A stretch of 64,000 nt of DNA from Mycoplasma parvum str. Indiana. GTDB lineage: Bacteria; Bacillota_I; Bacilli_A; Mycoplasmatales; Mycoplasmoidaceae. Positions 1 to 64,000 of this stretch are shown here, piece after piece; within the stretch, counting starts at the first letter, position 1, and every line of letters begins with the position of its first letter. The stretch lies in contig NC_022575.1 of NCBI RefSeq assembly GCF_000477415.1, forward strand, positions 186,001-250,000, written 5' to 3'. The notes under the pieces were generated by a model. It ran no database searches and was not told the DNA's origin. It was given only the letters and a program-made list of their open reading frames with translations. The position numbers and the translations under genes are program-made.

Positions 1-1
1 A

Positions 2-127
2 TGTCTTTTTGAAATACCTGAAGCAAAATCCTTTGTTAAAGAAACTAATATATTAGGACCTTTTTATTTTTCTAATTGGAATAAAGGAAATAGATTTTGA
101 ACTAGGTGTGATCTTTATGGTATATAA
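2..127 (+). CDS. Family A surface-type protein, C-terminal fragment (A1)
   Basis: The window opens inside this gene; only the last 41 residues are visible. They end with a Trp, a GNRFW-type motif, a Cys and a short YGI tail, and include CLFEIPEAKSF. The same C-terminus recurs at the ends of the two following copies (about 1590-1710 and 2415-2544), which defines a tandem family here called A. I do not recognise the family. The last Trp but one is encoded by TGA, consistent with the mycoplasma code. The start lies outside the window, so signal peptide and phase state cannot be judged. Confidence 0.7.
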
Positions 128-203
128 TTTTTCCTAAATAAATATATTTTCATTGCTCTCCGCCTCCTTTACGCTGAAAAAAAGAGAAAAATTATTTTGT
201 TAA

Positions 204-1710
204 ATGACTAAAAAATTATTTACTACTTTTACTGGAATTGGAAGTATTTTTGGGCTATCAATAGGTAATCACTTAAATCTTTTTTCTATTAATGAACTAA
301 ACAAAGATAACAACCTCTTTGTCGGGGGGGAGCCAAAGTAATAATAGATTTGTTTTTAATAATCAAAAAGCGAGCATTCAAAATAAAAAGAAAGATTCTA
401 AAAAAGAACAAGAATATAGCTTAGATAATTTTTGATTTAATGAATGACAATTTCAAAGTGAAGGGGCCAGTCAGCCTATTCATTTAATTACTAAAGATGG
501 TTTAATTAAAGAAATTTCTTCTAAAATTCACAGTCAAAAAGTAAGAAATTTATGAGATGGTATACAAATTGATAACAAAAATAAATGATTTGGCAACAGA
601 ACTATACCTTATTCTTCTGACAAATCTATTTATCCTTTTAAAAAAATAGAAAAAAATAGTTTTTTAAATATACAAGAAAAAATAAAAAATGTTATTTTGT
701 CATTAAATTATTTTCAGTTATTGAATCTAAGTAAATGATTTCAAGATTTACCTGAAAAAGAAAAATGTGAAATATTAGATATTTTTATAGATTGTCAGGA
801 ATTAAAACAACAAATAATAGGCAGTGGTTCTAAAAAGTTAATTAAAGATCATTTAAAAATTAATTTTGAAAAATTTAATAAATTAGCTTTGCAAAATTGA
901 GAAGAAAATTTTCCTAAATTTTCTGAAGTGATAGGCTCTTCAGGAGTTTTATATATTAGTAAATTGAAAGGATTTGAACAACAAGTTGGAAGTATTATTG
1001 ATAAATGAATTGAAGAAGAAATGCAAAGATTGAAAGAAGGCAGAAAAACAAAACCTCCAAAAATGAATGGAATTTATTTTCTTGAAAAATGATTATTAAG
1101 GGAAAAATTTGGAGATGGTTGTGCCAAATATAGAAGAGAAAGTAAAGATGAACAAATGGTTTTTGGTGAGTGTTTGATGGAAAATATGGATAATTTTGTA
1201 GAACAATCTACTAAGGAATGGGAAAAATATTTAATACCAAAGGTTGTAGATGTAGTTAAAGCTGGAACTGTAATAAAAAATATGCCAGTATTTGCTCCTT
1301 CTAAAAATTATTCAAAAATTAATTTAAAAAAAGAAAAATTATTTCCAAACGAATCTATTAACTGATCAATTTTTTCTTCTGAACTTCAGAAAAAAGTTCA
1401 CAAATCATTTAAAAATAATGGTTATTGAAAAGGAGTTTTAGATACTAGTTGTAGCAATATAACTAGTGAAGGATTGATTTCTTTGTTTGTAGGTCTTATT
1501 GCTGGCGATCCTATAGAAAAAAGTGGATGTTATGAATTTTTTAATAATTTGATTTTTAAGGCCGGAGAAGAAAATAAAAGATTATGTCTTTTTGAAATTC
1601 CATCAATTAATTCTTATATACAAGAAAGTCAATTATTAGGTATTTTTAATATGTCCAGTTGAAAAAAGGGAAATAAATTTTGGGGTAAATGTGCTGATTT
1701 TGGACTTTAA
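204..1710 (+). CDS. Family A surface-type protein (A2), phase-variable, OFF in this sequence
   Basis: ATG at 204 opens a hydrophobic N-terminus (MTKKLFTTFTGIGSIFG), a likely signal peptide or anchor, and reads 40 codons to a run of seven G (324-330). In the current frame translation stops at 342. The frame that starts at 331 is then open, with TGA as Trp, for about 460 codons to TAA at 1708-1710 and carries the family A C-terminus (CLFEIP, GNKFW). Six or nine G would join the two parts into a protein of roughly 500 residues. No usable ATG precedes the tract in the downstream frame, where a stop sits at 298. The long intact reading frame argues for a reversible OFF state rather than decay. Function is unknown; export to the cell surface is inferred from the N-terminus. 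Confidence 0.75.
324..330 (+). repeat. G7 homopolymer, phase-variation tract of A2
   Basis: Seven consecutive G, placed just after the hydrophobic N-terminus. Runs of G this long are otherwise almost absent from this AT-rich window. Loss of one G or gain of two restores the downstream frame. Confidence 0.8.
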
Positions 1711-1829
1711 AATGCCAAAAATATTAGTTTAGTGGTGATGGTAATTAATATCTTTTTGACTATCGGAGAAGGCAATTATTTATCTACCAAAATATTCTTT
1801 TTTAAGCCATTACGAAGAAGCTGTTATTT

Positions 1830-2544
1830 TCTTCCTTATTTTTAAGTGGCATTTTTTGGAACTTCTATAAATTCAAATTTAAATAATTGAGGCAATAAGC
1901 GAGAAGTATTAATTAAAAAGAAAAAATGAATTTAATGCCTTTAAAAATAATTTAGGCTATAAAAATATTCAAGTTGTTGAAAAAGAAAAAAGAGAGAATT
2001 CTAGTTTAAATAAATATTATTTTGGGAATTGAAATTCTCAAAGTGAAGGCGCGTTGTTGAGCCTATTTTTTAATTACCTGCTAAAAATGAAATTAAAAAA
2101 ATATTTCCCAGATTATTTGGGAAAAAAAGAAGAAGAATGAATGATGGAATTTTAATTGATCAATTTAATAAATGATTTGGTTATAGAAAAATACCTTTTT
2201 CTGAAAAAATTTCAGCTGAAGTTAAAGAACAATTTATGACAAATGGTGGCTGAAAGGGAGTTGTGGATATTAATTGCACTAATGTAAAAAGCACTAGCAC
2301 TTTAACTTGAATAATGTCTTGAGTTACTCAACAAATGCCTGAACAAATTGGTTGCTGAGAGTTTTATCACCTCATATTTAGAAATGATAGAAGTGAAAAT
2401 GTAAAAGAACGAAGATGATGTCTTTTTGAGATTCCTAAAACAAAGTCTTTTATTAAAGAAACAATGATTTTAGAGCCTTTTGTTGTTGCAAGCTGAAAAC
2501 AAGGTAATAAATTTTGGTCTAAATGTGAAGTTTTTGGGATTTAA
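1830..2544 (+). pseudogene. Family A copy, decayed (A3)
   Basis: The last 110 or so codons, in the frame ending TAA 2542-2544, clearly match A1 and A2: GGWKGVVDINCTN, CLFEIPKTKSF, GNKFWSKCEVFGI. Further upstream the similarity continues but changes frame. A QSEGA-like stretch (about 2030-2055) is in another frame, the segment matching A2 residues after it contains an in-frame TAA, and stop codons break the 5' part. No G tract is left. I therefore call a pseudogene. The 5' boundary is approximate, and 1711-1830 holds nothing I can assign. It could still serve as a donor for recombination with A1 or A2, but that is speculation. Confidence 0.65.
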
Positions 2545-2661
2545 AAAATAGTGTATTAGATTTTTATTTTGAAATTCATAAATTTTGAAAAATAAGTATG
2601 AATATTAGAAGAAAATTAAATTGGAATTAATTTTTCTTAAAAAATCAAAAAAATTAAATTA

Positions 2662-3696
2662 ATGAATTTAAAAAATAAATTATTTATTTTTTCTTTTTTA
2701 TTTGTAGGAGTTAATTTGTCTATAATTCCATTTTTATTTTCGAATATTAAACAAAATTTAAGCTCTTTTAAATTCTTGGGGGGGGCATTCATAAATCCAG
2801 CTTTTGATAAACAAATTAATGAAGTTTTAAATATTGGTTCAAATAAAGTTGAACAATTAAAAGATAAAAGTTTAAATAATCTTGCAATAATTCCCCTCGG
2901 GAAGTTAGAAAAACAAAATTTAGTTTTTCCGTCAGTTGAAACGGGAGAAAAAGTTCTTGAATCTGTTCAAAAAATTTCTCAAGAAATTGAAAAAGAAAAA
3001 CTAGTTAAATCCATTGAACAAGATTATGAAAACACATTGAAAAAAGCAAAATCAGGTTTAGAAAATTCTTCCTCTAAATTGCAAAAAGCCGAAGAATCTT
3101 TTAAGAATTTTATGCAAAAGGAAATTGTTTCGAGTTCAGGCAAAAGAACAAAAAGATCGACTGATAAAAATGAAAAGAAATTTTCTCTTAGTACCGCAGA
3201 AAGAGAGGTTTTAAAAAACTATTATGAACAATTTTTCAAATTAAAGGAAAAACAAGAAGAATTAAATGGCAAATTGAAAGAAGCAGAAGCTCCAAATAAA
3301 GGTACAAAAAGCAAAATGATTACTTCAAATAATTTTCAAAATTATAAAAAAGTATTGAAGGCTTTAAGTGATATAGGATGGGAAAAAGAACTTAATTGAA
3401 ATAATTTATTTACACAATGAAAAAATAAACCTTGAAGTCATGACAATCCATTCTATTTTTTATTGGATCAAGACATTTGAAAACTTTGAATAAATTCGGC
3501 TAAATCAAGAAAGGAAGCCATTGATGAATATCTTTCAGTGTGATACAGGAGATTATGTGGCGTAATGTTAATAGGAGTGAGTACATGTTATCCTGAATTG
3601 GAAGCATTAAAGAAAATGGAAGAAATAGCTAAATCTAATGTAGAAATAAATATTGTGGAAAAACTATTAAGGGAGATGGGCAGAATAAATTCTTAA
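2662..3696 (+). CDS. Family B secreted or surface coiled-coil protein, phase-variable, ON
   Basis: ATG start; 344 residues with several TGA Trp codons in the last third. Residues 1-25 are hydrophobic (FIFSFLFVGVNLSIIPFLF), a likely signal peptide or anchor. A run of eight G at codons 39-41 encodes Leu-Gly-Gly and is in frame. Residues about 95-225 are rich in Lys, Glu and Gln and look like an extended helix or coiled coil. The C-terminal part holds a Trp-rich stretch and two Cys (RLCGVMLIGVSTCYPE). Changing the tract by one base in either direction gives a stop within about a dozen codons. A hairpin terminator follows. No recognised domain; surface location is inferred. Confidence 0.75.
2778..2785 (+). 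repeat. G8 homopolymer, phase-variation tract of family B
   Basis: Eight G starting at the third base of codon 39 (2776-2778), just after the hydrophobic N-terminus. In frame here (ON). Confidence 0.8.
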
Positions 3697-3710
3697 ATAA
3701 ATTTAGAAAT

Positions 3711-3744
3711 TTTTTAGACGGGGAAATTCTTCCCTGCCTAAAAA
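3711..3744 (+). terminator. Terminator after family B gene
   Basis: TTTTAGACGGGGAA and TTCCCTGCCTAAAA form a stem with two G-U pairs and a four-base loop just after the stop codon, with A/T-rich flanks. Confidence 0.55.
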
Positions 3745-3820
3745 TTATTTAAGTTAAACGAAAAATTAATAGATTAATAGTTTGAATGATTTAATAAATT
3801 ATTTTTTGTAATGATCAATG

Positions 3821-3848
3821 GAGAGGGGATCAATCCCCCCCTCTCTTT
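3821..3848. terminator. GC-rich hairpin between convergent family B and family C genes
   Basis: GAGAGGGG and CCCCTCTC can pair around a loop, followed on the plus strand by TTTTA. It lies between the plus-strand B gene and the 3' end of the minus-strand C cluster and may serve either. Seven C on the 3' side make the stem slippery. Confidence 0.45.
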
Positions 3849-3869
3849 TAAAAAACTAAAAATTAATTT

Positions 3870-4460
3870 TTATGTACTTTTTGAATTTAAATCCTTAGGA
3901 AAAATCATTTTTGGCATATTTTCTACCTTTTCTTTAACTTCTTTCAGAAGTTGTTCATTAGATTTTTTAAGACTTTCTAATGTTGATTCTATTTCGTTTG
4001 CTTGTTTTTTATAAAATTCTTCAAATTGTTGTTTAGTTTTTTCGTAATTTTGTTTTACTGTTTGAAAAATTTGTTGCTTTTTTTCGTCTAATTGTTTGCT
4101 CATTTTTTCGCTCTTTTCTCTTAAATCTTTATTTTTTTGCTCAAAACTCTCATTTGTTTTTTGATTAAGTGTTTCTAATTCAACTCTTTTTTCTTCTGAT
4201 TCTTTTCTTTTTTGCTGATTTTCTTTATTTTTACCATCTAATTCTTTAAATTCTTTAATACTTTTTTCCTTCTCAGAATTTATCCTACCTCTTTCTTGTT
4301 CTAATAATCTTTGATTTTTTTCAGAAAGAGATTGAAAATTGTTTGAAAGATTACTTAAATTTGAAGACTTTTCGCCCCCCCCAGTAGATAAAAATATAAG
4401 TGTATTAGCCCCTCCAGTTAAGGATACTATTGTAGTTAATAAATATTTAGAAAATATCAA
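3870..4460 (-). CDS. Family C coiled-coil surface-type protein (C1), phase-variable, ON
   Basis: 196 residues, last of three tandem minus-strand paralogues that all have exactly 196 residues. The N-terminus MIFSKYLLTTIVSLTGGANT plus the following LIFL is hydrophobic and almost the same in all three, a likely signal peptide or anchor. A run of eight G (4375-4382 on the plus strand) encodes Thr-Gly-Gly-Gly at residues 27-29 and is in frame. From residue about 35 the chain is nearly all Lys, Glu, Gln, Asn and Ser with heptad-like spacing, so a long coiled coil is expected. The C-terminus has the shared pattern of an amphipathic segment followed by MPKMIF. Function unknown. Confidence 0.75.
   Translation of the reverse strand: MIFSKYLLTTIVSLTGGANTLIFLSTGGGEKSSNLSNLSNNFQSLSEKNQRLLEQERGRINSEKEKSIKEFKELDGKNKENQQKRKESEEKRVELETLNQKTNESFEQKNKDLREKSEKMSKQLDEKKQQIFQTVKQNYEKTKQQFEEFYKKQANEIESTLESLKKSNEQLLKEVKEKVENMPKMIFPKDLNSKST
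4375..4382 (-). repeat. G8 homopolymer (C8 on plus strand), tract of C1
   Basis: Eight C on the plus strand, encoding Gly-Gly-Gly straight after the hydrophobic N-terminus; in frame. Confidence 0.8.
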
Positions 4461-4471
4461 AATAAGTTAGT

Positions 4472-5062
4472 TTATTTTGTTATGTTGATTCCTTCAAATA
4501 TTTTTTGAGGTAATTTTTCAACTTCTTCTCTGACTTTTTTAATTAATGCTTCATTAGATTGTTCAAGTTTTTTAAGTGATTCGCTTAATTGTCGTGAATT
4601 ACTTTCATAAAAAGCTTTAAATTTTTCTTGAATTTGATTAGCTTGTTGTTTTGTTTTTTCAAAAATTTCTTTAATTTTTGAATTTATTTTACTCTCCAAT
4701 TCTTCTTTTGTGCTTTTGATTTTCTTATTTTGCTCTTCAATTTTTAAATTAACTTGTTCATTAGCATTTTCTAGATCCCTTCTTTTTCTATTATTTTCTC
4801 CTCTTTTTTCATCATTTGTTTCTTTCTTTTTCTTTAGAGTTTTGAACTCTTTTTCACTTTCCTCTTTCTCTTGCTTAATTCTTTCATTTTCTTTTGTAAT
4901 TTGTGATATTTTTAAATCAGAATTTTCTTTTAATGAATTGGATATTTTCAATTCATTTGAATTATTACTTAAGTTTTGCCCCCCCCGAGGGAAAAAGATA
5001 AGTGTATTGGCGCTGCCAGTCAAAGAGATAATTGTTGTCAATAAATATTTAGAGAATACCAA
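4472..5062 (-). CDS. Family C coiled-coil surface-type protein (C2), phase-variable, ON
   Basis: Second copy of family C, 196 residues, only 11 bases upstream of C1. The N-terminus MVFSKYLLTTIISLTGSANT matches C1 and C3. The G8 tract (4979-4986) encodes Arg-Gly-Gly at residues 30-32 in place of the Gly-Gly-Gly of its sisters and is in frame. The rest is a charged coiled coil ending in KLPQKIF. Sequence between copies is conserved at the two ends and variable in the middle, as expected of antigens under selection. Probably co-transcribed with C1 and C3. Confidence 0.75.
   Translation of the reverse strand: MVFSKYLLTTIISLTGSANTLIFFPRGGQNLSNNSNELKISNSLKENSDLKISQITKENERIKQEKEESEKEFKTLKKKKETNDEKRGENNRKRRDLENANEQVNLKIEEQNKKIKSTKEELESKINSKIKEIFEKTKQQANQIQEKFKAFYESNSRQLSESLKKLEQSNEALIKKVREEVEKLPQKIFEGINITK
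4979..4986 (-). repeat. G8 homopolymer, tract of C2
   Basis: Eight C on the plus strand just after the hydrophobic N-terminus of C2; in frame. Confidence 0.8.
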
Positions 5063-5086
5063 AAACTAGTTAATTAAAAAAGGATT

Positions 5087-5677
5087 TTATGTTTGCACAT
5101 TTTTTATATCGATATTATCAAATATCCTTTGCGGCATTCTATTAACTTCTTCTTTAACTTTTTTAATTAGTTCCGCATTAGATTGTTCAAGATTTTGAAG
5201 TGTTTTTTGTAATTCCTGAGAATTACTTTCATAAAAACTTTTAAATTTTTGTTGAACTTGTTCAACTTGTGTCTTTGCTTGCTTAAAAATTTCTTCCAAT
5301 TTCTCTTTTAAATTATTTTCCAATTCTTGTTTTTTGCTCTTGATTTGTTCACTATTATTTTCAATTTTTAAATTAACTTCTCCATTTTTCTCTTCTAAAC
5401 TTCTTCTTTTTCTATTATTTTCCGCTCTTTTTTCATCATTTTCCTCTTTTTTCCCTTTTAACTCCCCAAATTCTTCCTCACTTTTTTTCTTTTCTCCCCT
5501 TAATCTATTATTTTCTTTTTGAATTTGTGAATCTTTATTTTCGGAATTTTCCTTTAAAGTTTGTGATATATTACTTAAGCTTTTTGCAACTCCCCCCCCA
5601 GTGGGCAAAAAAATTAGTGTATTCGCGCCTCCAGTTAAGGATATGATTGTAGTTAATAAATATTTAGAAAAAACCAA
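5087..5677 (-). CDS. Family C coiled-coil surface-type protein (C3), phase-variable, ON
   Basis: First gene of the cluster, 196 residues, 24 bases before C2. N-terminus MVFSKYLLTTIISLTGGANT; G8 tract (5592-5599) encodes Gly-Gly-Gly at residues 27-29, in frame.  Body is a Lys/Glu/Gln/Asn-rich coiled coil with blocks such as ENDEKRAENNRKRRSLEEKN that are shared with C2. The cluster is divergent from the gene at 5796, so the 118 bases between them must hold promoters in both directions, but I cannot name a convincing -10 box in such AT-rich DNA. Confidence 0.75.
   Translation of the reverse strand: MVFSKYLLTTIISLTGGANTLIFLPTGGGVAKSLSNISQTLKENSENKDSQIQKENNRLRGEKKKSEEEFGELKGKKEENDEKRAENNRKRRSLEEKNGEVNLKIENNSEQIKSKKQELENNLKEKLEEIFKQAKTQVEQVQQKFKSFYESNSQELQKTLQNLEQSNAELIKKVKEEVNRMPQRIFDNIDIKNVQT
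5592..5599 (-). repeat. G8 homopolymer, tract of C3
   Basis: Eight C on the plus strand, encoding Gly codons right after the hydrophobic N-terminus; in frame. Confidence 0.8.
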
Positions 5678-5795
5678 ATTATTTAAATATTTATGATATT
5701 TTTAATTTAGTAATTTAAATTTTTAAAGTATACTATTTTATTTAATTTATTTAAATTAATAGGATATGGAAATTTACAGTTTTATTTTTTAGTTA

Positions 5796-6383
5796 ATGAT
5801 TCTTTTTTCAAAATTGATTTCTTGAATATTAGGCTTAATAGCTGCAGGTTCTGTTGGCTCTTCTATTATTCCTTTTAAAGATATTAAAGAATCTTTATTT
5901 TTTTTAAATAAATTCGCAGAAGAGAATAAAGATAATCTCAAGAACTTGAGCTTTAGAGAAGATTTTTCTTCTATAGAAGAATTAAAGGAAAAAATTAAAA
6001 CTATAAAAGATTATTTAGATGATAAAAATAATTCTTTAGATAAATTAAATAATCCAAAAGCTAAAGAATTTGTTCGAAATTTGAAAACTTGAATTAATAA
6101 AAAGGATGAAACTAAAAAAGAATATATTGATAAATCAAGAAAAATTGATAATTTAGCTAAAAAATTAGAAGAACAGTTTAATAATTCTTCTGAAAAGTTA
6201 CAACAAGAACATTTTCAAAATTTATTAAGTAAATATAGTTCTTTTAAAGGTATTTCTAAATTATCTCCACTTCTGTCTCCTTTAATTAATTCAATAAATG
6301 AGATAGATCATGAACTTAGAGAATTTAATTCTTTTGAAGATTTAAATTTTTCTACACATTTAAAAGGTTTTAGAAAAAATTAA
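5796..6383 (+). CDS. Secreted or membrane-anchored helical protein, 195 aa
   Basis: ATG start, two TGA Trp codons. The N-terminus (MILFSKLISWILGLIAAGSV) is a likely signal peptide or single anchor, followed by a Lys/Glu/Asn-rich helical body. Its length and build resemble family C, but there is no G tract and no clear sequence match, so it may be a fixed relative or an unrelated protein. Divergent from C3 and followed after 28 bases by another membrane protein. Function unknown. Confidence 0.6.
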
Positions 6384-6411
6384 AAATTTTTTTAAATTTT
6401 TTTAATTTTTA

Positions 6412-7056
6412 ATGCAGCCAGAGGGAATTGCCGGTATTTCAATGGGAGGGGTTTTTTTATTAATAACTCTTTTTTATTATTGATTTAATTTCAAAAATAT
6501 TAAGTTAAAAAAAGCACTAGAAATTAAGCGAGAATTATTTAGATTAAAAAGAGATGCTCTTCTTTTAAATCAAAAAAAAGAATCACATGATAGAAATGTA
6601 GAAGAATTTATTGCTAAATTAGATTATGATAAAGAAAGAGCTGGACAGTCTCTTTCTAGTGAATTAATAAATAATTTTTATAAACAGCAGAAGAAATGTA
6701 AAGCATTAATAGAGAATGATAGATTTTATTGTACTTGTTTTGAGAGAATTTTAGAGTTAATAGATGATATGAGTGTAATTATTGATAAATATTTGGGTTA
6801 TTCTTTAAGGCTTCTGGAAAGGCATAAAAAAGCAATGAAGAAAAAGAGAAAAGAAAAAATTAAGGGAAGTAAATCACATAAATCAAAATCAATGAAAAAA
6901 GCTTGAAAAGAAGAATTAGAACTTCTTAAAAAAGTTTGTCAAAGCGTCAAAAATAATTCTCTTTTATTGAATTACAGCTTCTCTTCTTTTGAAGAGGAAT
7001 GTAGAAATAAATTATTAAATTATAAGTCTAAAGAAAGTTTGACTAAGGCAATTTAA
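6412..7056 (+). CDS. Single-pass membrane protein with cytoplasmic Lys-rich domain, 214 aa
   Basis: ATG start. Residues about 5-26 are hydrophobic and glycine-containing (GIAGISMGGVFLLITLFYYW), a probable single transmembrane segment, followed by a basic helical domain with a very Lys-rich patch around residues 140-165. The stop is separated from the next ATG by two bases, so the two genes are probably translated from one message. No family recognised. Confidence 0.6.
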
Positions 7057-7058
7057 GA

Positions 7059-8636
7059 ATGAAAAATTTTAAAAGTAAAGCTAATAAAGTTTTTAATAAG
7101 TTTTTTCCTGAAGAAAAAAGCGAAAGCATAGAGGAATCTATTTATAAAAATAGTTTAGATAGTAAAGCATTTTTTAATGTTCAAAGATTGCTGTTAGAAA
7201 AAGAAGTATCAAAAGAAGTTAAAGTTTCTCCTACTTCTTCTAAAGCAATTACCCTTTCCGAGGAATTATCTTTAAATAAATTCAAAGAAATAATTTCTAG
7301 TAAAGAAAAAATATTAGATGCTCGTAAATTAGGTATATATGAATTTGAATCCCCTAACTATATTGAAATAGTTAAAGAGCAAGAAGAAGAGCTTAAAGCT
7401 AAGAAAAATAAGGAAATAGCAGAGGCTAAAGATCAATCTAAATGTAATAAAAAAAGCAAGAATAAAAGCAAAAGAAGAGTTCCTTTGTTAAATAATTGAA
7501 CAGTTAGAGAAGATGTAATAGAAAATACATTAATTTATCACTTAAAAAAAGCAAAAGTTAATTCAATTATTATTCTTTCTGATGATGCTTATACAAGACA
7601 ATTAGTAGGATATAGAAAATTAATTGCCGCTCTTCAGAGAGAAGAATTAGATTTTTATGAATATACTAACGTACGGCCGAATTTAACAAGGTCTTCAATT
7701 TCTCAAATAGTTGATTTCGCTTATAAACATAGAGCCAATTGTGTTTTGGTTGTAGGCTCTAATTCTTTAATAGATCTTTCTAAATTAGTTATTAAGAAAT
7801 TAATTAAACCTAATAGTATTAGAATTCAATCTAATTCTCATAAGCCAGTAGTATCTGCTTATTACTCTATCTTTTCAATTCCAACTTTAGTTATACCTAG
7901 TCCTAAATTAGTTGAAAAACACATTTTAAGTAATAAGCCAATATTTAAAAATTTAAGTTATTTTGATCAATCAATTTATTTGTTTAATCCAATTGATAGT
8001 TCCGATCATGTCTTTTATTATCCTAACTTTTTAGTAGAATATCCAAAAAGTAAGAAGCTAGAGTTACTTCATTTACTTTTCTTTAAATTATTCTTTTATT
8101 ATTTTGATAGTGAATTAAATGTGGAAGAGAGAATGAGATTAATTAGAGAAATAAAATCTGTAGATTGGTATCTAAATTATGTTAGAAATAATAGTGATCT
8201 TTCTTTAATGGATTGCAAGCTTATTATGGATATAGCCGCTAAATGTTATGATGGTAGATATTTCATGACTAAATCAAATTATTGAACTTGATACAAATTA
8301 GCAGCTAATTTAACTCATTTAACCAATATTCATTTTTATGAATCTCTTTCTCTCTTTTTACCTTCTTTTATCGAATATATTACATTGAATGATAAAGAGG
8401 GTCATGACAGAGCACTAGAAATTTCTTGTTTACTTTATGGATCTGTTTCCGCAGAAGGATTAATAATGCATTTAATTCAACATATAAAGAAATTTAATTT
8501 ACCTACAAAATTCTTTGATATTCCTTCTTTGAAGGAAATAGATTCTAAATTTATTAATCTATTAATTAAGCAGGCTTCTCCTTTGCTTTCTTCCTATAAG
8601 ATGTCTAAGATGATAATTCAAAACTTAGCAGCTTGA
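7059..8636 (+). CDS. Iron-containing alcohol dehydrogenase-like protein with N-terminal extension
   Basis: 525 residues with internal TGA Trp codons. Residues 1-145 are a Lys/Glu/Ser-rich extension of unknown role. From about residue 165 the chain follows the Fe-ADH/glycerol dehydrogenase pattern: a beta strand (SIIILSDDAY), VRPNLTRSSISQIVDFA (compare pNPt...v), then VLVVGSNSLIDLSKLVI in place of the NAD-binding GGGSxxD...K motif. The C-terminal all-helical half has THLTNIHFYESLSLFLPSFI, like the HG...LP segment of the family. The usual metal-binding Asp and His set is not clearly kept, so enzymatic activity is doubtful. The family assignment is my reading of motifs, not a search result. Confidence 0.5.
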
Positions 8637-8700
8637 TAATTTAAATAGGTAATATCATTTCTAGAAATTTTTTGAAAATAATAGAAAATATTAGTAATAA

Positions 8701-8725
8701 ATGAAAAATTAAGTTAATTTTTCAT
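8701..8725 (+). terminator. AT-rich perfect hairpin after the Fe-ADH-like gene
   Basis: ATGAAAAATTAA and TTAATTTTTCAT are perfect complements around one base. AT-only, so a weak terminator candidate between the stop at 8636 and rplM. Confidence 0.4.
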
Positions 8726-8771
8726 AATTAAAAAATTTAACTCTAAAATCTACAGAAGATTTAATTAAGAG

Positions 8772-9203
8772 ATGTTTAAGACTACTTTATTAACTAGAGA
8801 AGAAGCTTTAAGTAGAAGGAAGTGAGTACTGATAGATGCTACTGATGCTTGCTTGGGCAGATTGGCTGTTCAAATAGCTAATCTATTGAGGGGAAAAAAT
8901 AAAGTAGATTTCACCCCTTCTTATGATTGTGGAGAATTTGTGGTAGTTACTAATAGCGATAAATTAAGACTTTCGGGAAATAAAGCTAAAAATGAATTTT
9001 GATATAGACATTCTGGCTATCCTGGAGGTTTAAAAAGGCGTAGTGGAGTTGAAATGTTAGAAAAATATTCAGATAAATTATTAACTTTAGCTGTTAAAAG
9101 AATGCTTCCCAAAAATAGATATTTATCTAGAGCTTTATTAAGAAAGTTAAAAATTTATAAAGGTTCTGAACACCCTCATCAAGCGCAGCTTTCAAATAAC
9201 TAG
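8772..9203 (+). CDS. rplM: 50S ribosomal protein L13
   Basis: 143 residues, the normal length. Motifs of L13 are clear: [20 protein letters not shown] near the N-terminus, the G(K)NKVDFTP and [18 protein letters not shown] segments, [11 protein letters not shown], and [20 protein letters not shown]. Component of the large ribosomal subunit. In most bacteria rpsI (S9) follows directly; here it does not, and no S9 is found in the window. The start is ATG at 8772, with GAG just before it. Confidence 0.93.
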
Positions 9204-9230
9204 TACTTAAAAAAAAGATATTAAAATGGG

Positions 9231-9255
9231 AGGGGGTGTTTAGCCCTTCTTTCTA
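9231..9255 (+). terminator. Possible rplM terminator
   Basis: A G-rich stretch (GGGAGGGGG) can pair, partly through G-U pairs, with GCCCTTCT a few bases later, ahead of a T-rich stretch. Imperfect. Confidence 0.3.
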
Positions 9256-9348
9256 AATTGTTATTTAATAATACAGTTTATTTATGTTTCAATTTTTTAT
9301 TGAAACTAGTCTTAAAAATAGACAATTATTTTTAATTAAATAAGATTT

Positions 9349-9375
9349 TTTTTCCGCTCAATAAGAGCGGAAAAA
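9349..9375 (-). terminator. Terminator of the hexose phosphomutase gene
   Basis: TTTTTCCGCTC and GAGCGGAAAAA are perfect 11-base arms around a five-base loop, with T runs on either strand, a few bases after the stop codon of the minus-strand gene. Confidence 0.75.
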
Positions 9376-9381
9376 TAAAAA

Positions 9382-11175
9382 TTACTTACTTAAAAAATTT
9401 ATAAATGCTTTAGTTAGTAATGATATTTTGTAATTTATTTTTGATCTTTTTTCTTTAATTAATGATTCCCATACATTTATTTTGGTATTAAATTCTTCAT
9501 CTGAAATATAAGAGTAAAAATTGAAATATAATTTAAGTTTTTCTTCAGTCCCAGAGATTCTAACTTTTATTCAATTTTCGTCATCTATTGAAAAAGTAAA
9601 AATGTTTAAATTTAGGTCTCTAGAAATACTAAATTTATATTGATCTAGTTGTAATACAAATTCTTTATTATCAGTTATTTCCTTTAATTTTTCAAGAATT
9701 TTAGATTTATCTTCTTTTTTTATGACTACAGAAATGGTTTTATTTAATCATACAGATTTTGTTTCTCACATTAATCAAAGAAGTTGAGTTAATAAAGTCT
9801 TTGATTTTCTGAGTCTGTAGTGACCAATCATAAAAAATGCAAGAGCTGTCAATTGAAAAGCATCTTTTTCTAAAGATAATGAAGGAAAAAATAAACCTCC
9901 TATTGCTTCTTCGCAGCCGAGCAATACATCCCCCTCTTTAGAACATTTTTCTACTTCTTTGCCAATGCTTTTGAAACCTGTTTTAACTCTTTTAATTTCA
10001 ATAGAATTGTCAAATAATTTAACAACTTTATCTATGAAATTACCACTAACATAAGTAGTTATTAAATATTTGTAATTAAATCTAACGTTATATTTAGGGC
10101 TTTTTGCTAATTCCAATAAGAATGCAGCAAGAAGAGCAAACATTTCATTTCCAGTGAAGTAATATCAATCATTTCCTATTGATTCCCCAAAAGCTCCTCT
10201 ATCTGAATCAGGATCGTGAGCAAATAAATAATCCATTTTAGAAGTTCTCCCTTCTAATTCCATTTCTTTAAAAGATAGGGGATTTTCTGGGTTAAGAATT
10301 TCTTTTTTGGGAAAAGGAATATCAGGAATACATTCCCAATAATATTCTTTAAAGTAATGTAAACCTAAGAAGTGCGCTAAATAGCGCATTCTCTTAGAAG
10401 AAGTGCCATGATGAGAAGAAAATAATATTTTTAAATTTCTAATAGTTATATTGGCTTCAGTATAGAAGCCTCCTAGTTTTCTTACTATTTGTAATTGAAG
10501 ATCTTTTATATATAAATTTCATCAACTTTCATCAATTATTGCAATTTTCCTATTAATTCCTTTTTTTAAAGTACTTAAATAATGATTTGGTGAAGTAAAA
10601 AAACTTCTAATAATTTTTTCTTCTTCATCGGATAATTGACCTCCATTATTACCATATAACTTGAATCCGTTATATTCTACAGGATTGTGGCTTGCTGTAA
10701 CCATAACTCCTCCGGAAAAATTTTTTTTTCTGATTAAATAAGCTAATACAGGAGTAGGTATAGAAACATTTGAAAAAATTACAGGAATTTGAAAATTATT
10801 CAGAACATGGCATATTGTTGCAGCAAATAACCTGCTATTTTCTCTATTGTCAAAACCTACAAAAATAGGTCTTGATATCTTTTTATCTCAAGAATGAATG
10901 AATTTAGCATAAGCTTCTGCAAATACTCTACAAGTATGTATATTTAATCTTTTGGGTCCAATTCCCATTATTTCCCTTATTCCAGAAGTGCCAAATTGGA
11001 ATTCTTCCCCAGTGACGGAAAATAATTCTTTTTTTTCTTGTTCGCTTAAAGATTCAAGCTTTTTCTTTTCAAATGAAGTTAATCTAGAACTTTTAACTCA
11101 GTATTTATAGTGGTCTTGATAAGACCACTTTTTTCTGTTATTACACCTTCCCTTTTTTTTAGGGAGTAGACCCAA
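9382..11175 (-). CDS. manB: Phosphoglucomutase/phosphomannomutase family enzyme
   Basis: Alpha-D-phosphohexomutase, interconverting hexose 1- and 6-phosphates. Clear motifs in order: FGTSGIREIMG near the N-terminus, TASHNPVEYNGFKLY with the phosphorylated active-site Ser, DPDSDRGAFGESIGND in the metal-binding segment, and GCEEAIGGLF for sugar recognition. Several TGA Trp codons break the plain reading. The stop is TAA at 9382-9384. The start is uncertain: the frame is open up to 11187 without ATG, and family-like sequence already begins near 11125, so I place it at the only TTG upstream (11175). A perfect hairpin lies over the first family-like codons. Typical of mycoplasma sugar metabolism. 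Confidence 0.85.
11109..11136 (+). terminator. Perfect hairpin with T tract inside the 5' end of manB
   Basis: AGTGGTCTT, three-base loop, AAGACCACT, then TTTTTT: a textbook intrinsic terminator on the plus strand. It overlaps the 5' coding region of the minus-strand gene, and no plus-strand gene ends nearby. On the minus strand the same stem would form in the leader or first codons of the message. Confidence 0.55.
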
Positions 11176-11187
11176 ATTTAAAAATTT

Positions 11188-11607
11188 CTAATTTAAAGAA
11201 CTAAATTTATTGAAATTATCTATATTTTTTCTTTATTAAAAAGTTGATAGCTTTTTAAATTTTTTTATATTTATTTATTAATTATTTAACAAAAACTAAT
11301 TAATAAATAATTTTTATTGTTTATTAAATAATTTAATCTACTATTAAATTTACTTGAAAGTAGTTGATGCTCTAAAAAATATAAATTACGTTTGATATAT
11401 AAATTATTGAAAAATAATTTAATAAAGAGCTTTTAAGCTAAATTTAGAAAATTTTAAGTGAAAATTTGATAACTAAATGAAATTTACTTTTTAATTAATT
11501 TGTTTTAAGCAAGATTTTTTTGATAATTTTAAAATTTTTTAACTTTTTTATCATTTAAATCATTTCTATTCCCCTTTAGTTCTATTATTTATTTAAAATC
11601 AAAGAAT
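11188..11607. other. 420-base AT-rich stretch without a gene
   Basis: No open frame of note in any of six frames and no tRNA-like or other structured RNA that I can recognise. It contains only short AT-rich inverted repeats (for example around 11240-11260). It lies upstream of manB and downstream of rnhC, so it should include the manB promoter. Confidence 0.5.
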
Positions 11608-12294
11608 TTAAATAACAGCTTTTTTAATTGTTTTGAAATGTGTTTTACAGCACATTTCAGCTTTAAATCCTTTTTTAATAGATAATTCTTTGTAAGATTC
11701 AATAACTTTATTTGAAGCTCCCAGAGGGAGTTCATAAAGTAATTTTTTAGATAATTCTGATATTTCTTCTAAAAAATTAAATCTACTAATTATTGAAGAA
11801 ATAGCGCAAGATAGAAATTTACTTTCTGCTTTAGTTTGAAAAATATTTATATTTTCAACTTCAATAGAAATATTTTTCAAATATTGAATATATTTTTCTT
11901 TCGGGCAGAATTGATCAATTATTGTTTTTTTAGGCATTGTCTTATTTTTTTGTAAAAGTTTTTCTTTTAAAGAAGATCAAACAATATTATGAGCATAACT
12001 TAAAAGAATATTTAGATTTTTAAATTCTGAATAAAGCCTATTGTATTCTTTAGCCCCAAAAGATATTGAAATAATGTTATTTCTTAATATTTCTTTAAGT
12101 TTTGGAGCTAAATAATAAACATTTGCATCACTCAATAATTTTGAATCATTTATTTTAGGAAGTAAATTTTCTTTTTGAAGTTTTAAATAATCCTCCACTT
12201 CAAGAAAAGTAATTGCAATGTGAAGTCCGCCAAAAAAATCTCCCTTACCGCTCTCATCAGAGCCAGCTTCTGGCTCTAGAAAAGAATATTTCAA
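11608..12294 (-). CDS. rnhC: Ribonuclease HIII, N-terminally short
   Basis: About 228 residues. GSDESGKGDFFGG near the N-terminus is the RNase HIII form of the HII/HIII active site (Asp, Glu), and NDSKLL supplies a further Asp region. RNase HIII removes RNA from RNA-DNA hybrids. Most RNase HIII proteins carry a 70-90-residue N-terminal substrate-binding domain; here the catalytic core starts after only about ten residues. The start is taken as TTG at 12294; the frame is open just 36 bases further, so a full N-terminal domain cannot be there. One TGA Trp codon at 11977. Confidence 0.8.
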
Positions 12295-12375
12295 TTCTAA
12301 TTTAGAATTTTTGTTTTTGAAATAAAATACTTAGTTGACCTCTTAAAAAGAAAACTATTTTTCATTGTTTTTACT

Positions 12376-13350
12376 TTAAGTTTGTCAACTTATTAATGTC
12401 CCATTACCACTATCAATTCATTCTTTTCCAATTTTCATCATATTATTATTTTTTTCAAATAAATCTTGTTCCAATTCGCTAGTCAACAATCTACTTATAA
12501 ATTGTTCTACACCTCTACTTTCTTTAAATTGTTTTTTAATTTTTTCTTTTTCTTTTTTAAAAAATGATTGAATTTGATTATCTCATTGTATACCATCTTT
12601 TGTTAATCCTTGATTTTGAGTTTTGTCGGTAGGACCACTTCCCCCTCCGTTTCACGAATTCCAACTTATTGGACCATCTCCTATTTTTAATCCACATTTA
12701 TTTTTGAATCATTTATCAATTTTTTCTTCTTTATTTTTTTCTTCATTGCTACTTTTGGTTGTTTGTCAATTAAATCCATTTTCATATACTCCGTTTAATC
12801 CGGCACTTCAATTGTCACCAACCTTATAAAAACCACAGTTTTTAATCACTTTCTTTACCACAATCTCTCATTTTTCTTCCAATCATTGTTCTAAATTAAG
12901 TTTCAATGTTTCATTATCGTTTTGTTGAAATAATTGTTTCTTCTCTATTTTTACCTTTTTCTTATAATATTTTCCATTTTTTTCAATATTAGCATCATCT
13001 GTTTCTCATTTATATCCTTCTTCTACTATTTTTTTAAGAATATTTTTATATCACGAATTTTCTTCATTCTGTTCATTTAAAGTATTTTTTTCATCTAATG
13101 TTACTTTTTTAACTTTAATGTGAGCTTTCCCTTGTCCCTTTTTTTCCATCACTTCTTTTAAAATCTTGTCGATTCCGTCCAAATTTTTAGAATTTTTTAG
13201 ATTTTCGGCTGTTAAAACTTCATTAACTTTTCTTCCATTAACGGAAGATGTTTCCCCTTTAGTTGCTTCTATGGTAGCAGTACTAGTAGCCGCTGCAGTT
13301 ACAGGAATCAAAACTCACAAAACTTTCGTGAAATGTATTGCCCCACCCAC
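12376..13350 (-). CDS. Family D secreted or surface-type protein (D1)
   Basis: About 324 residues, many TGA Trp codons. The hydrophobic N-terminus (FTKVLWVLIPVTAAATSTA) is a likely signal peptide; the start codon is unclear (GTG 13350 used; TTG 13320 also possible). Family D shares, in order, a Lys-rich segment (IKVKKVTL), VEEGYK, VIKNCGFYK, a WSAG...NG block, a GSGPT...QGL segment and a C-terminal Trp/Gly-rich tail. Paralogues lie at 15528, 16575 and 17696. This copy is separated from the others by argS and tRNA-Trp. No recognised domain; exposure outside the cell is inferred. Confidence 0.65.
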
Positions 13351-13397
13351 CAACTACTAGTTTGTAATTTTTAAAAAAATATTTAAATTATCAATTT

Positions 13398-13421
13398 AAT
13401 TAGAGCCATTTTGTGGCTTTA
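13398..13421 (-). terminator. Terminator after argS
   Basis: AGCCA and TGGCT arms on either side of a short loop, with A/T-rich flanks, about 15 bases past the argS stop on the minus strand. Confidence 0.55.
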
Positions 13422-13434
13422 AAAATATTCCAGT

Positions 13435-15102
13435 TTAAGCTAAAGCCGTTGGAACAATTCTAAACAAAGGAAGAAATTCTTTAAAAATTCTCAAAACTAA
13501 TTGAACTAAAGCTAACCTTGCTAACTGAGTTTCCCTATTTGAATCATTAATTATTGAAAAACTTTCATAAAAGGTATGAAATTTTTTAGCAAGAGAATAA
13601 AGATAATTAGAAATAATATGTACTTTTAAGTTTTGAATTGCTTTTTGAAAATGAAATTCAACTGCAAGAATAGAATTAATTAAGCTTTGTTCAATTTCAC
13701 TATCTAACTTTTCAAAAGAAAGTTCAACCCCATCTAACTCAAAATTAATTTTTTCAGTAATTTTTAAAGCTCTAGAATAAGCATATAAGATATAAAAAAT
13801 AGGATTATTGTAATCCTTATTGTTTAATTTTGAAAGATCTATATCTAACTCATTTTCTTCATCTCTTGAACATAAAAATCACCTAATTTCATCTTTAGAT
13901 AGATGTTCTTTTAATTCTTCGGAAGAGAGAAAAATATTTTCTCTCTTAGAAAAAACAATTTTCTTGCCATCTACAATCAATCTAGAAAGTTTAGTTGTTT
14001 TATATTTCACTAAACTTTCAGGAACATTTATAGATGAAAAGAATGCTTTCATTCTATCTATATGTCCTTTATGATCTTCAGCTAAAGTATTAATTATTAT
14101 TCCATTAGTTCCTAAAAATTCTAATTTGTATAAGTGATAAATTAGGTCTTGCCCGAAATAAGAGAGATTACCATCACTCTTTACTATTACATCATCTTTT
14201 TCATCTCCCTCTTTTTTAAAAGAACTAGTTTTAAATCATAGAGCATTATCTTTTAAATATATAAAATCTTGTAATTTTTTGATTAAGTGAGTTAAAGCTG
14301 ACTCGCTGCACTTTTTGCTTTCATAGTCTCAATTGTCCACTTTAATAGATAGACTATCTAATTCTTTTTTAATTAGATTTACAAAAAATTCAACTGCAAA
14401 TAATTTAATTTTTTGCGTTAATTCTTCATTATCTAATTCTCAATAGTGTCCAAATTTTTCAGTAATAGCTTGCGCACAATCTCTTATTTCATTTCCGGAA
14501 TATTTAATGCTATGTTCCATTAAATTAATTGATGCTCCTTTAGATATAAAGGAGTAAAAAGTATGAATAGATTTAATTAATTCTTCTATTTGAGTTCCAG
14601 CATCATTTATTAAATAAGCTCTAAATACTGAGTTGTTGTTGTACTCTAATATATTTGAAAGAGTATCAGTAATAACTCCATTTCTAATATGTCCTATATG
14701 AAGAATTCCTGTAGGATTGGCTGATACTATTTCTATAAAATATTTAGTTTTTTTGTTTTCTTCATTATTGGAAAAAGCAATTATTTTTTTTCTTTTTAAT
14801 GAAGATTTATAAAAGTTCTTTATTAAATTAGAAGAAATAAAGAAATTTAAATATCCTTGAACTGCTTCAATTTTTGGTATTTCTTCATGTTTATTTAATG
14901 AATCTAAGAGAAGTTGTTCACTTTCTTCGATGTTTTTCTTATAAGTGGAAGAAATAAGAAAAGGTAAATTTGTACTAAAAAATCCAAATTTAGAATTCTT
15001 AGATTCTTCTAGCTCAATTTTGTCCAATAGGAGAGTAAAATTTTTCTTAACTAAAACTTCTCTGAGAGCTTCTTTTAATTGCTCCTTAAGAGTTAAAATC
15101 AC
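13435..15102 (-). CDS. argS: Arginyl-tRNA synthetase
   Basis: Class I enzyme charging tRNA-Arg; 555 residues, normal for the family. Key motif EIVSANPTGILHIGHIRNG contains the ArgRS-specific N-P-T-G and HIGH signature, followed by AYLINDAGTQIEEL. The N-terminal ArgRS additional domain is present (about residues 1-110). The C-terminal anticodon-binding domain ends with LPLFRIVPTALA. The start is GTG at 15102, directly preceded by an in-frame TAA, so it cannot lie further upstream. Minus strand, upstream of D1. Confidence 0.93.
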
Positions 15103-15210
15103 TTATTTTTTTAAATTGTTAAAAAATTAATAAATTTAAGAATTTTATTATTTACAATGCCCCATAAATTAAGGTTATCATTCGGGGAAGTACATAATTA
15201 TAGTTAGAAA

Positions 15211-15247
15211 AAAGATTAAAGAATTTTTAAAATATTCTTTAATCTTT
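15211..15247. terminator. Long perfect inverted repeat upstream of tRNA-Trp
   Basis: AAAGATTAAAGAAT and ATTCTTTAATCTTT are perfect 14-base arms around a nine-base loop. On the minus strand the 3' arm runs into TTTTTTC, so it may end transcripts coming from the family D cluster before argS; it also sits 17 bases before tRNA-Trp on the plus strand. Confidence 0.6.
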
Positions 15248-15263
15248 ACCAAAACTAGATTTT

Positions 15264-15338
15264 GGTTGCGTAGTTTAAAGGAAAAACAATGGTCTCCAAA
15301 ACCATTAACTGAGGGTTCGAGTCCTTCCGCATCCGCCA
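15264..15338 (+). tRNA. trnW: tRNA-Trp (anticodon CCA)
   Basis: 75 bases with CCA encoded. Acceptor arms GGTTGCG and CGCATCC, D arm GTTT...AAAC, anticodon arm ATGGT-CTCCAAA-ACCAT giving anticodon CCA, T arm GAGGG-TTCGAGT-CCTTC. Position 3 of the acceptor pairs T with T, a mismatch. This tRNA reads UGG; the UGA codons used throughout the window need a tRNA-Trp(UCA) encoded elsewhere. Confidence 0.9.
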
Positions 15339-15527
15339 TTTATTAATTTTTTTCATTAATTAAAAAAATAAATCTGCAAGATTTATTTGAAAAATCTAAG
15401 ATCCTAGAATGTTGAAAATCAAAGTAAACTTTCTTTTTATTAAGTTCTAGTTTGAAAATTTAATTTTTTTAAATATTGGAAAAATTTATGATAAGAACAT
15501 TATTCACTGTGTCCATCAGCTTTAAAT

Positions 15528-16479
15528 TTATCAACTTATATCATTAATTCTCGTTTCTCAAACTTTAGTTTTTTCTCCTTCCCCTTTTAATCATTCTTTT
15601 TCAAAACTTTCCTTAAGAATTTTTTTAACGAATGAATTTATTCCAAAACCTTCTTTAATTCTTCTTTTTTCTTCATTTTTAAGTTTTTTTCATAATTGTT
15701 CGAATTCAATATCTCATTTATCACCATTTCCTATTAAACCACGAAATATTGAACCTACTTTAATAACTGGACCCGCACTTTGTCCTGTGATTGAATTTCA
15801 ACTAATTCCATCACTCGAATCTTTAACTTCAATTTCACATTCATTTTTGAATACTTTTTTAATGTCATTTTCCCCGTTAAATTTGATATTTTTTTGTTTC
15901 ACAGAAGTAAAATTCATTCCTTTTTTTCATGTACCTGATAGTCCGGCCGATCAATCTAGCCCTTTCTTGTAGAATCCACAGTTTTTAATAATTTCTTTCA
16001 TTGTTTTTTCGGAAGCTGTTTTTACTCAGCTGTCAATATCAATTTCAATAACTCCATCATTTATTTTTTTAAATTGATTAGATTTATTTTCTTGAATTAA
16101 ATTACTGTAATATTGTCCAATATTACTTAATACCTTTAAATCTTCTTTATTTTTATAGCCTTCTTCAATTATTTCTTTAGTAATTCCTCAAATTCAAGAT
16201 TCAATATATTCTTTACTAGTTTTAATTGAATCTTCTTCTTTTACTTTGACTTTTCGAATTTTTATTTTTGATTTTTTATTTTTAGAAACTAAAACTTCTT
16301 TTAAAAGAGTTTTAATTTCACTTTTAAAGTTTTTGTTTTTTTCTATGTCTTCTTTTTGTAAAACTTTCTTAATTTTTCCTCCTTTGAAAGAATTTTCTTC
16401 TTTTTTTAGATATATATGCTATTCCACTTCCTGCAGAACCAGCTGTCAAAGGAATCAAAATTCATAGCAAAATATTCAA
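15528..16479 (-). pseudogene. Family D gene D2, frameshifted in an A7 run
   Basis: The N-terminus from TTG 16479 reads LNILLWILIPLTAGSAGSG, matching D3 and D4. At a run of seven A (16401-16407 on the plus strand, as T) the frame changes. The remainder, in another frame, is fully open to TAA 15528-15530 and carries all family D blocks (IIEEGYK, IIKNCGFYKKG, WSAGLSG, ISWNSITG, GPVIKVG). Six A would restore a protein of about 316 residues. Because everything downstream is intact, this could be a phase-variable OFF state in poly(A), a fresh mutation, or a sequencing error. Confidence 0.6.
16401..16407 (-). repeat. A7 run at the D2 frameshift
   Basis: Seven T on the plus strand; D2 would be in frame with six. 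The paralogue D3 has the in-frame sequence ISKKD at this place. Confidence 0.5.
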
Positions 16480-16574
16480 AATTTACTGTTTTCCGCGAAT
16501 GAAACTTATAAATGTTTTATTAATTAGTGTCTTAAAAGTTAAGTTAAAAGAACATTATTAATTTCTTCTATGTT

Positions 16575-17513
16575 CTAAATTTCTCAACTTACATTATCAA
16601 TTCTTTTTTCTCAAATTTTGGTTGTTTGCCCTCCATCTTTTAATCAATCTTGTTCAAATCTTCTTTTTATGCTGTTAGTTACAAATGTTTTAATACCAAA
16701 ACTTACTTTCAATTGTTCTGTAATGTTTTCACGGTGCTGTTTCAGTAATTGATTCATTTGTTGATCTCACTGTCCATCATTTCTTCGTAATCCTTGTAAT
16801 TGTAAAGTTGGGCCAGCACCTGCTTGTCCGTTTCCATAACTAGCTCAAGTAAAGCCTGATTTTTCGACATTAATTCCACATCTATTCTTGTATACTATTC
16901 CTATGTTATCTTCACTAACATCACCTAAAGACATGCTTTGTACTTTATTCCAACTAACTCCATCCACAAAGACGCCGGTAACTCCAGCGGATCAATTCCA
17001 ACTTTTCTTATAAAATCCACAACCTTCAAGAACTTCTTTAATAACAGGTTCTATTTGTTTTGCAACTCATTCATCAACTTTAATTTCAAGTTCTTCATCT
17101 TTTGGAGTTGTGAAATTTTTTCGGTTATTTTGCTGAATTTCTTTAGCAAAATATTTTCCAACATTTTTTAAGTTTTCTTCAGAATTTAAGTTTTTGAATC
17201 CTTCCTCAACAATTTCTTTTGTTATTGCATTAAATCACTTACCAAGAGTTCCCATTTCTGGATTTTGAGAGTCACCTTTTACAATAATTTTTTTTAATTT
17301 CAATTTCGTATTTTTTCCCCCTTTTTCTAAAACTTTATTAAGAACTTCTTTTGCATTATTGCTTATTTTTAAATTTTTTATTTCTTCTTTGGTTAAAACG
17401 TCTTTGACCTTATTTTTTTCAATTAAAGAAGTATCTTTTTTGGATATGTAGGTAATTCCTGTCCCAGCCGATCCAGCGGCTAAAGGAATCAAAAAATATA
17501 ATAAACTATTCAA
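16575..17513 (-). CDS. Family D secreted or surface-type protein (D3)
   Basis: 312 residues, intact; TTG start at 17513 with an in-frame stop four codons upstream. Hydrophobic N-terminus LNSLLYFLIPLAAGSAGTG, probably a signal peptide, then a Lys-rich region (LKLKKIIVK), VEEGFKN, VLEGCGFYKK, WSAGVTGV, a GIN...W(A)SYGNGQAGAGPT segment and the tail KIWEKRIDNVSWEI. The aligned blocks fix the family. Transcribed after D4 with 180 bases between, which hold no gene. Function unknown. Confidence 0.7.
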
Positions 17514-17695
17514 AATTCGTTATTTATTGAAAATGCTTCTTATAATTTCTAAACAATTTATAAAGAAAGAAAAAAGTTAATTAAAGTTCCGTTCTAATAA
17601 ATTTTTAAAGGCTTCCCGCAGAATTCAAAACTTATTTAGAATTTACTTATTCTAAATTAACTCACAATATAAGGGAATTGATATTTTTTTAAGTT

Positions 17696-18622
17696 TTAAA
17701 TTTTTCAACTTATATTATTAATTCCTTTTTCTCAAACTTTGATTGGTTGGTTTTTAGATTCAAATCAATCTTTTTCAAATCTATTTTTGACATTATTTTT
17801 GACAAAAGATTCAACACCAACACTTTCTTTCAACTGCTTAGCAACTGTTATGCTATATTTTTTTAGTAAATTTCCTATATTACGATCTCATTCCACATTT
17901 TTATTTCGCAATCCTTGTGTTGATAAGGTCGGTCCAGATCCTTCTTGGGGTCAATAACTGGCTCAAGTAATGCTTTGTCCCCTCCCGATTTTAAGTCCGC
18001 ATTTATTTTTGTATACTTTGCCGATATTTTCTTCAGTAACTTTACCTAAATTTTTGTTTTTCACTGTGTTTCAAGTAACTCCTTGTTGAAAGACACCATC
18101 AACTCCAGCCGCTCAATCTCATTTCTCTTTATAAAAACCACAATTCTCTATAATATTTTTAACAATAGGTTCTGTCACTTCTTGAACTCAGCTATCAACC
18201 AGAATTTCAAGCTTTTCATCATTTTGTTTTATAAAATTTCCCTTTATCTCCGAGTTAATTCTTCGTGAAAAATATTCCCCAATATTTTCCGTCTCCAAGC
18301 TTGAATTTTTGAAACCACTTTCAATAATTCCTTTCGTTATATCCTTAAACCATTCTTCTAGATCGTTCATTTTTTGGTTCTTAGAATCATTTTTTACAAT
18401 AATTTGTTTTATTTTTAAGTTGGAGTTTCCTCCTTTTTCCAAAACTCTATTAAGAATTTCTCTGACACTGTCATCTTGTTTTAATGTTTTTATTTCTTTT
18501 TTAGTCAAATTATCCTTGACTCTATTTTGTCCAATAAAAGAAGTATTTTCTTTCGTCGTGTATGTAATTCCGGTTCCAGCTGCTCCAGCAGCAAACGAAA
18601 TTAGAATATATAAGCTATTCAG
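17696..18622 (-). CDS. Family D secreted or surface-type protein (D4), start codon altered
   Basis: About 308 residues closely similar to D3 (LYILISFAAGAAGTGITYTTK, RVKDNLTKKEIKTLK, GGNSNLKIKQIIVKNDSKN). Where D3 begins with TTG this copy has CTG at 18622, and the frame upstream offers no ATG, GTG or TTG before a stop. CTG is a permitted but rare start in mollicutes, so the gene may be weakly translated or silent. The body is open to TAA 17696-17698 with the family tail KVWEKGINNISWKI. Follows the small gene at 18653 after 30 bases. Confidence 0.65.
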
Positions 18623-18652
18623 TGTTTGTAATGATTGATTTCTTCCTAAATA

Positions 18653-18868
18653 TTAAGAAGAAGAAGTCACGCTAATATAAAGAGGATCGCCAATTTCTAC
18701 AGCATCTTTTTGATCTTCAGCTTTACCCTCTAGTACAACGACTGCATTTCCTTGTTCAACATCCCTTTTTACTCTTTCTGCGAAAGTACCTGATTTAAGC
18801 CCGCCGCCAATGGCAGGAACTAATGTCGCTACGCTACCAAAATAACATATTCATTTACCCCAACTCAC
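18653..18868 (-). CDS. Small secreted-type protein, 71 aa
   Basis: GTG start. A short basic N-terminus, a hydrophobic stretch ICYFGSVATLVPAIGGGLKS and a soluble domain ending GDPLYISVTSSS. Base composition is less AT-rich than its neighbours (GCCGCCGCCAATGGC-like stretch), which supports real coding. Probably in one transcript with D4, which begins 30 bases on. No family recognised. Confidence 0.5.
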
Positions 18869-18993
18869 CTTATCTTTCTTCTCTTAATATTCATCATTTT
18901 TCCTCCTCCCCCAAGTTACTTATGTTTTCCTTCAATTTTCTTTTAATTGCTGAAATTTAGTACTACTTTAAACATTTTCATTTTCTTAATTTT

Positions 18994-19218
18994 CTAAGAT
19001 CTTCTTATTTTTTCATTAATAAATTCTGTTAAACGCTCTTTTAAATTTTCTTTCTTTGAGTTAAATCGATCTATTAATTCTCTATAAGAAAGTTTCTTTT
19101 CTGTTCTATAAATTTCCAATATAACTCAAACAATTAGTAAGGCTGAAATAACAAATAAAACACTAACTATTAAACTATTTTGTTTAATCATTCATAATTC
19201 TCATGAATATGAACTCAT
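18994..19218 (-). CDS. Small single-pass membrane protein, 74 aa
   Basis: ATG start. Three Trp (two by TGA) and a strong transmembrane segment (LIVSVLFVISALLIVWVILE), then a basic helical tail (YRTEKKLSYRELIDRFNSKK). Situated between the 73-residue gene and the 71-residue gene on the same strand. Unknown function. Confidence 0.55.
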
Positions 19219-19253
19219 TTTTTAAAGCTCTCTTTTTTGTCTAAAAAATAAAT

Positions 19254-19267
19254 GGGTATTAATGCCC
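19254..19267 (-). terminator. Hairpin after the 73-aa gene
   Basis: GGGTATTAATGCCC is a near-perfect palindrome flanked by A and T runs, 15 bases beyond the stop of the minus-strand gene. Confidence 0.5.
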
Positions 19268-19281
19268 TTTTTATTTAGTAC

Positions 19282-19503
19282 TTAGATGAATTTTTGTTTT
19301 TTAGATATTCTAGTTCCTCTGTCAAGATGCGAGAATTTTTTACCATCTAAGCTTAATTTAGAAGAAACTCTGGAAATATCAGAAGAAGAACCAGCTTTCT
19401 GATAGAACTGCTCTTCTTTCGCCTTAAAAAGAAGAGTTGTAAAAATTTTGGGCAGATTAGAGAAACCTGAAATTAAATACTTAGAAAAATCTATGTAACT
19501 CAT
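19282..19503 (-). CDS. Small hypothetical protein, 73 aa
   Basis: ATG at 19503 with GAAAGGA close upstream, one of the better ribosome-binding sites here. Sequence begins MSYIDFSKYLISGFSNLPK, an amphipathic N-terminus resembling the FSKYL start of family C but without a G tract, followed by a basic soluble tail. First gene of the minus-strand run. Function unknown. Confidence 0.5.
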   Translation of the reverse strand: MSYIDFSKYLISGFSNLPKIFTTLLFKAKEEQFYQKAGSSSDISRVSSKLSLDGKKFSHLDRGTRISKKQKFI

Positions 19504-19844
19504 GTCCTTTCGCTCTCGTCAACACTCTAAAAGAAATAAAATAAAGAAAAGTCCAAAAAGACAATATAAGACGCCGATTTCTTTTTGTTCTAATTTGGGG
19601 AACAGAGCTAATTAAAGATTATTCGCCAAGTAAATCTAAAAGATAAAAATTAACCTCCAAAATTCAAATTTAATTTTTCTTTCTATTAAAAAACCTAAAA
19701 ATAACTGAGTTAATATTTGTTTTTTCAATTATTAAAAATAGAAATTCTGGAGATCAAATAAATATAAAAAAATTCTGAATTTTGATTTAATTACGCAGAA
19801 TATTTAGAAATAAAAGAATCATTTAGAAATAATTAATTATTAAT
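19504..19844. other. 340-base intergenic stretch between divergent genes
   Basis: Separates the minus-strand 73-residue gene from family G. I see no convincing gene: one minus-strand frame could encode a 27-44-residue hydrophobic peptide near 19495-19625, without good support. It should hold promoters in both directions. Confidence 0.4.
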
Positions 19845-20996
19845 CTGACACTTAATTTAGGATTTTTAAAAAATTCAGTTATTTTTACATTTTTTACTGG
19901 GCCTTTACTTACTCTTCCATTTTTAACATCGAAAAATTTCCATGTTTCTAATGTAGATAAAATTTCTGGATTAGTTACTAGAGTTAGATTATTTATTAAG
20001 GGACTAGAAAGTCAAGATGTAAAAACTAATTTTCCAATTGAAAGAGAAAATTCTAAAGTTTTTGGTAATTCTTATGAAATCAATCAACTATCAACAGAAA
20101 GCGGAAGAAATAGTCAAAATTTGGAGTTAAAACCAGATTTAGTTGCAGAATTCCCTCTTGACAATTTAAATAATGAAAGATTATGAAAAGTTTGTTTGAC
20201 TGATACTTCCAAACTTAAAAAAAATTCTTCCAATAGTTCTACCTCAACTTCAGTAACTTCAAATTCACGAGCACAATTAGAAAATAAATCCCCACCTTGT
20301 GAATTAAAGCTCTTCAATGATTCAGGATCTAAGGAGAATTATGATCCTGATGTAATTAAAAATTTATTGAAACAACTTTCTCAATTCATTCAAGTTGAAC
20401 ATGCAAATAATATGTTATGACTTCATAAGTTAAAAAAAGAAATTCAACAAAATAATGGTGCTTTTGTGGAGAATGGACATGGGAATTCTCAGAGATTAAA
20501 AGATATTTCGGAGAGTTGCAATATTTCAGTTAAAACAACAAAAAAAGATCTTTTATGAGAATTATTTTTTTCTAATTCAGATAAAAAAAGTTGTTTATTA
20601 TCCCCAATTACCTCAAAAGTTGTTTTAGATTTAAAAATTCACAGTAATCAATCTGCCTCATCTGCTCAATCAACAAATAATTCAAATTCTGCTATAACGC
20701 AAGAATTAATTAAAACAGGAATTTATTCAGGGGGATTAAATTATGCTCTTTTTGATTATTCATCAAATTCATCCCTGAAAAAAGTTAAAAGTAATGCAAA
20801 TGATAGCAGCCAAAACAATAGAGCAATTCTTTTTAGAATGGATTTAAAAAGAAAATATTCTTCTTCGAATGGAAAAAAAGAGAATGATAGTGTCTGTGAT
20901 TTAGAAAAAATGTACGAATTAGTTAAATCTAAAACATTAACTTTTGAAAAAATTTCTTCGCAATCTAATTCTTTTCCCTCTATTTGTAAGCAATAA
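19845..20996 (+). CDS. Family G secreted or surface-type protein (G1)
   Basis: About 383 residues, open to TAA 20994-20996. The N-terminus LNLGFLKNSVIFTFFTGPLL aligns with G3, but the place of the G3 TTG start is CTT; the nearest permitted starts are CTG 19845 or ATT 19836. Family landmarks: GLVTRVRLFIKG, PDLVAEFPL, LIKxLLxxLSQFIQVEHANNML, SCNISV..., CLLSPITSKVVLDL, IYSGGLNYALFDY, a long Ser/Asn-rich spacer, and a final Cys. The Ser/Asn-rich linkers and hydrophobic start suggest an exported protein. Unknown function. Confidence 0.65.
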
Positions 20997-21064
20997 AAGC
21001 CATCTAAACAATAATTTAGAAAAGGATAGAGATATCCTTTTATTTAACTTAGTGTTTTATTAGT

Positions 21065-21391
21065 ATGAAAAGTTTTTATTTATATCTTTTTAAAGGATTG
21101 CCTTTCTTATCTTTAGGGAGCTTACCCTTAATTACTTTTTATTCGTTGGGAAGAGACACAAGCTTCAATTTAGAAACCTTAAAAGAAAAGAAAACAAGAG
21201 TTCATTTATATATTGAAGGATTAAAGTTAGTTAATAATCAAGAATCGACGGCAACTTCTATCAATTCTAAAAATAGTTTTCGCCAAGCTTCTCAGCAAAT
21301 TTTTCAAGTTTCAAGTGAAAACACTAAAAAAGGAAACACACCTAGTTTAGTATTTGAACTAAATTTAGAAAATTTAGATAAAAAGAAATAA
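21065..21391 (+). CDS. Family G short copy (G2), N-terminal half only
   Basis: 108 residues from ATG. It matches only the first part of G1, G3 and G4: hydrophobic N-terminus (LYLFKGLPFLSLGSLPLITF), TRVHLYIEGLK, a Ser/Asn/Gln spacer and SLVFELNLENLD (compare PDLVAEFPLDNLN of G1), then stops with KKK. Either a truncated paralogue or a genuine short secreted form. A similar but decayed short copy lies at 22710-22924, so truncation at this point happened or was kept more than once. Confidence 0.6.
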   Translation: MKSFYLYLFKGLPFLSLGSLPLITFYSLGRDTSFNLETLKEKKTRVHLYIEGLKLVNNQESTATSINSKNSFRQASQQIFQVSSENTKKGNTPSLVFELNLENLDKKK

Positions 21392-21607
21392 TAAATTATT
21401 TAGTTTTGAATCATTCTAATGGCCATAAATAACTATTTTTAATATATTTCAGTAATTAAAACAATTTTTTAAAAAAGTTTTTTAAGGGGCAAAAGCTCCT
21501 TGCCTTTTGTTTAATTCTTTTTTGAATTTAAACTCAAAATTAAAAGTTTAAGCTGAATAAAACTGAAAAAACAATAGTTTTGTTTAGTTTTTATATTTTT
21601 TTTTAAA

Positions 21608-22699
21608 TTGAAACTTTTGAATCTTATTAATTGAAAGAATTCAATTGTATTTGCCGCCCTTACAGTTCCTTTTTTTACAACATCTTATTTAATGTATGAA
21701 AAAAAGCCTGAAAATATTCTCAAATTAAATGATTCTAGAGGTTTAACGACTAAAGTTGGATTATTTATAAAAGGATTTTCTAACCTTAATCCTAAAGTTG
21801 CTCAACTTTCTGAGGGGGATTTTAATAGTAGCTCTTCTTCTTATGAAGTTGTAAAAGCAACAAAGAGTAGTGTTCAGAAAAAGAAACCAGATTTAGTGGC
21901 CGAATTTTTAACTAGGAGAATTAATGAAGAAAATTGATGAAAATTTTGCCTTCCTGAAGGTTCAATCTTAGCGCAAAAAGTATTACTTAGTTCTGATTCA
22001 TCACCAACAAATTCTTCAGAATTGAATGACATTGGAAAGAGAAAATTATGCGATCCTATTTGAATAGGACGACAAACAAGTCATAAAAATTTTGGTTTAA
22101 TTAAAGAATTATTGAGAAAAATTTCTCAATTAATTCAAACAGAACATGCGATTAATGTATTGTTATTAAATAATCAAAACTCTAACTTTATAGAAAAAAA
22201 TTCAAATGATAAAAATGGAAATACCCTTACTAAGAAAATGCAAGAAATTCAACAAGAATGTTATATTTCCTCTGGAGAAATAAAACCAATTCTTAAAGAT
22301 TTATTTTCTACTAATAAATCAAATTATTGCTTTCTTTCACCAATATCAATGAGAGTTGAATTAGATTTGAATAATAGTAAAAATAAAGGAAGTCAAAATT
22401 CTTCTCAAACTATATCTTCAGATGTGAATGCATTAAATATAGAAACAATTAATAAAGGTATTATCTCAGGAAATTTAAGTTATTCACTTTTTGATAACTG
22501 ATTATCAAGAAAAAAATTAAATGGCCAAAAGGAAAATGAAAATAAAAAATTTCCTATATTCAAGTTTTTTTCTGAAAGAAAATATTCTCTAAACAATAAA
22601 GATTTACCTGTTTGTCATCGAAATTTAGAAGTATTCTATAAATTAGTTGAATCTCAAAAATTAACTTTAGAGAGTTGACCTAGCTTTATTTGCAAATAA
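21608..22699 (+). CDS. Family G secreted or surface-type protein (G3)
   Basis: About 363 residues, TTG start at 21608 (a second TTG at 21617 fits the G1 alignment). Hydrophobic N-terminus (WKNSIVFAALTVPFFTTSYL), then GLTTKVGLFIKG, a Ser-rich run, PDLVAEFL, LIKELLRKISQLIQTEHAIN, CYFLSP-like CFLSPISMRVELDL, ISGNLSYSLFDNW and a Cys at the end. Same layout as G1 and G4 with strong divergence in the Ser/Asn-rich linkers. Unknown function. Confidence 0.7.
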
Positions 22700-22709
22700 T
22701 TAAGGTTCT

Positions 22710-22924
22710 AAATTTAATTGTTCTTTAAAGAAGTTTTTTATTTTCCTTTTTATCAATTTCTGTAGCTACCCTCTTTATTATTATTAACTAATTTTTCCAT
22801 TATTTTCCATTAATCTGATTTAAAAAAAGATTATGCTATAAGCTCTTTACCAGAAGGAATTATTCAAACAAGTCAACTAGAATTTACACTTGAATGGTTT
22901 AAATTCGATGGAGGAAAAAATTAA
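22710..22924 (+). pseudogene. Remnant of a short family G copy
   Basis: A hydrophobic stretch resembling the family N-terminus (about 22730-22780) ends in a stop. In another frame a segment ending LEWFKFDGGKN (22860-22924) resembles the end of G2. No start or continuous frame. Confidence 0.4.
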
Positions 22925-22975
22925 AAAGCCAATTTAATTAATTAATGGTAATCAACCAAATAAATGAAGTAATTA

Positions 22976-24031
22976 ATGTACCTTAAGGAAAGTTTTTTAT
23001 TATTTTTAACAAGTCTTCCTTTATTTGGTTGATTTACTTTTATGACTGTTAAAAATAATTTAAATTGAACTCATTCCTCTTTAAATGGGCTTTATACTAG
23101 AGTAAGAATGTTTTTTGAATTTAATAGAAAATCAGAAGAAATAGTTACTTCTTCTTTTTCTTCTCGACAAACAAGTAATACAAATTTAAATATTGACAAT
23201 CACAACATTCAAGCAGCAGGCGAGGGGACAAAAGAAAATGCAAAGCTTTTCGGAGGAGACTCACAATCACTTACTGTAGAAATTCCTTTAGAAAAATTGG
23301 GAAGTTATAGATATTACAAATATTGTTTAAGTAAACAAGACAATAAAGAATTACAAATTAATTTGGAAAATAATTTGGATTGCACTTTAAAACATTTTGA
23401 TGGAAAGAATAATGAAAATATTGATATTGAATATTTTTTTGATTTAATAACTAAATGAATTAATTTGCAACATGCTATAAATGTCATTTTTTTCTCTTCT
23501 TTCACAAAGCCAGACAAAATAGAAAGTAAAGAGCTATTGAAACCCAAAAAACCTAATATTTCCTATTATTATCAAAATGTTTCTCGAGAATGTGGACTTT
23601 TAATGGATAATAGCGAGAATAATTATTTTTCAACAATAAATAATTTATTTTTTTCTCCTCTTCAAGGAAAAAAGAAGTGTTTTCTTTCTCCTTCTGTATT
23701 AAATATTTGAGTTAAATCTTCTAATGATTCAAAAAATCAATTAATAATCACTTCCAAAGAAAAAGACAGTTTAAAAATTGATTCAAATGTTTTTAATAAA
23801 GGAAGTATTAGTGGAAAATATATTTATCATCTTTATGACTACTATTCATCAATAAAGAAAATAAAGTTAAATGGAAATTCTGATAAAAAAGAAATTAGTT
23901 TAGAAATAAATTCTTTTCCTTTAACTTTGGAAAAAAATGACGAAAATAGATGTAGTTTTGATTTTTTATATAAAAAATATGAAGAGAAAAGTTTAGATTT
24001 TGACATCATTAAATCTTCTTGTTATAGTTAA
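22976..24031 (+). CDS. Family G secreted or surface-type protein (G4)
   Basis: 351 residues, ATG start, open to TAA 24029-24031 with TGA Trp codons. N-terminus MYLKESFLLFLTSLPLFGWF is a likely signal peptide or anchor; then GLYTRVRMFFEF, a Gln/Asn-rich spacer, SLTVEIPLEKLGSYRYYKYC, INLQHAINVIFF, CGLLMDN, CFLSPSVLNIW, and ISGKYIYHLYDYYS. The block order equals G1 and G3. The most divergent member, with a shorter Ser-rich linker. Unknown function. Confidence 0.7.
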
Positions 24032-24072
24032 GAGAGTTTTAAATTTAAATTGTGAAGTTTTGTTTTAAAGAA

Positions 24073-24198
24073 TTGTTTTTAAATATTGATTTTTACAGTA
24101 ATGATGCATGGTGAGGGGCAGGCTTAGCATTTGCTTTTGTTTTTGGAGTAATCATTGGATGAAAATTTAAAAAATGAAAAAGTAGGAGAAGAAAATAA
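24073..24198 (+). CDS. Very small membrane protein, about 41 aa
   Basis: Frame with TTG start (or ATT further in) encoding two Trp, a glycine-rich transmembrane segment (GAGLAFAFVFGVIIGW) and a basic tail (KFKKWKSRRRK). Hydrophobic helix plus positive tail is typical of a real small membrane protein. In the same frame as the next gene, separated by two stops. Confidence 0.4.
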
Positions 24199-24219
24199 AT
24201 TTTTTCTTAGAACATTTTT

Positions 24220-24462
24220 TTGTTTTTTCAGCAAAGTTGCGGCCAAGCAGAGAACATAGCATGAGCTTGCGCAGCTTGCGTAACTTTAATAATAGGTTTT
24301 TATTTTGGATATAAATTAGCTGTTAAACGTTACAAAAGAGATCCTAAAGAGAATTGAATTAAAGCTTCACAAATTAGAGAATTATATAGACAATTAGGAA
24401 GAACTCCTACCGAAAAACAAATTAAACAACTTTTAACTGCTGTTAATAAAACATCGGATTAG
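24220..24462 (+). CDS. UPF0154 (YneF-like) membrane protein
   Basis: About 80 residues from TTG. An N-terminal transmembrane segment (CVTLIIGFYFGYKLAVKRY) is followed by a conserved cytoplasmic part (NWIKASQIRELYRQLGRTPT, then EKQIKQLLTAVNK), which matches the UPF0154 pattern of Firmicutes and mollicutes (helix, MGxKPSxKKIxQ-like segment, NK end). Role unknown in any species. Lies 20 bases before valS. Confidence 0.65.
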
Positions 24463-24473
24463 TGATTAATTAA

Positions 24474-24507
24474 GGAGAAGAAGTGAGTTGTCACTCACTT
24501 CTTCTCC
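24474..24507 (+). promoter_or_regulatory. Perfect 14-bp hairpin masking the valS ribosome-binding site and start codon
   Basis: GGAGAAGAAGTGAG, loop TTGTCA, CTCACTTCTTCTCC: all 14 pairs match. The 5' arm contains the Shine-Dalgarno (AAGGAG begins at 24472) and the GTG start (24483-24485). The 3' arm is the coding sequence of residues about 4-8. No T tract follows, so it is not an ordinary terminator. Control of translation initiation is the natural reading, but it is not proved. Confidence 0.7.
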
Positions 24508-26987
24508 CTCCCCCTAACCTTACAGGTACATTACATTTAGGTCATTTATGAAATATTATTTTGCAAGATTTTTGTTATAAATGATGCAAAATAAGAATGA
24601 ATTTTACTTATTGGGCTATAGGGGTAGACCATGCCGGCTTATCTTTTCAATCTAAATTTGATTCTCTTTTTAGAGATAAATTTTCTGCCTTAAGTTCAGC
24701 AGAATATTTAGAAGAGATGCATAAATATGCATCTCAATTAAAAGAAAAAATATTCTCTCAATTTAGTCTTATTTCTTCTTCTATGAATATTTCTCAGGCC
24801 AGATATACCTTAGAGGAAGAGTCTAAGGCTTTTGTTATAGATAGATTTATTACTTTATTTTCACAAGGACTAATTTATAAAAAAAAGAAATTAGTTAATT
24901 GAGATATTAAGTTACAAGAAGTAATAGCAGATTGTGAGGTAATACATAAAGAAGTAAATTCAAAGCTTTATTACTTAAAGTATTACTTCGCAGATAATCC
25001 AAATAGTTATTTATTAGTAGCTACCTCTAGACCTGAAACAATTTTTGGAGATGTAGCTATATTTGTTAATCCGGAAGATAAAAGATATTCTTCCTTCATT
25101 TCTAAAAAAGTATATATTCCGGGAATTAAAAGAGAAATTCCTATTTTAAGTGATTCTTCTATTTCTCAAGAATTTGGAACTGGAGTGATGAAATGTACGC
25201 CAGCTCATGATAGTATAGATTGAGAATTAAAAGAAAAAAATTCACTAGATTATATAGAAGTTTTTAATGCTAAGGGAGAACTATTGGAGATAGCTGGTCA
25301 GTTTTCTGGTTTAGATAGATTAGAAGCTAGAGAAAAAATTATTGAATGATTGCAATCTAATGGTGAAATAGAAAAAATAGAAGAATATGAAACTAAGTTA
25401 TCTTATTCAGAAAAAAGCAATACAATAATTGAAAAACTTTTAACTGAACAATGATTTTTATCTTCTTCTATTTTGGCCAAAGAAGCGGCAAAAATTATTA
25501 GATCTAATCGTTTTAAATTTCAACTTTTCCCCCTTTCCCAGAAAGAAAGATTATTAGATTATTTAGATAGAACGGAAGATTGATGTTTATCGAGACAAAT
25601 ATCTTGAGGTATTAAGTTGAATATGGTTTATGATTTAGAATTCAAAAAATTTAGAGTTAATCCTAAAATAGGAGATCCAAATAAATTTATAGTAGAAGAA
25701 ATAGCTTTAGATACTTGATTTTCTTCAGCTTTATGGCCTAATATAGTTTTTCAGGGGAAGCCCAAGGAAAAGGATAAATTTTTTCCTTTTACAACCTTGA
25801 TTACTGGAAAGGATATTCTTTTTCCTTGGGTGTCTAGAATGATTTATTTATCTCTCCATTTCAATCAGAAACCTCCTTTTAAAAATGTATTTTTACATGG
25901 AATTCTTAGAAATGATAAAGGAGAGAAAATGTCAAAATCTTTAGGAAATGGAATTCTTCCAGAAGAGTTATATAAAAAATTCTCTTCAGATGTTATTCGA
26001 TTTGCTTTTCTTTCAAATACTCATTATGATAGAGATTTAAAATATTCTGAAAATATTTTTCAAAAATCTATCCAATTTATTCATAAATTAGAACATTTAT
26101 TCAAATTTTTTGAAAATAAATTAAGCTCTTGAGAGGACAAGAGCATTTTCGAGAAAGAATTAATTAAATTTGATTTTCAATCTCTTAGTTGGGCAAAAAG
26201 ATGAATATTTAAAGAATTTAGCTTTCTTTCTGAAGAACTAGAAGCTCTTTTTTCTTCTTATGATTTTTTTTCACTATCAAAAATAATCATTTCTTTTTTT
26301 ACTGAAAAAATTTCTAATCAATTTTTAGAACTTTTGAAATTGGAGTGGCAAATAGAAGAAAACAGTATTAGATTTTTAGCTTATATTACTAAATTAAGTT
26401 TGAGAATTCTTTATCCTTTTTTACCAGAATTTTCTGAAAATATTCATAAAAAAATATTTTCAGAAGATCTTAAACCAGTTTTCTCTACAATGTTTTATCC
26501 AAGAAAATGGTGGACTAAAAAAATAAATGAAAAAGTTTGATTTTTTGAATATATAACAAAAGCTAGACAGCTTTATCATTCACTTGGGATAGATTTTTCA
26601 AAAGAAATTCAATTCAAATTAATTTCCCCTTCAATTTCTGATTCATTTAAAACTCAGGTTGAGGAACTTTTACCTTATTTTAAGAGGTTAAATCAATTTT
26701 TAATTTCTTTCTCGACTAAAAGAACAGAAAAACATTTGCCTACCATAAAAGTAGGTAAATTATATTTTGAATTGCAAATTAATAATCTTTCAATAAATAA
26801 TTACAAAAGTTTTATTGAAAAAGAACTTTCTAAATATTTTTCAGAAGTTGAAAGATCCAAGAAAATATTATCTAGAACTTCTTTTTGTGATAATGCCCCA
26901 AAAGAATTGTTATTGGAAGAAAAGAGAAAATATAGAGATTATTTAGAAGAATATGAATTTTATTCTGAAATAAACTCTCAACTTTAG
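24483..26987 (+). CDS. valS: Valyl-tRNA synthetase
   Basis: 834 residues, class I enzyme charging tRNA-Val. PPPNLTGTLHLGH holds the ValRS-type HIGH motif (HLGH) at residues 9-21, followed by WAIGVDHAGLSFQSK; the editing domain shows TSRPETIFGDVAI; WCLSRQISWG, ALDTWFSSALW and the KMSKSLGN signature follow. The C-terminal coiled coil appears short. Start is GTG 24483: an in-frame stop lies just before (24471) and a good Shine-Dalgarno precedes it. The N-terminal extension before the HIGH region, usually about 40 residues, is only eight. Start region folded into a hairpin. Confidence 0.93.
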
Positions 26988-26996
26988 TTTTTTAGT

Positions 26997-27021
26997 AAAA
27001 AAGAGTTAAATGCTCTTTTTT
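26997..27021 (+). terminator. Hairpin after valS with the next ATG in its loop
   Basis: AAAAAAGAG and CTCTTTTTT pair across TTAAATG, ending in a T run: a plausible valS terminator. The ATG of the next gene (27010-27012) is in the loop and its first codons form the 3' arm. Confidence 0.6.
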
Positions 27022-27468
27022 CAGAGTATATCGAGCGCTGAAGACATTTATTTAGCAACTAGATTATTAATGATGTTTTATTGATTAAGTTTGCCTGTTA
27101 TTGGATTATTACTAATTGGAGCTTCATATGTTTTTCCAAAAATTAATTGAGTGAAAACTTTTCCCAGATTAGAAAAGCTTTCTTTTTATTGAAAAAATCT
27201 TTCAATTTTGGGATTGATTATTTTATTAATTACAGTAGCAATAAATACTTTGTTGTTATTTTTTTATTTTTTAGATGCTTGATTGTTTAATAATCATGAT
27301 AAATATGTTGTTTATTGACAAGTTAGGTGAGTTAATAGACCTATATTATCTTTTTTCTTAATAATAGTTTTGGGATATATTCTTTATTGAATATTTGCAA
27401 TAATTTGCTATAAAAAATATTGAAATAATTACTTTAATTTCAATATGAAAATATTTTCTCGATACTAG
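27010..27468 (+). CDS. Multi-pass membrane protein, 152 aa
   Basis: ATG start, many TGA Trp codons (code 4 needed). At least three strong transmembrane segments: about residues 20-42 (LLMMFYWLSLPVIGLLLIGA), 66-92 (LSILGLIILLITVAINTLLL), 115-137 (ILSFFLIIVLGYILYWIFAI). No motif recognised. Start lies in the loop of the valS 3' hairpin. Followed after 44 bases by comEC. Confidence 0.6.
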
Positions 27469-27512
27469 AATATTCATTCAAAAAATTATTTTTTAGATAT
27501 TAAGAAAATGAA

Positions 27513-28607
27513 TTGTTTAAAAGAAAATCATTTTCTGAAATTCAATGAATATTTTCTTCTTTGTTGCTTGTTTTCTACGCTTTTATACCCATCTTTAAAT
27601 GACATAGCATTCTTTTTGCAATATCTTTCATTTTTTTCATTTATATTTTTGAGCTAGGACTAACAAGTTATCTTTTTGTTAGTTTTGGAATTTGTGTGAT
27701 ATTTTATTTATGATCTTTTATCTCTAATGTATTAGGTAATTATCTTAAATTAGATAGTTTTATTTATTTTTTGCAAGAACAAATAAATAAAGTGATCTCT
27801 TCTAACTATCAAGGGAACACTCAAAAATTTATTTCTTATTTATTGCTTAATAAAAAAGATAAAGAAATATATTCTTTAGTACAAGATTTTAGAGATCTTT
27901 CCCTCATTCATTTAATTGTTATTAGTGGATTTCATATGCATTTATTAAAAAATTTTTTATCTAAATTGATTCCTTCTTTTGCGCCTCAAATATTGAAAAA
28001 AGGATTTCTCCTCTCTTCTCTCTTTCTTTATTCTTGAGCTACAGCTTTTTCAATCCCCTCTACAAGAATATTTTTTGAAGAAGTGGGTGAATTAAGTCTT
28101 ATTAAGAAAGAGAAAAAATCTCCCCTTACTACATGGTCTAAGTCTATTTGAATTACTTTTTTAATATTTCCTTCAGCTATAAGCTCTCTTTCTTTCGTCC
28201 TTTCTTATTTTTTCTCTTTAGTTTTTAAATTAATTAGTAAATTAAGACTTACTAATATAAATGAGTTATTATTGAAAAATTTAACTGCTTATTTAATTTC
28301 TTTATTTTTCTTTTCTTTTAAAACTAAAAAATTATTTCTTATTGCAGGATTAAATCAATTCTTATTTACCCCTATCATAATTTGTTTATTTCTTTTTTAT
28401 TTATTTATTTGACCTTTTAAATTTGTTGCAAATTTTGGAACTAATTTATATGAATTTTTTATGAACTCATTATCCTCTTTTAGCTTGAATAAACTTTATT
28501 TACCTAGAGAAGCAGGCTCTTCTATAGAGATCTTTTATTTTTTATTATTTTTTTCTTTACTTTGTTTAGGAATTTCTTTTTTATACAAATTTAATAGGAA
28601 TAATTAA
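27513..28607 (+). CDS. comEC: ComEC/Rec2-type membrane protein, truncated
   Basis: 364 residues from TTG 27513. The segment DLSLIHLIVISGFHMHLLK is the ComEC core signature (H...ISGxHxxLL), flanked by many transmembrane helices. In Bacillus ComEC is the inner-membrane DNA channel for transformation, about 750 residues with an N-terminal OB-like part and a C-terminal metallo-beta-lactamase domain; both are missing here and only the membrane core remains. Gene order comEC-holA is kept from Firmicutes. TGA Trp codons present. A DNA uptake role in this organism is uncertain. Confidence 0.75.
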
Positions 28608-28610
28608 AAA

Positions 28611-29489
28611 ATGATGTTGTGAATTTATATTTCTAAAAATTTGGATGCTTTAGAGGTTAAAGTTGAAGAATTTTTAGAAAAATTTTCTCAACAAAAGTTA
28701 TTACATTTAAGAAGAGCTTCTTTTGAGGAAGTAAAAAGCTCACTCACTCAATTGAATTTATTTGAGAACTACACTCATTACATATTTGAGGATTATAAAG
28801 GTAAACTTTCTGATTTACAATTACTTTTCAATAATATAAGTTTCGAAAATACAAAAATTTTATTTACTATTTTTGTGGAAAATAAAATAGCTTTGTCTTG
28901 AGAAATATTGAATAAATTAGAAGACAAAAATTATTGACTTTATTCTCCTGGAGTATTAATTAGAAATAAATATTTAAATACTTTGCTTCAAAAAAATGAT
29001 TTGCAACTTTCTTCTGAATATATTGAATTTCTCAAAGAGGGGGCACTTTTTTCTTGTCTTCAACTCAAAGGAGTGATAGAACAACTTAAAATTTTTTCTT
29101 TTTCGGGGGAAAAAATAACAAAGGAAATAGTTTTAGGTTCTATTAAATCTAATAAGATTTGTGAGGCTTCAGAAAATCCTTTTACTTTTTTAGATTTGTA
29201 TTTAACTAATCAAATTCAAAAATGAGTACTTTTATTGCGAAAAATGTCTTATTCTTTAGATTCTTTAATATCTTTTTTAAGATGTTTTTCATATTCTTTA
29301 AATCAACAATTTTGAAATACTTCTAATTCTTTAGAAACGAGTAATTTTATTAGAGAATTAAGTTATAATTTTCTTTTATTTATGGAGTTAAAATTCTTTA
29401 AAATCAAAAGAGATTCTAGTTGGCTGGTTTTTCATTTTTTTTGAAAACACCAACCTGTTTGTAAGTTAGCGCTTGATGCCCAAAATTAA
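28611..29489 (+). CDS. holA: DNA polymerase III delta subunit
   Basis: 292 residues, ATG three bases after the comEC stop. The clamp-loader delta subunit opens the sliding clamp. Overall layout fits: an N-terminal domain with LRRASFEEVKSSLTQLNLFE and YIFEDYKG, a middle region with a strand (TKILFTIFVENK), then helical bundle segments (LKGVIEQLKIF, TFLDLYLTNQIQKW). Individual motifs are weak, so the call rests mainly on length, architecture and the conserved comEC-holA order. Several TGA Trp codons. Confidence 0.65.
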
Positions 29490-29506
29490 AGATAAAAATT
29501 ATTAAA

Positions 29507-30766
29507 TTGGATAATTTGGTTTTAGAAAGAATGGATGAAAAAATGCCTTTCGATAAAGATAAAGAATATTTTGTTGAGGCGTTGGAAAAAACAAAAGATT
29601 ATTTAACTAAATTATCGCACTGTACCCTCTTTTTAAATGATTTGCTGGTTGGAGAAGAAGAAAGTATTGAGTTTATTTCCTCTTCTTTTGATTTACTAAA
29701 AAAACTTAGTCAACTTTTAGGAGATCCCAAAAGTTTTGAAGAGCTTGTTAAGACATTTAAAGATGCTTTGTCGCAAGACTCCAAAAATGAAAAAATTGAA
29801 AATTTATTCGCTTCTTTAAATAATTCTTCTGTAGATTTAGAGTCCTTTAGTCTCGATAAAGATGAGTTAGAAGATGAAATTAATTATTTGTATATTTGAA
29901 CTTTAAATAGTTATAAACTAGATTTAAAGTCAAATACTGTTGAAGAAATTAAGAAAAAATTTGGTGAATTATTTAAAAAAGAAGTTTTCAGAAGAAATTT
30001 TGAGGAAAATTTGGCAGCTCAAGAGGATGGGAACTGTTGCGGAGAAGATAGTTGTGACTCAGAATGCTCTAGCTCTCCTAGAGCTAGAGGTTGAGCAGGT
30101 CATAGTGTTTATAGAAATTTATTTAAAACTGAAAGATGAGTTTTCGGAGATCCTAGATTAAATAAAGATGAAGATAGTTTTGAATATCTAGTTTCTAGAA
30201 CTAAAGCCTTAGAAAGGCTTGAAAGAGAAATTAGAAGTGGAAAAGTTTATGTGTTTACAGAAAAACCCCTTAAAAATTTAAAGTGAAAGCAGGTTTTTTC
30301 TAATTTTTTAATTGCTGGGTTAGTATTTAGTGTTTTAGCTATCATATATTGCATTACTGAGAATAAATTTAAAATGCAAGAATCCTCATCAAAAGGCTTA
30401 TTTGAAGATTGCGCTTTATTCTCTTTAATGAGTTTCTTGTTTTTCTTCCTAACGAGAAGGGAAAATAATAAATTTGGTGAAAACGAAAATTTTAAGTATT
30501 GCTTTAGTAGGAAAATTTTTTATTATTTTTTCCTCTTGAGTTTGTTTTTTGCTATCGCCCAAAATAAGGATTTTACCCAAATCTTTGATTCAAATAGTAG
30601 TAAGAATGTTTTATTTATGGTAATATTTGTTCCTTTAATGTTTTTAGTAGTTTCTTCTATTGTGATCTTTTTAATTGGCTTTTTCTTTTTGAATCCTAAA
30701 AAGAATAAGGCTTTAATAGAAAATCTTTTGAATAAATATTCTTATCCTCCTTATATGAATAATTAG
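29507..30766 (+). CDS. Membrane protein with helical soluble domain and Cys cluster, 419 aa
   Basis: TTG start. Residues 1-185 form an acidic helical soluble domain. Then comes a compact stretch with six Cys (NCCGEDSCDSEC), unusual in this Cys-poor proteome and possibly a metal site or disulfide cluster. A basic segment (RARGWAGHSVYRN) and, from about residue 265, four transmembrane helices follow. The gene is one frame through four TGA codons. No family recognised; starts 17 bases after holA. Confidence 0.6.
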
Positions 30767-30783
30767 AAAATAATTTTTATTCT

Positions 30784-31413
30784 TTGTTAATAAGGTTAGG
30801 TCTTTTTAATACCCAAAAGGGTATTAAAAGAAAACCTTTATTATTTTTTAATTTAATTCCAGATATTGTTTTTGGAATTTTTATTGGATTTTTCTTTCAT
30901 TTGATGCTTATTGCTGGAATTTTAATTGCAACTACTTTAGGGAGAACAGAATTTAAGCTTCTTTTTTATTCTGGATTAGGTTTTATTGTTTTTTTAATTT
31001 CTTTTTTAATTTATAGAAATAAATTTTTTCATCTCTTAAAAGTTCCTTCTTATAAAAGTTTTTTAATTTCTAGAAATAAATTAATTATGTGAGTTTGATG
31101 AACTATTAATGCTTGATTATTAACATGTTGGGCAGCTATGGTACTTTTAGGAACATTTAATGGTTTTGGTTGAATGCATCCTACCACAAAACACTTACAT
31201 GTTTTAATGGATGATAAAGATTTGACTAAAACTACTGGAGTAATCCTTTGAGTTATTCATTGTTTGTTATTGGGTGTTTTAAGTGTTAGTTATAAAAAAT
31301 TTATTGAATTTTTTAGATATGCTCAACAACAATTAAGAAAAAGAAGAGTACAATTGAAGCAGTTTAAATTGAAAGCCGAGGAAGAAATTAATATAGAAAA
31401 TTTAGCAATTTAG
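30784..31413 (+). CDS. Multi-pass membrane protein upstream of the ATP synthase genes, 209 aa
   Basis: TTG start. About four transmembrane segments (FNLIPDIVFGIFIGFFFHLM, LLFYSGLGFIVFLISFLIY, WTINAWLLTCWAAMVLLGTF, TTGVILWVIHCLLLGVLSVS) with a GWMHPTTKHLHVLMDD loop and a basic C-terminal tail (QQQLRKRRVQLKQFKLK). Codons 7-16 form a perfect hairpin. Position suggests membership of the atp transcript; function unknown. Confidence 0.55.
30802..30830 (+). promoter_or_regulatory. Perfect hairpin in the first codons of the 209-aa membrane gene
   Basis: CTTTTTAATACCC, loop AAAA, GGGTATTAAAAG: 12 or more pairs including three G-C next to the loop. It begins 18 bases after the TTG start. Confidence 0.5.
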
Positions 31414-31419
31414 TAGAGC

Positions 31420-31932
31420 TTGGAGAGTGAAAGATGATATAGAATATGTTTTCTTACTTCCATGATTTCTTTAAGCATTTATGTTAGTGTCGCCATTATA
31501 TATGATTTTTTACTTTCGAATAATGGAGTCGCAAGTGGTAAATTTCCAGCCACAATCACAGCGATTTTCACTGCTGGAGCGCAAGTATTTTTTACCTGTA
31601 AAAATTTTGAAATTTTGAATAGACTTTTTAGATTATCTTTATTAAAAAGTAATTATTCTTTTTGAGCGATGGAAAGAATTAGTTATAAAGATAAGACAAA
31701 AAGTTCTTTTGATTTTAAAGCTAAATTATGTTTTTCTCAGTGATTAAATTTATTTGCATTAACATTTTTTGTATTTTTGGGAAGTGTTTTCGAAGCGAAA
31801 AATTGGAGTAGTGAATATTATTTCAATAAATGATTTGGAGTAGCAGGAATATTAGTTATTCCTGCAGTGAGATTATTCACTACTTTTATCTATGTTCCCA
31901 ATTGAACTTATAAATTATTTTTTAGAATTTAG
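31420..31932 (+). CDS. Multi-pass membrane protein, 170 aa
   Basis: TTG at 31420 right behind a stop, seven bases after the previous gene. Four hydrophobic segments (about residues 12-30, 42-60, 100-120, 132-155) with short loops. Placed directly before atpB, where many bacteria have atpI, but I see no AtpI motif. TGA Trp codons present. Confidence 0.5.
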
Positions 31933-31949
31933 GCTTTTTAAGTAAAAAT

Positions 31950-32747
31950 ATGAATTTTATGGAATTATTCTTTTCGTCAAATAATGACAATGGATATTAT
32001 CAAAATGAAGTTAAAGTCCCAACCATCGCTTTTGGAGTTTTTTTGGCGATGATGTTTATTTTTACTTTGGGCGCATATTATAAAGATGCTTTGTATAGAA
32101 CTGATTCTTACGATAAATTGCCTAAACTTTTATTCATCGTTTTTTTATTAATTAGATGAATCAAAAACAATACTATAAAGTTACTAGGTTCTAGAAATAA
32201 ATTTGCTATTCCATTTTTTATCTATATAATGCTCTATTTTTGGGCTTGTGGAATAGTAAATATGTTAGGTTTTCCAGGATTACTTAATTTTTTATTAGTT
32301 CCTTTAACTCTTTCTGGATTGGTTTTTTTTGGAACTTTACTTTTTGGAGTTAGAGGAAGAAGTTGAGGGTTTTTTTCAGATTATTGTATCTGAATTAAAA
32401 GAAAGAAGAAAAAAATTTTTCCAATTCCTGATGTGTTAGCTATATTAGGGGAATTCAGCAAAACCGCTTCTTTAGCATTTAGATTATGGGGGAATTATTT
32501 TGCAGGAACTTTATTTTTATTTATGTTCAGTCATGTTATTAGTCCATTAAAAGACATTTTAGGACTATCAGGATCAATCTTTACAAGTTTTATTACAATT
32601 CCTTTGCATTTATATTTTGATGTAGTAGACACTGTATTACATTCAACGATTTTCCTATTTTTAACTATGACTTATTGGTCTTTATCTTCTAAGTCATTGC
32701 ATCATCATAATGATGTGGAAACCTCATATAAAGCAAATATAAATTAA
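31950..32747 (+). CDS. atpB: ATP synthase F0 subunit a
   Basis: 265 residues. Proton half-channel subunit; the essential Arg lies in KTASLAFRLWGNYFAGTLFL, the counterpart of the family's LRLFGN-AG motif. Five or so membrane helices: VKVPTIAFGVFLAMMFIFTL near the N-terminus and FLFLTMTYWSL at the C-terminus. Three TGA Trp codons. Leads the atpB-E-F-H-A-G run; the C-terminal His-rich tail HHHND is a small oddity. Confidence 0.92.
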
Positions 32748-32748
32748 A

Positions 32749-33021
32749 TTGAATAATTTTTTAGATTTTCTATTTAAATATTTTCCTCTTTTCCAAAATA
32801 GCAGTAAATCAGCTAGTGCTATTGGGGGAGGGATAGCTATATTAGCTGGTTTTGGCGCAGCCTTAGCTCAAGGATATATTGGGGGAAAAGCTGTAGAAGC
32901 ATTAGCAAGAAACCCTGAAGTTGAAGCTTTAATTTTTAAACAATATATTGTTGCTGTGGCAATTTGCGAATCTGTGGCAATTTATGCCTTAATTGTTGCT
33001 ATAATTGTTATTTTTAAATAA
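32749..33021 (+). CDS. atpE: ATP synthase F0 subunit c
   Basis: 90 residues from TTG, one base after atpB. Two-helix hairpin: the first helix with the Gly-rich AIGGGIAILAGFGAALAQGY, the polar loop EALARNPE, and the second helix IVAVAICESVAIYALIVAII with the proton-carrying Glu (CESVA). An N-terminal extension of about 20 residues (NNFLDFLFKYFPLFQ) precedes the hairpin. Confidence 0.93.
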   Translation: MNNFLDFLFKYFPLFQNSSKSASAIGGGIAILAGFGAALAQGYIGGKAVEALARNPEVEALIFKQYIVAVAICESVAIYALIVAIIVIFK

Positions 33022-33058
33022 TTAGCAAACTTTTTTAAAAATTATTAATTTGTATTTT

Positions 33059-33634
33059 ATGAAGGAAGAAACTTTAAGTCAAAAATTAAATGGTTTAATA
33101 AGTTTTTTGACTACTCCCGATCCGCGAACAATAGCCTTACACTTTATTAGCTCTTTACTTGTTATTGTTTTCATCATTTATTATTTTTGAAAACCTACTG
33201 ATGCTTTTATAAAAAAACAAAAAAATAAATTAGATAGGGCTCATATTCAGCTAGCTACAGCTACTAAAGAGACTCAAGAAGCTTTAAATAAATTAAGAAT
33301 TCAACAAAAAAGATTAAAGCTTAATGAGCAAAGAATTTTGGAAGAACAGAGAGAAAAGGCAAAACAATTTCTTTCTCAAAAAATACAAGAAGCTGAAGCG
33401 ATAAAAAGTTCCATTATTGAGGAAAGTAAAAAGAAAGTTATAGAAATTGAAGAAGAAGCTAAAAAGACTATAAATGATAAGGTTATAGGTCTTTCTGTAG
33501 AGCTTACAGAAAAGCTTATTGGAGCTTCTCTTAATCGAAAAATTCATACTAAAGTAATTAATAACTATATAAATAGCATTAATCAAGTTTTTCAACCCAA
33601 AGAAGAGAAATCTTCAGAAGTTGCTCTAAATTAA
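33059..33634 (+). CDS. atpF: ATP synthase F0 subunit b
   Basis: 191 residues, ATG start. One N-terminal membrane anchor (ALHFISSLLVIVFIIYYFWK, then P) followed by a long charged helix typical of the peripheral stalk (KLRIQQKRLKLNEQRILEEQ, EESKKKVIEIEEEAKK) and the conserved C-terminal ELTEKLIGASLN. Mycoplasma b subunits are often lipoproteins; here no lipobox Cys is visible. Confidence 0.9.
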
Positions 33635-33635
33635 G

Positions 33636-34205
33636 ATGAAAAATTTTTCTATTAACGATAGGGAAAAAGTTTTGAAATTTTCTGTAGCTCTAATGTCTTG
33701 TTATTCAAAAGAAAAAGACTATAGACTTCTTCTGGATGAATCTAGAAATTTATTATCTTTTTTAATTCAATTTCCTGATTTTGAAGTTTTTTTAAGTTCT
33801 CCTCGAGTAGATGACAAAAAAAAGGAACTTTTTGTAAAAGAATTAATTAGACTTTTTTCTTTCAAACAAAAATATCTTTATTCTACAATCGATTTGTTAT
33901 TTAAGTCAGGTCTTATTAGATATCTTTCTTTATTTTTGGAAAAATTAATTTCACAACTTGAATGAGAATTGGAAAAAGTCTATATTAGAATATTTAGCTC
34001 TAAAAAACTTTCAATCGTTCAAATGAGAAAATTAAAAAAAATTTTAGAGCTTAAATTTGGAAAAGCATTAAAATTAGAGACCTTTATTGATCCCAGCTTA
34101 ATAGCTGGAATTAGATTAGAACATGAAGATTCTGTATTTGATTTTTCTTTAGCAAAAAAAATAGATAATATGAGAAAGAAAGTTTTTTCTAATTCTTTTT
34201 ATTAA
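33636..34205 (+). CDS. atpH: ATP synthase F1 subunit delta
   Basis: 189 residues, one base after atpF. N-terminal helical bundle and the C-terminal conserved part FGKALKLETFIDPSLIAGIRLE, equivalent to the delta signature ending in GG(I/L)xxx. Links the stalk to F1. One TGA Trp near the middle. Confidence 0.88.
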
Positions 34206-34208
34206 AAA

Positions 34209-35744
34209 GTGTCTACAACTAGATTAAATGAATTTGCAGAAACTCTTAAAAGATTAATACAAGATAATGAAGTTTCTTTAAGGGGCGAAGAAGTTGGAAA
34301 GGTTCTTTCCAATTCAGATGGAATTCTTATTTTATCTGGATTGTCTAATTGCTTTCTTTATGAAGTTCTTATGATTGGACCTAAATCAATACCGGCTCTT
34401 GTGTTAGTCTTGAGAGAAAGTAGTGTTGGAGCGGTAGTTTTAGGTGATTATGGTTTGATTTCCGAAGGAATGAATGCAGTAGGAACAGGAAAAAGTTTTT
34501 TAGCTCCTAGAGGTGATGCTCTTTCTGGAAGAATTATTAATGTCTTTGGCGAGCCACTGGATGGAAAAGGAAGAATAGCAGTAGAAGAATGAAAACAGGT
34601 GGAAGGTCCAGCTCCAGAAGTTATGGAAAGGAGTTCTGTTTGCGAACCTTTGTATACCGGCATTTTAGCTATTGATGCCATAATACCAATAGGGAAAGGA
34701 CAAAGAGAATTAATTATTGGAGATAGACAAACTGGTAAATCTACTTTAGCCCTAGAAGCTATAGTAAATCAAAAAGGTAAGAATGTTAAATGTGTTTTTG
34801 TGACTATTGGTCAAAAAAATTCTACTGTTTTCCAATCTTTTAAAGATTTGGAAAAAGCTGGAGCTTTAGATTACACAACTATTGTAGTAGCTAGCGCTTC
34901 TGATCTCCCAGCATTACAATTCTTAGCTCCTTTCGTAGGAATTACTATAGCTGAATATTGAATGAGAAAGGGAGAAGATGTATTAATTGTTTATGATGAT
35001 TTAACACAACATGCTATTGCTTATAGAACTCTTTCTCTTTTATTAAGTTTCCCGCCAGGAAGAGAAGCTTTTCCTGGAGATATTTTTTATTTACATAGTA
35101 GATTATTAGAGAGGGCTGGAAAGCTTTCTCAAGAAAATGGAGGAGGTTCAATTACAGCTCTTCCGATTATTCAAACTCAATCAGATGATATTTCTGCTTA
35201 TATTCCCAGCAATGTTATTTCAATTACTGATGGGCAATTATTTCTCAAGACAACATTATTTAATTCAGGTCAAAGACCTGCTGTAGATTTATCTAATTCA
35301 GTTTCAAGAGTTGGAGCTTCAGCCCAAGAAATTGCAATTAAAAGCATGACTAGTTCCTTAAAACTTGCCGTTTCTCAATATTTTGAACTTTTAGAATTTT
35401 CCAAGTTTTCTTCAGATTTAAATGAAGAATCTAAAGATACTTTAGCTTTAGGTTCAAGAATATTACCTATTCTTGTTCAAGCTCCGTTAAATCCTTATAG
35501 CCCTCAAGATGAAGTGCTTCTTCTCTTTTTAATCGCAAGTAAGTTAATAATGGAAATTGGAAGAGTCGAATGGATTCCTCTATTTATTAAAAAAATATTA
35601 AAAACTTGAAGAAAACACCCCCTTTATAGAGAATTAGCTTTAAATAAAAAAGTAAGCGCTTCAGCTAAAGATATTATGTCTGCTTTATTTAAGATGGAAT
35701 ATAAATCTTTCTTAATTTCTGTTAATAAAGAAATGCAAATTTAA
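34209..35744 (+). CDS. atpA: ATP synthase F1 subunit alpha
   Basis: 511 residues, GTG start three bases after atpH. Regulatory nucleotide-binding subunit: the P-loop GDRQTGKST, the Walker B region [20 protein letters not shown], the ATP synthase alpha/beta signature region ([13 protein letters not shown]), and [20 protein letters not shown]. Full length, TGA Trp codons at 34590, 34959 and near 35608. Confidence 0.96.
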
Positions 35745-35786
35745 TTAATTTTTTTAATTTAAAGAAAAAGTTAAATTAGATAAATA

Positions 35787-36662
35787 ATGTCTAATTTAAT
35801 TTCTATTTCTAAAAAAATTAGAGATGTTAAATCTATTTTGAAAATAGCTGAAGCTTTACAACTGATTTCTTCAACTAAGTTAAAAAGTTATAAAGATATA
35901 AAAGAAAAAGGAAGAGATTATGTTGAAGGATTAAAGTTTTTGTTTCAAAAATTTTATTGTAGTTTTGAACATGATTACAAAATTAGTAATTCTAAATTCG
36001 TTTATATTGGCGAAAAAGGCCATAAAAGAGCTATGTGAATTGTCATTGGCACCGATTTATCCCTTTGTGGAAGATTTAATAAACAAATTCTTGATTTTTT
36101 ATTAAAACAATTTCCTAAAGATGGATTTTTAATAGTTTTTGGTAAAAAGCTATTCAATTTAATGAAAAATACTTGATTGAAGAATAGAATTATTAAAAAT
36201 TATTCTTCAGAAATTAAAGTTAGCGAATTAGTTCTTAATTTGGAAACAACAGCTAATTTGGCTTTAAAAGAATTTATTACTAGAAATTGTTATCACCTGA
36301 ATATAATATTTCAGCAGTTTGGAAAAGGTATAAAAAATATTTCTTTACTACCCTTTACTGAAGATTATTTTGGAGAAGTTAAAGCTCAAATAAAATATAG
36401 TACTCACGAATATCGAATGAATCCTTCTGAGTGTATTATTGAATTATTTCCAGCCTATCTGGAAAGAACTATTTTAGAAACTCTTTTAGAGTCTAAGATA
36501 ACTGAACATGGACAAAGAAGAGATTTAATGACTAATGCAGTTAAATCTGCAGAAGAAAAATTAGCTGAATATAAGTTGATTTATCAAAAAATTAGACAAT
36601 CTAAGATTACTCAAGAAATTTCAGAAATTACTTCTGCTTTGAAATTGAATATTGGTAAATAA
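35787..36662 (+). CDS. atpG: ATP synthase F1 subunit gamma
   Basis: 291 residues. Central rotor shaft: N-terminal helix ISISKKIRDVKSILKIAEAL, IGTDLSLCGRFN (gamma's TSDRGLCG-type segment), and the C-terminal signature SKITEHGQRRDLMTNAVKSA plus TQEISEITSALK. The order of the standard operon continues with atpD, but here the next two genes are an inverted ntdP-like gene and tRNA-His. Confidence 0.93.
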
Positions 36663-36666
36663 AAAA

Positions 36667-37311
36667 TTAATTAAATTCAGAAATTTCTAATCTTTCATTA
36701 AAGTCTGTTAAATTACTTTTTTTCAAAATATCTTCTTTGTTTTTGCCCACTATAGAAGTTGTTTGTTCCCATAAAAAAGAAATCATTTCATTAGTTACAA
36801 GCTTTTGAAATCATTTATTTTTTAAGAGGACAAATATTCTTCTCATATTTTTAGAAAGTTCTTTTTTTAAATTATTGGAATATTTAAACTTAAGAGCTTG
36901 AGCTTCATAAATCTCACTATTTAAAAAATTCAATTCTTGTTTACTGTTAAGTCTCATATCTAATTCAAAATCTATATATTTAAAAGCTTTTTCCTCTATT
37001 AGGGGAGGGGTAGCTATATTTAAATAAATAGAATATTTATCTTTTGGTTGTAAAGTAAGCAATATATTAAATCAATGATCTTTTCAGAAAAATCAAAAAA
37101 TAGGAAATTTATTAGTAGAGCTAGTATATTTTTTGGTTTTAAAATTAACTCCCTTGTTTTTTGTAGAAGGTATATCTATTTCAATTTCATTTAAAAATTC
37201 TGTTTGAAAGGGAGGTAGAAAAAATATTCATAATGAAGCATTTTCATAAATTAAATAATGATTTTCTATTGATTTAGTTAATGTTCCATCAAGCTTATAG
37301 GAGTGAATCAT
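36667..37311 (-). CDS. DUF402/UPF0374 (NtdP-like) protein
   Basis: 214 residues on the minus strand, inserted between atpG and atpD. The central block (KDHWFNILLTLQPKDKYSIY, then LNIATPPLIEEKAFKYIDFE) is the DUF402 pattern seen in NtdP-type nucleoside tri/diphosphatases of Firmicutes, in which YIDxDLD contributes the acidic metal site. The N-terminal part (HSYKLDGTLTKSIENHYLIY) also fits the family. Its 3' end converges with atpG with only four bases between stops. Family assignment from motifs; the enzymatic role here is inferred. Confidence 0.75.
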
Positions 37312-37376
37312 GAATTTTTTATTAGAAATTGAAATTTTTTATTTAGAAGTAACTAAACCTTAATAATTTAATATAA

Positions 37377-37453
37377 TGGGGCGATTAATGGGATTCGAAC
37401 CCATACATGCCTGGACCACAATCAGGTGTGTTGACCATTTCACCATAACCGCC
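37377..37453 (-). tRNA. trnH: tRNA-His (anticodon GTG)
   Basis: Minus strand, 77 bases including G at -1 paired with C73 and an encoded CCA. Acceptor GCGGTTA/TAATCGC (one G-U), anticodon arm CCTGA-TTGTGGT-CCAGG giving GTG, T arm with GGTTCGAATCC. Lies between the ntdP-like gene and atpD. Confidence 0.92.
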
Positions 37454-37612
37454 ATTATTAAAAAAGGGAAATAAAATTTATTTTAATTGCAAATTCTTTG
37501 TTAAATAAATTTAAATTTCACTTCAACCTTTTAAAAAATAGGTCTATTTTAAAAGTTTAAGTTTTACTTATATTCTTAAAAATATTTAAAAATCTTTTTA
37601 AATATTAATTAG

Positions 37613-39073
<1,461 letters not shown>

Positions 39074-39074
39074 T

Positions 39075-39902
39075 TTGTTCTGTTATAAATTCTTTTCCCC
39101 TGAAGAAGTAATTAAAAATTATTTAAGTGAATTTTCTGGAAATACTCAAAATAAGACTCATTCAAGTTCAATTGAGTATCTTCAAAAAGTTGAAACTTTA
39201 AGAAAATCTGCTTCTTCCTCTTTAAATCTTTTAGACTCTCATTTTTTAACTTTTCAACATAATCAATACTATATCGAAAACTTAATTTTCAATTTTTTAA
39301 AGCTAGATAAAAATTGAATTGTTTTTACTAATGAACCAACTAATTCAGAGTTTGAAAAAGTTAATAAGATATACAATCTTGATGAGCTACAAAAGAAAGA
39401 TAAATTTAAATTTGAAGGAAAGAAGATTTTAGTTTGGATTTCTAAATTATCTTTTTTTGATAAGCATTTATTCAGAATAATTAGAGAATTAAAGAAGGAG
39501 AGTTTATCTCCTTTTTATTCTTATTTGTCTTTAAATAATTTTTTTTATGATTTTTTTGAAAACAAAGAAATTTTAAAAGAAATATCTTTTATTTCTTTTG
39601 ATCCTTCAGTTTTATTTCAAGAATATGGAACTCATTTCTTTTGATTTAGAAAAGAAAATTTGATATCTCCTATTTTTTTAGGAAGTAATGCCGTAAAAAA
39701 AATAGGATATAATAATCAATTTTTTATTAAAGAATTTCCCCATTCTTTAGAAATAGGAACTTCTAATTTAATTTCTTTAATAATGCTAGAAAGATTTTTC
39801 TATTTCTTGAATAAAGAAGGAAGTAAAGTTCTTTCTAATATTTTTTCTAAAAAATTAAACTTCAATTTTTTAAGTAACTTTAAAGAGAATAATGAACATT
39901 AA
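39075..39902 (+). CDS. Degenerate class V aminotransferase (cysteine desulfurase-like) protein
   Basis: 275 residues from TTG, one base after atpD. The second half follows the SufS/NifS pattern: FISFDPSVLFQEYGTHFFWF with RKEN next (compare the SGHK-yGPtGiGvLygk region) and KEFPHSLEIGTSNLISLIML (compare PhrFEaGTPn...aigL). The PLP-binding Lys of the SGHK motif is not present at the aligned place, and the first half has none of the usual TEaIN or H-N motifs. So it is probably not an active desulfurase. Overlaps the pyrH start by 11 bases. Assignment by motif only. Confidence 0.45.
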
Positions 39903-40602
39903 TAAAAAAGAAAGAATTCTTATTAAATTAAGTGGGGGAGCTTTAAAAGGGAATTTAGATTTATATAGTGAAGAAAAATTACTTTCTTTAGCTTCCCAAA
40001 TCAAAGAACTAAGTTTTTTATATGAGATAGGAATAGTTATTGGAGGGGGAAATATTTGAAGAGGAAAAGAGGAAAAGCTTAATTTATTGTCCCCTGTTGA
40101 AGGGGATTATATTGGTATGTTAGCTACTATTATGAATTGCTTTGTTTTTAAAGTAGCTTTAGAAAAAAGTGGAGTTAAAGCTAGTTGTTATTCAGCTTTA
40201 AATGTTGATAGAGTGGTTAAATATCATTCTCTTTCCTCGGTTGAAGAAGATTTATCTTCCGGAAAAGTAGTTATATTTGGCGGGGGATTAGGAGAGCCTC
40301 AATTTAGTACTGATAGCGCGGCTATCATTAGAGGAATTGAAATAGGAGCTAAAAAAATATTAATTGGAAAAGAAGGAGTCGCTGGAGTATATAATAAGGA
40401 TCCGAATATTTATGAAGATGCTATTTTTTATGAAAAATTAAGTTATGATAGAGTTATTTCAGAAAATATAAAAGTATTAGATCATGCTGCTTTAAATCTC
40501 GCTAAAGAAAATAAATTACATTTATTAATTTTTAATCAAGAAATAGAAAATTCTTTTGTGAAAAGTCTTTCAGGTGAGATTGAACTTTCTGAAATTTTTT
40601 AA
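39892..40602 (+). CDS. pyrH: UMP kinase
   Basis: 236 residues, ATG start. Amino-acid-kinase fold: ILIKLSGGAL at the N-terminus, IGIVIGGGNIWRG, GDYIGMLATIMN, FGGGLGEPQFSTDSAAIIRG, KEGVAGVYNKDPN, and DHAALNLAKENKL. Makes UDP from UMP. In the standard order pyrH-frr-cdsA. Starts inside the end of the preceding gene. Confidence 0.96.
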
Positions 40603-40605
40603 AAC

Positions 40606-41184
40606 TTGAAAGATAATAAAGTTGAGGCTCCCCCACTAAAAGATTGATCTGCTGAATTAAAAACTGATTTTGAATATATTAAAAAGAGAATGCATGAAAA
40701 ATTAGAAGAATTTGCCATTTCTAGATTGAATCCAACACATTTTTATTCGCTTCAAATAGAATTTGAAGGTAATCTACTGCCTTTATCTGAATTGGCTTTA
40801 GTTAATTTAGAGAAAGCTAGATTATTGAGCATTAAGCCTTATATACCTTCTCAAAAGTTATTCCATGAGATAGAAAAAGCTATTAAAAAAGCTAAACCAA
40901 ACTTAACAATAAATATAAAGGAAAATGAGCTTAAATGTTCTATTCCTGAACCTACTCAAGAAATTAGAGAAGAAAAAATAAAATATGGTAAGCAAATAGT
41001 TGAAGATGCCAAAATAGCTTTAAGAAATAAAAGAAAAGAATTACAAAAATATTTGAAAAATAATTTGCAATCTGAAAATCAAAAACATTCTTATAAAGAA
41101 CAATTAGATAAAGAAATTTCTAAATATGTTCTTGAATTAGATGAAAGTTGAAATAAAAAAGAAAAAGAGTTGAGAACTCTTTAG
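40606..41184 (+). CDS. frr: Ribosome recycling factor
   Basis: 192 residues from TTG 40606, three bases after pyrH. Helical domain with RLNPTHFYSLQIEFEGNLLP, PLSELALVNLEKARLLSIKP, HEIEKAIKKAKPNLTIN and EEKIKYGKQIVEDAKIALRN, matching RRF. Works with EF-G to split ribosomes after termination. The C-terminus has the family's long charged helix. Confidence 0.9.
41164..41182 (+). terminator. Hairpin at the frr stop codon
   Basis: AAAGAGTT, loop GAG, AACTCTTT, with the TAG stop overlapping its end and T runs following. Confidence 0.55.
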
Positions 41185-41216
41185 TATTTTTAGTTCATGT
41201 ATGTAAATTAATTTAA

Positions 41217-42341
41217 TTGTTTTCTCTCTGGTCATCGAATCAGGAGAAAACTCAAAGGTTAAAACACAGTTTTCATTTTTTTATTTGTTTTATATTGTTT
41301 TGTCTTTTATTGTCTTTGGCAAATATTTCATCTTTGGCGATGGCAAAAACAAACAATGATCAGGATCAATTTTTTAAGATTGGCGAATTACTTAAAAATT
41401 TTGCAGAAAATACATGACAAACACTATCAGTAGAATGAACGGGAAGAATATTAATTATTGTCCCTTCTATATTTTTCATTTATAAAAGTGTAGGTGAAAT
41501 TTTTACTACTATTGTTAATCCAGCTAATTTTCATAAATCAAAAAAATACCAATTAATTTTCACTACAATGGCCATAGGGCCATTGTTTTTCACTTTTTTA
41601 AATAAATTATTTATTAATTCTGCGGAATCAAATGATACAGCTAAGAATCAATTTAAGATTGAAAGCTCTACTCATTATTTAGCTTTTCAATTGTATTTTC
41701 TTATTGGGAATATAGTTGCTTCTAAATTTTTCCATAAATTTTTAGTTCCCACTTTCGATTTCATTAGTACTCCATCAAAAATTGATGAAAAAGTATTCTC
41801 AAAACTTCTAAGATGACACTACTTAGGATGATCTTCTTTTTTCCTTCTTTCTTTTTTCCTTCCTATTTGAGTTCTTGTAATAACAATATTGGTAGTTTTT
41901 TCTAATAGCACTTTAGCCTTTCTCTTTGGGAGACAATTTGGAAAAAATCAATTCTCTAAATTTAGTATTTTTAAATCTGTTGAAGGATTTGGATGATCAA
42001 CCCTTATTTCCACTGTAGTGTTTTCTTTTTCATCTGTTTCAATTTTTAGATCTGAATTTTTCGGAACAGGAATGTTTGGGTGTCATTGTAGATTTGGTTT
42101 TTGAATATATATGTTAGTGGGAATAATTTTTATTTCTTTAGTTTCCCATATAGGGGAAAATACTTTTGGAGTGTCTAAAAGACTTTTAGGTTATAAAAAT
42201 TTTGGAAGACTTTTTGGAACTAAAATAGGAGGTTTTTGAGATAGATTTGATGGAATATCAGTTACTTTATTTTTTGTAGGAATTGCTGCTTGAGCGTCTC
42301 ATGCAGTAGCCTTTCGGGATATTGGTATTAAATTTGTATAA
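41217..42341 (+). CDS. cdsA: Phosphatidate cytidylyltransferase (CDP-diglyceride synthase)
   Basis: 374 residues from TTG, about seven or eight transmembrane helices. The C-terminal signature is clear: SHIGENTFGVSKRLLGYKNF, then GRLFGTKIGGFWDRFDGIS, matching CdsA's S-KR-lG-KDfg...GGilDRfDs. Makes CDP-diacylglycerol for phospholipids. Order pyrH-frr-cdsA is the usual bacterial one, minus uppS, as expected without a cell wall. An N-terminal extension of about 65 residues with its own helix (FHFFICFILFCLLLSLANIS) precedes the core. Confidence 0.88.
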
Positions 42342-42375
42342 CCCTTAAATTTAAGGGAATTCCCTAGAATAGGGA
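42342..42375. terminator. Double hairpin between convergent cdsA and the DUF2779 gene
   Basis: CCCTTAAATTTAAGGG (42342-42357) is a perfect palindrome starting at the cdsA stop. It is followed by TCCCTA...TAGGGA (42361-42375) and a T run. The two stops are only nine bases apart, so the hairpins overlap the 3' end of the minus-strand gene. Confidence 0.7.
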
Positions 42376-44492
42376 GTTTTTAAAAAATCAATAATTAAAT
42401 TTTTCATTTCTAAGTTATTTTTGGATTTTATTCAAGTAATGAAATTAAGTATTAGCTCTTGTGAAACTAATTTTTCTTTTTCATAATTCTCATTTAATCA
42501 ATTTACAGCTCAAACCATTGCCTGAACATCTAAAGAGCAATATTCTGTTAAATAAGTTTGAATATTATTTCAAATCTTTTTTAATCTATCTGAATAATCT
42601 TTTATTCAATATTTAGGAGATAAAGATTCATTGGATAAATCTTTAGAAAATCCTTGATATTTAAAAATGAAAAAATAATATAAAAAAACAAATTGAGCGC
42701 CTCTACCTTCTTGTACATGCTCCAAAGAAGAATATTGTTTCATATTTTTTAGTACTTTTGTAGAAAGTCTTTTTAAACTGTGAGTTCCTTGGAGCTCACC
42801 TATTAAATTTAGTGATTTATTTTTAGAAAAGATAAATCAATCACATAAATCAATTGTTAAGTCTTTAATTAATAAAGCAAGAATAGAACTTGTTTTTTTC
42901 GAGAAGATGTCCATTCTATCTGAAAGTTTTTTAAGTCATTGAGTTTCGAAAGTTTTATTAAAAGCTATATACACTATTTTTTTTGAAACTTTTTGATATA
43001 AACTTTCGTAATTTTTTTCTTCTAATTCTTGTAAGCCAATCGATTCGATTATTGGTTGAGCTAATTCAAGAATACATTTCTCTTCAAAAATATTTGAAGA
43101 AGTTTCAGGATCAAAAATTAAATCTTTTTTTATAATTAGCTCTTTTTCCTTAAAGACTTGAAGCGATGTTTGAGTCAACATTTCTAGGTAAGATTCAAAA
43201 TCATAGTAAACTTTTCATGTCATAGATAGAATTTGATTTTTTAATCTTTTTTTTCCTTCTTGGGAGAAAATAGAGCTAGAAGAAAGTTTTTTTCCTTCAA
43301 AAATTTTTTTAAAGAAATGGTAAGAAAGAAAATAATCAAAAGAATTACCATTTAAATTCTTTTGTAATTCATTTGATTTAAATAATTTACTCAAAACTAA
43401 AGATTTTTGAATTGGAATTATAGGAGAAGTTAATAGAGAATAGTTAGGTAATAAAAAAGAAAGAGCTTCTCTATAAGTTGGAGTATCTGTTGCAAAGAAA
43501 GAGAATTTTTCTCTTTCGTCTCTACTCTCTTTAAGAGAATCTAAAGAAATTAATTTAGTTCAATTTATTTTTTTAAATCATTCTGAAGTAATGTAATTTT
43601 CAGGCAATAAAGAAATTAAAATTTTAGCAATATTTTGCATTTTTAACATTTTGTTAATTATTTCTGAACTTAAAAGATCGCAGCTTTTTTTGCATTTTTC
43701 GATTTCTAGTTCTGTCAATGAATTTGTTGTTTTATGGTGCTCAAAATATTCTTCTCTTGTTAAAAATCTTGAAAATCAAGAATTTTCATAACTGGGATTA
43801 TTTAAACCTAAAGCTTTAAAAATGGAAATTCTTTTACAAGGGGATTTTTTATTAAGGGTTTTAACTATAGGCAGTGTAAAAGAATAAGTTACAATTTCCT
43901 CTTCTTTAAAGGGCTTCCAAAAAATAACTAAATCTTGAATATCAAGGTGTAAAAAATTAGTTAATCAATAATAGTAAAAAGTAAATTCAGCTAAAAAGAT
44001 ATTTGCGGGCCTAAGAGAATAAGAAAATAAAAAACAAGAAAATTTGTTTTTGTAATAAAGTAAAGCTCCAGGGGTCAATTCAATAGGTAATTCAAAATTT
44101 TTTAGTTGCAACTGAATTTTAGGATTATAAATTAAAGCTAATTTTTTTGCTTCTATATTTTTTTTCAAAGCTTCTCATTTGTTTAAATCACCATCGAAAA
44201 AATAAATATTTTCGAAATTTAAATGCAAAATTTCTATTAATTTGTTTAGGAAAGCATCATAGAGCATAGATTCAATATTTTTATTTATTTTTTTCATAAT
44301 AGTTCATTTTCACTCATTTTGAGTGAAATTTATTCCTAAAAAATTTATATTGTTATTGCAATCTTCTTTTTCGATGATGCGTTTTATTTCTAGCTCATTT
44401 AAAAAAGAAAATTCAATAGGTCTTTCATATGAAGACTTAAAGTTAGAGTAATTTAAAGTGAAAACATTTTTTAAATTTTTAGGAAGTGACAA
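42351..44492 (-). CDS. DUF2779 family protein, putative exonuclease with Cas4-like N-terminal region
   Basis: 713 residues from TTG 44492. The C-terminal third shows the DUF2779 pattern: KVYYDFESY (DEDD-type DFE), IVYIAFNKTFETQWLKKLSD, IDLCDWFIFSKN, LQGTHSLKRLSTKVL, EGRGAQFVYFFI and YCSLDVQAMVW. The acidic residues DFE, D, SLD fit an RNase H-like 3'-5' exonuclease. DUF2779 proteins of mycoplasmas usually have an N-terminal PD-(D/E)XK (Cas4-like) nuclease; here ELTPGALLYYKNKFSCFLFS may be its remnant. Many TGA Trp. Function in DNA/RNA processing is inferred. There is no CRISPR array nearby. Confidence 0.75.
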
Positions 44493-44514
44493 TAAAGTTT
44501 TCAGAAGTTTTAAA

Positions 44515-45435
44515 TTAGTTGTTTTTGATTTTTTTCTTTAATTGTGAGCCAATTTTTTTAGGAATTGATAAATAAAAAGATAATTTATTATTTAGTTTTT
44601 TTCTCTTTTCATCTTTTTTAATTTGTTTTTCAATATATTTGAAATTCTCTTCTTTATTCTTTAAATATTTTTGTTGTTCAGCGAAAATTCAATGTAATTC
44701 TTTTGAATAATCAATAGCAGCTGTAAAACATACTTTGAATTTTTCTTTACTTTTGGGTTTAGGATTTTTAAATAATTCAATTTCTATTGCCTCTCAATCG
44801 GAAATTTTTTCATATTTATTAATAGTTTTGAAGCAAACTAAATATCTATTTCGAGAATTCATTTTTTTATTTTTAGATATTTTTGCTAAAGCTTCTCCTA
44901 TTAATTTCTTTTTAGTCAATTCTTGAAAAGGCTTTTGTTTAGAATATTTTTCATATTCATTTAATAGATTTTGAAAATACGAATATTTTTTTGCAATGAT
45001 ATTTAAGGTATAGAGTTCCATTTTTTTGTGATATTCTTCTTGTTTTGGAAAGTTCATTGATTTTTTAATAAAAGGTATTTTTTTTATGAGTTTTTTTTTG
45101 ATTTTTTCAGTTTTACTTCTTTTTTTTCCGGAAACGAATGATTCTTTTTGTTTTTCTAAAAATTCTTTATTTTCTGCGATTTGATCTCTTAATAGAGCAA
45201 TATTATTTGCTCTTGTATAGAAAGTTAAATCAACTATCCTATAACCTTGTCTATTAGTTACTTTTAAATATTCCTTAACTAAATATCAAAGATCATTTTT
45301 ATTACTTTTTTTCCCTTCTTTACCTTCTTTTTTCTTCGAAATAAATCAAAAAGCTAGAATGACTGTTCCAACTCCCAGTATCGGAACAAAAAGACTTGAA
45401 GCGAGATTGCCATGACTTGTAAAGGGAGGAAACAT
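44515..45435 (-). CDS. Membrane-anchored coiled-coil protein, 306 aa
   Basis: ATG at 45435, in the loop of a perfect hairpin. N-terminal hydrophobic segment (LASSLFVPILGVGTVILAFW) followed by a Lys/Glu-rich helical body with a conserved-looking NRQGYRIVDLTFYTRANNIA stretch. I recognise no family. Just upstream of the DUF2779 gene, 22 bases apart, so the pair may act together, though nothing in the sequence proves it. Confidence 0.6.
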
Positions 45436-45444
45436 CCTCCCTTT
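45421..45444. promoter_or_regulatory. Perfect 10-bp hairpin over the start of the 306-aa gene
   Basis: AAAGGGAGGA, loop AACA, TCCTCCCTTT, then TTT on the plus strand. On the minus strand the 5' arm is the GGGAGG ribosome-binding site and the ATG begins at the arm-loop junction. It lies 19 bases after the rpsT stop, so it could equally mark the end of the rpsT message. Confidence 0.6.
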
Positions 45445-45462
45445 TTTAATTAATTAAATTTT

Positions 45463-45816
45463 TTAAGCTTTTTCAGATTTATTTTCTTTTTTAATTTTGT
45501 CCTGATTTAAGAACAATTGATTGAACTTAATAGTACATTTGGATTTAAGTCTATTTGCTCTACCTTTAGTAATTAAACCTTTACTTTCTTTACTATCCAA
45601 AGTTTTGTAAAGAGACGATAAAGCTTTTTTCTTTTCTTGAAGTTCATCTACAGAAAGAGCATAAGAAGCTCCATTTTCCAAAGAAAATAAATTATTTATT
45701 TGCTTTTTAATACCTTTTTTAACTCTTCTCCGCAATTCATATCTAAACTTTTCTTTTGTAAGCTCTTTCTTCCTAGCTCTAGCTCTTGAATTTACTTTTT
45801 TATTTGAAGAGGCCAT
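45463..45816 (-). CDS. rpsT: 30S ribosomal protein S20
   Basis: 117 residues, longer than the usual 85-90. The basic helical body fits S20: a Lys/Arg-rich N-terminus (MASSNKKVNSRARARKKELT) and KGLITKGRANRLKSKCTIKF, the counterpart of KGviHkNtAaRkKSRL. About 25 extra residues at the C-terminus are Lys/Glu-rich. ATG start. Near rbgA on the minus strand. Confidence 0.8.
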   Translation of the reverse strand: MASSNKKVNSRARARKKELTKEKFRYELRRRVKKGIKKQINNLFSLENGASYALSVDELQEKKKALSSLYKTLDSKESKGLITKGRANRLKSKCTIKFNQLFLNQDKIKKENKSEKA

Positions 45817-45825
45817 ATTAACTAA

Positions 45826-46560
45826 TTATCTTCAGAGAATAAAAGAGAATCAACAAAAAAATTTAATCAAACAATTTTGAAAACATTTTTTATTCTTTCT
45901 TCTTAAATTTACAAAATAAAGAAAAGCAATATATTCAGATTTAACTCCAAATATTTCTCTCATTTTTTCTTTTCAAATATCTGAAATTTCAATCAAATCT
46001 AATACTTTTGAATAGTTTTTTGAAATTTCATATCTAATAATCTCAGATAATTTAATAGCTAGAGAAATAAGTACTAAATATTTATCTAAGCTTATTCCCA
46101 ATAAATGAAGATCATTTTGATTTTTATTTTTTTTAAGCACTAAAAATCAATAGGCATCACCAAAAGTAGGTAAATTATCTGGTAAATATTCTTCAATTAA
46201 TTTTTTATCCTCTTTCTCTAATTCTTCATGCTCAAGAAGATAAATAATGGAACAATATAAAAAATCGATGATATCGCATTTAGAAAAAGTTCTAATATAG
46301 TTTCTTCAATGAAAAGTACATTTTTTCTCTTCTTCCTTTTTATATAGAAAAGAAGAAGTAGTTAGTAAAAAAAGAGAAACAGCTAGAATTCTTTCATGGT
46401 ATTTTTGGAAAGCAGAATTAGCTTTATAAAAATACTTTTTGTAGCAAAAAGTCAAACTTTGATACATACTTTTTTCAGCAATTTTTAAACTAAAGAAATG
46501 ATTTTTCCCTCTAACATGCTCAGAAGATTTATTATTTATTATTTTTTTCATTAATCTCAA
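45826..46560 (-). CDS. Hypothetical protein between rbgA and rpsT, 244 aa
   Basis: TTG at 46560 or ATG at 46551. Mostly helical, Tyr- and Lys-rich, with one hydrophobic stretch (ILAVSLFLLTTSSF) and a tail LRRKNKKCFQNCLIKFFCWF. The GISLDKYLVLISLAIKLSEI segment could be a membrane or amphipathic helix. No family recognised. Twenty bases downstream of rbgA, ten upstream of rpsT. Confidence 0.5.
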
Positions 46561-46581
46561 TTAAATTTTTAATATAAAACT

Positions 46582-47403
46582 TTAAATTTTTCAGGAAATT
46601 TTTCCTATTTGACCTTTTCTAATTAATTCAATAAATTTTTGTTCAGCTCTAAATAAAGACAATTCTCCTTTTTTTTCTAAAAATTTATATTTTTGAGCCA
46701 ATTTTTTTATAAAAAATTCATAATTAAAAATATTTTCTTCATTTTTATAAGTTGAAATTAAAAATTTTATTTTTTCGGGATAATTTTTCGCAAGATATTC
46801 AAAAGCTCATTCAGAGCAATTTTCTTTAGAATCGGAAGTTGAGGGGAGAAAATTTAAAAGTTGAAATAATATTTTTAATTCTTTTCTTAAATTGGATGGA
46901 AAAATTCCTGGACTATCATAAATTATTAAATTAGTAGAAGGAATTTTATGTCTAGACAAAGTTCTAGTAGTTCCAGGTTCAGGAGATTTTTTAACTTTTT
47001 TCTTTCCTACTAATAAATTAATAAAGCTAGATTTTCCACTATTAGCTCCTCCCATGATTATTGCAGAATTAGTTTTTTCTTCATTTCTTAATTCTGCATG
47101 ATTTATTTCATTAAGAATTAACTTAATAATTTTTCTTCTAGAGCTAGGTTGAAGTAAGTTGAAAGAATTTTTTTCTTTTTTTTCTAAAGCTAAATCGGCT
47201 TTAGTATAAATAGGTAATATATGCTTTTTAGGTCATCTTTTTTGAATTTCAGCAAGATATATTTTTTCCATTTCTGAGACCCTACTATCGATTAAAAGAA
47301 TTATTAATGATAGATAGGGCATAATTCTAGAAATAGAATTAAAGGACTTATGGAGATGTAAAGGATAGTAGTTGTAATTTTTTGAGATATTTAAATAATT
47401 AAT
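46582..47403 (-). CDS. rbgA: Ribosome biogenesis GTPase A (RbgA/YlqF family)
   Basis: Circularly permuted GTPase for large-subunit assembly. N-terminus NYYPLHLHKSFNSISRIMPY resembles the family's WFPGHM.KA; then LIILLIDSRV, IYTKADL (NKxDL-type G4), MGGANSGKSSFINLLVG (P-loop), PGTTRTLSRHKI, IYDSPGIF (G3). About 270 residues. The frame has no ATG, GTG or TTG upstream of the conserved N-terminus; ATT at 47403 or 47415 is the likely start. Divergent from tatD. Confidence 0.85.
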
Positions 47404-47434
47404 ATAAGTTAAAATTTATTAATTTTTTTAAATA

Positions 47435-48220
47435 ATGGGAGAAAATAGAATTTTTGAAACTCATATTCATTTAAGTTCTATTGACAATGATTTAGAACTA
47501 AAGCAATGAATTTCATTTGAAGCTTCTTTCTTTTATTTAAATGTAGCTACTAGTCTTGAAGAATCAAGAATAGTAATAAAACAAACTAAACAATTCTCTC
47601 AGGTTTTTGCAACAATAGGTCTTCATCCTTTATATCTACCCTCTTTTAATAAAAAGGACGAAATTATTGAAGAACTTGAAAAATTAATTGAAGAAAATAA
47701 AGGAAAAATTGTTGCAATCGGAGAATGCGGCCTAGATTTTTATAAAACAAAAGAAGAAAAAGATTGAGATTTGCAAGAGCTTTGATTAAGAGAACAAATC
47801 AAATTATCTATTAAATATAGTTTGCCTTTAGTATTGCATTTGCGCGATGCCTATACTAAAGCTTTAGAAATATTATTTGAATATCCTAATTTAAGAGGAA
47901 TAATTCATTCTTTTGATGGCTCTTTAAAGGAAATGCAACAATTTTTGAGATTAAAAGGAGAATGATTTATTTCTTTTTCTCCTTTAGTATTTAGGAATTT
48001 TTCTAAATTCAAAACATTAATTAAATGAATTGATCTTAAAAAAATATTAGTAGAAAGTGATTCTCCCTTCTTATCTCAAAATCAATCAATCTGTAGGCCA
48101 CTCTTAAGTTTGATCTCAGAATGAAAAAATTTGCCTTTAAAAGATGTAAAAAAAATAGTTTTTCAAAATAGTTTGCAAATATTACGTTTGAAAGTAGAAA
48201 AAGATAATTTTAAAGCTTAA
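47435..48220 (+). CDS. tatD: TatD family metal-dependent DNase
   Basis: 261 residues, ATG start with GGGAG just inside. Metal-site motifs: ETHIHLSS (HxH), ATIGLHPLYL, AIGECGLDFYK, LVLHLRDA, GIIHSFDGS and VESDSPFLS. TatD proteins act as 3'-5' exonucleases on DNA and RNA. Five TGA Trp codons. Divergent from rbgA across a short AT-rich space. Confidence 0.92.
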
Positions 48221-48246
48221 AATTTTAATAAAAATGCTTTTTTAAA

Positions 48247-48582
48247 ATGAAGCCTCCTAAGCATAAAAGATTTAAAATGATGCCTTTAATGGACCCTGAA
48301 CAACCTTTAAGAGTTAGAATAGTTGGGCCTACTGATACATTTTTAACTGTTGATGCTTATTCAATTACTGTCATGTTAAAAGATGGATTAATGCAAATTA
48401 ATAAGAGATATTCTTCAGTAATTGAAAGAATAAAACAAGGCGAAGTTAAAGTTAAGATTTCTAATTCTCCTTCTTCAGAAATTTTGAGATATCATGTAAG
48501 CTCCGGATGATTAATTTCTTCTAATAATTTGTGTGAGTTATTAGTTAAAGAATGTCAAAAAATAGAGAAACAAAATGGCTAA
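48247..48582 (+). CDS. atpC: ATP synthase F1 subunit epsilon, displaced from the operon
   Basis: 111 residues, ATG start. The N-terminal beta-sandwich domain fits epsilon: LRVRIVGPTDTFLTVDAYSI (compare iv-TP...v...v), an LKDGLMQINKRYSSVIERIK stretch (compare eGe-gil--H-pli--l) and RYHVSSGWLISSNNLCELLV (compare avsgGflev.n..vtila). The C-terminal helical domain is almost absent. Located 9 kb from atpD between tatD and a kinase-like gene; its stop overlaps the next ATG by eight bases. No better candidate exists after atpD. Confidence 0.65.
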
Positions 48583-49417
48583 GGAGGTAGCAAAAAAATT
48601 CTTTTTAGACCATTTTCCTAAATATAGATCACAAATACGTAGTTTCAAAAAAATTCTTGTTGGCTTTTCTAATCAAATATTCAAAATAGTTTTATTAGAT
48701 GGTAGAGCTTTTAAAGTGAGAATTGCTGAAAATAATCATTTGATTTCTAGAGAAAATGAGTTAGCAATCTTGAAATTAATAGAAGATCCTTATTTATTGG
48801 CTTATGACAAGACTACAGGAAATGCCATTTATGAATGAGTGGAGGGAGATCAGCTTAAAGTGAGATTTATTGATGAAGAAATTCTTTTAAAAGTAATTGA
48901 GTTGGGAAATAAATATCATTCCGTACCCAAAGAAAAATTGGTAGATATTGAAGAACATAAACATTTTGATTTTTATTCCAAAATAGATAAAGATAGAATG
49001 GAATATCAAGAATATTTTCCTATTTATAAAGAATTAATAGACAAACATAAAAATTTACCTAAAGTATTAACTCACAATGATATCAGTCTTAAAAATTTAA
49101 TTCATTCAATTAAAGAAAATGGAGAAAATGAGTTAATTCTCATCGATTATGAATGAGCAAGAATTAATACTATTTATTGGGAATATGGAAATTTTATAAA
49201 AGAAAGTCAATTGACTTTAGACAAAATTGAATTACTTGCGCAATTGTTGAATTTGGATTTAAAAATCTTAATTGATTTTGCTTTTATAGCTACTTTTTAT
49301 TCTTGACAATTAAGTTTTAGTTGAGATAGATCAGAAAGATTAGAAAAATATAGAGGAAAATTAATTTCCCAATTAGAAAGATATTTGGAGCTTAAGGAAG
49401 AAATTCTGGAAAAGTAA
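48575..49417 (+). CDS. Choline/aminoglycoside-kinase-like phosphotransferase
   Basis: 280 residues, ATG start with GGAGG just behind. Protein-kinase-like fold of the APH/choline kinase group: KILVGFSNQIFKI near the N-terminus, GRAFKVRIAENNHLISRENE with the ATP Lys and Glu, LTHNDISLKNLI (HxDxxxxN catalytic loop) and LILIDYEWA (metal-binding Asp). LicA/choline-kinase-type proteins of mollicutes phosphorylate choline or related small alcohols; the substrate cannot be read here. Overlaps atpC. Confidence 0.8.
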
Positions 49418-49420
49418 TCT

Positions 49421-49442
49421 TTAGGGGCTTCCTTTCCCCTGA
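49421..49442 (+). terminator. Terminator after the kinase-like gene
   Basis: TTAGGGG and CCCCTGA arms close an eight-base loop a few bases after the stop; a second AT-rich hairpin follows before der. Confidence 0.5.
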
Positions 49443-49478
49443 AAATTTAAAAAATTTTACTGTCAAGATTTTTACAAC

Positions 49479-50834
49479 ATGCTAAAAAGAAGAGAAAATT
49501 CTTTGCCAAAGATTCTAATTGTTGGGGCAACTAATGTCGGCAAATCTCAATTATTTAATAGACTAGTTGGAGATAAACATTCTATTGTTTTGAATAGAAA
49601 ATCAATTACAAGAGATTTAATTATGCGAAGAGTTAATCTTAAAGGTTCTCACGAAGCTATATTAATTGACAGCGGAGGCTATTCAGAAGAATTAAGCCCT
49701 AATTTTCAAAGCGAAATTAATCAATTATTAATTAAACAATTAAAGGAAGCTTCTTTAATTATTTTTTTATTTTCCAAAGTTGAAGGAATTAGATCAATTG
49801 AATGAAAAATTTCTAAATTAATTCATAAAACTACTTGTTGCCCTGTTATTTTAACTGCTAATAAAGTTGATTCGCAAAAACAAGATGGGAGGTGGGAAGA
49901 ACATGCTAATTCATTAGGTTTCGGGAAGCCGATATTAATATCTGCGGAGCATGATATCAACATTTATGAATTAATAGATAAAATCTGCAGTTTTTTAGAG
50001 GGGAAGAAAACTGCAAAAGAAATAGAAGAGGAGGAAAAAGAGCAGGAATTTAGATTAGGAATTATTGGAAGAGTTAATGTTGGAAAATCTTCATTAGTGA
50101 ATGCTTTGTTGTCTGATAATGCAGTATTAGTTTCGCCAATAGAAGGGACTACTGTAGACTTAGTTGAATACAGTATTAATTATCAAGGGGATACTTATTT
50201 ATTAATAGATAGTCCAGGTTGAAAAAAAATGAGAAAAGAAGGAGTTAGAAATGAAGAATTGGATCATCTTTGTTGAGTTAGATCTAAAAAAGCTATTAAA
50301 TTCGCTAATATTCTTCTTTTTGTTATTGATTTATCGCAACCATTAAATTATTTGGATGATAAAGTTGCTAAAGAAATTTTTGATTCAAATCTTCCAGTAA
50401 TGATTGTCGCTAATAAAAGCGATTTACTTGAATATTCTTCGTTTAATAGAGAAAAACAAATTGAAGAAGAATTAAGAAAAAGATTTTATTATCTCTCTTG
50501 AGCTCCAATAGTATTTATTAGTGCTAAATATTCCAAAAAGTTGGAAAATATTTTTAAAGCGCTTTCTTTAATTAAGGAAGAAATTTCAAGATTATTTTCT
50601 AAACCTAAATTGACTAGTTTTTTGGGTAGAGTTAATTTACTTTTACTGGGATCAAAAAAGAACATTACCTTAGATAATATCTCCCAAATAAAGTCTTCTA
50701 TTCCTACTTTTTTAATTCAATGTTCAAATCCAAGTAATTTAACTACACAGCAAATGAGATTAGTTGAAACACAATTTCGAAATTACTTTAATTTGATATA
50801 TTCACCGCTAAAAATTTATTACAAAAAAAGTTAG
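49479..50834 (+). CDS. der: GTPase Der (EngA)
   Basis: 451 residues, ATG start. Two GTPase domains in tandem. First: VGATNVGKSQLFNRLVG, SITRDL, DSGG, ANKVD. Second: IGRVNVGKSSLVNALLS, EGTTVDLVE, DSPGW, ANKSDLL, and a C-terminal KH-like domain. Needed for 50S assembly. In the first domain G3 is DSGGY in place of the usual DTGG. Four TGA Trp codons. Confidence 0.95.
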
Positions 50835-50868
50835 TGAATTTTTTATTTGTGTTAAAATAATTTCAGTA

Positions 50869-51183
50869 ATGAACAAATCAGATATTTTAAATAGAATTTC
50901 AAAGGCTTCTGGCCTTAAGAGAGAAGAAGTTGAAAAAGTACTTAATGAATATCATAGCGCATCTATCGAATGCATAAAGGGCGATGGAGAATTTAGTTTT
51001 TTTGATCTTGGAAAGATCAAGATTGCTAGAAGATCTGAAAGAAAAGGTATGAATTTGTTTACTAAGCAACCTATGATTATTCCCGCTTCTAATGTTCCGA
51101 AATTTGTGGCTTCTAAAAAGCTAAAAGATATTGCTAAGATAGCTTCTATTTCCGCACAAAAAGTTAAAGGAGATGATAAATAG
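50869..51183 (+). CDS. hup: HU/IHF family DNA-binding protein, copy 1
   Basis: 104 residues, ATG start. HU fold: MNKSDILNRISKASGLKREE, a glycine-turn (GDGEFSFFDLGKIKIARR), and the arm motif RKGMNLFTKQPMIIPASNVP(KF). Compacts DNA as a dimer. Directly followed by a second HU-like gene, so the two may form a heterodimer. A Ser/Lys-rich tail follows the arm. Confidence 0.92.
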   Translation: MNKSDILNRISKASGLKREEVEKVLNEYHSASIECIKGDGEFSFFDLGKIKIARRSERKGMNLFTKQPMIIPASNVPKFVASKKLKDIAKIASISAQKVKGDDK

Positions 51184-51194
51184 TTAATAATAAA

Positions 51195-51506
51195 TTGACT
51201 AAAAAGGAATTAATAAAAGCGATTTCTGATAAAACTGGATGTACAGCTAATAATGTTACCGGCGTTCTTAGGGAATATCAACAAATAATATTAGGTGAAT
51301 TAAAAAAAGATGGAAATGCAAGAGTTCCTTTGTTAGAAATGGGTGCTTTTAAAATTATTAAAAGAAGCGCTAGAACTGGTATAAATCCCTTAACCAAGCA
51401 GAAAATAGATATTCCCGCTAAAGAAGTTCCAAAGTTTGAAGCTTCTAAAAAACTTAAGGAATTTGTTTCTGGAGAAGAAAAGGATATATTTTCTTTTAAT
51501 TTTTAG
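51195..51506 (+). CDS. HU/IHF family DNA-binding protein, copy 2
   Basis: 103 residues from TTG 51195, eleven bases after copy 1. Motifs TKKELIKAISDKTGC, VPLLEMGAFKIIKRSA, RTGINPLTKQKIDIPAKEVP(KF). Clearly homologous to copy 1 but quite diverged, so the duplication is old. Followed by gatC, whose first codons contain a terminator-like hairpin. Confidence 0.9.
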   Translation: MTKKELIKAISDKTGCTANNVTGVLREYQQIILGELKKDGNARVPLLEMGAFKIIKRSARTGINPLTKQKIDIPAKEVPKFEASKKLKEFVSGEEKDIFSFNF

Positions 51507-51519
51507 TTAATGTATTAGT

Positions 51520-51798
51520 TTGTCTAAGGAAGGGGGGAAAGAATCCCCCTTTTTTTTAGATTCCTCGAAGATTAGGGAGATTTTGAAAAAAGGTTCTGAT
51601 TCACTTTTACTTTCGGCTAGTGAAGAAGAAATTGATCGTGCTTTAGAATTAATTGAATCTATGAAAGAGGATTTAATGAAAGTAATGAATATGCCATTAA
51701 ATGATGATGTTGCTGAAGATTTTAGAGCTCATGAAAGTTTGACTTTAAAAGAAATAGAAGAATTTTATTCTAAATTCAATAAAAATGGAAAAAAGTAA
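51520..51798 (+). CDS. gatC: Aspartyl/glutamyl-tRNA amidotransferase subunit C
   Basis: 92 residues from TTG 51520, upstream of gatA and gatB, the usual order. LLLSASEEEIDRALELIESM is the GatC helical core; it stabilises GatA. Codons 4-12 coincide with a G-rich/C-rich hairpin and T8 run. Charged tail at the end. Confidence 0.75.
   Translation: MSKEGGKESPFFLDSSKIREILKKGSDSLLLSASEEEIDRALELIESMKEDLMKVMNMPLNDDVAEDFRAHESLTLKEIEEFYSKFNKNGKK
51527..51557 (+). terminator. Intrinsic terminator inside the 5' end of gatC
   Basis: GGGGG (51533-51537), loop AAAGAAT, CCCCC (51545-51549), then eight T. A textbook rho-independent terminator for the HU pair, but it lies within the first codons of gatC, encoding KEGGKESPFFL. 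The stem can extend by A-T and G-U pairs on both sides. Confidence 0.75.
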
Positions 51799-51844
51799 TT
51801 TTAAAAACTTTTAAATAGGAAAGACAAAACACTTAAAAGAAACA

Positions 51845-53386
51845 ATTAATAGAGAAAAAAGAAAAAAACTTAAGCATATCCTTTATGGATATGACTGAAA
51901 ATTACTGTATTTAATTCCTAAATCAGTAATTGTAGTTGAAGAGAATTGAGAGGAGAAAGTTACAAAAGTTTTAAAAAAGACTAAATGATCAAGATATTTT
52001 GCTACTCTTTTTAATACTAATTCCACTTCTTTAAAGAACTTGAGATATTCTCTAAAAAATTCAATTTATATAGAGAATAAAAATTCTACGGGATCTTCTA
52101 ATTCTTTAATATCCCATTATCCTCCAATTTCCTCAACAATATACAAACTACTATCTAAAACAAAGGCATTGCATTTATTCACTTCTTCTTTAGATGAATT
52201 TGGAATGGGCTCTGCTGGAATATTCTGTAATGAAGGCATTGTTCATAATTTTCGCTCTCCTAGGAGAGTTGTAGGCGGATCTAGCTCCGGATCAGCTCAT
52301 TTATTAGCTAGAAATTTTATTGATTTTGCGATAGTAACTGATACTGGCGGTTCTGCCAGAGTGCCAGCTTCATATAACTCAATATATGGATTTAAACCTT
52401 CCTTCGGATTAATTTCTAGAGAGGGAATTTTACCTCTTTGTACTCTAATAGATACTCCTTCAATTTTATCCTGCTCAATTTCTATTATTGCTAGAGTATT
52501 AAGTATTATTTCTGCCCCAGATCCAGCAGATTTAACTACTTTAAAAACCAAAAAGAAAAAATATTATCCCTTGAATAAAAGTCCAGAAAAAGATTTTTCT
52601 ACTCCTTTGGTGTCAAAAAAATATAGATTTGTGGTTATTAAAGAAACTTATCAAACTGGAGAAAGATTTTTAAATAGAAGAGAAAAAAAAATTAGAAATC
52701 ACTTCGGAAAATTACTTCTTAGATTGAAATATGAGCTTGAAGCGAACATAATTATTTCATCCTTGAAATGACCTCCACTTGATTTAACTGAACTTATATA
52801 CAAAATAGTTGCATATAGTGAATTAGTAACTCATTATTTATCTTTAAATAGTATAGTTACTCCTTGAATTAAATTAGATGAATTTGAAAATACTTCTGAA
52901 GTTGAAGCAAAAGAAAATAGTAGGCTAACTCAATTAAAAGTGAAACAAGAATATATATCTTCTTCCGAAAAAGTTAGAGCTGAAATGGGTAGCGAAGTAA
53001 AGATTAGACATCTATTAGGTTTTTTCTTTTTATATAGAGATAATTATTTAAATATTTATGTAAAAGCTAGAAAAGTTATTACTCTTTGAAGAAAATATTT
53101 AAATAAATTATTAGAAAATGGAGAAATTTTAATTTCTCCAACCACAGAAGATATAGCTCCATTAATTTCTAAATATTCTAATGCTTACATTAAAGATTCT
53201 TTTCAATCTTTAGTTTTATTAGCTAATTTTGGAGGTTTACCGGCAATCTCAATACCTTGATTAAATTTCAAATCTACTTTAGATTCTTCAATAGTTCATG
53301 TGGGTCTTCATTTAATTTGTAGATATAGAGAAGATAAATATCTTCTCTCTATTGCTTCTTTATTAGAAAATAGCAAACTTCTTTAA
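51845..53386 (+). CDS. gatA: Aspartyl/glutamyl-tRNA amidotransferase subunit A
   Basis: About 513 residues. Amidase: GGSSSGSAHLLA and DTGGSARVPASYNSIYGFKP carry the Ser-cisSer pair, and YSLKNSIYI has the catalytic Lys; FGMGSAG follows. Makes Gln-tRNA or Asn-tRNA with GatB/GatC. The frame upstream of the core has no ATG, GTG or TTG; ATT at 51845 is my placement. The first 60 residues are divergent from other GatA proteins. Many TGA Trp codons. Followed after three bases by gatB. Confidence 0.9.
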
Positions 53387-53389
53387 CTT

Positions 53390-54901
53390 TTGACTTCTTT
53401 TAGTGAATTTTCAGAAAAAAAAGATGTCCCGCAAACACAGCCCTTTTATAAATTAAAAATGGGGCTAGAAGTGCACGCTACCCTTATGTCAGAGAAGAAA
53501 GCTTTTGTTAATATCCCCATTGAATCTTCCTCTTATACCTCTTTGGGTCTTTTAGGAACTCTACCCCAAATTAATACAGAAGCTATTAGATTAGTTTTAA
53601 AGCTTTTTAAAGCTTTAAATTCTGAAGTTCCTTCAGAAGTTAATTTTGTGAGAAAATCTTATTTTTATTTTGATTTACCCAAAGGATATCAAATTACGCA
53701 ATATCAAGAAAGAAATAGAAAAAAAGGATATATTTTTTTACCTAAAACTAATAAAAAAATTAATATTTCTGCTATTTCTTTAGAAGAAGATACTGCCGCT
53801 CATCAAAAACAAGGTGAAAAATATCTTCTTTTGGTTGAAAGGCTAGGAAATCCTTTAGTTGAAATTTCCACTGAACCTGAATTAAGAAGTATTGAAGAAG
53901 TAATTGAATGTGTTAAATGAATAAGATTTCTTTTATTTTTTTTACATATTTCTAAAGGTGAGTTGGAAAAAGGTAATTTTAGAGTAGACTTGAATATTTC
54001 ATTAGAAAATGAAATAAATGAACCTATTAGTGGAAGAGCAGAAGTTAAGAATCTTGCTTCATTTAAAGCTATTGAGGGGGCTATTCCTGCAGTTCAGACA
54101 TATTTTTTACAAAAGATAGCTGAAAATAGTGATAGTGTTTTTAATAATGAAACACTTAGATGAGATGAAAAAAAAGAAGAGTTAATAGTAATGAGAGATA
54201 AGGTAGAAGCTCAGGATTATCTTCTTGTGCCAGAAAGTTGCATTCCAACTATTAAGTTAAGTGAAAGGGAAATTGAAGAAATTACTAAAAATTGTGAAGC
54301 TAGTCATTTATTTAGTTTATTTATTTCCATTATGAAAAGTAAATTAGCTTCGAGAGAACAAGAAGAGCTTATAGAAAATTATGAATTTTTCTGAGATTGC
54401 TATAAAGTTAAAGAAGTTTTAGGTGATTGAGCTAATTCTTTTTTTGTTTTAAAAATTTTTAATTCAATAAATGGAGGAGGAGATAAAGTAAATAATTTAA
54501 TATCTTTTTTAAAAGAATTACTTAAAAAATTGAAATTAAATGCATATAGTGAAGATTTCAAATTTAATAATTTAAAAATTAGAGAAAGCTGTAAAAAATT
54601 AATGAGTAATACAGCAAATATCAAAGAGATTGTTACTTTTTATTTAGATTCAGTAACAATAAAAGAAGAGGAAATTATTTCTTTTTGTGAAACTTTATTG
54701 CAGGAGAAAAATAAAAAACTAATTAAATTGATTGGTAAGCCGGATAAAGTTACTTCTTTTTTATTGGGAGAAATAAGAAAGAAATATGGAGGACAAATTG
54801 ATATAAAAGGTATTAAAGAAATTGTTGATGATAATTTGACTTTATGAATGGGAAAATATTTTTCTAATTTATCATCTTCTGATGAAAAAGGAAAATCTTA
54901 A
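53390..54901 (+). CDS. gatB: Aspartyl/glutamyl-tRNA amidotransferase subunit B
   Basis: 503 residues from TTG 53390. Landmarks: KMGLEVHATL at the N-terminus, KSYFYFDLPKGYQITQYQ, ISLEEDTAAH, ERLGNPLVEISTEPEL, FRVDLNISL, GRAEVKNLASFKAIEGA, RDKVEAQDYLLVPES, and the C-terminal YqeY-like helical domain (FLLGEIRKKYGGQIDIKGI). Activates Glu/Asp-tRNA and transfers ammonia from GatA. Five TGA Trp codons. Confidence 0.95.
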
Positions 54902-54950
54902 TTTAAATTATCGATAAATATTGCTAAAAAATTTATTTAAATTAATATAG

Positions 54951-56696
54951 ATGTCCAAGTTTATAAAAGGTTTAGGAATTGGAGAAGGGGTAGTAGTTGG
55001 AAAGGCTCATATCTTTAAAAAAGAAGAGTTAAATATTCAAAAAGAATCAGATTCTAATCCTGAAAATGAATATTATTTATTTCAAAGTGTGGAAGAGAAA
55101 GCTATTAAACAAATTGATAATTTAATAAAGTTGGCATCTGAAAATATTTCAGAAGAGAAAGCTGATATTTTCAGAGCTCATCAAGAATTATTAAAAGATG
55201 AAGAGATGAAAAATGAGATTAAAAAAGTATTATTTGAAGAAAATTGCTCTTTAGCTTGGGCAATTACTTCTGTTTATGACAGATATATTGAAATATTTGA
55301 AAAAATGCCAGACAAATATTTCAGGGAAAGAACTTCTGATTTAAAGGATTTGAAGGAAAGATTATTAACAATAGTTTTGAATGTGGATAAGAATAGTTTG
55401 AATGATATCGATAGTGAGTGTATTCTATTAGCTAATGATTTAACTCCCAGTGAAACTTCATTATTGAATAAAAAATATATTAAAGGTTTTATTACTGAAA
55501 TAGGCGGCGTAACAAGTCATTCAGCAATTATGGCTAAAACTATGGGCTTTCCAGCTATAGTTTCCGCTCAACAAGTAACTTCATTAATTAAGCAAGATGA
55601 GATTGTAGCTTTAGATACTAAAACAGGCCATGTTTACTATGATTTTCAAGGAAAAGATGATTCTTTATTAAAAGAATTTCAAGAAAGAGAAAAAAGATTT
55701 GAAGCAACTAAAAAAGTGTGAGAAGAATATAAATCTAAAGATTGCAAAACATTAGATGGAAAAGAAATTAAGATTCTTGGGAATATTGGACAACCTTCGG
55801 ATATGCCTAAAGTTAGAGAATTTGGGGGTAGAGGAGTAGGTCTTTTTAGAACTGAGTTTTTATATATGAAAAGCTCAGAATGGCCTTCTGAAGAAGTTCA
55901 ATTTGAAGCTTATAAAAATACTTTAATTGATATTAGCGATACAGAATATTTAACAATTAGAACATTAGATATAGGGGGGGATAAATCTTTAGATTATTAC
56001 GATTTTCCTAAAGAATTGAATCCCTTTTTGGGATATAGAGCTATAAGGATGAGTTTAAAGGAAAAAGAAATTTTTATTGCTCAATTAAGAGCTATCATTA
56101 GAGCAAGTTCTGATGGAAATATAAAAATTATGTTTCCAATGATTACTATTTATGAAGAATTTATTGAAGCTAAAGCTTTAGTTGAAGAGGTGAAACTTCA
56201 ATTAAAAAATGAAGGTTATAGTGTTCCTGTGAATATACCTATTGGATTAATGATTGAGGTTCCTTCAGCTGCATTAATTTCAGATAAATTAGCTAAAGTA
56301 GCTGATTTCTTTTCTATAGGATCTAATGATTTAATTCAATATACAAATGCGGTAGATAGAATGTCTGAAAATGTTAATTATCTTTATCAACCTAATTCTC
56401 CAGGAATTCTAAAGTTGATAAAAATGGTAGTTGAATCTGCAAAGAAAGAAAATATTGATGTAAGTGTTTGTGGTGAAATGGCTAGTTCACCCCATTCCGC
56501 AGTTTTATTAGTAGGTTTAGGTATAGAAACTCTTTCTATGTCAGCCCCTTCTATACCAGTTATTAAAAGAGTTTTAAATAATTTGAGGTTAAGTGAGATG
56601 AAAGAATTAGCTGAAAAAGCATTATCTCTCTCTACAGAGGCTGAAATATTCAAATTAACTACTAAATTTTTAGAAGAAAGCGATATACTTCTTTAA
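54951..56696 (+). CDS. ptsI: Phosphotransferase system Enzyme I
   Basis: 581 residues, ATG start. First step of PEP-dependent sugar uptake. GGVTSHSAIMAKTMGFPAIV has the phosphorylated His; FGGRGVGLFRTEFLYM, MFPMI, FFSIGSNDLIQYTNAVDR and CGEMASS complete the PEP-binding domain. In RTLDIGGDKSL the Gly codons are encoded by GGG GGG G, a G7 run (55974-55980). Between gatB and family H. Confidence 0.96.
55974..55980 (+). repeat. G7 run inside ptsI
   Basis: Seven G encode the conserved DIGGDK motif of Enzyme I, in frame. The codon choice GGG GGG in an AT-rich gene is unusual; a one-base slip would truncate the enzyme after about 340 residues. Confidence 0.5.
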
Positions 56697-56717
56697 GCTC
56701 TTTAATTTAAAAAGTTA

Positions 56718-58289
56718 ATGCCTCTGTCAAGAGGGATTAGCTTAATAGGATCTCTTTTGTTGGCTCCTGCAGGATTCGGGACTGCAGCTCATTTTTTGAA
56801 ATCTTATTACCGAGACATTATGAATTTTGAAGGAGCTTATTTCATAGTTGAAGCGATTACTGAGTTGTACGATAAAGGTATTCCAAAAATACCAGAAGAG
56901 GTATTGAAGAGTGCTAAAGAAATTGCAGAACAATTAGAGAAGGAGAAACAAAGTAAGTCACAAAATGGAGTTAATAGTAGTAGTTCTGCATCTTGAACTC
57001 TTTCTAGTTCTTCAACCAGCTCTAATGGTATTTCTCAAGATCAAACTCAAGGAGAAGAAATATTTAGCAATGGCGGAAAGAAAAAATATTGATGTCGCCT
57101 ATTTGATTACACAGTATCAAAAAACGGGGGGGGCCGAATTGAAAATGTAAAGCTTCAATATGATCCTTATTGTGATTTATTTAAGATAATTACAATAAAT
57201 TCAAATAGTACTAGTGAATTACAAAAAGCTTCTAAAAATGAAAATTTAGAAGATTATTTAAATCCACAAGTTTTGGATATAAAAGAAATAAATCAAAAAA
57301 TTAATAAATTGGAAGAAGCTAAGTTAAAAAGTAATTCAGAGTTTCAAAAAGGGGCTTTTTATGTTTTAAAAGTAGATAAAAACAGTATACCTAATATTAA
57401 TGTCAATACAATAATTGAATTATCGGAGGAGCCAAAAAATTTAAGTGAGAGATTTTTAAAACAAAAATATCATAAAAAAATAGCTGCTTTACGAGTTAGA
57501 GCGCCTCTTATTGGTGATATTTCCCAAAATGTTAAGTTTGAATTTAAAAATTCCTATCCTTCTTCTATGTTGTTAGTTCAGGAATTAAGTGATAACGTTG
57601 ATTCTATTTTAATATCAGATAGTAATTTGCAAGCACAAGCTCAAGAAAAAGTTCCATATTATTATTTAAAGCGGCAAAATGAAAATTCACATTTAAATAA
57701 AGGGAAAGGATTAGATAATTTAAATGTTTTAAATATATGAGAATTTCCTAAATTTTTAATAGGTAAATCTTCTTCACCTAATTTAAATAAGCTAGACTTA
57801 CGTTTTGCGGAAAAAATAGATTTAGATAAATTTGGTAAAAAAGATGAATTAAAGAGTTGATGGGGCGATATAACTAAATGGTTTTGGAATTCAAATCCTT
57901 CAAATCAAGGAAATTATTACTTAATTAGAACAAGTGATAGTTATTGGGATTATAAAATAAACGAGAAAATAGATTTATTTAAAGTTATGAAGCCAAAAAA
58001 TGGTAAGAAAGAAGAGGAAAAAGAAAAAAATGATGAAAAGAAATTATCTAGCTTTAAGATAGTTGCCGGAATAATTTCACAACTTCCTTTATCGACAAAA
58101 TGTAGTCTTGAGAAATTTAATTGAAAAGATAAATTAGCTTATCCTGAAATATTTTTAATGGAGATTGAGAGTAAAAAAAATAAAAATTCATTAAATCCTG
58201 AAGATAGATTTTGCGATGAAGTGAATAATAGCATTCCCCCTTCTTCCATAATTCTTATGGGATATAATTTGTCAGAAAAAACAGCTTAA
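56718..58289 (+). CDS. Family H surface-type protein (H1), phase-variable, ON
   Basis: 523 residues, ATG start 21 bases after ptsI. N-terminus GISLIGSLLLAPAGFGTAAH is a likely signal peptide or anchor, followed by a nearly invariant block (FLKSYYRDIMNFEGAYFIVE), a Ser/Asn-rich linker, a Cys/Trp segment (YWCRLFDYTVSKN) and then G8 (57126-57133, Gly-Gly-Gly-Arg) in frame at codons 137-139. Downstream: VLDIKEINQKINKLEEAKL, FQKGAFYVLKVDKN, KYHKKIAALRVRAPLIGDIS, SYPSSMLLV, NYYLIRTSDSYWDYKI, PEDRFCDEVN and PPSSIILMGYNL. No known family. Exposed at the surface by inference. Confidence 0.72.
57126..57133 (+). repeat. G8 homopolymer, phase-variation tract of H1
   Basis: Eight G encoding Gly codons between the N-terminal and main regions; in frame. 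Losing or gaining one G meets a stop soon after. Confidence 0.75.
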
Positions 58290-58334
58290 ATATTTATTTT
58301 TTAGGTTAATTTTTTTAACTTACTAAAAAGTTAA

Positions 58335-59899
58335 ATGTCTTTTTTAAAAGGTGCCAGTTTAATAGGATCTCTTTTGTTGGCTCCTGCAGGATTTGGAACT
58401 GCAGCTCATTTTTTGAAATCTTATTACCGAGACATTATGAATTTTGAAGGAGCTTATTTTATTGTTGAGGCTATTACTGATTTATATGATAAAGGAATTC
58501 CAAAAATACCTGATAGCGTTTTAAAAGAAGCAAAGAAGATTGCTGAAGATCTGGAAAGAGAAAAAAGTAAGAATAGTCAAAATGGAAATACATCAAATTC
58601 AAGCTCGGGGGGGAGGGTTCTTCCGAAAGTTCAAAAGTTAATGATAATAATGAACAAAAACAAGAAATTTTTGGAGACAAGAATGGATTTTGATGTAGAT
58701 TTTTTGATTACACTGTCTCTAAGGAAAAATCAGGAGAAATTGAAAATGTAAAACTTCAATACGATCCTAACTGCCAATTGTTTAATTTAATTCCTATAAA
58801 GCCGCAACAAAACAAAAATTTAGTGGAATCTTCCTCTGAAATGAAATTAAATTGGAATTCTGAAAATTATTTTAAGCCGCAAGTTTTAGATATAAAAGAA
58901 ATAAATAACAAAATTAATAATTTAAAAAATGTTGAATTAAAAAATAATTCTGATTTTCAAAAAGGAGGATTTTATGTTTTAAAAGTTGATAAGAATAAAA
59001 TACCTAGCATTAGGGTTAATACCCAAATTGAATTATCTGAAACTCCAAAAGAGAGAATTAGATTTCCAGAGCAAAAATATCATCAAAAGATAGCAACTTT
59101 AAAAGTTAAAGCTCCTCTTGTCGGCGATATTTTGCAAAAAGTTCCATTTAAATTTGATGTTTCTTATCCTTCTTCTATGCTATTAGTTAAAAAAATTAAT
59201 CATGATAGCTCTTTAGTGAAAACATCAGGAGAAAAAAATTCGTCAAATAATAAAGAAAAGATTTATTCTTATTTTTTGAAAAATAACAATAAGACAAATC
59301 AAGACTTAAATTTACAAAAAGTAGGTGTTTTGGGAATATGAGAATTCCCTGATTTTTTAACTAGTAGTAAATCTTCTACATCAGATTTAAGTGGTTTAGA
59401 TTTAAGATTTGCAAAAAAAGTTGATTATGCTAATTTAAAAGGAAATAGTCATAATAATAACAGTTCTTGGTTAGATATTATTCTTGGCAAAGAAAAAAAT
59501 AAAGAAGGCTATTACTTAATAAGAACAGATAATAGCTACTGAAACTACAAAATAAAAGACAAAATAAATTTATTTAGAGTCGAGAGGAAAGAAAATCAGG
59601 AAAACCAAACAAATTCAGAAGACGCTTCAAAACAAGAAGAAAATTTAACTAATTTTGAAATTGTTTCAGGAGTTATTTCTCAAATTCCTTTATCACGGAC
59701 ATGTAGTCTTAAGAAATTTACTATTCAAGATGAATTGAAAAATCCAATAATAATTTGAGAGAAAATTCAGAATAAAGTGAGTACAAAAGGAACAATAGAT
59801 CCTGAGGAAAAATTTTGTGAAGAAAATAATGAAAATATTTCCCCTTCTACAATGATTCTTATGGGATACAATTTAAAAAATAATAAGATTACTAAATAA
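58335..59899 (+). CDS. Family H surface-type protein (H2), phase-variable, OFF in this sequence
   Basis: ATG 58335 reads the family H N-terminus (GASLIGSLLLAPAGFGTAAH) and invariant block, then a Ser/Asn linker to a run of seven G (58607-58613). In the present frame it ends at a TAA at 58749-58751. One more G joins it to a frame open to TAA 59897-59899 with all H1 blocks (NGFWCRFFDYTVSKEKSGEI, VLDIKEINNKINNLKNVEL, FQKGGFYVLKVDKNKIPSI, KYHQKIATLKVKAPLVGDIL, SYPSSMLLV, PEEKFCEEN, MILMGYNL). The in-frame product would be about 521 residues, essentially as in H1. Intact downstream codons argue for a switchable state. Confidence 0.75.
58607..58613 (+). repeat. G7 homopolymer, phase-variation tract of H2
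   Basis: Seven G; eight would be in frame with the rest of the gene. It sits about 45 codons earlier in the gene than the H1 tract. Confidence 0.8.
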
Positions 59900-59907
59900 T
59901 TTTTTAA

Positions 59908-60144
59908 ATGTCACTCTTTTTTAAAGTTTTCAATATTTTTGGATTAATTTCTTCTGTAAGTGTTGCTACTGTATTAACACAAATGCCTGCACCTATTAAA
60001 AAAACTGTAGAAGAAGGTTCTAAAAATAATAAGGGAATTTATAGTGTTAGACATCCAACAGAGCAACATTTGACAGAGAAGGAAAAGAAAGAAAAAGAAG
60101 AGGAGGAGCAAGAATGCTTGGATGATGTTTATTCAGTCATCTAA
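59908..60144 (+). CDS. Small secreted-type acidic protein, 78 aa
   Basis: ATG start, eight bases after H2. N-terminal hydrophobic segment (FNIFGLISSVSVATVLTQM), a likely signal peptide or anchor, then a charged tail rich in Lys and Glu (EKEKKEKEEEEQECLDD). No paralogue in the window. The N-terminus has the same flavour as those of the surface families. Probably in one transcript with H2. Function unknown. Confidence 0.5.
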   Translation: MSLFFKVFNIFGLISSVSVATVLTQMPAPIKKTVEEGSKNNKGIYSVRHPTEQHLTEKEKKEKEEEEQECLDDVYSVI

Positions 60145-60164
60145 TTTAATATAAATTAGTTTTT

Positions 60165-60184
60165 TCTCCCCCTTTTGGGGGAGA
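60165..60184. terminator. Bidirectional terminator between the 78-aa gene and RNase J
   Basis: TCTCCCCC, loop TTTT, GGGGGAGA: a perfect eight-base stem with a T run upstream on the plus strand, that is downstream on the minus strand of A runs. It lies between convergent stops. Confidence 0.65.
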
Positions 60185-60233
60185 GGAAACTCTCTTATCT
60201 AATTATTTATTATTTCTGTTTTCTATTTATTTT

Positions 60234-62030
60234 TTATTCTTTGATATAAGAGTTAGCATTTATAGAGTTTTCTCATAAATTATTTTGCTTTACTTCTTCC
60301 AACAAAATAATAATTTTAGGGACTTTATGCCCCTTTTTATTGAAAAAATCAGTAATTATAGAAGTATTTGATGAGATAATATCTTCTTTTTTGAGAGTTA
60401 CTGAAGAATTAGCGAGCAACTCTTCTGTATTTTTAGAAATCATTCTACTTAAATCTTTAAATATTTCTGAAGATAAAGAAAAAGACAAAGATCCAATAGT
60501 TGTTACTGGAGAAATGGAAAATATAGTTTTTGTTTCTAAGTCTAATGTAATAGAAACAACTAATAATCCATTCATGGCTAATTTAGTTCTTTCATTTAAA
60601 GTTTCTTTTCCATGATCAGTTAATTTATTTTCCATTACAAAATAAGGGAAGTTAAATTTTAAATGTTCTTCCTCTTCAGCTTTACTCACTACTCTATTCA
60701 ATATTTTTAATTTTTCTCCATTTCTCAAAATGAAAATATTGTAAGAAGGTACTATTTTCAATTCAGAAATATTTCTTTTTAAGTCATGTAGCATTTTCTT
60801 TTCTCCATGCACTGGAGCCAAATAAGTTGGAGAAATTAGAGAAATTAATAATTGCTGTTCTAGTTTGGTTGCATGGCCTGAAGCATGTATTTTGCATTCA
60901 GGTGAATTTAAAAATAATTTGCATCCAGATTTATAAAGTCTATTGACTAATTCATTAACTGCTTGTTTATTCCCTGGAATTACATTTGAAGAAAAGATTA
61001 TATTATCTGAAGGCTTTAATTGTATTAAAGGATGTAATCCTTTAGAAATATTATTTAAAGCTGAAGATTCTTCCCCTTGAGAGCCAGTACAGATAATAAG
61101 TAGTTTTTTGTCAGGAATTGTATTCATTTCTTGTGGGGTAATAAATACATTTTTTAAATCATTTGTATTTAAAATTCCTGCAGTTTGTGAGCATTTCAAA
61201 CTGCTTTCTATAGATCTACCAAAAACTACTATTTTTTTATCAGCAGAATTAGCTAATTTAACTATTTCTTCAATTCTACCTAAATTGGAAGCAAAGAAAG
61301 TAATAATTATTCTTCCCTCAGAAGAAGAAATAATATTCTTCAATTCTGAAATAATTGTCGCTTCACTTTCATTAAATCCAGGTTGAGCGGCTGAGGTAGA
61401 TTCACACAGCAATAAATCCACTTCTCTTCCCCCAATACTTATTAATCTTTGAAAAGATTTGCTTTCAATTTTGTTTTTTAAATCAAATCTGAAATCTCCA
61501 CTAAAAACTAAAAATCCATTAGGAGTAGAAATAGAAAATCCAAAAGAATCAGGAATTGAGTGATTTACAGAAAAAAAATCAAAAGCAAAATATTTTGTGA
61601 AATAAATAGAGTCAGAATCATAAATTTCCATTTTAGGTATTCTTTCAATTTTTAATTCTTCTAATTTTTTCTTAATTAATTCCATTGCTAATGCTGGAGC
61701 ATAAATAGTAGGTATTTCTAAAGAAGAAATTAAATGAGGAACTCCTCCAATATGATCTTCATGTCCATGAGTGATAAATAATCCAGTTATTTTCTTTTGA
61801 TTTTTAATAAGATAATCCAAATTTGGTATCTCACCTGTTACTCCAGGTTGAGTTAATTTATTTCCAAATTTAATTCCAAAATCCATAATTACTATTTCAT
61901 CTAAATGTTCAATACAATAGCAATTCTTTCCTATTTCTTCTATCCCTCCTATAGAGAAAAAATAGGTAGGATCTTTTTGTTTATTTCTTCTACATTCAAA
62001 AATATGTTGTTCTATTGTATGTAAAGCCAT
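60234..62030 (-). CDS. rnjA: Ribonuclease J
   Basis: 598 residues, ATG start. Metallo-beta-lactamase/beta-CASP ribonuclease central to mRNA decay and maturation in low-GC Gram-positives and mollicutes. FITHGHEDHIGGVPHL carries the HxHxDH metal site; SVNHSIPDSFGF and FSGDFRFDL complete it; beta-CASP motifs CESTSAA and HASGHA..EQQLLISLI with APVHGEKK follow. A final 13 residues extend past a TGA (Trp) near 60273. Minus strand, before the sigma factor gene. Confidence 0.94.
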
Positions 62031-62157
62031 TATATTAGGATTTTCTTAATTAAAATACTTATTTTTTAAAAAACTTACTAGTATTTTTCATTAATAAAAG
62101 GGGAGGTATAATCTTCCCTCCCTCTAATTTTTTTATTAGTTTATAAATTTAAAAGAA

Positions 62158-63756
62158 TTAATATGCCTCTCTTTCCAACAAAGTACTAAAAAAAGAATCT
62201 TTTAATTTATTTTTTTTAGCTTTATCTCTCAATTTTTGAATAGCTGCATTTTTAAATTTTTCAATTTCAGCACTTAATCCCTTTAAACTAGCAGCAGAAT
62301 AATTTGCTCCTTTTTTGGCAGCTTTTTTAGCTGCTAAAACATTAGGATCTAATAAATCTTTAATTTTTTTATCACTCAATAAACTTACATACTTAGGATT
62401 TTTTGCAAATAATTGAGCAATTTGTTCGCTAGTATGAGCTTCTTGATTATTTAAACCAAAATGAAGAGAAAGAATTAAATATTCATCTTTCTTTAGTGTA
62501 CTTTGCAACAAATCTTTTAATTTTTCTTCATGAATATTTCTATTTGCTATTCATTCTGGATTAACTTCTTCATTATCTTCTTTTACAAAATCTGAAAAAT
62601 TAGAACTTTCATTATTAGAAATAGGTTTATCTAAGGAAACCAAATCAACATTAATTTTTTTAATTTCACTAATTTTTAAAGGAGTGAATTGTGTTCCATA
62701 TTTTTGCATTTCTGAAGATAATTCATCTAAAGTGGGAGAATTTCCAGTTTTCAAAATTAATTCTTTTTCTGCTTTAGTCATTTTATTAATGACTTCCATC
62801 ATATGCACCGGTATTCTTATTATTTTTGATTGATCAGCTATAGATCTAGTAATAGCTTGTCTAATTCATCAAGTTGCATATGTAGAAAATTTATTACCAA
62901 ATTTGTAATCAAATTTAGTAATTGCTTTTCTAAGCCCAAAAACACCTTCTTGAATCAAATCTCCCAAATTAAACCCACAATTTAAATATTTTTTAGCTAC
63001 TGAAATAACCAATCTCAAATTAGAAGTCATTAATTGTTTTTCAGCGAAACTTCTTTTTTCCGGAATATCCATTAACTGAGCTATCTTTTTTTCTTCATCA
63101 GCCGTTAGCATTCTTGAAAAGCACAATGTAGAGAGGAAAGATTTAGAAGAGTCGCTTATTTTATCTTTAGTACTCGAAGAATAATAGAATCTGAAATTAG
63201 AAATATTCTCATCTTGATAATCAAGATGAGCTTCTTTTTCTTCTTTAGTTAATTTATTAGTAATCTGAATTGAATGTTCAGTTAATTTTTTTGTGAATAA
63301 TTCTCAAAAATCATCCGGAATCATTTCTTGGTCTTCTAATATCATTAATATTTCTTCTTCTGTTAATTTGTTTTTCCCTTTTTTAGGTTTTGTAGCTTGA
63401 TTCAAAAATAAAGGAAAAATTAAAGTTAATAAATTTTTCCCTTTCTTTACTTTTCCCTTTTTAGAATTTGATTCCAAAACAAAAGATTTTTCAAAATTAT
63501 TTGCTTCAGCTTTTTCTAAAGCTTTTAAAGCTAAAAGATTTTCTCTAATTGTTTTTACTTTTTTTTCATTTTTTTGTAGTAATTCATGATCTATTGCATT
63601 TTTGGCAATCTTCTTTTTAGTTGTTTTGGATTTGGAGGGAGATTCTCTTTTTACGGAGCTACTTTTAGTTTCTGATTTATTACTTTTTTTTGAAGTTTTT
63701 ACTTTTGTTTTAATTTCAGAATTTTTTAAAGTATTTAATTTTTCTTTTTTCGCCAT
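62158..63756 (-). CDS. rpoD: Primary sigma factor (sigma-70 family) with altered region 4
   Basis: 532 residues, ATG start. N-terminal 150 residues are Lys/Ser-rich and poorly conserved. Region 2 is clear: [60 protein letters not shown] and RIPVHM. Region 3 is weaker ([20 protein letters not shown]). Region 4 begins [20 protein letters not shown], but about 45 extra residues separate this from [16 protein letters not shown], where the DNA-recognition helix that reads the -35 box is normally found without a gap. Three TGA Trp codons. Upstream of RNase J on the same strand. Confidence 0.92.
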
Positions 63757-63973
63757 CCTAATTATTAATTAGATTTTTTTAAATAAAAATTAAATAAATT
63801 TGCTTATTATCTAAAAAAATCTATAAGTTTTTGGAATAATTTCAATTAACACTTAAATTTTAATGTCTTATTAATTAAAAAAAGTACTAAACAATATTAA
63901 ATTCTCTTTGTTTTACTCTTACAAAAATAGATAAAAATAATTTAATAAATTTTATTTAAGGTTAGAAATCAGA

Positions 63974-64000
63974 GGAGCTATAGCTCAATCGGCAGAGCAC
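63974..64000 (+). tRNA. tRNA, 5' end only, runs off the window
   Basis: GGAGCTA, TA, then a D arm GCTC...GAGC with the AATCGGCA loop: the first 27 bases of a tRNA. The anticodon lies beyond the window, so the amino acid cannot be told. Confidence 0.75.

What the first reader, a model, noticed from the sequence alone, without database searches (positions are those of the whole stretch)
58335..59899. H2: second OFF gene, one G short of its ON paralogue
H1 (G8) and H2 (G7) are neighbours with the same downstream blocks, so the pair gives an internal control: one ON, one OFF. The tracts lie at different codons (about 138 and 92), meaning that the tract arose or moved independently after duplication, a sign of selection for the tract.
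Basis: partly seen in the sequence, partly recalled or inferred. Interest (0 to 1): 0.7.

Follow-up and report, generated by a model that had tools for sequence, protein, structure and literature searches.

The report
Poly-G on/off switch in hemoplasma gene
In a tiny blood bacterium of pigs, one of two neighbouring copies of a probable surface-protein gene is switched off by a run of seven Gs that puts its two halves out of frame; it is one of about 90 such G-runs in a genome-wide on/off switching system that looks real but is of a known type.

Summary
The window is Mycoplasma parvum str. Indiana (564,395 bp; TGA=Trp). H1 (56718-58289) is an open 523-codon gene with G8. H2 (58335-59899) is its tandem copy. 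It carries G7, breaks off as a 138-aa product, and continues for 427 open codons in another frame. The tracts begin at codons 137 and 91, about 40 residues apart in the alignment.

Five sister hemoplasmas have one copy of this gene at the same place (ptsI - H - small ORF - rnj), without any G>=7 tract; a sixth lacks the gene. So duplication and both tracts are M. parvum-specific.

The pair belongs to a larger set: 90 G>=7 tracts, 72 exactly G8, mostly in paralogous families. All seven genomes of the genus carry 90-197 such tracts; most other genera carry 0-15. In one shared family, five M. suis paralogues with G9 are in frame; three with G8 or G10 are not.

Best reading: H2 is the OFF state of a slipped-strand contingency locus recently added to a genus-wide poly-G repertoire. 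Switching itself is not shown. The mechanism is known; I found no report of it in hemoplasmas in the open papers searched. Unexplained: G8 runs sit in a Y-G8-C-R context regardless of reading frame.

The parts
54951..56696 (+). ptsI (PTS enzyme I), upstream neighbour; has an in-frame G7 at 55974-55980 inside its conserved LDIGGDKS motif
   Evidence: TIGR01417 E=1.6e-195; tract; relatives have G5 at this site
56718..58289 (+). H1: 523-aa protein with hydrophobic N-terminal segment, Ser-rich linker and Cys-containing C-terminal region; in frame (ON)
   Evidence: code-4 translation; ortholog alignment
57126..57133 (+). G8 tract of H1 (context C-G8-C), codons 137-139, in a variable loop of the protein
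56742..56842 (+). 101-bp block of H1 with 2 mismatches to H2 58359-58459; probable gene-conversion tract covering the N-terminal anchor
58335..58751 (+). H2 as read from its ATG: 138-aa truncated product (about 91 homologous codons plus out-of-frame tail)
58607..58613 (+). G7 tract of H2 (context C-G7-A-GGG) in the Ser-rich linker; frame break
58616..59899 (+). H2 remainder, 427 open codons in the third frame, homologous to H1 and to orthologues
59908..60144 (+). 78-aa ORF with hydrophobic N-terminus; counterpart kept at this place in relatives, including the one that lacks H
60158..60191 (+). terminator-like hairpin; none on the + strand in the gaps ptsI-H1, H1-H2 or H2-small ORF, which suggests one transcript (inference)
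60234..62030 (-). rnj (RNase J), convergent downstream neighbour
   Evidence: NF047419/TIGR00649

Best explanation
H2 is the OFF phase of a phase-variable (contingency) gene. Shown: a G7 tract lies in a linker between an N-terminal hydrophobic anchor segment and a long conserved C-terminal region, and puts the two out of frame, while the tandem copy H1 has its own tract and is in frame. Inferred: slipped-strand mispairing changes the tract length at replication, so a population holds cells with H1 and H2 in every on/off combination; H2-OFF cells make only a short stub of the anchor; the full proteins are surface-exposed, and switching helps evade the host. The pair is a recent addition, specific to M. 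parvum, to a genus-wide set of poly-G switches in paralogous families.
For: Frame relation and intact post-tract frame. Switch point located at the tract (posterior 0.78). The post-tract part of H2 still shows coding constraint like that of H1: pairwise dN/dS about 0.52; changes polarised with M. suis fall 41/37/62 on codon positions 1/2/3 in H2 and 56/37/63 in H1. Genome: 90 G>=7 tracts, 72 exactly G8, in about 12 paralogous families, with G on the sense strand and a mix of in-frame and out-of-frame members. Genus: 90-197 tracts in 7/7 genomes, mostly 0-15 in other genera. Direct comparative support from a shared family: tract at the homologous site just after the N-terminal segment, G9 in five intact M. 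suis paralogues, G8, G8 and G10 in three out-of-frame ones, G9-G11 in 'Ca. M. haemominutum'. A second M. parvum pair at one homologous tract position has G8 in frame and G7 out of frame (184757/186324).
Against: No length variation of the H2 tract itself has been observed: one genome, one consensus. H2's tract context (followed by A) is background-like. In M. parvum most tracts are exactly G8 even in out-of-frame genes, which argues against very fast free slippage. Orthologues in five species lack the tract, so switching of this gene is not conserved. Surface location is inferred only from the N-terminal hydrophobic segment (maximum Kyte-Doolittle 1.5 over 19 residues, borderline for a membrane helix); the structure model was unusable.
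Confidence: 0.72

Rival explanations
1. H2 is a decaying duplicate (pseudogene): after a tandem duplication one copy took a frameshift in a G-run and is being lost.
For: Only M. parvum has the second copy; M. parvum has a strongly reduced genome; a relative of M. wenyonii size lacks the gene altogether; H2's tract is short and atypical in context.
Against: 427 codons after the tract are free of stops and show codon-position constraint similar to H1; the only break lies exactly in the longest homopolymer; the genome is full of similar genes at homologous tracts in both states. A very recent pseudogene would look the same.
Confidence: 0.16
2. The tract acts by recoding: RNA polymerase or ribosome slippage on the G-run yields some full-length H2 and some truncated H1, without DNA change.
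For: Tracts occur in all three codon phases (25/11/9 among in-frame G8 genes), so any DNA- or RNA-level process is possible; the constant G8 length is compatible with a maintained slippery site; slippage rescue at poly-A tracts is discussed for Buchnera (PMC2831843).
Against: Homologous tracts differ in length (G8-G11) between paralogues and species, with frame following length, which fits DNA slippage; a fixed slippery site would keep one phase. Strong rG:dC hybrids disfavour transcript slippage (general knowledge).
Confidence: 0.07
3. G7 is a sequencing or assembly error and H2 is really in frame.
For: The rest of H2 is intact; in-frame genes of this genome mostly have G8.
Against: Illumina HiSeq 2000 at about 1,000x coverage (PMC3869333), where a 7-base homopolymer is not a usual error; several other genes are out of frame at G8 and G9 as well. 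The DNA came from an uncultured population, so G7 is probably its majority allele (inference).
Confidence: 0.05

Closest known systems
Vaa adhesin phase variation of Mycoplasma hominis (poly-A tract, A8 expressed, A7 not; cited in PMC2831843 from Zhang and Wise 1997)
   Same: Mycoplasma; one homopolymer inside the coding region near the 5' part; eight bases in frame, seven out of frame; surface protein
   Different: Poly-A rather than poly-G; a single gene rather than some 90 tracts; switching measured there, not here; no sequence relation tested
Poly-G/C contingency genes of Campylobacter jejuni (29 loci with tracts of 7 or more in NCTC11168, PMC4965091)
   Same: AT-rich genome with many intragenic poly-G tracts, mixed ON and OFF states in one genome
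   Different: Different phylum and gene types; tract lengths there are commonly longer (general knowledge), here sharply at 8
H. pylori pldA (7-nt poly-G tract, insertion of a G inactivates; PMC2831843)
   Same: Short intragenic poly-G frameshift switch
   Different: Enzyme gene with G7 in frame; single gene
Hemoplasma paralogous gene families (M. parvum: 141 CDS in 38 families, PMC4423628; M. haemofelis phase variation suggested from tandem repeats, PMC3196708)
   Same: Same organisms and gene class; antigenic variation proposed
   Different: In the two M. parvum/comparative papers I found no mention of homopolymers, repeats, frameshifts or phase variation (term searches); the M. haemofelis paper refers to tandem repeats, mostly intergenic

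Membership tests
Slipped-strand (simple-sequence) phase-variable contingency locus | Homopolymeric tract in the coding region, longer than chance allows | tested here: met
   G7/G8 in H2/H1; 14 hits vs 0.42 expected in the window; genome spectrum G6 22, G7 15, G8 72, G9 3
Slipped-strand (simple-sequence) phase-variable contingency locus | Tract length decides the reading frame | tested here: met
   H2 split across frames at the tract; M. suis family G9 in frame 5/5, other lengths out of frame 3/3
Slipped-strand (simple-sequence) phase-variable contingency locus | Length differs between relatives at the homologous tract | tested here: inconclusive
   Met for a sister family (G8-G11) and for the pair 184757/186324; not for H1/H2, whose tracts are not homologous, and orthologues have none
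Slipped-strand (simple-sequence) phase-variable contingency locus | Length variants coexist in a population and switch reversibly at high rate | not testable with these tools
   One consensus genome; no reads and no second isolate held
Slipped-strand (simple-sequence) phase-variable contingency locus | Expression follows tract length | not testable with these tools
ptsI-linked hemoplasma protein family of H1/H2 (unnamed) | Sequence homology and synteny ptsI - H - small ORF - rnj | tested here: met
   M. suis-size, 'Ca. M. haemolamae', 'Ca. M. haemominutum', M. ovis-size genomes and (split over two contigs) G002
Any Pfam, NCBIfam or PDB family | Profile match above the curated cut-off | tested here: not met
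   No match for H1 or the H2 remainder above cut-off

The most novel reading that the evidence does not exclude
The hemoplasma G8 tracts are a distinct, maintained DNA element (Y-G8-C-R) and not merely slippery homopolymers at mutational equilibrium: they have a sharp length mode at 8 with a trough at 7 in all seven species, a fixed flanking C irrespective of codon phase, and appear de novo in unrelated positions (as in H1, where an equal-length stretch was replaced), so some process writes or preserves them.
Probability: 0.15. Interest if true: 0.72.

Novelty: new member of a known kind. Interest (0 to 1): 0.5.

Why it matters
Hemoplasmas persist in blood for long periods and cannot be cultured; their large families of hypothetical paralogues have been proposed, without a mechanism, to provide antigenic variation. 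A repertoire of 90-197 poly-G tracts per genome, with tract length matching frame in a shared family, gives a concrete and cheap test: sequence the tracts from blood samples over time. H1/H2 show a gene that is constant and tract-free in sister species being drawn into this repertoire after duplication. It also warns annotators that 'split' hemoplasma genes at G-runs are probably phase-OFF alleles rather than pseudogenes.

Tried and rejected
2) Domain or fold assignment of H: Pfam, NCBIfam and PDB sequence searches gave nothing; AlphaFold model from 4 sequences had mean pLDDT 39.7, so no fold search was run. 4) Programmed ribosomal frameshifting at one slippery heptamer: rejected as a general model because in-frame tracts occur in all codon phases. 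5) Coding explanation for the flanking C: rejected for the same reason. The depletion of T after G-runs (3/75) could follow from GnT hypermutation (PMC12344412), but that does not explain C over A. 6) Operon/terminator hairpin between H1 and H2: only an A/T-rich weak fold, z=-1.1. 7) Promoter scan: no more hits than shuffles. 8) Strain comparison: collections hold one genome per species, so tract polymorphism within a species could not be tested.

Full report
WHAT IS THERE. The genome holding the window has a single contig of 564,395 bases, the published size of Mycoplasma parvum str. Indiana, a hemoplasma of pigs regarded as non-pathogenic, which reads TGA as tryptophan (PMC3869333). The window is bases 186001-250000. 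With code 4, ptsI (54951-56696) is followed on the same strand by H1 (56718-58289), H2 (58335-59899) and a 78-aa ORF (59908-60144), then a terminator-like hairpin (60158-60191) and the convergent rnj.

THE TRACTS. H1 is open for 523 codons across G8 at 57126-57133. H2 read from its ATG ends after 138 residues; its homology to H1 continues after the G7 tract (58607-58613) in the third frame to 59899. A codon-usage model puts 78% of the posterior for the switch at 58600-58618. The window has nine tracts of G>=7 (14 overlapping hits) against an expectation of 0.42 hits.

HISTORY OF THE PAIR. Homologues were found only in the same genus, in 5 of 6 relatives. Two are named by their records: 'Ca. 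M. haemolamae' Purdue and 'Ca. M. haemominutum' Birmingham 1. From genome length and my own knowledge, 742,431 bp is M. suis Illinois, 702,511 bp M. ovis Michigan and 650,228 bp M. wenyonii Massachusetts. In the four relatives where the whole locus was read there is one intact gene between ptsI and the small ORF/rnj, and its coding strand has no G-run of 7 or more; in G002 the gene is split over two contig ends and the parts seen have none in the gene. The M. wenyonii-size genome has ptsI, the small ORF and rnj but no H. H1 and H2 are closest to each other (about 55% identity overall, against 30-37% to any other). The duplication and both tracts are therefore specific to the M. parvum lineage as sampled. 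The two tracts are not homologous: the downstream alignment starts 40 residues apart, H1's tract lies in a loop of variable length, H2's in the Ser-rich linker. A block of 101 bp near the 5' ends has two mismatches, both in third codon positions, while most of the rest is 40-82% identical, which suggests a recent gene conversion of the N-terminal anchor.

IS H2 DEAD OR SLEEPING? The part of H2 after the tract has no stop in 427 codons, pairwise dN/dS with H1 about 0.52, and, polarised with M. suis, H2-specific changes of 41/37/62 by codon position against 56/37/63 for H1. Its protein-level constraint has thus been like that of the in-frame copy for most of its history. This excludes an old pseudogene, not a very recent one.

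THE LARGER SYSTEM. The genome has 90 tracts of G>=7: 72 G8, 15 G7, 3 G9, and 22 of exactly G6. This is not a decaying tail: in all seven genomes of the genus G8 far exceeds G7 (72/15, 131/11, 55/6, 120/20, 93/19, 91/10, 120/13), and totals are 90-197, while most of the 53 genomes sampled from other genera of the family have 0-15 and a few have 28-52. About two thirds of the tracts lie in long genes on the sense strand; by a mechanical ORF test 45 are in frame and 22 are not (two of the 22, at 135203 and 410384, are doubtful calls because the gain in ORF length is 10 aa or less). Tract-bearing genes fall into about 12 families of paralogues. In the best-covered family the tract sits 38-45 codons after the ATG, behind a hydrophobic segment. 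In M. suis five members with G9 are in frame and three with the same start but G8, G8 and G10 are not; 'Ca. M. haemominutum' members have G9-G11. A second M. parvum pair at one homologous tract position shows G8 in frame and G7 out of frame (184757 and 186324). Two further G8 genes encode DUF31 mycoplasma peptidases. These facts are what phase variation by slipped-strand mispairing predicts.

MECHANISM. Shown: frames and tract lengths. Inferred: replication slippage alters the tract; H2 in its present state yields a 138-aa stub carrying only the N-terminal anchor; H1 makes the full protein; the two copies switch independently. No terminator-like site was found on the + strand between ptsI and the small ORF, so frame switching may be the main control on genes transcribed together with ptsI (inference). 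That H is on the surface is likely but unproven: it has a short hydrophobic N-terminal segment, low-complexity linkers and few matches elsewhere. No family or fold could be assigned.

WHAT DOES NOT FIT. G8 runs are preceded by T or C (65/72) and followed by C (54/72), then A or G (58/72); shorter runs are followed mostly by A or T. In the listed G8 runs of 'Ca. M. haemolamae' 97 of 100, and of 'Ca. M. haemominutum' 44 of 50, are followed by C (counted by eye). The preference appears in all three codon phases, so it is not a coding effect. Depletion of T after the run might follow from the known GnT-to-G hypermutation (PMC12344412), but the excess of C over A is unexplained. H1 has the standard context (C-G8-C); H2 does not (C-G7-A). 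In H1 the tract replaces an equal-length stretch of H2 (AACGGGGGGGGCCGA against AAATCAGGAGAA in the same gap-free block), which is not a simple slippage expansion.

COMPARISON AND VERDICT. Homopolymer frame switching is well known: M. hominis Vaa (A8 on, A7 off) and H. pylori pldA are summarised in PMC2831843, and C. jejuni poly-G loci in PMC4965091. The genome paper of M. parvum and the comparative paper on hemoplasmas contain none of the terms phase variation, repeat, homopolymer or frameshift; the M. haemofelis paper proposes phase variation from tandem repeats. So the mechanism is known, and the occurrence in hemoplasmas at this scale seems undescribed in the open literature searched. H2 itself is a plausible but not the strongest example: its tract is short, its context atypical, its orthologues tract-free. 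Confidence that it is an OFF allele of a phase-variable gene: 0.72.

Noticed in passing
window 2778-2785 and about 70 other G8 tracts of the genome (e.g. G000:C1:169834, 171020): G8 runs have a strong Y-G8-C-R flank in all codon phases, and a sharp length mode at 8 with a trough at 7 in all seven species of the genus; not explained by coding or composition.
   Followed up: partly
window 324-330 (G000:C1:186324) and G000:C1:184757: A better-matched ON/OFF pair than H1/H2: same tract position, G8 in frame and G7 out of frame, 43% identical downstream.
   Followed up: partly
G000:C1:176691 and 323620 (L019:8261-10252 +, L021:6832-8283 -): Two G8-tract genes encode DUF31 mycoplasma peptidases (PF01732, E=3e-38 and 7e-25), the domain family that to my knowledge includes mycoplasma immunoglobulin proteases; both in frame here.
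   Followed up: no
window 56742-56842 and 58359-58459: 101-bp nearly identical 5' block in otherwise diverged H1/H2: probable gene conversion of the N-terminal segment.
   Followed up: partly
window 55974-55980: In-frame G7 inside the conserved LDIGGDKS motif of ptsI, where relatives have G5; an essential-looking gene with a tract, useful as a control for background slippage.
   Followed up: no
L034 (G005:C1:66500-71200): The 650,228-bp relative has ptsI - small ORF - rnj without any H gene, so H is dispensable in the genus.
   Followed up: yes
G000:C1:415243-415258: Back-to-back C7/G7 palindrome (CCCCCCCTAGGGGGGG) in an apparently intergenic stretch.
   Followed up: no
G010, G019, G043, G064, G007: A few genomes of other genera in the family also have 28-52 G>=7 tracts, so poly-G repertoires may have arisen more than once.
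   Followed up: no
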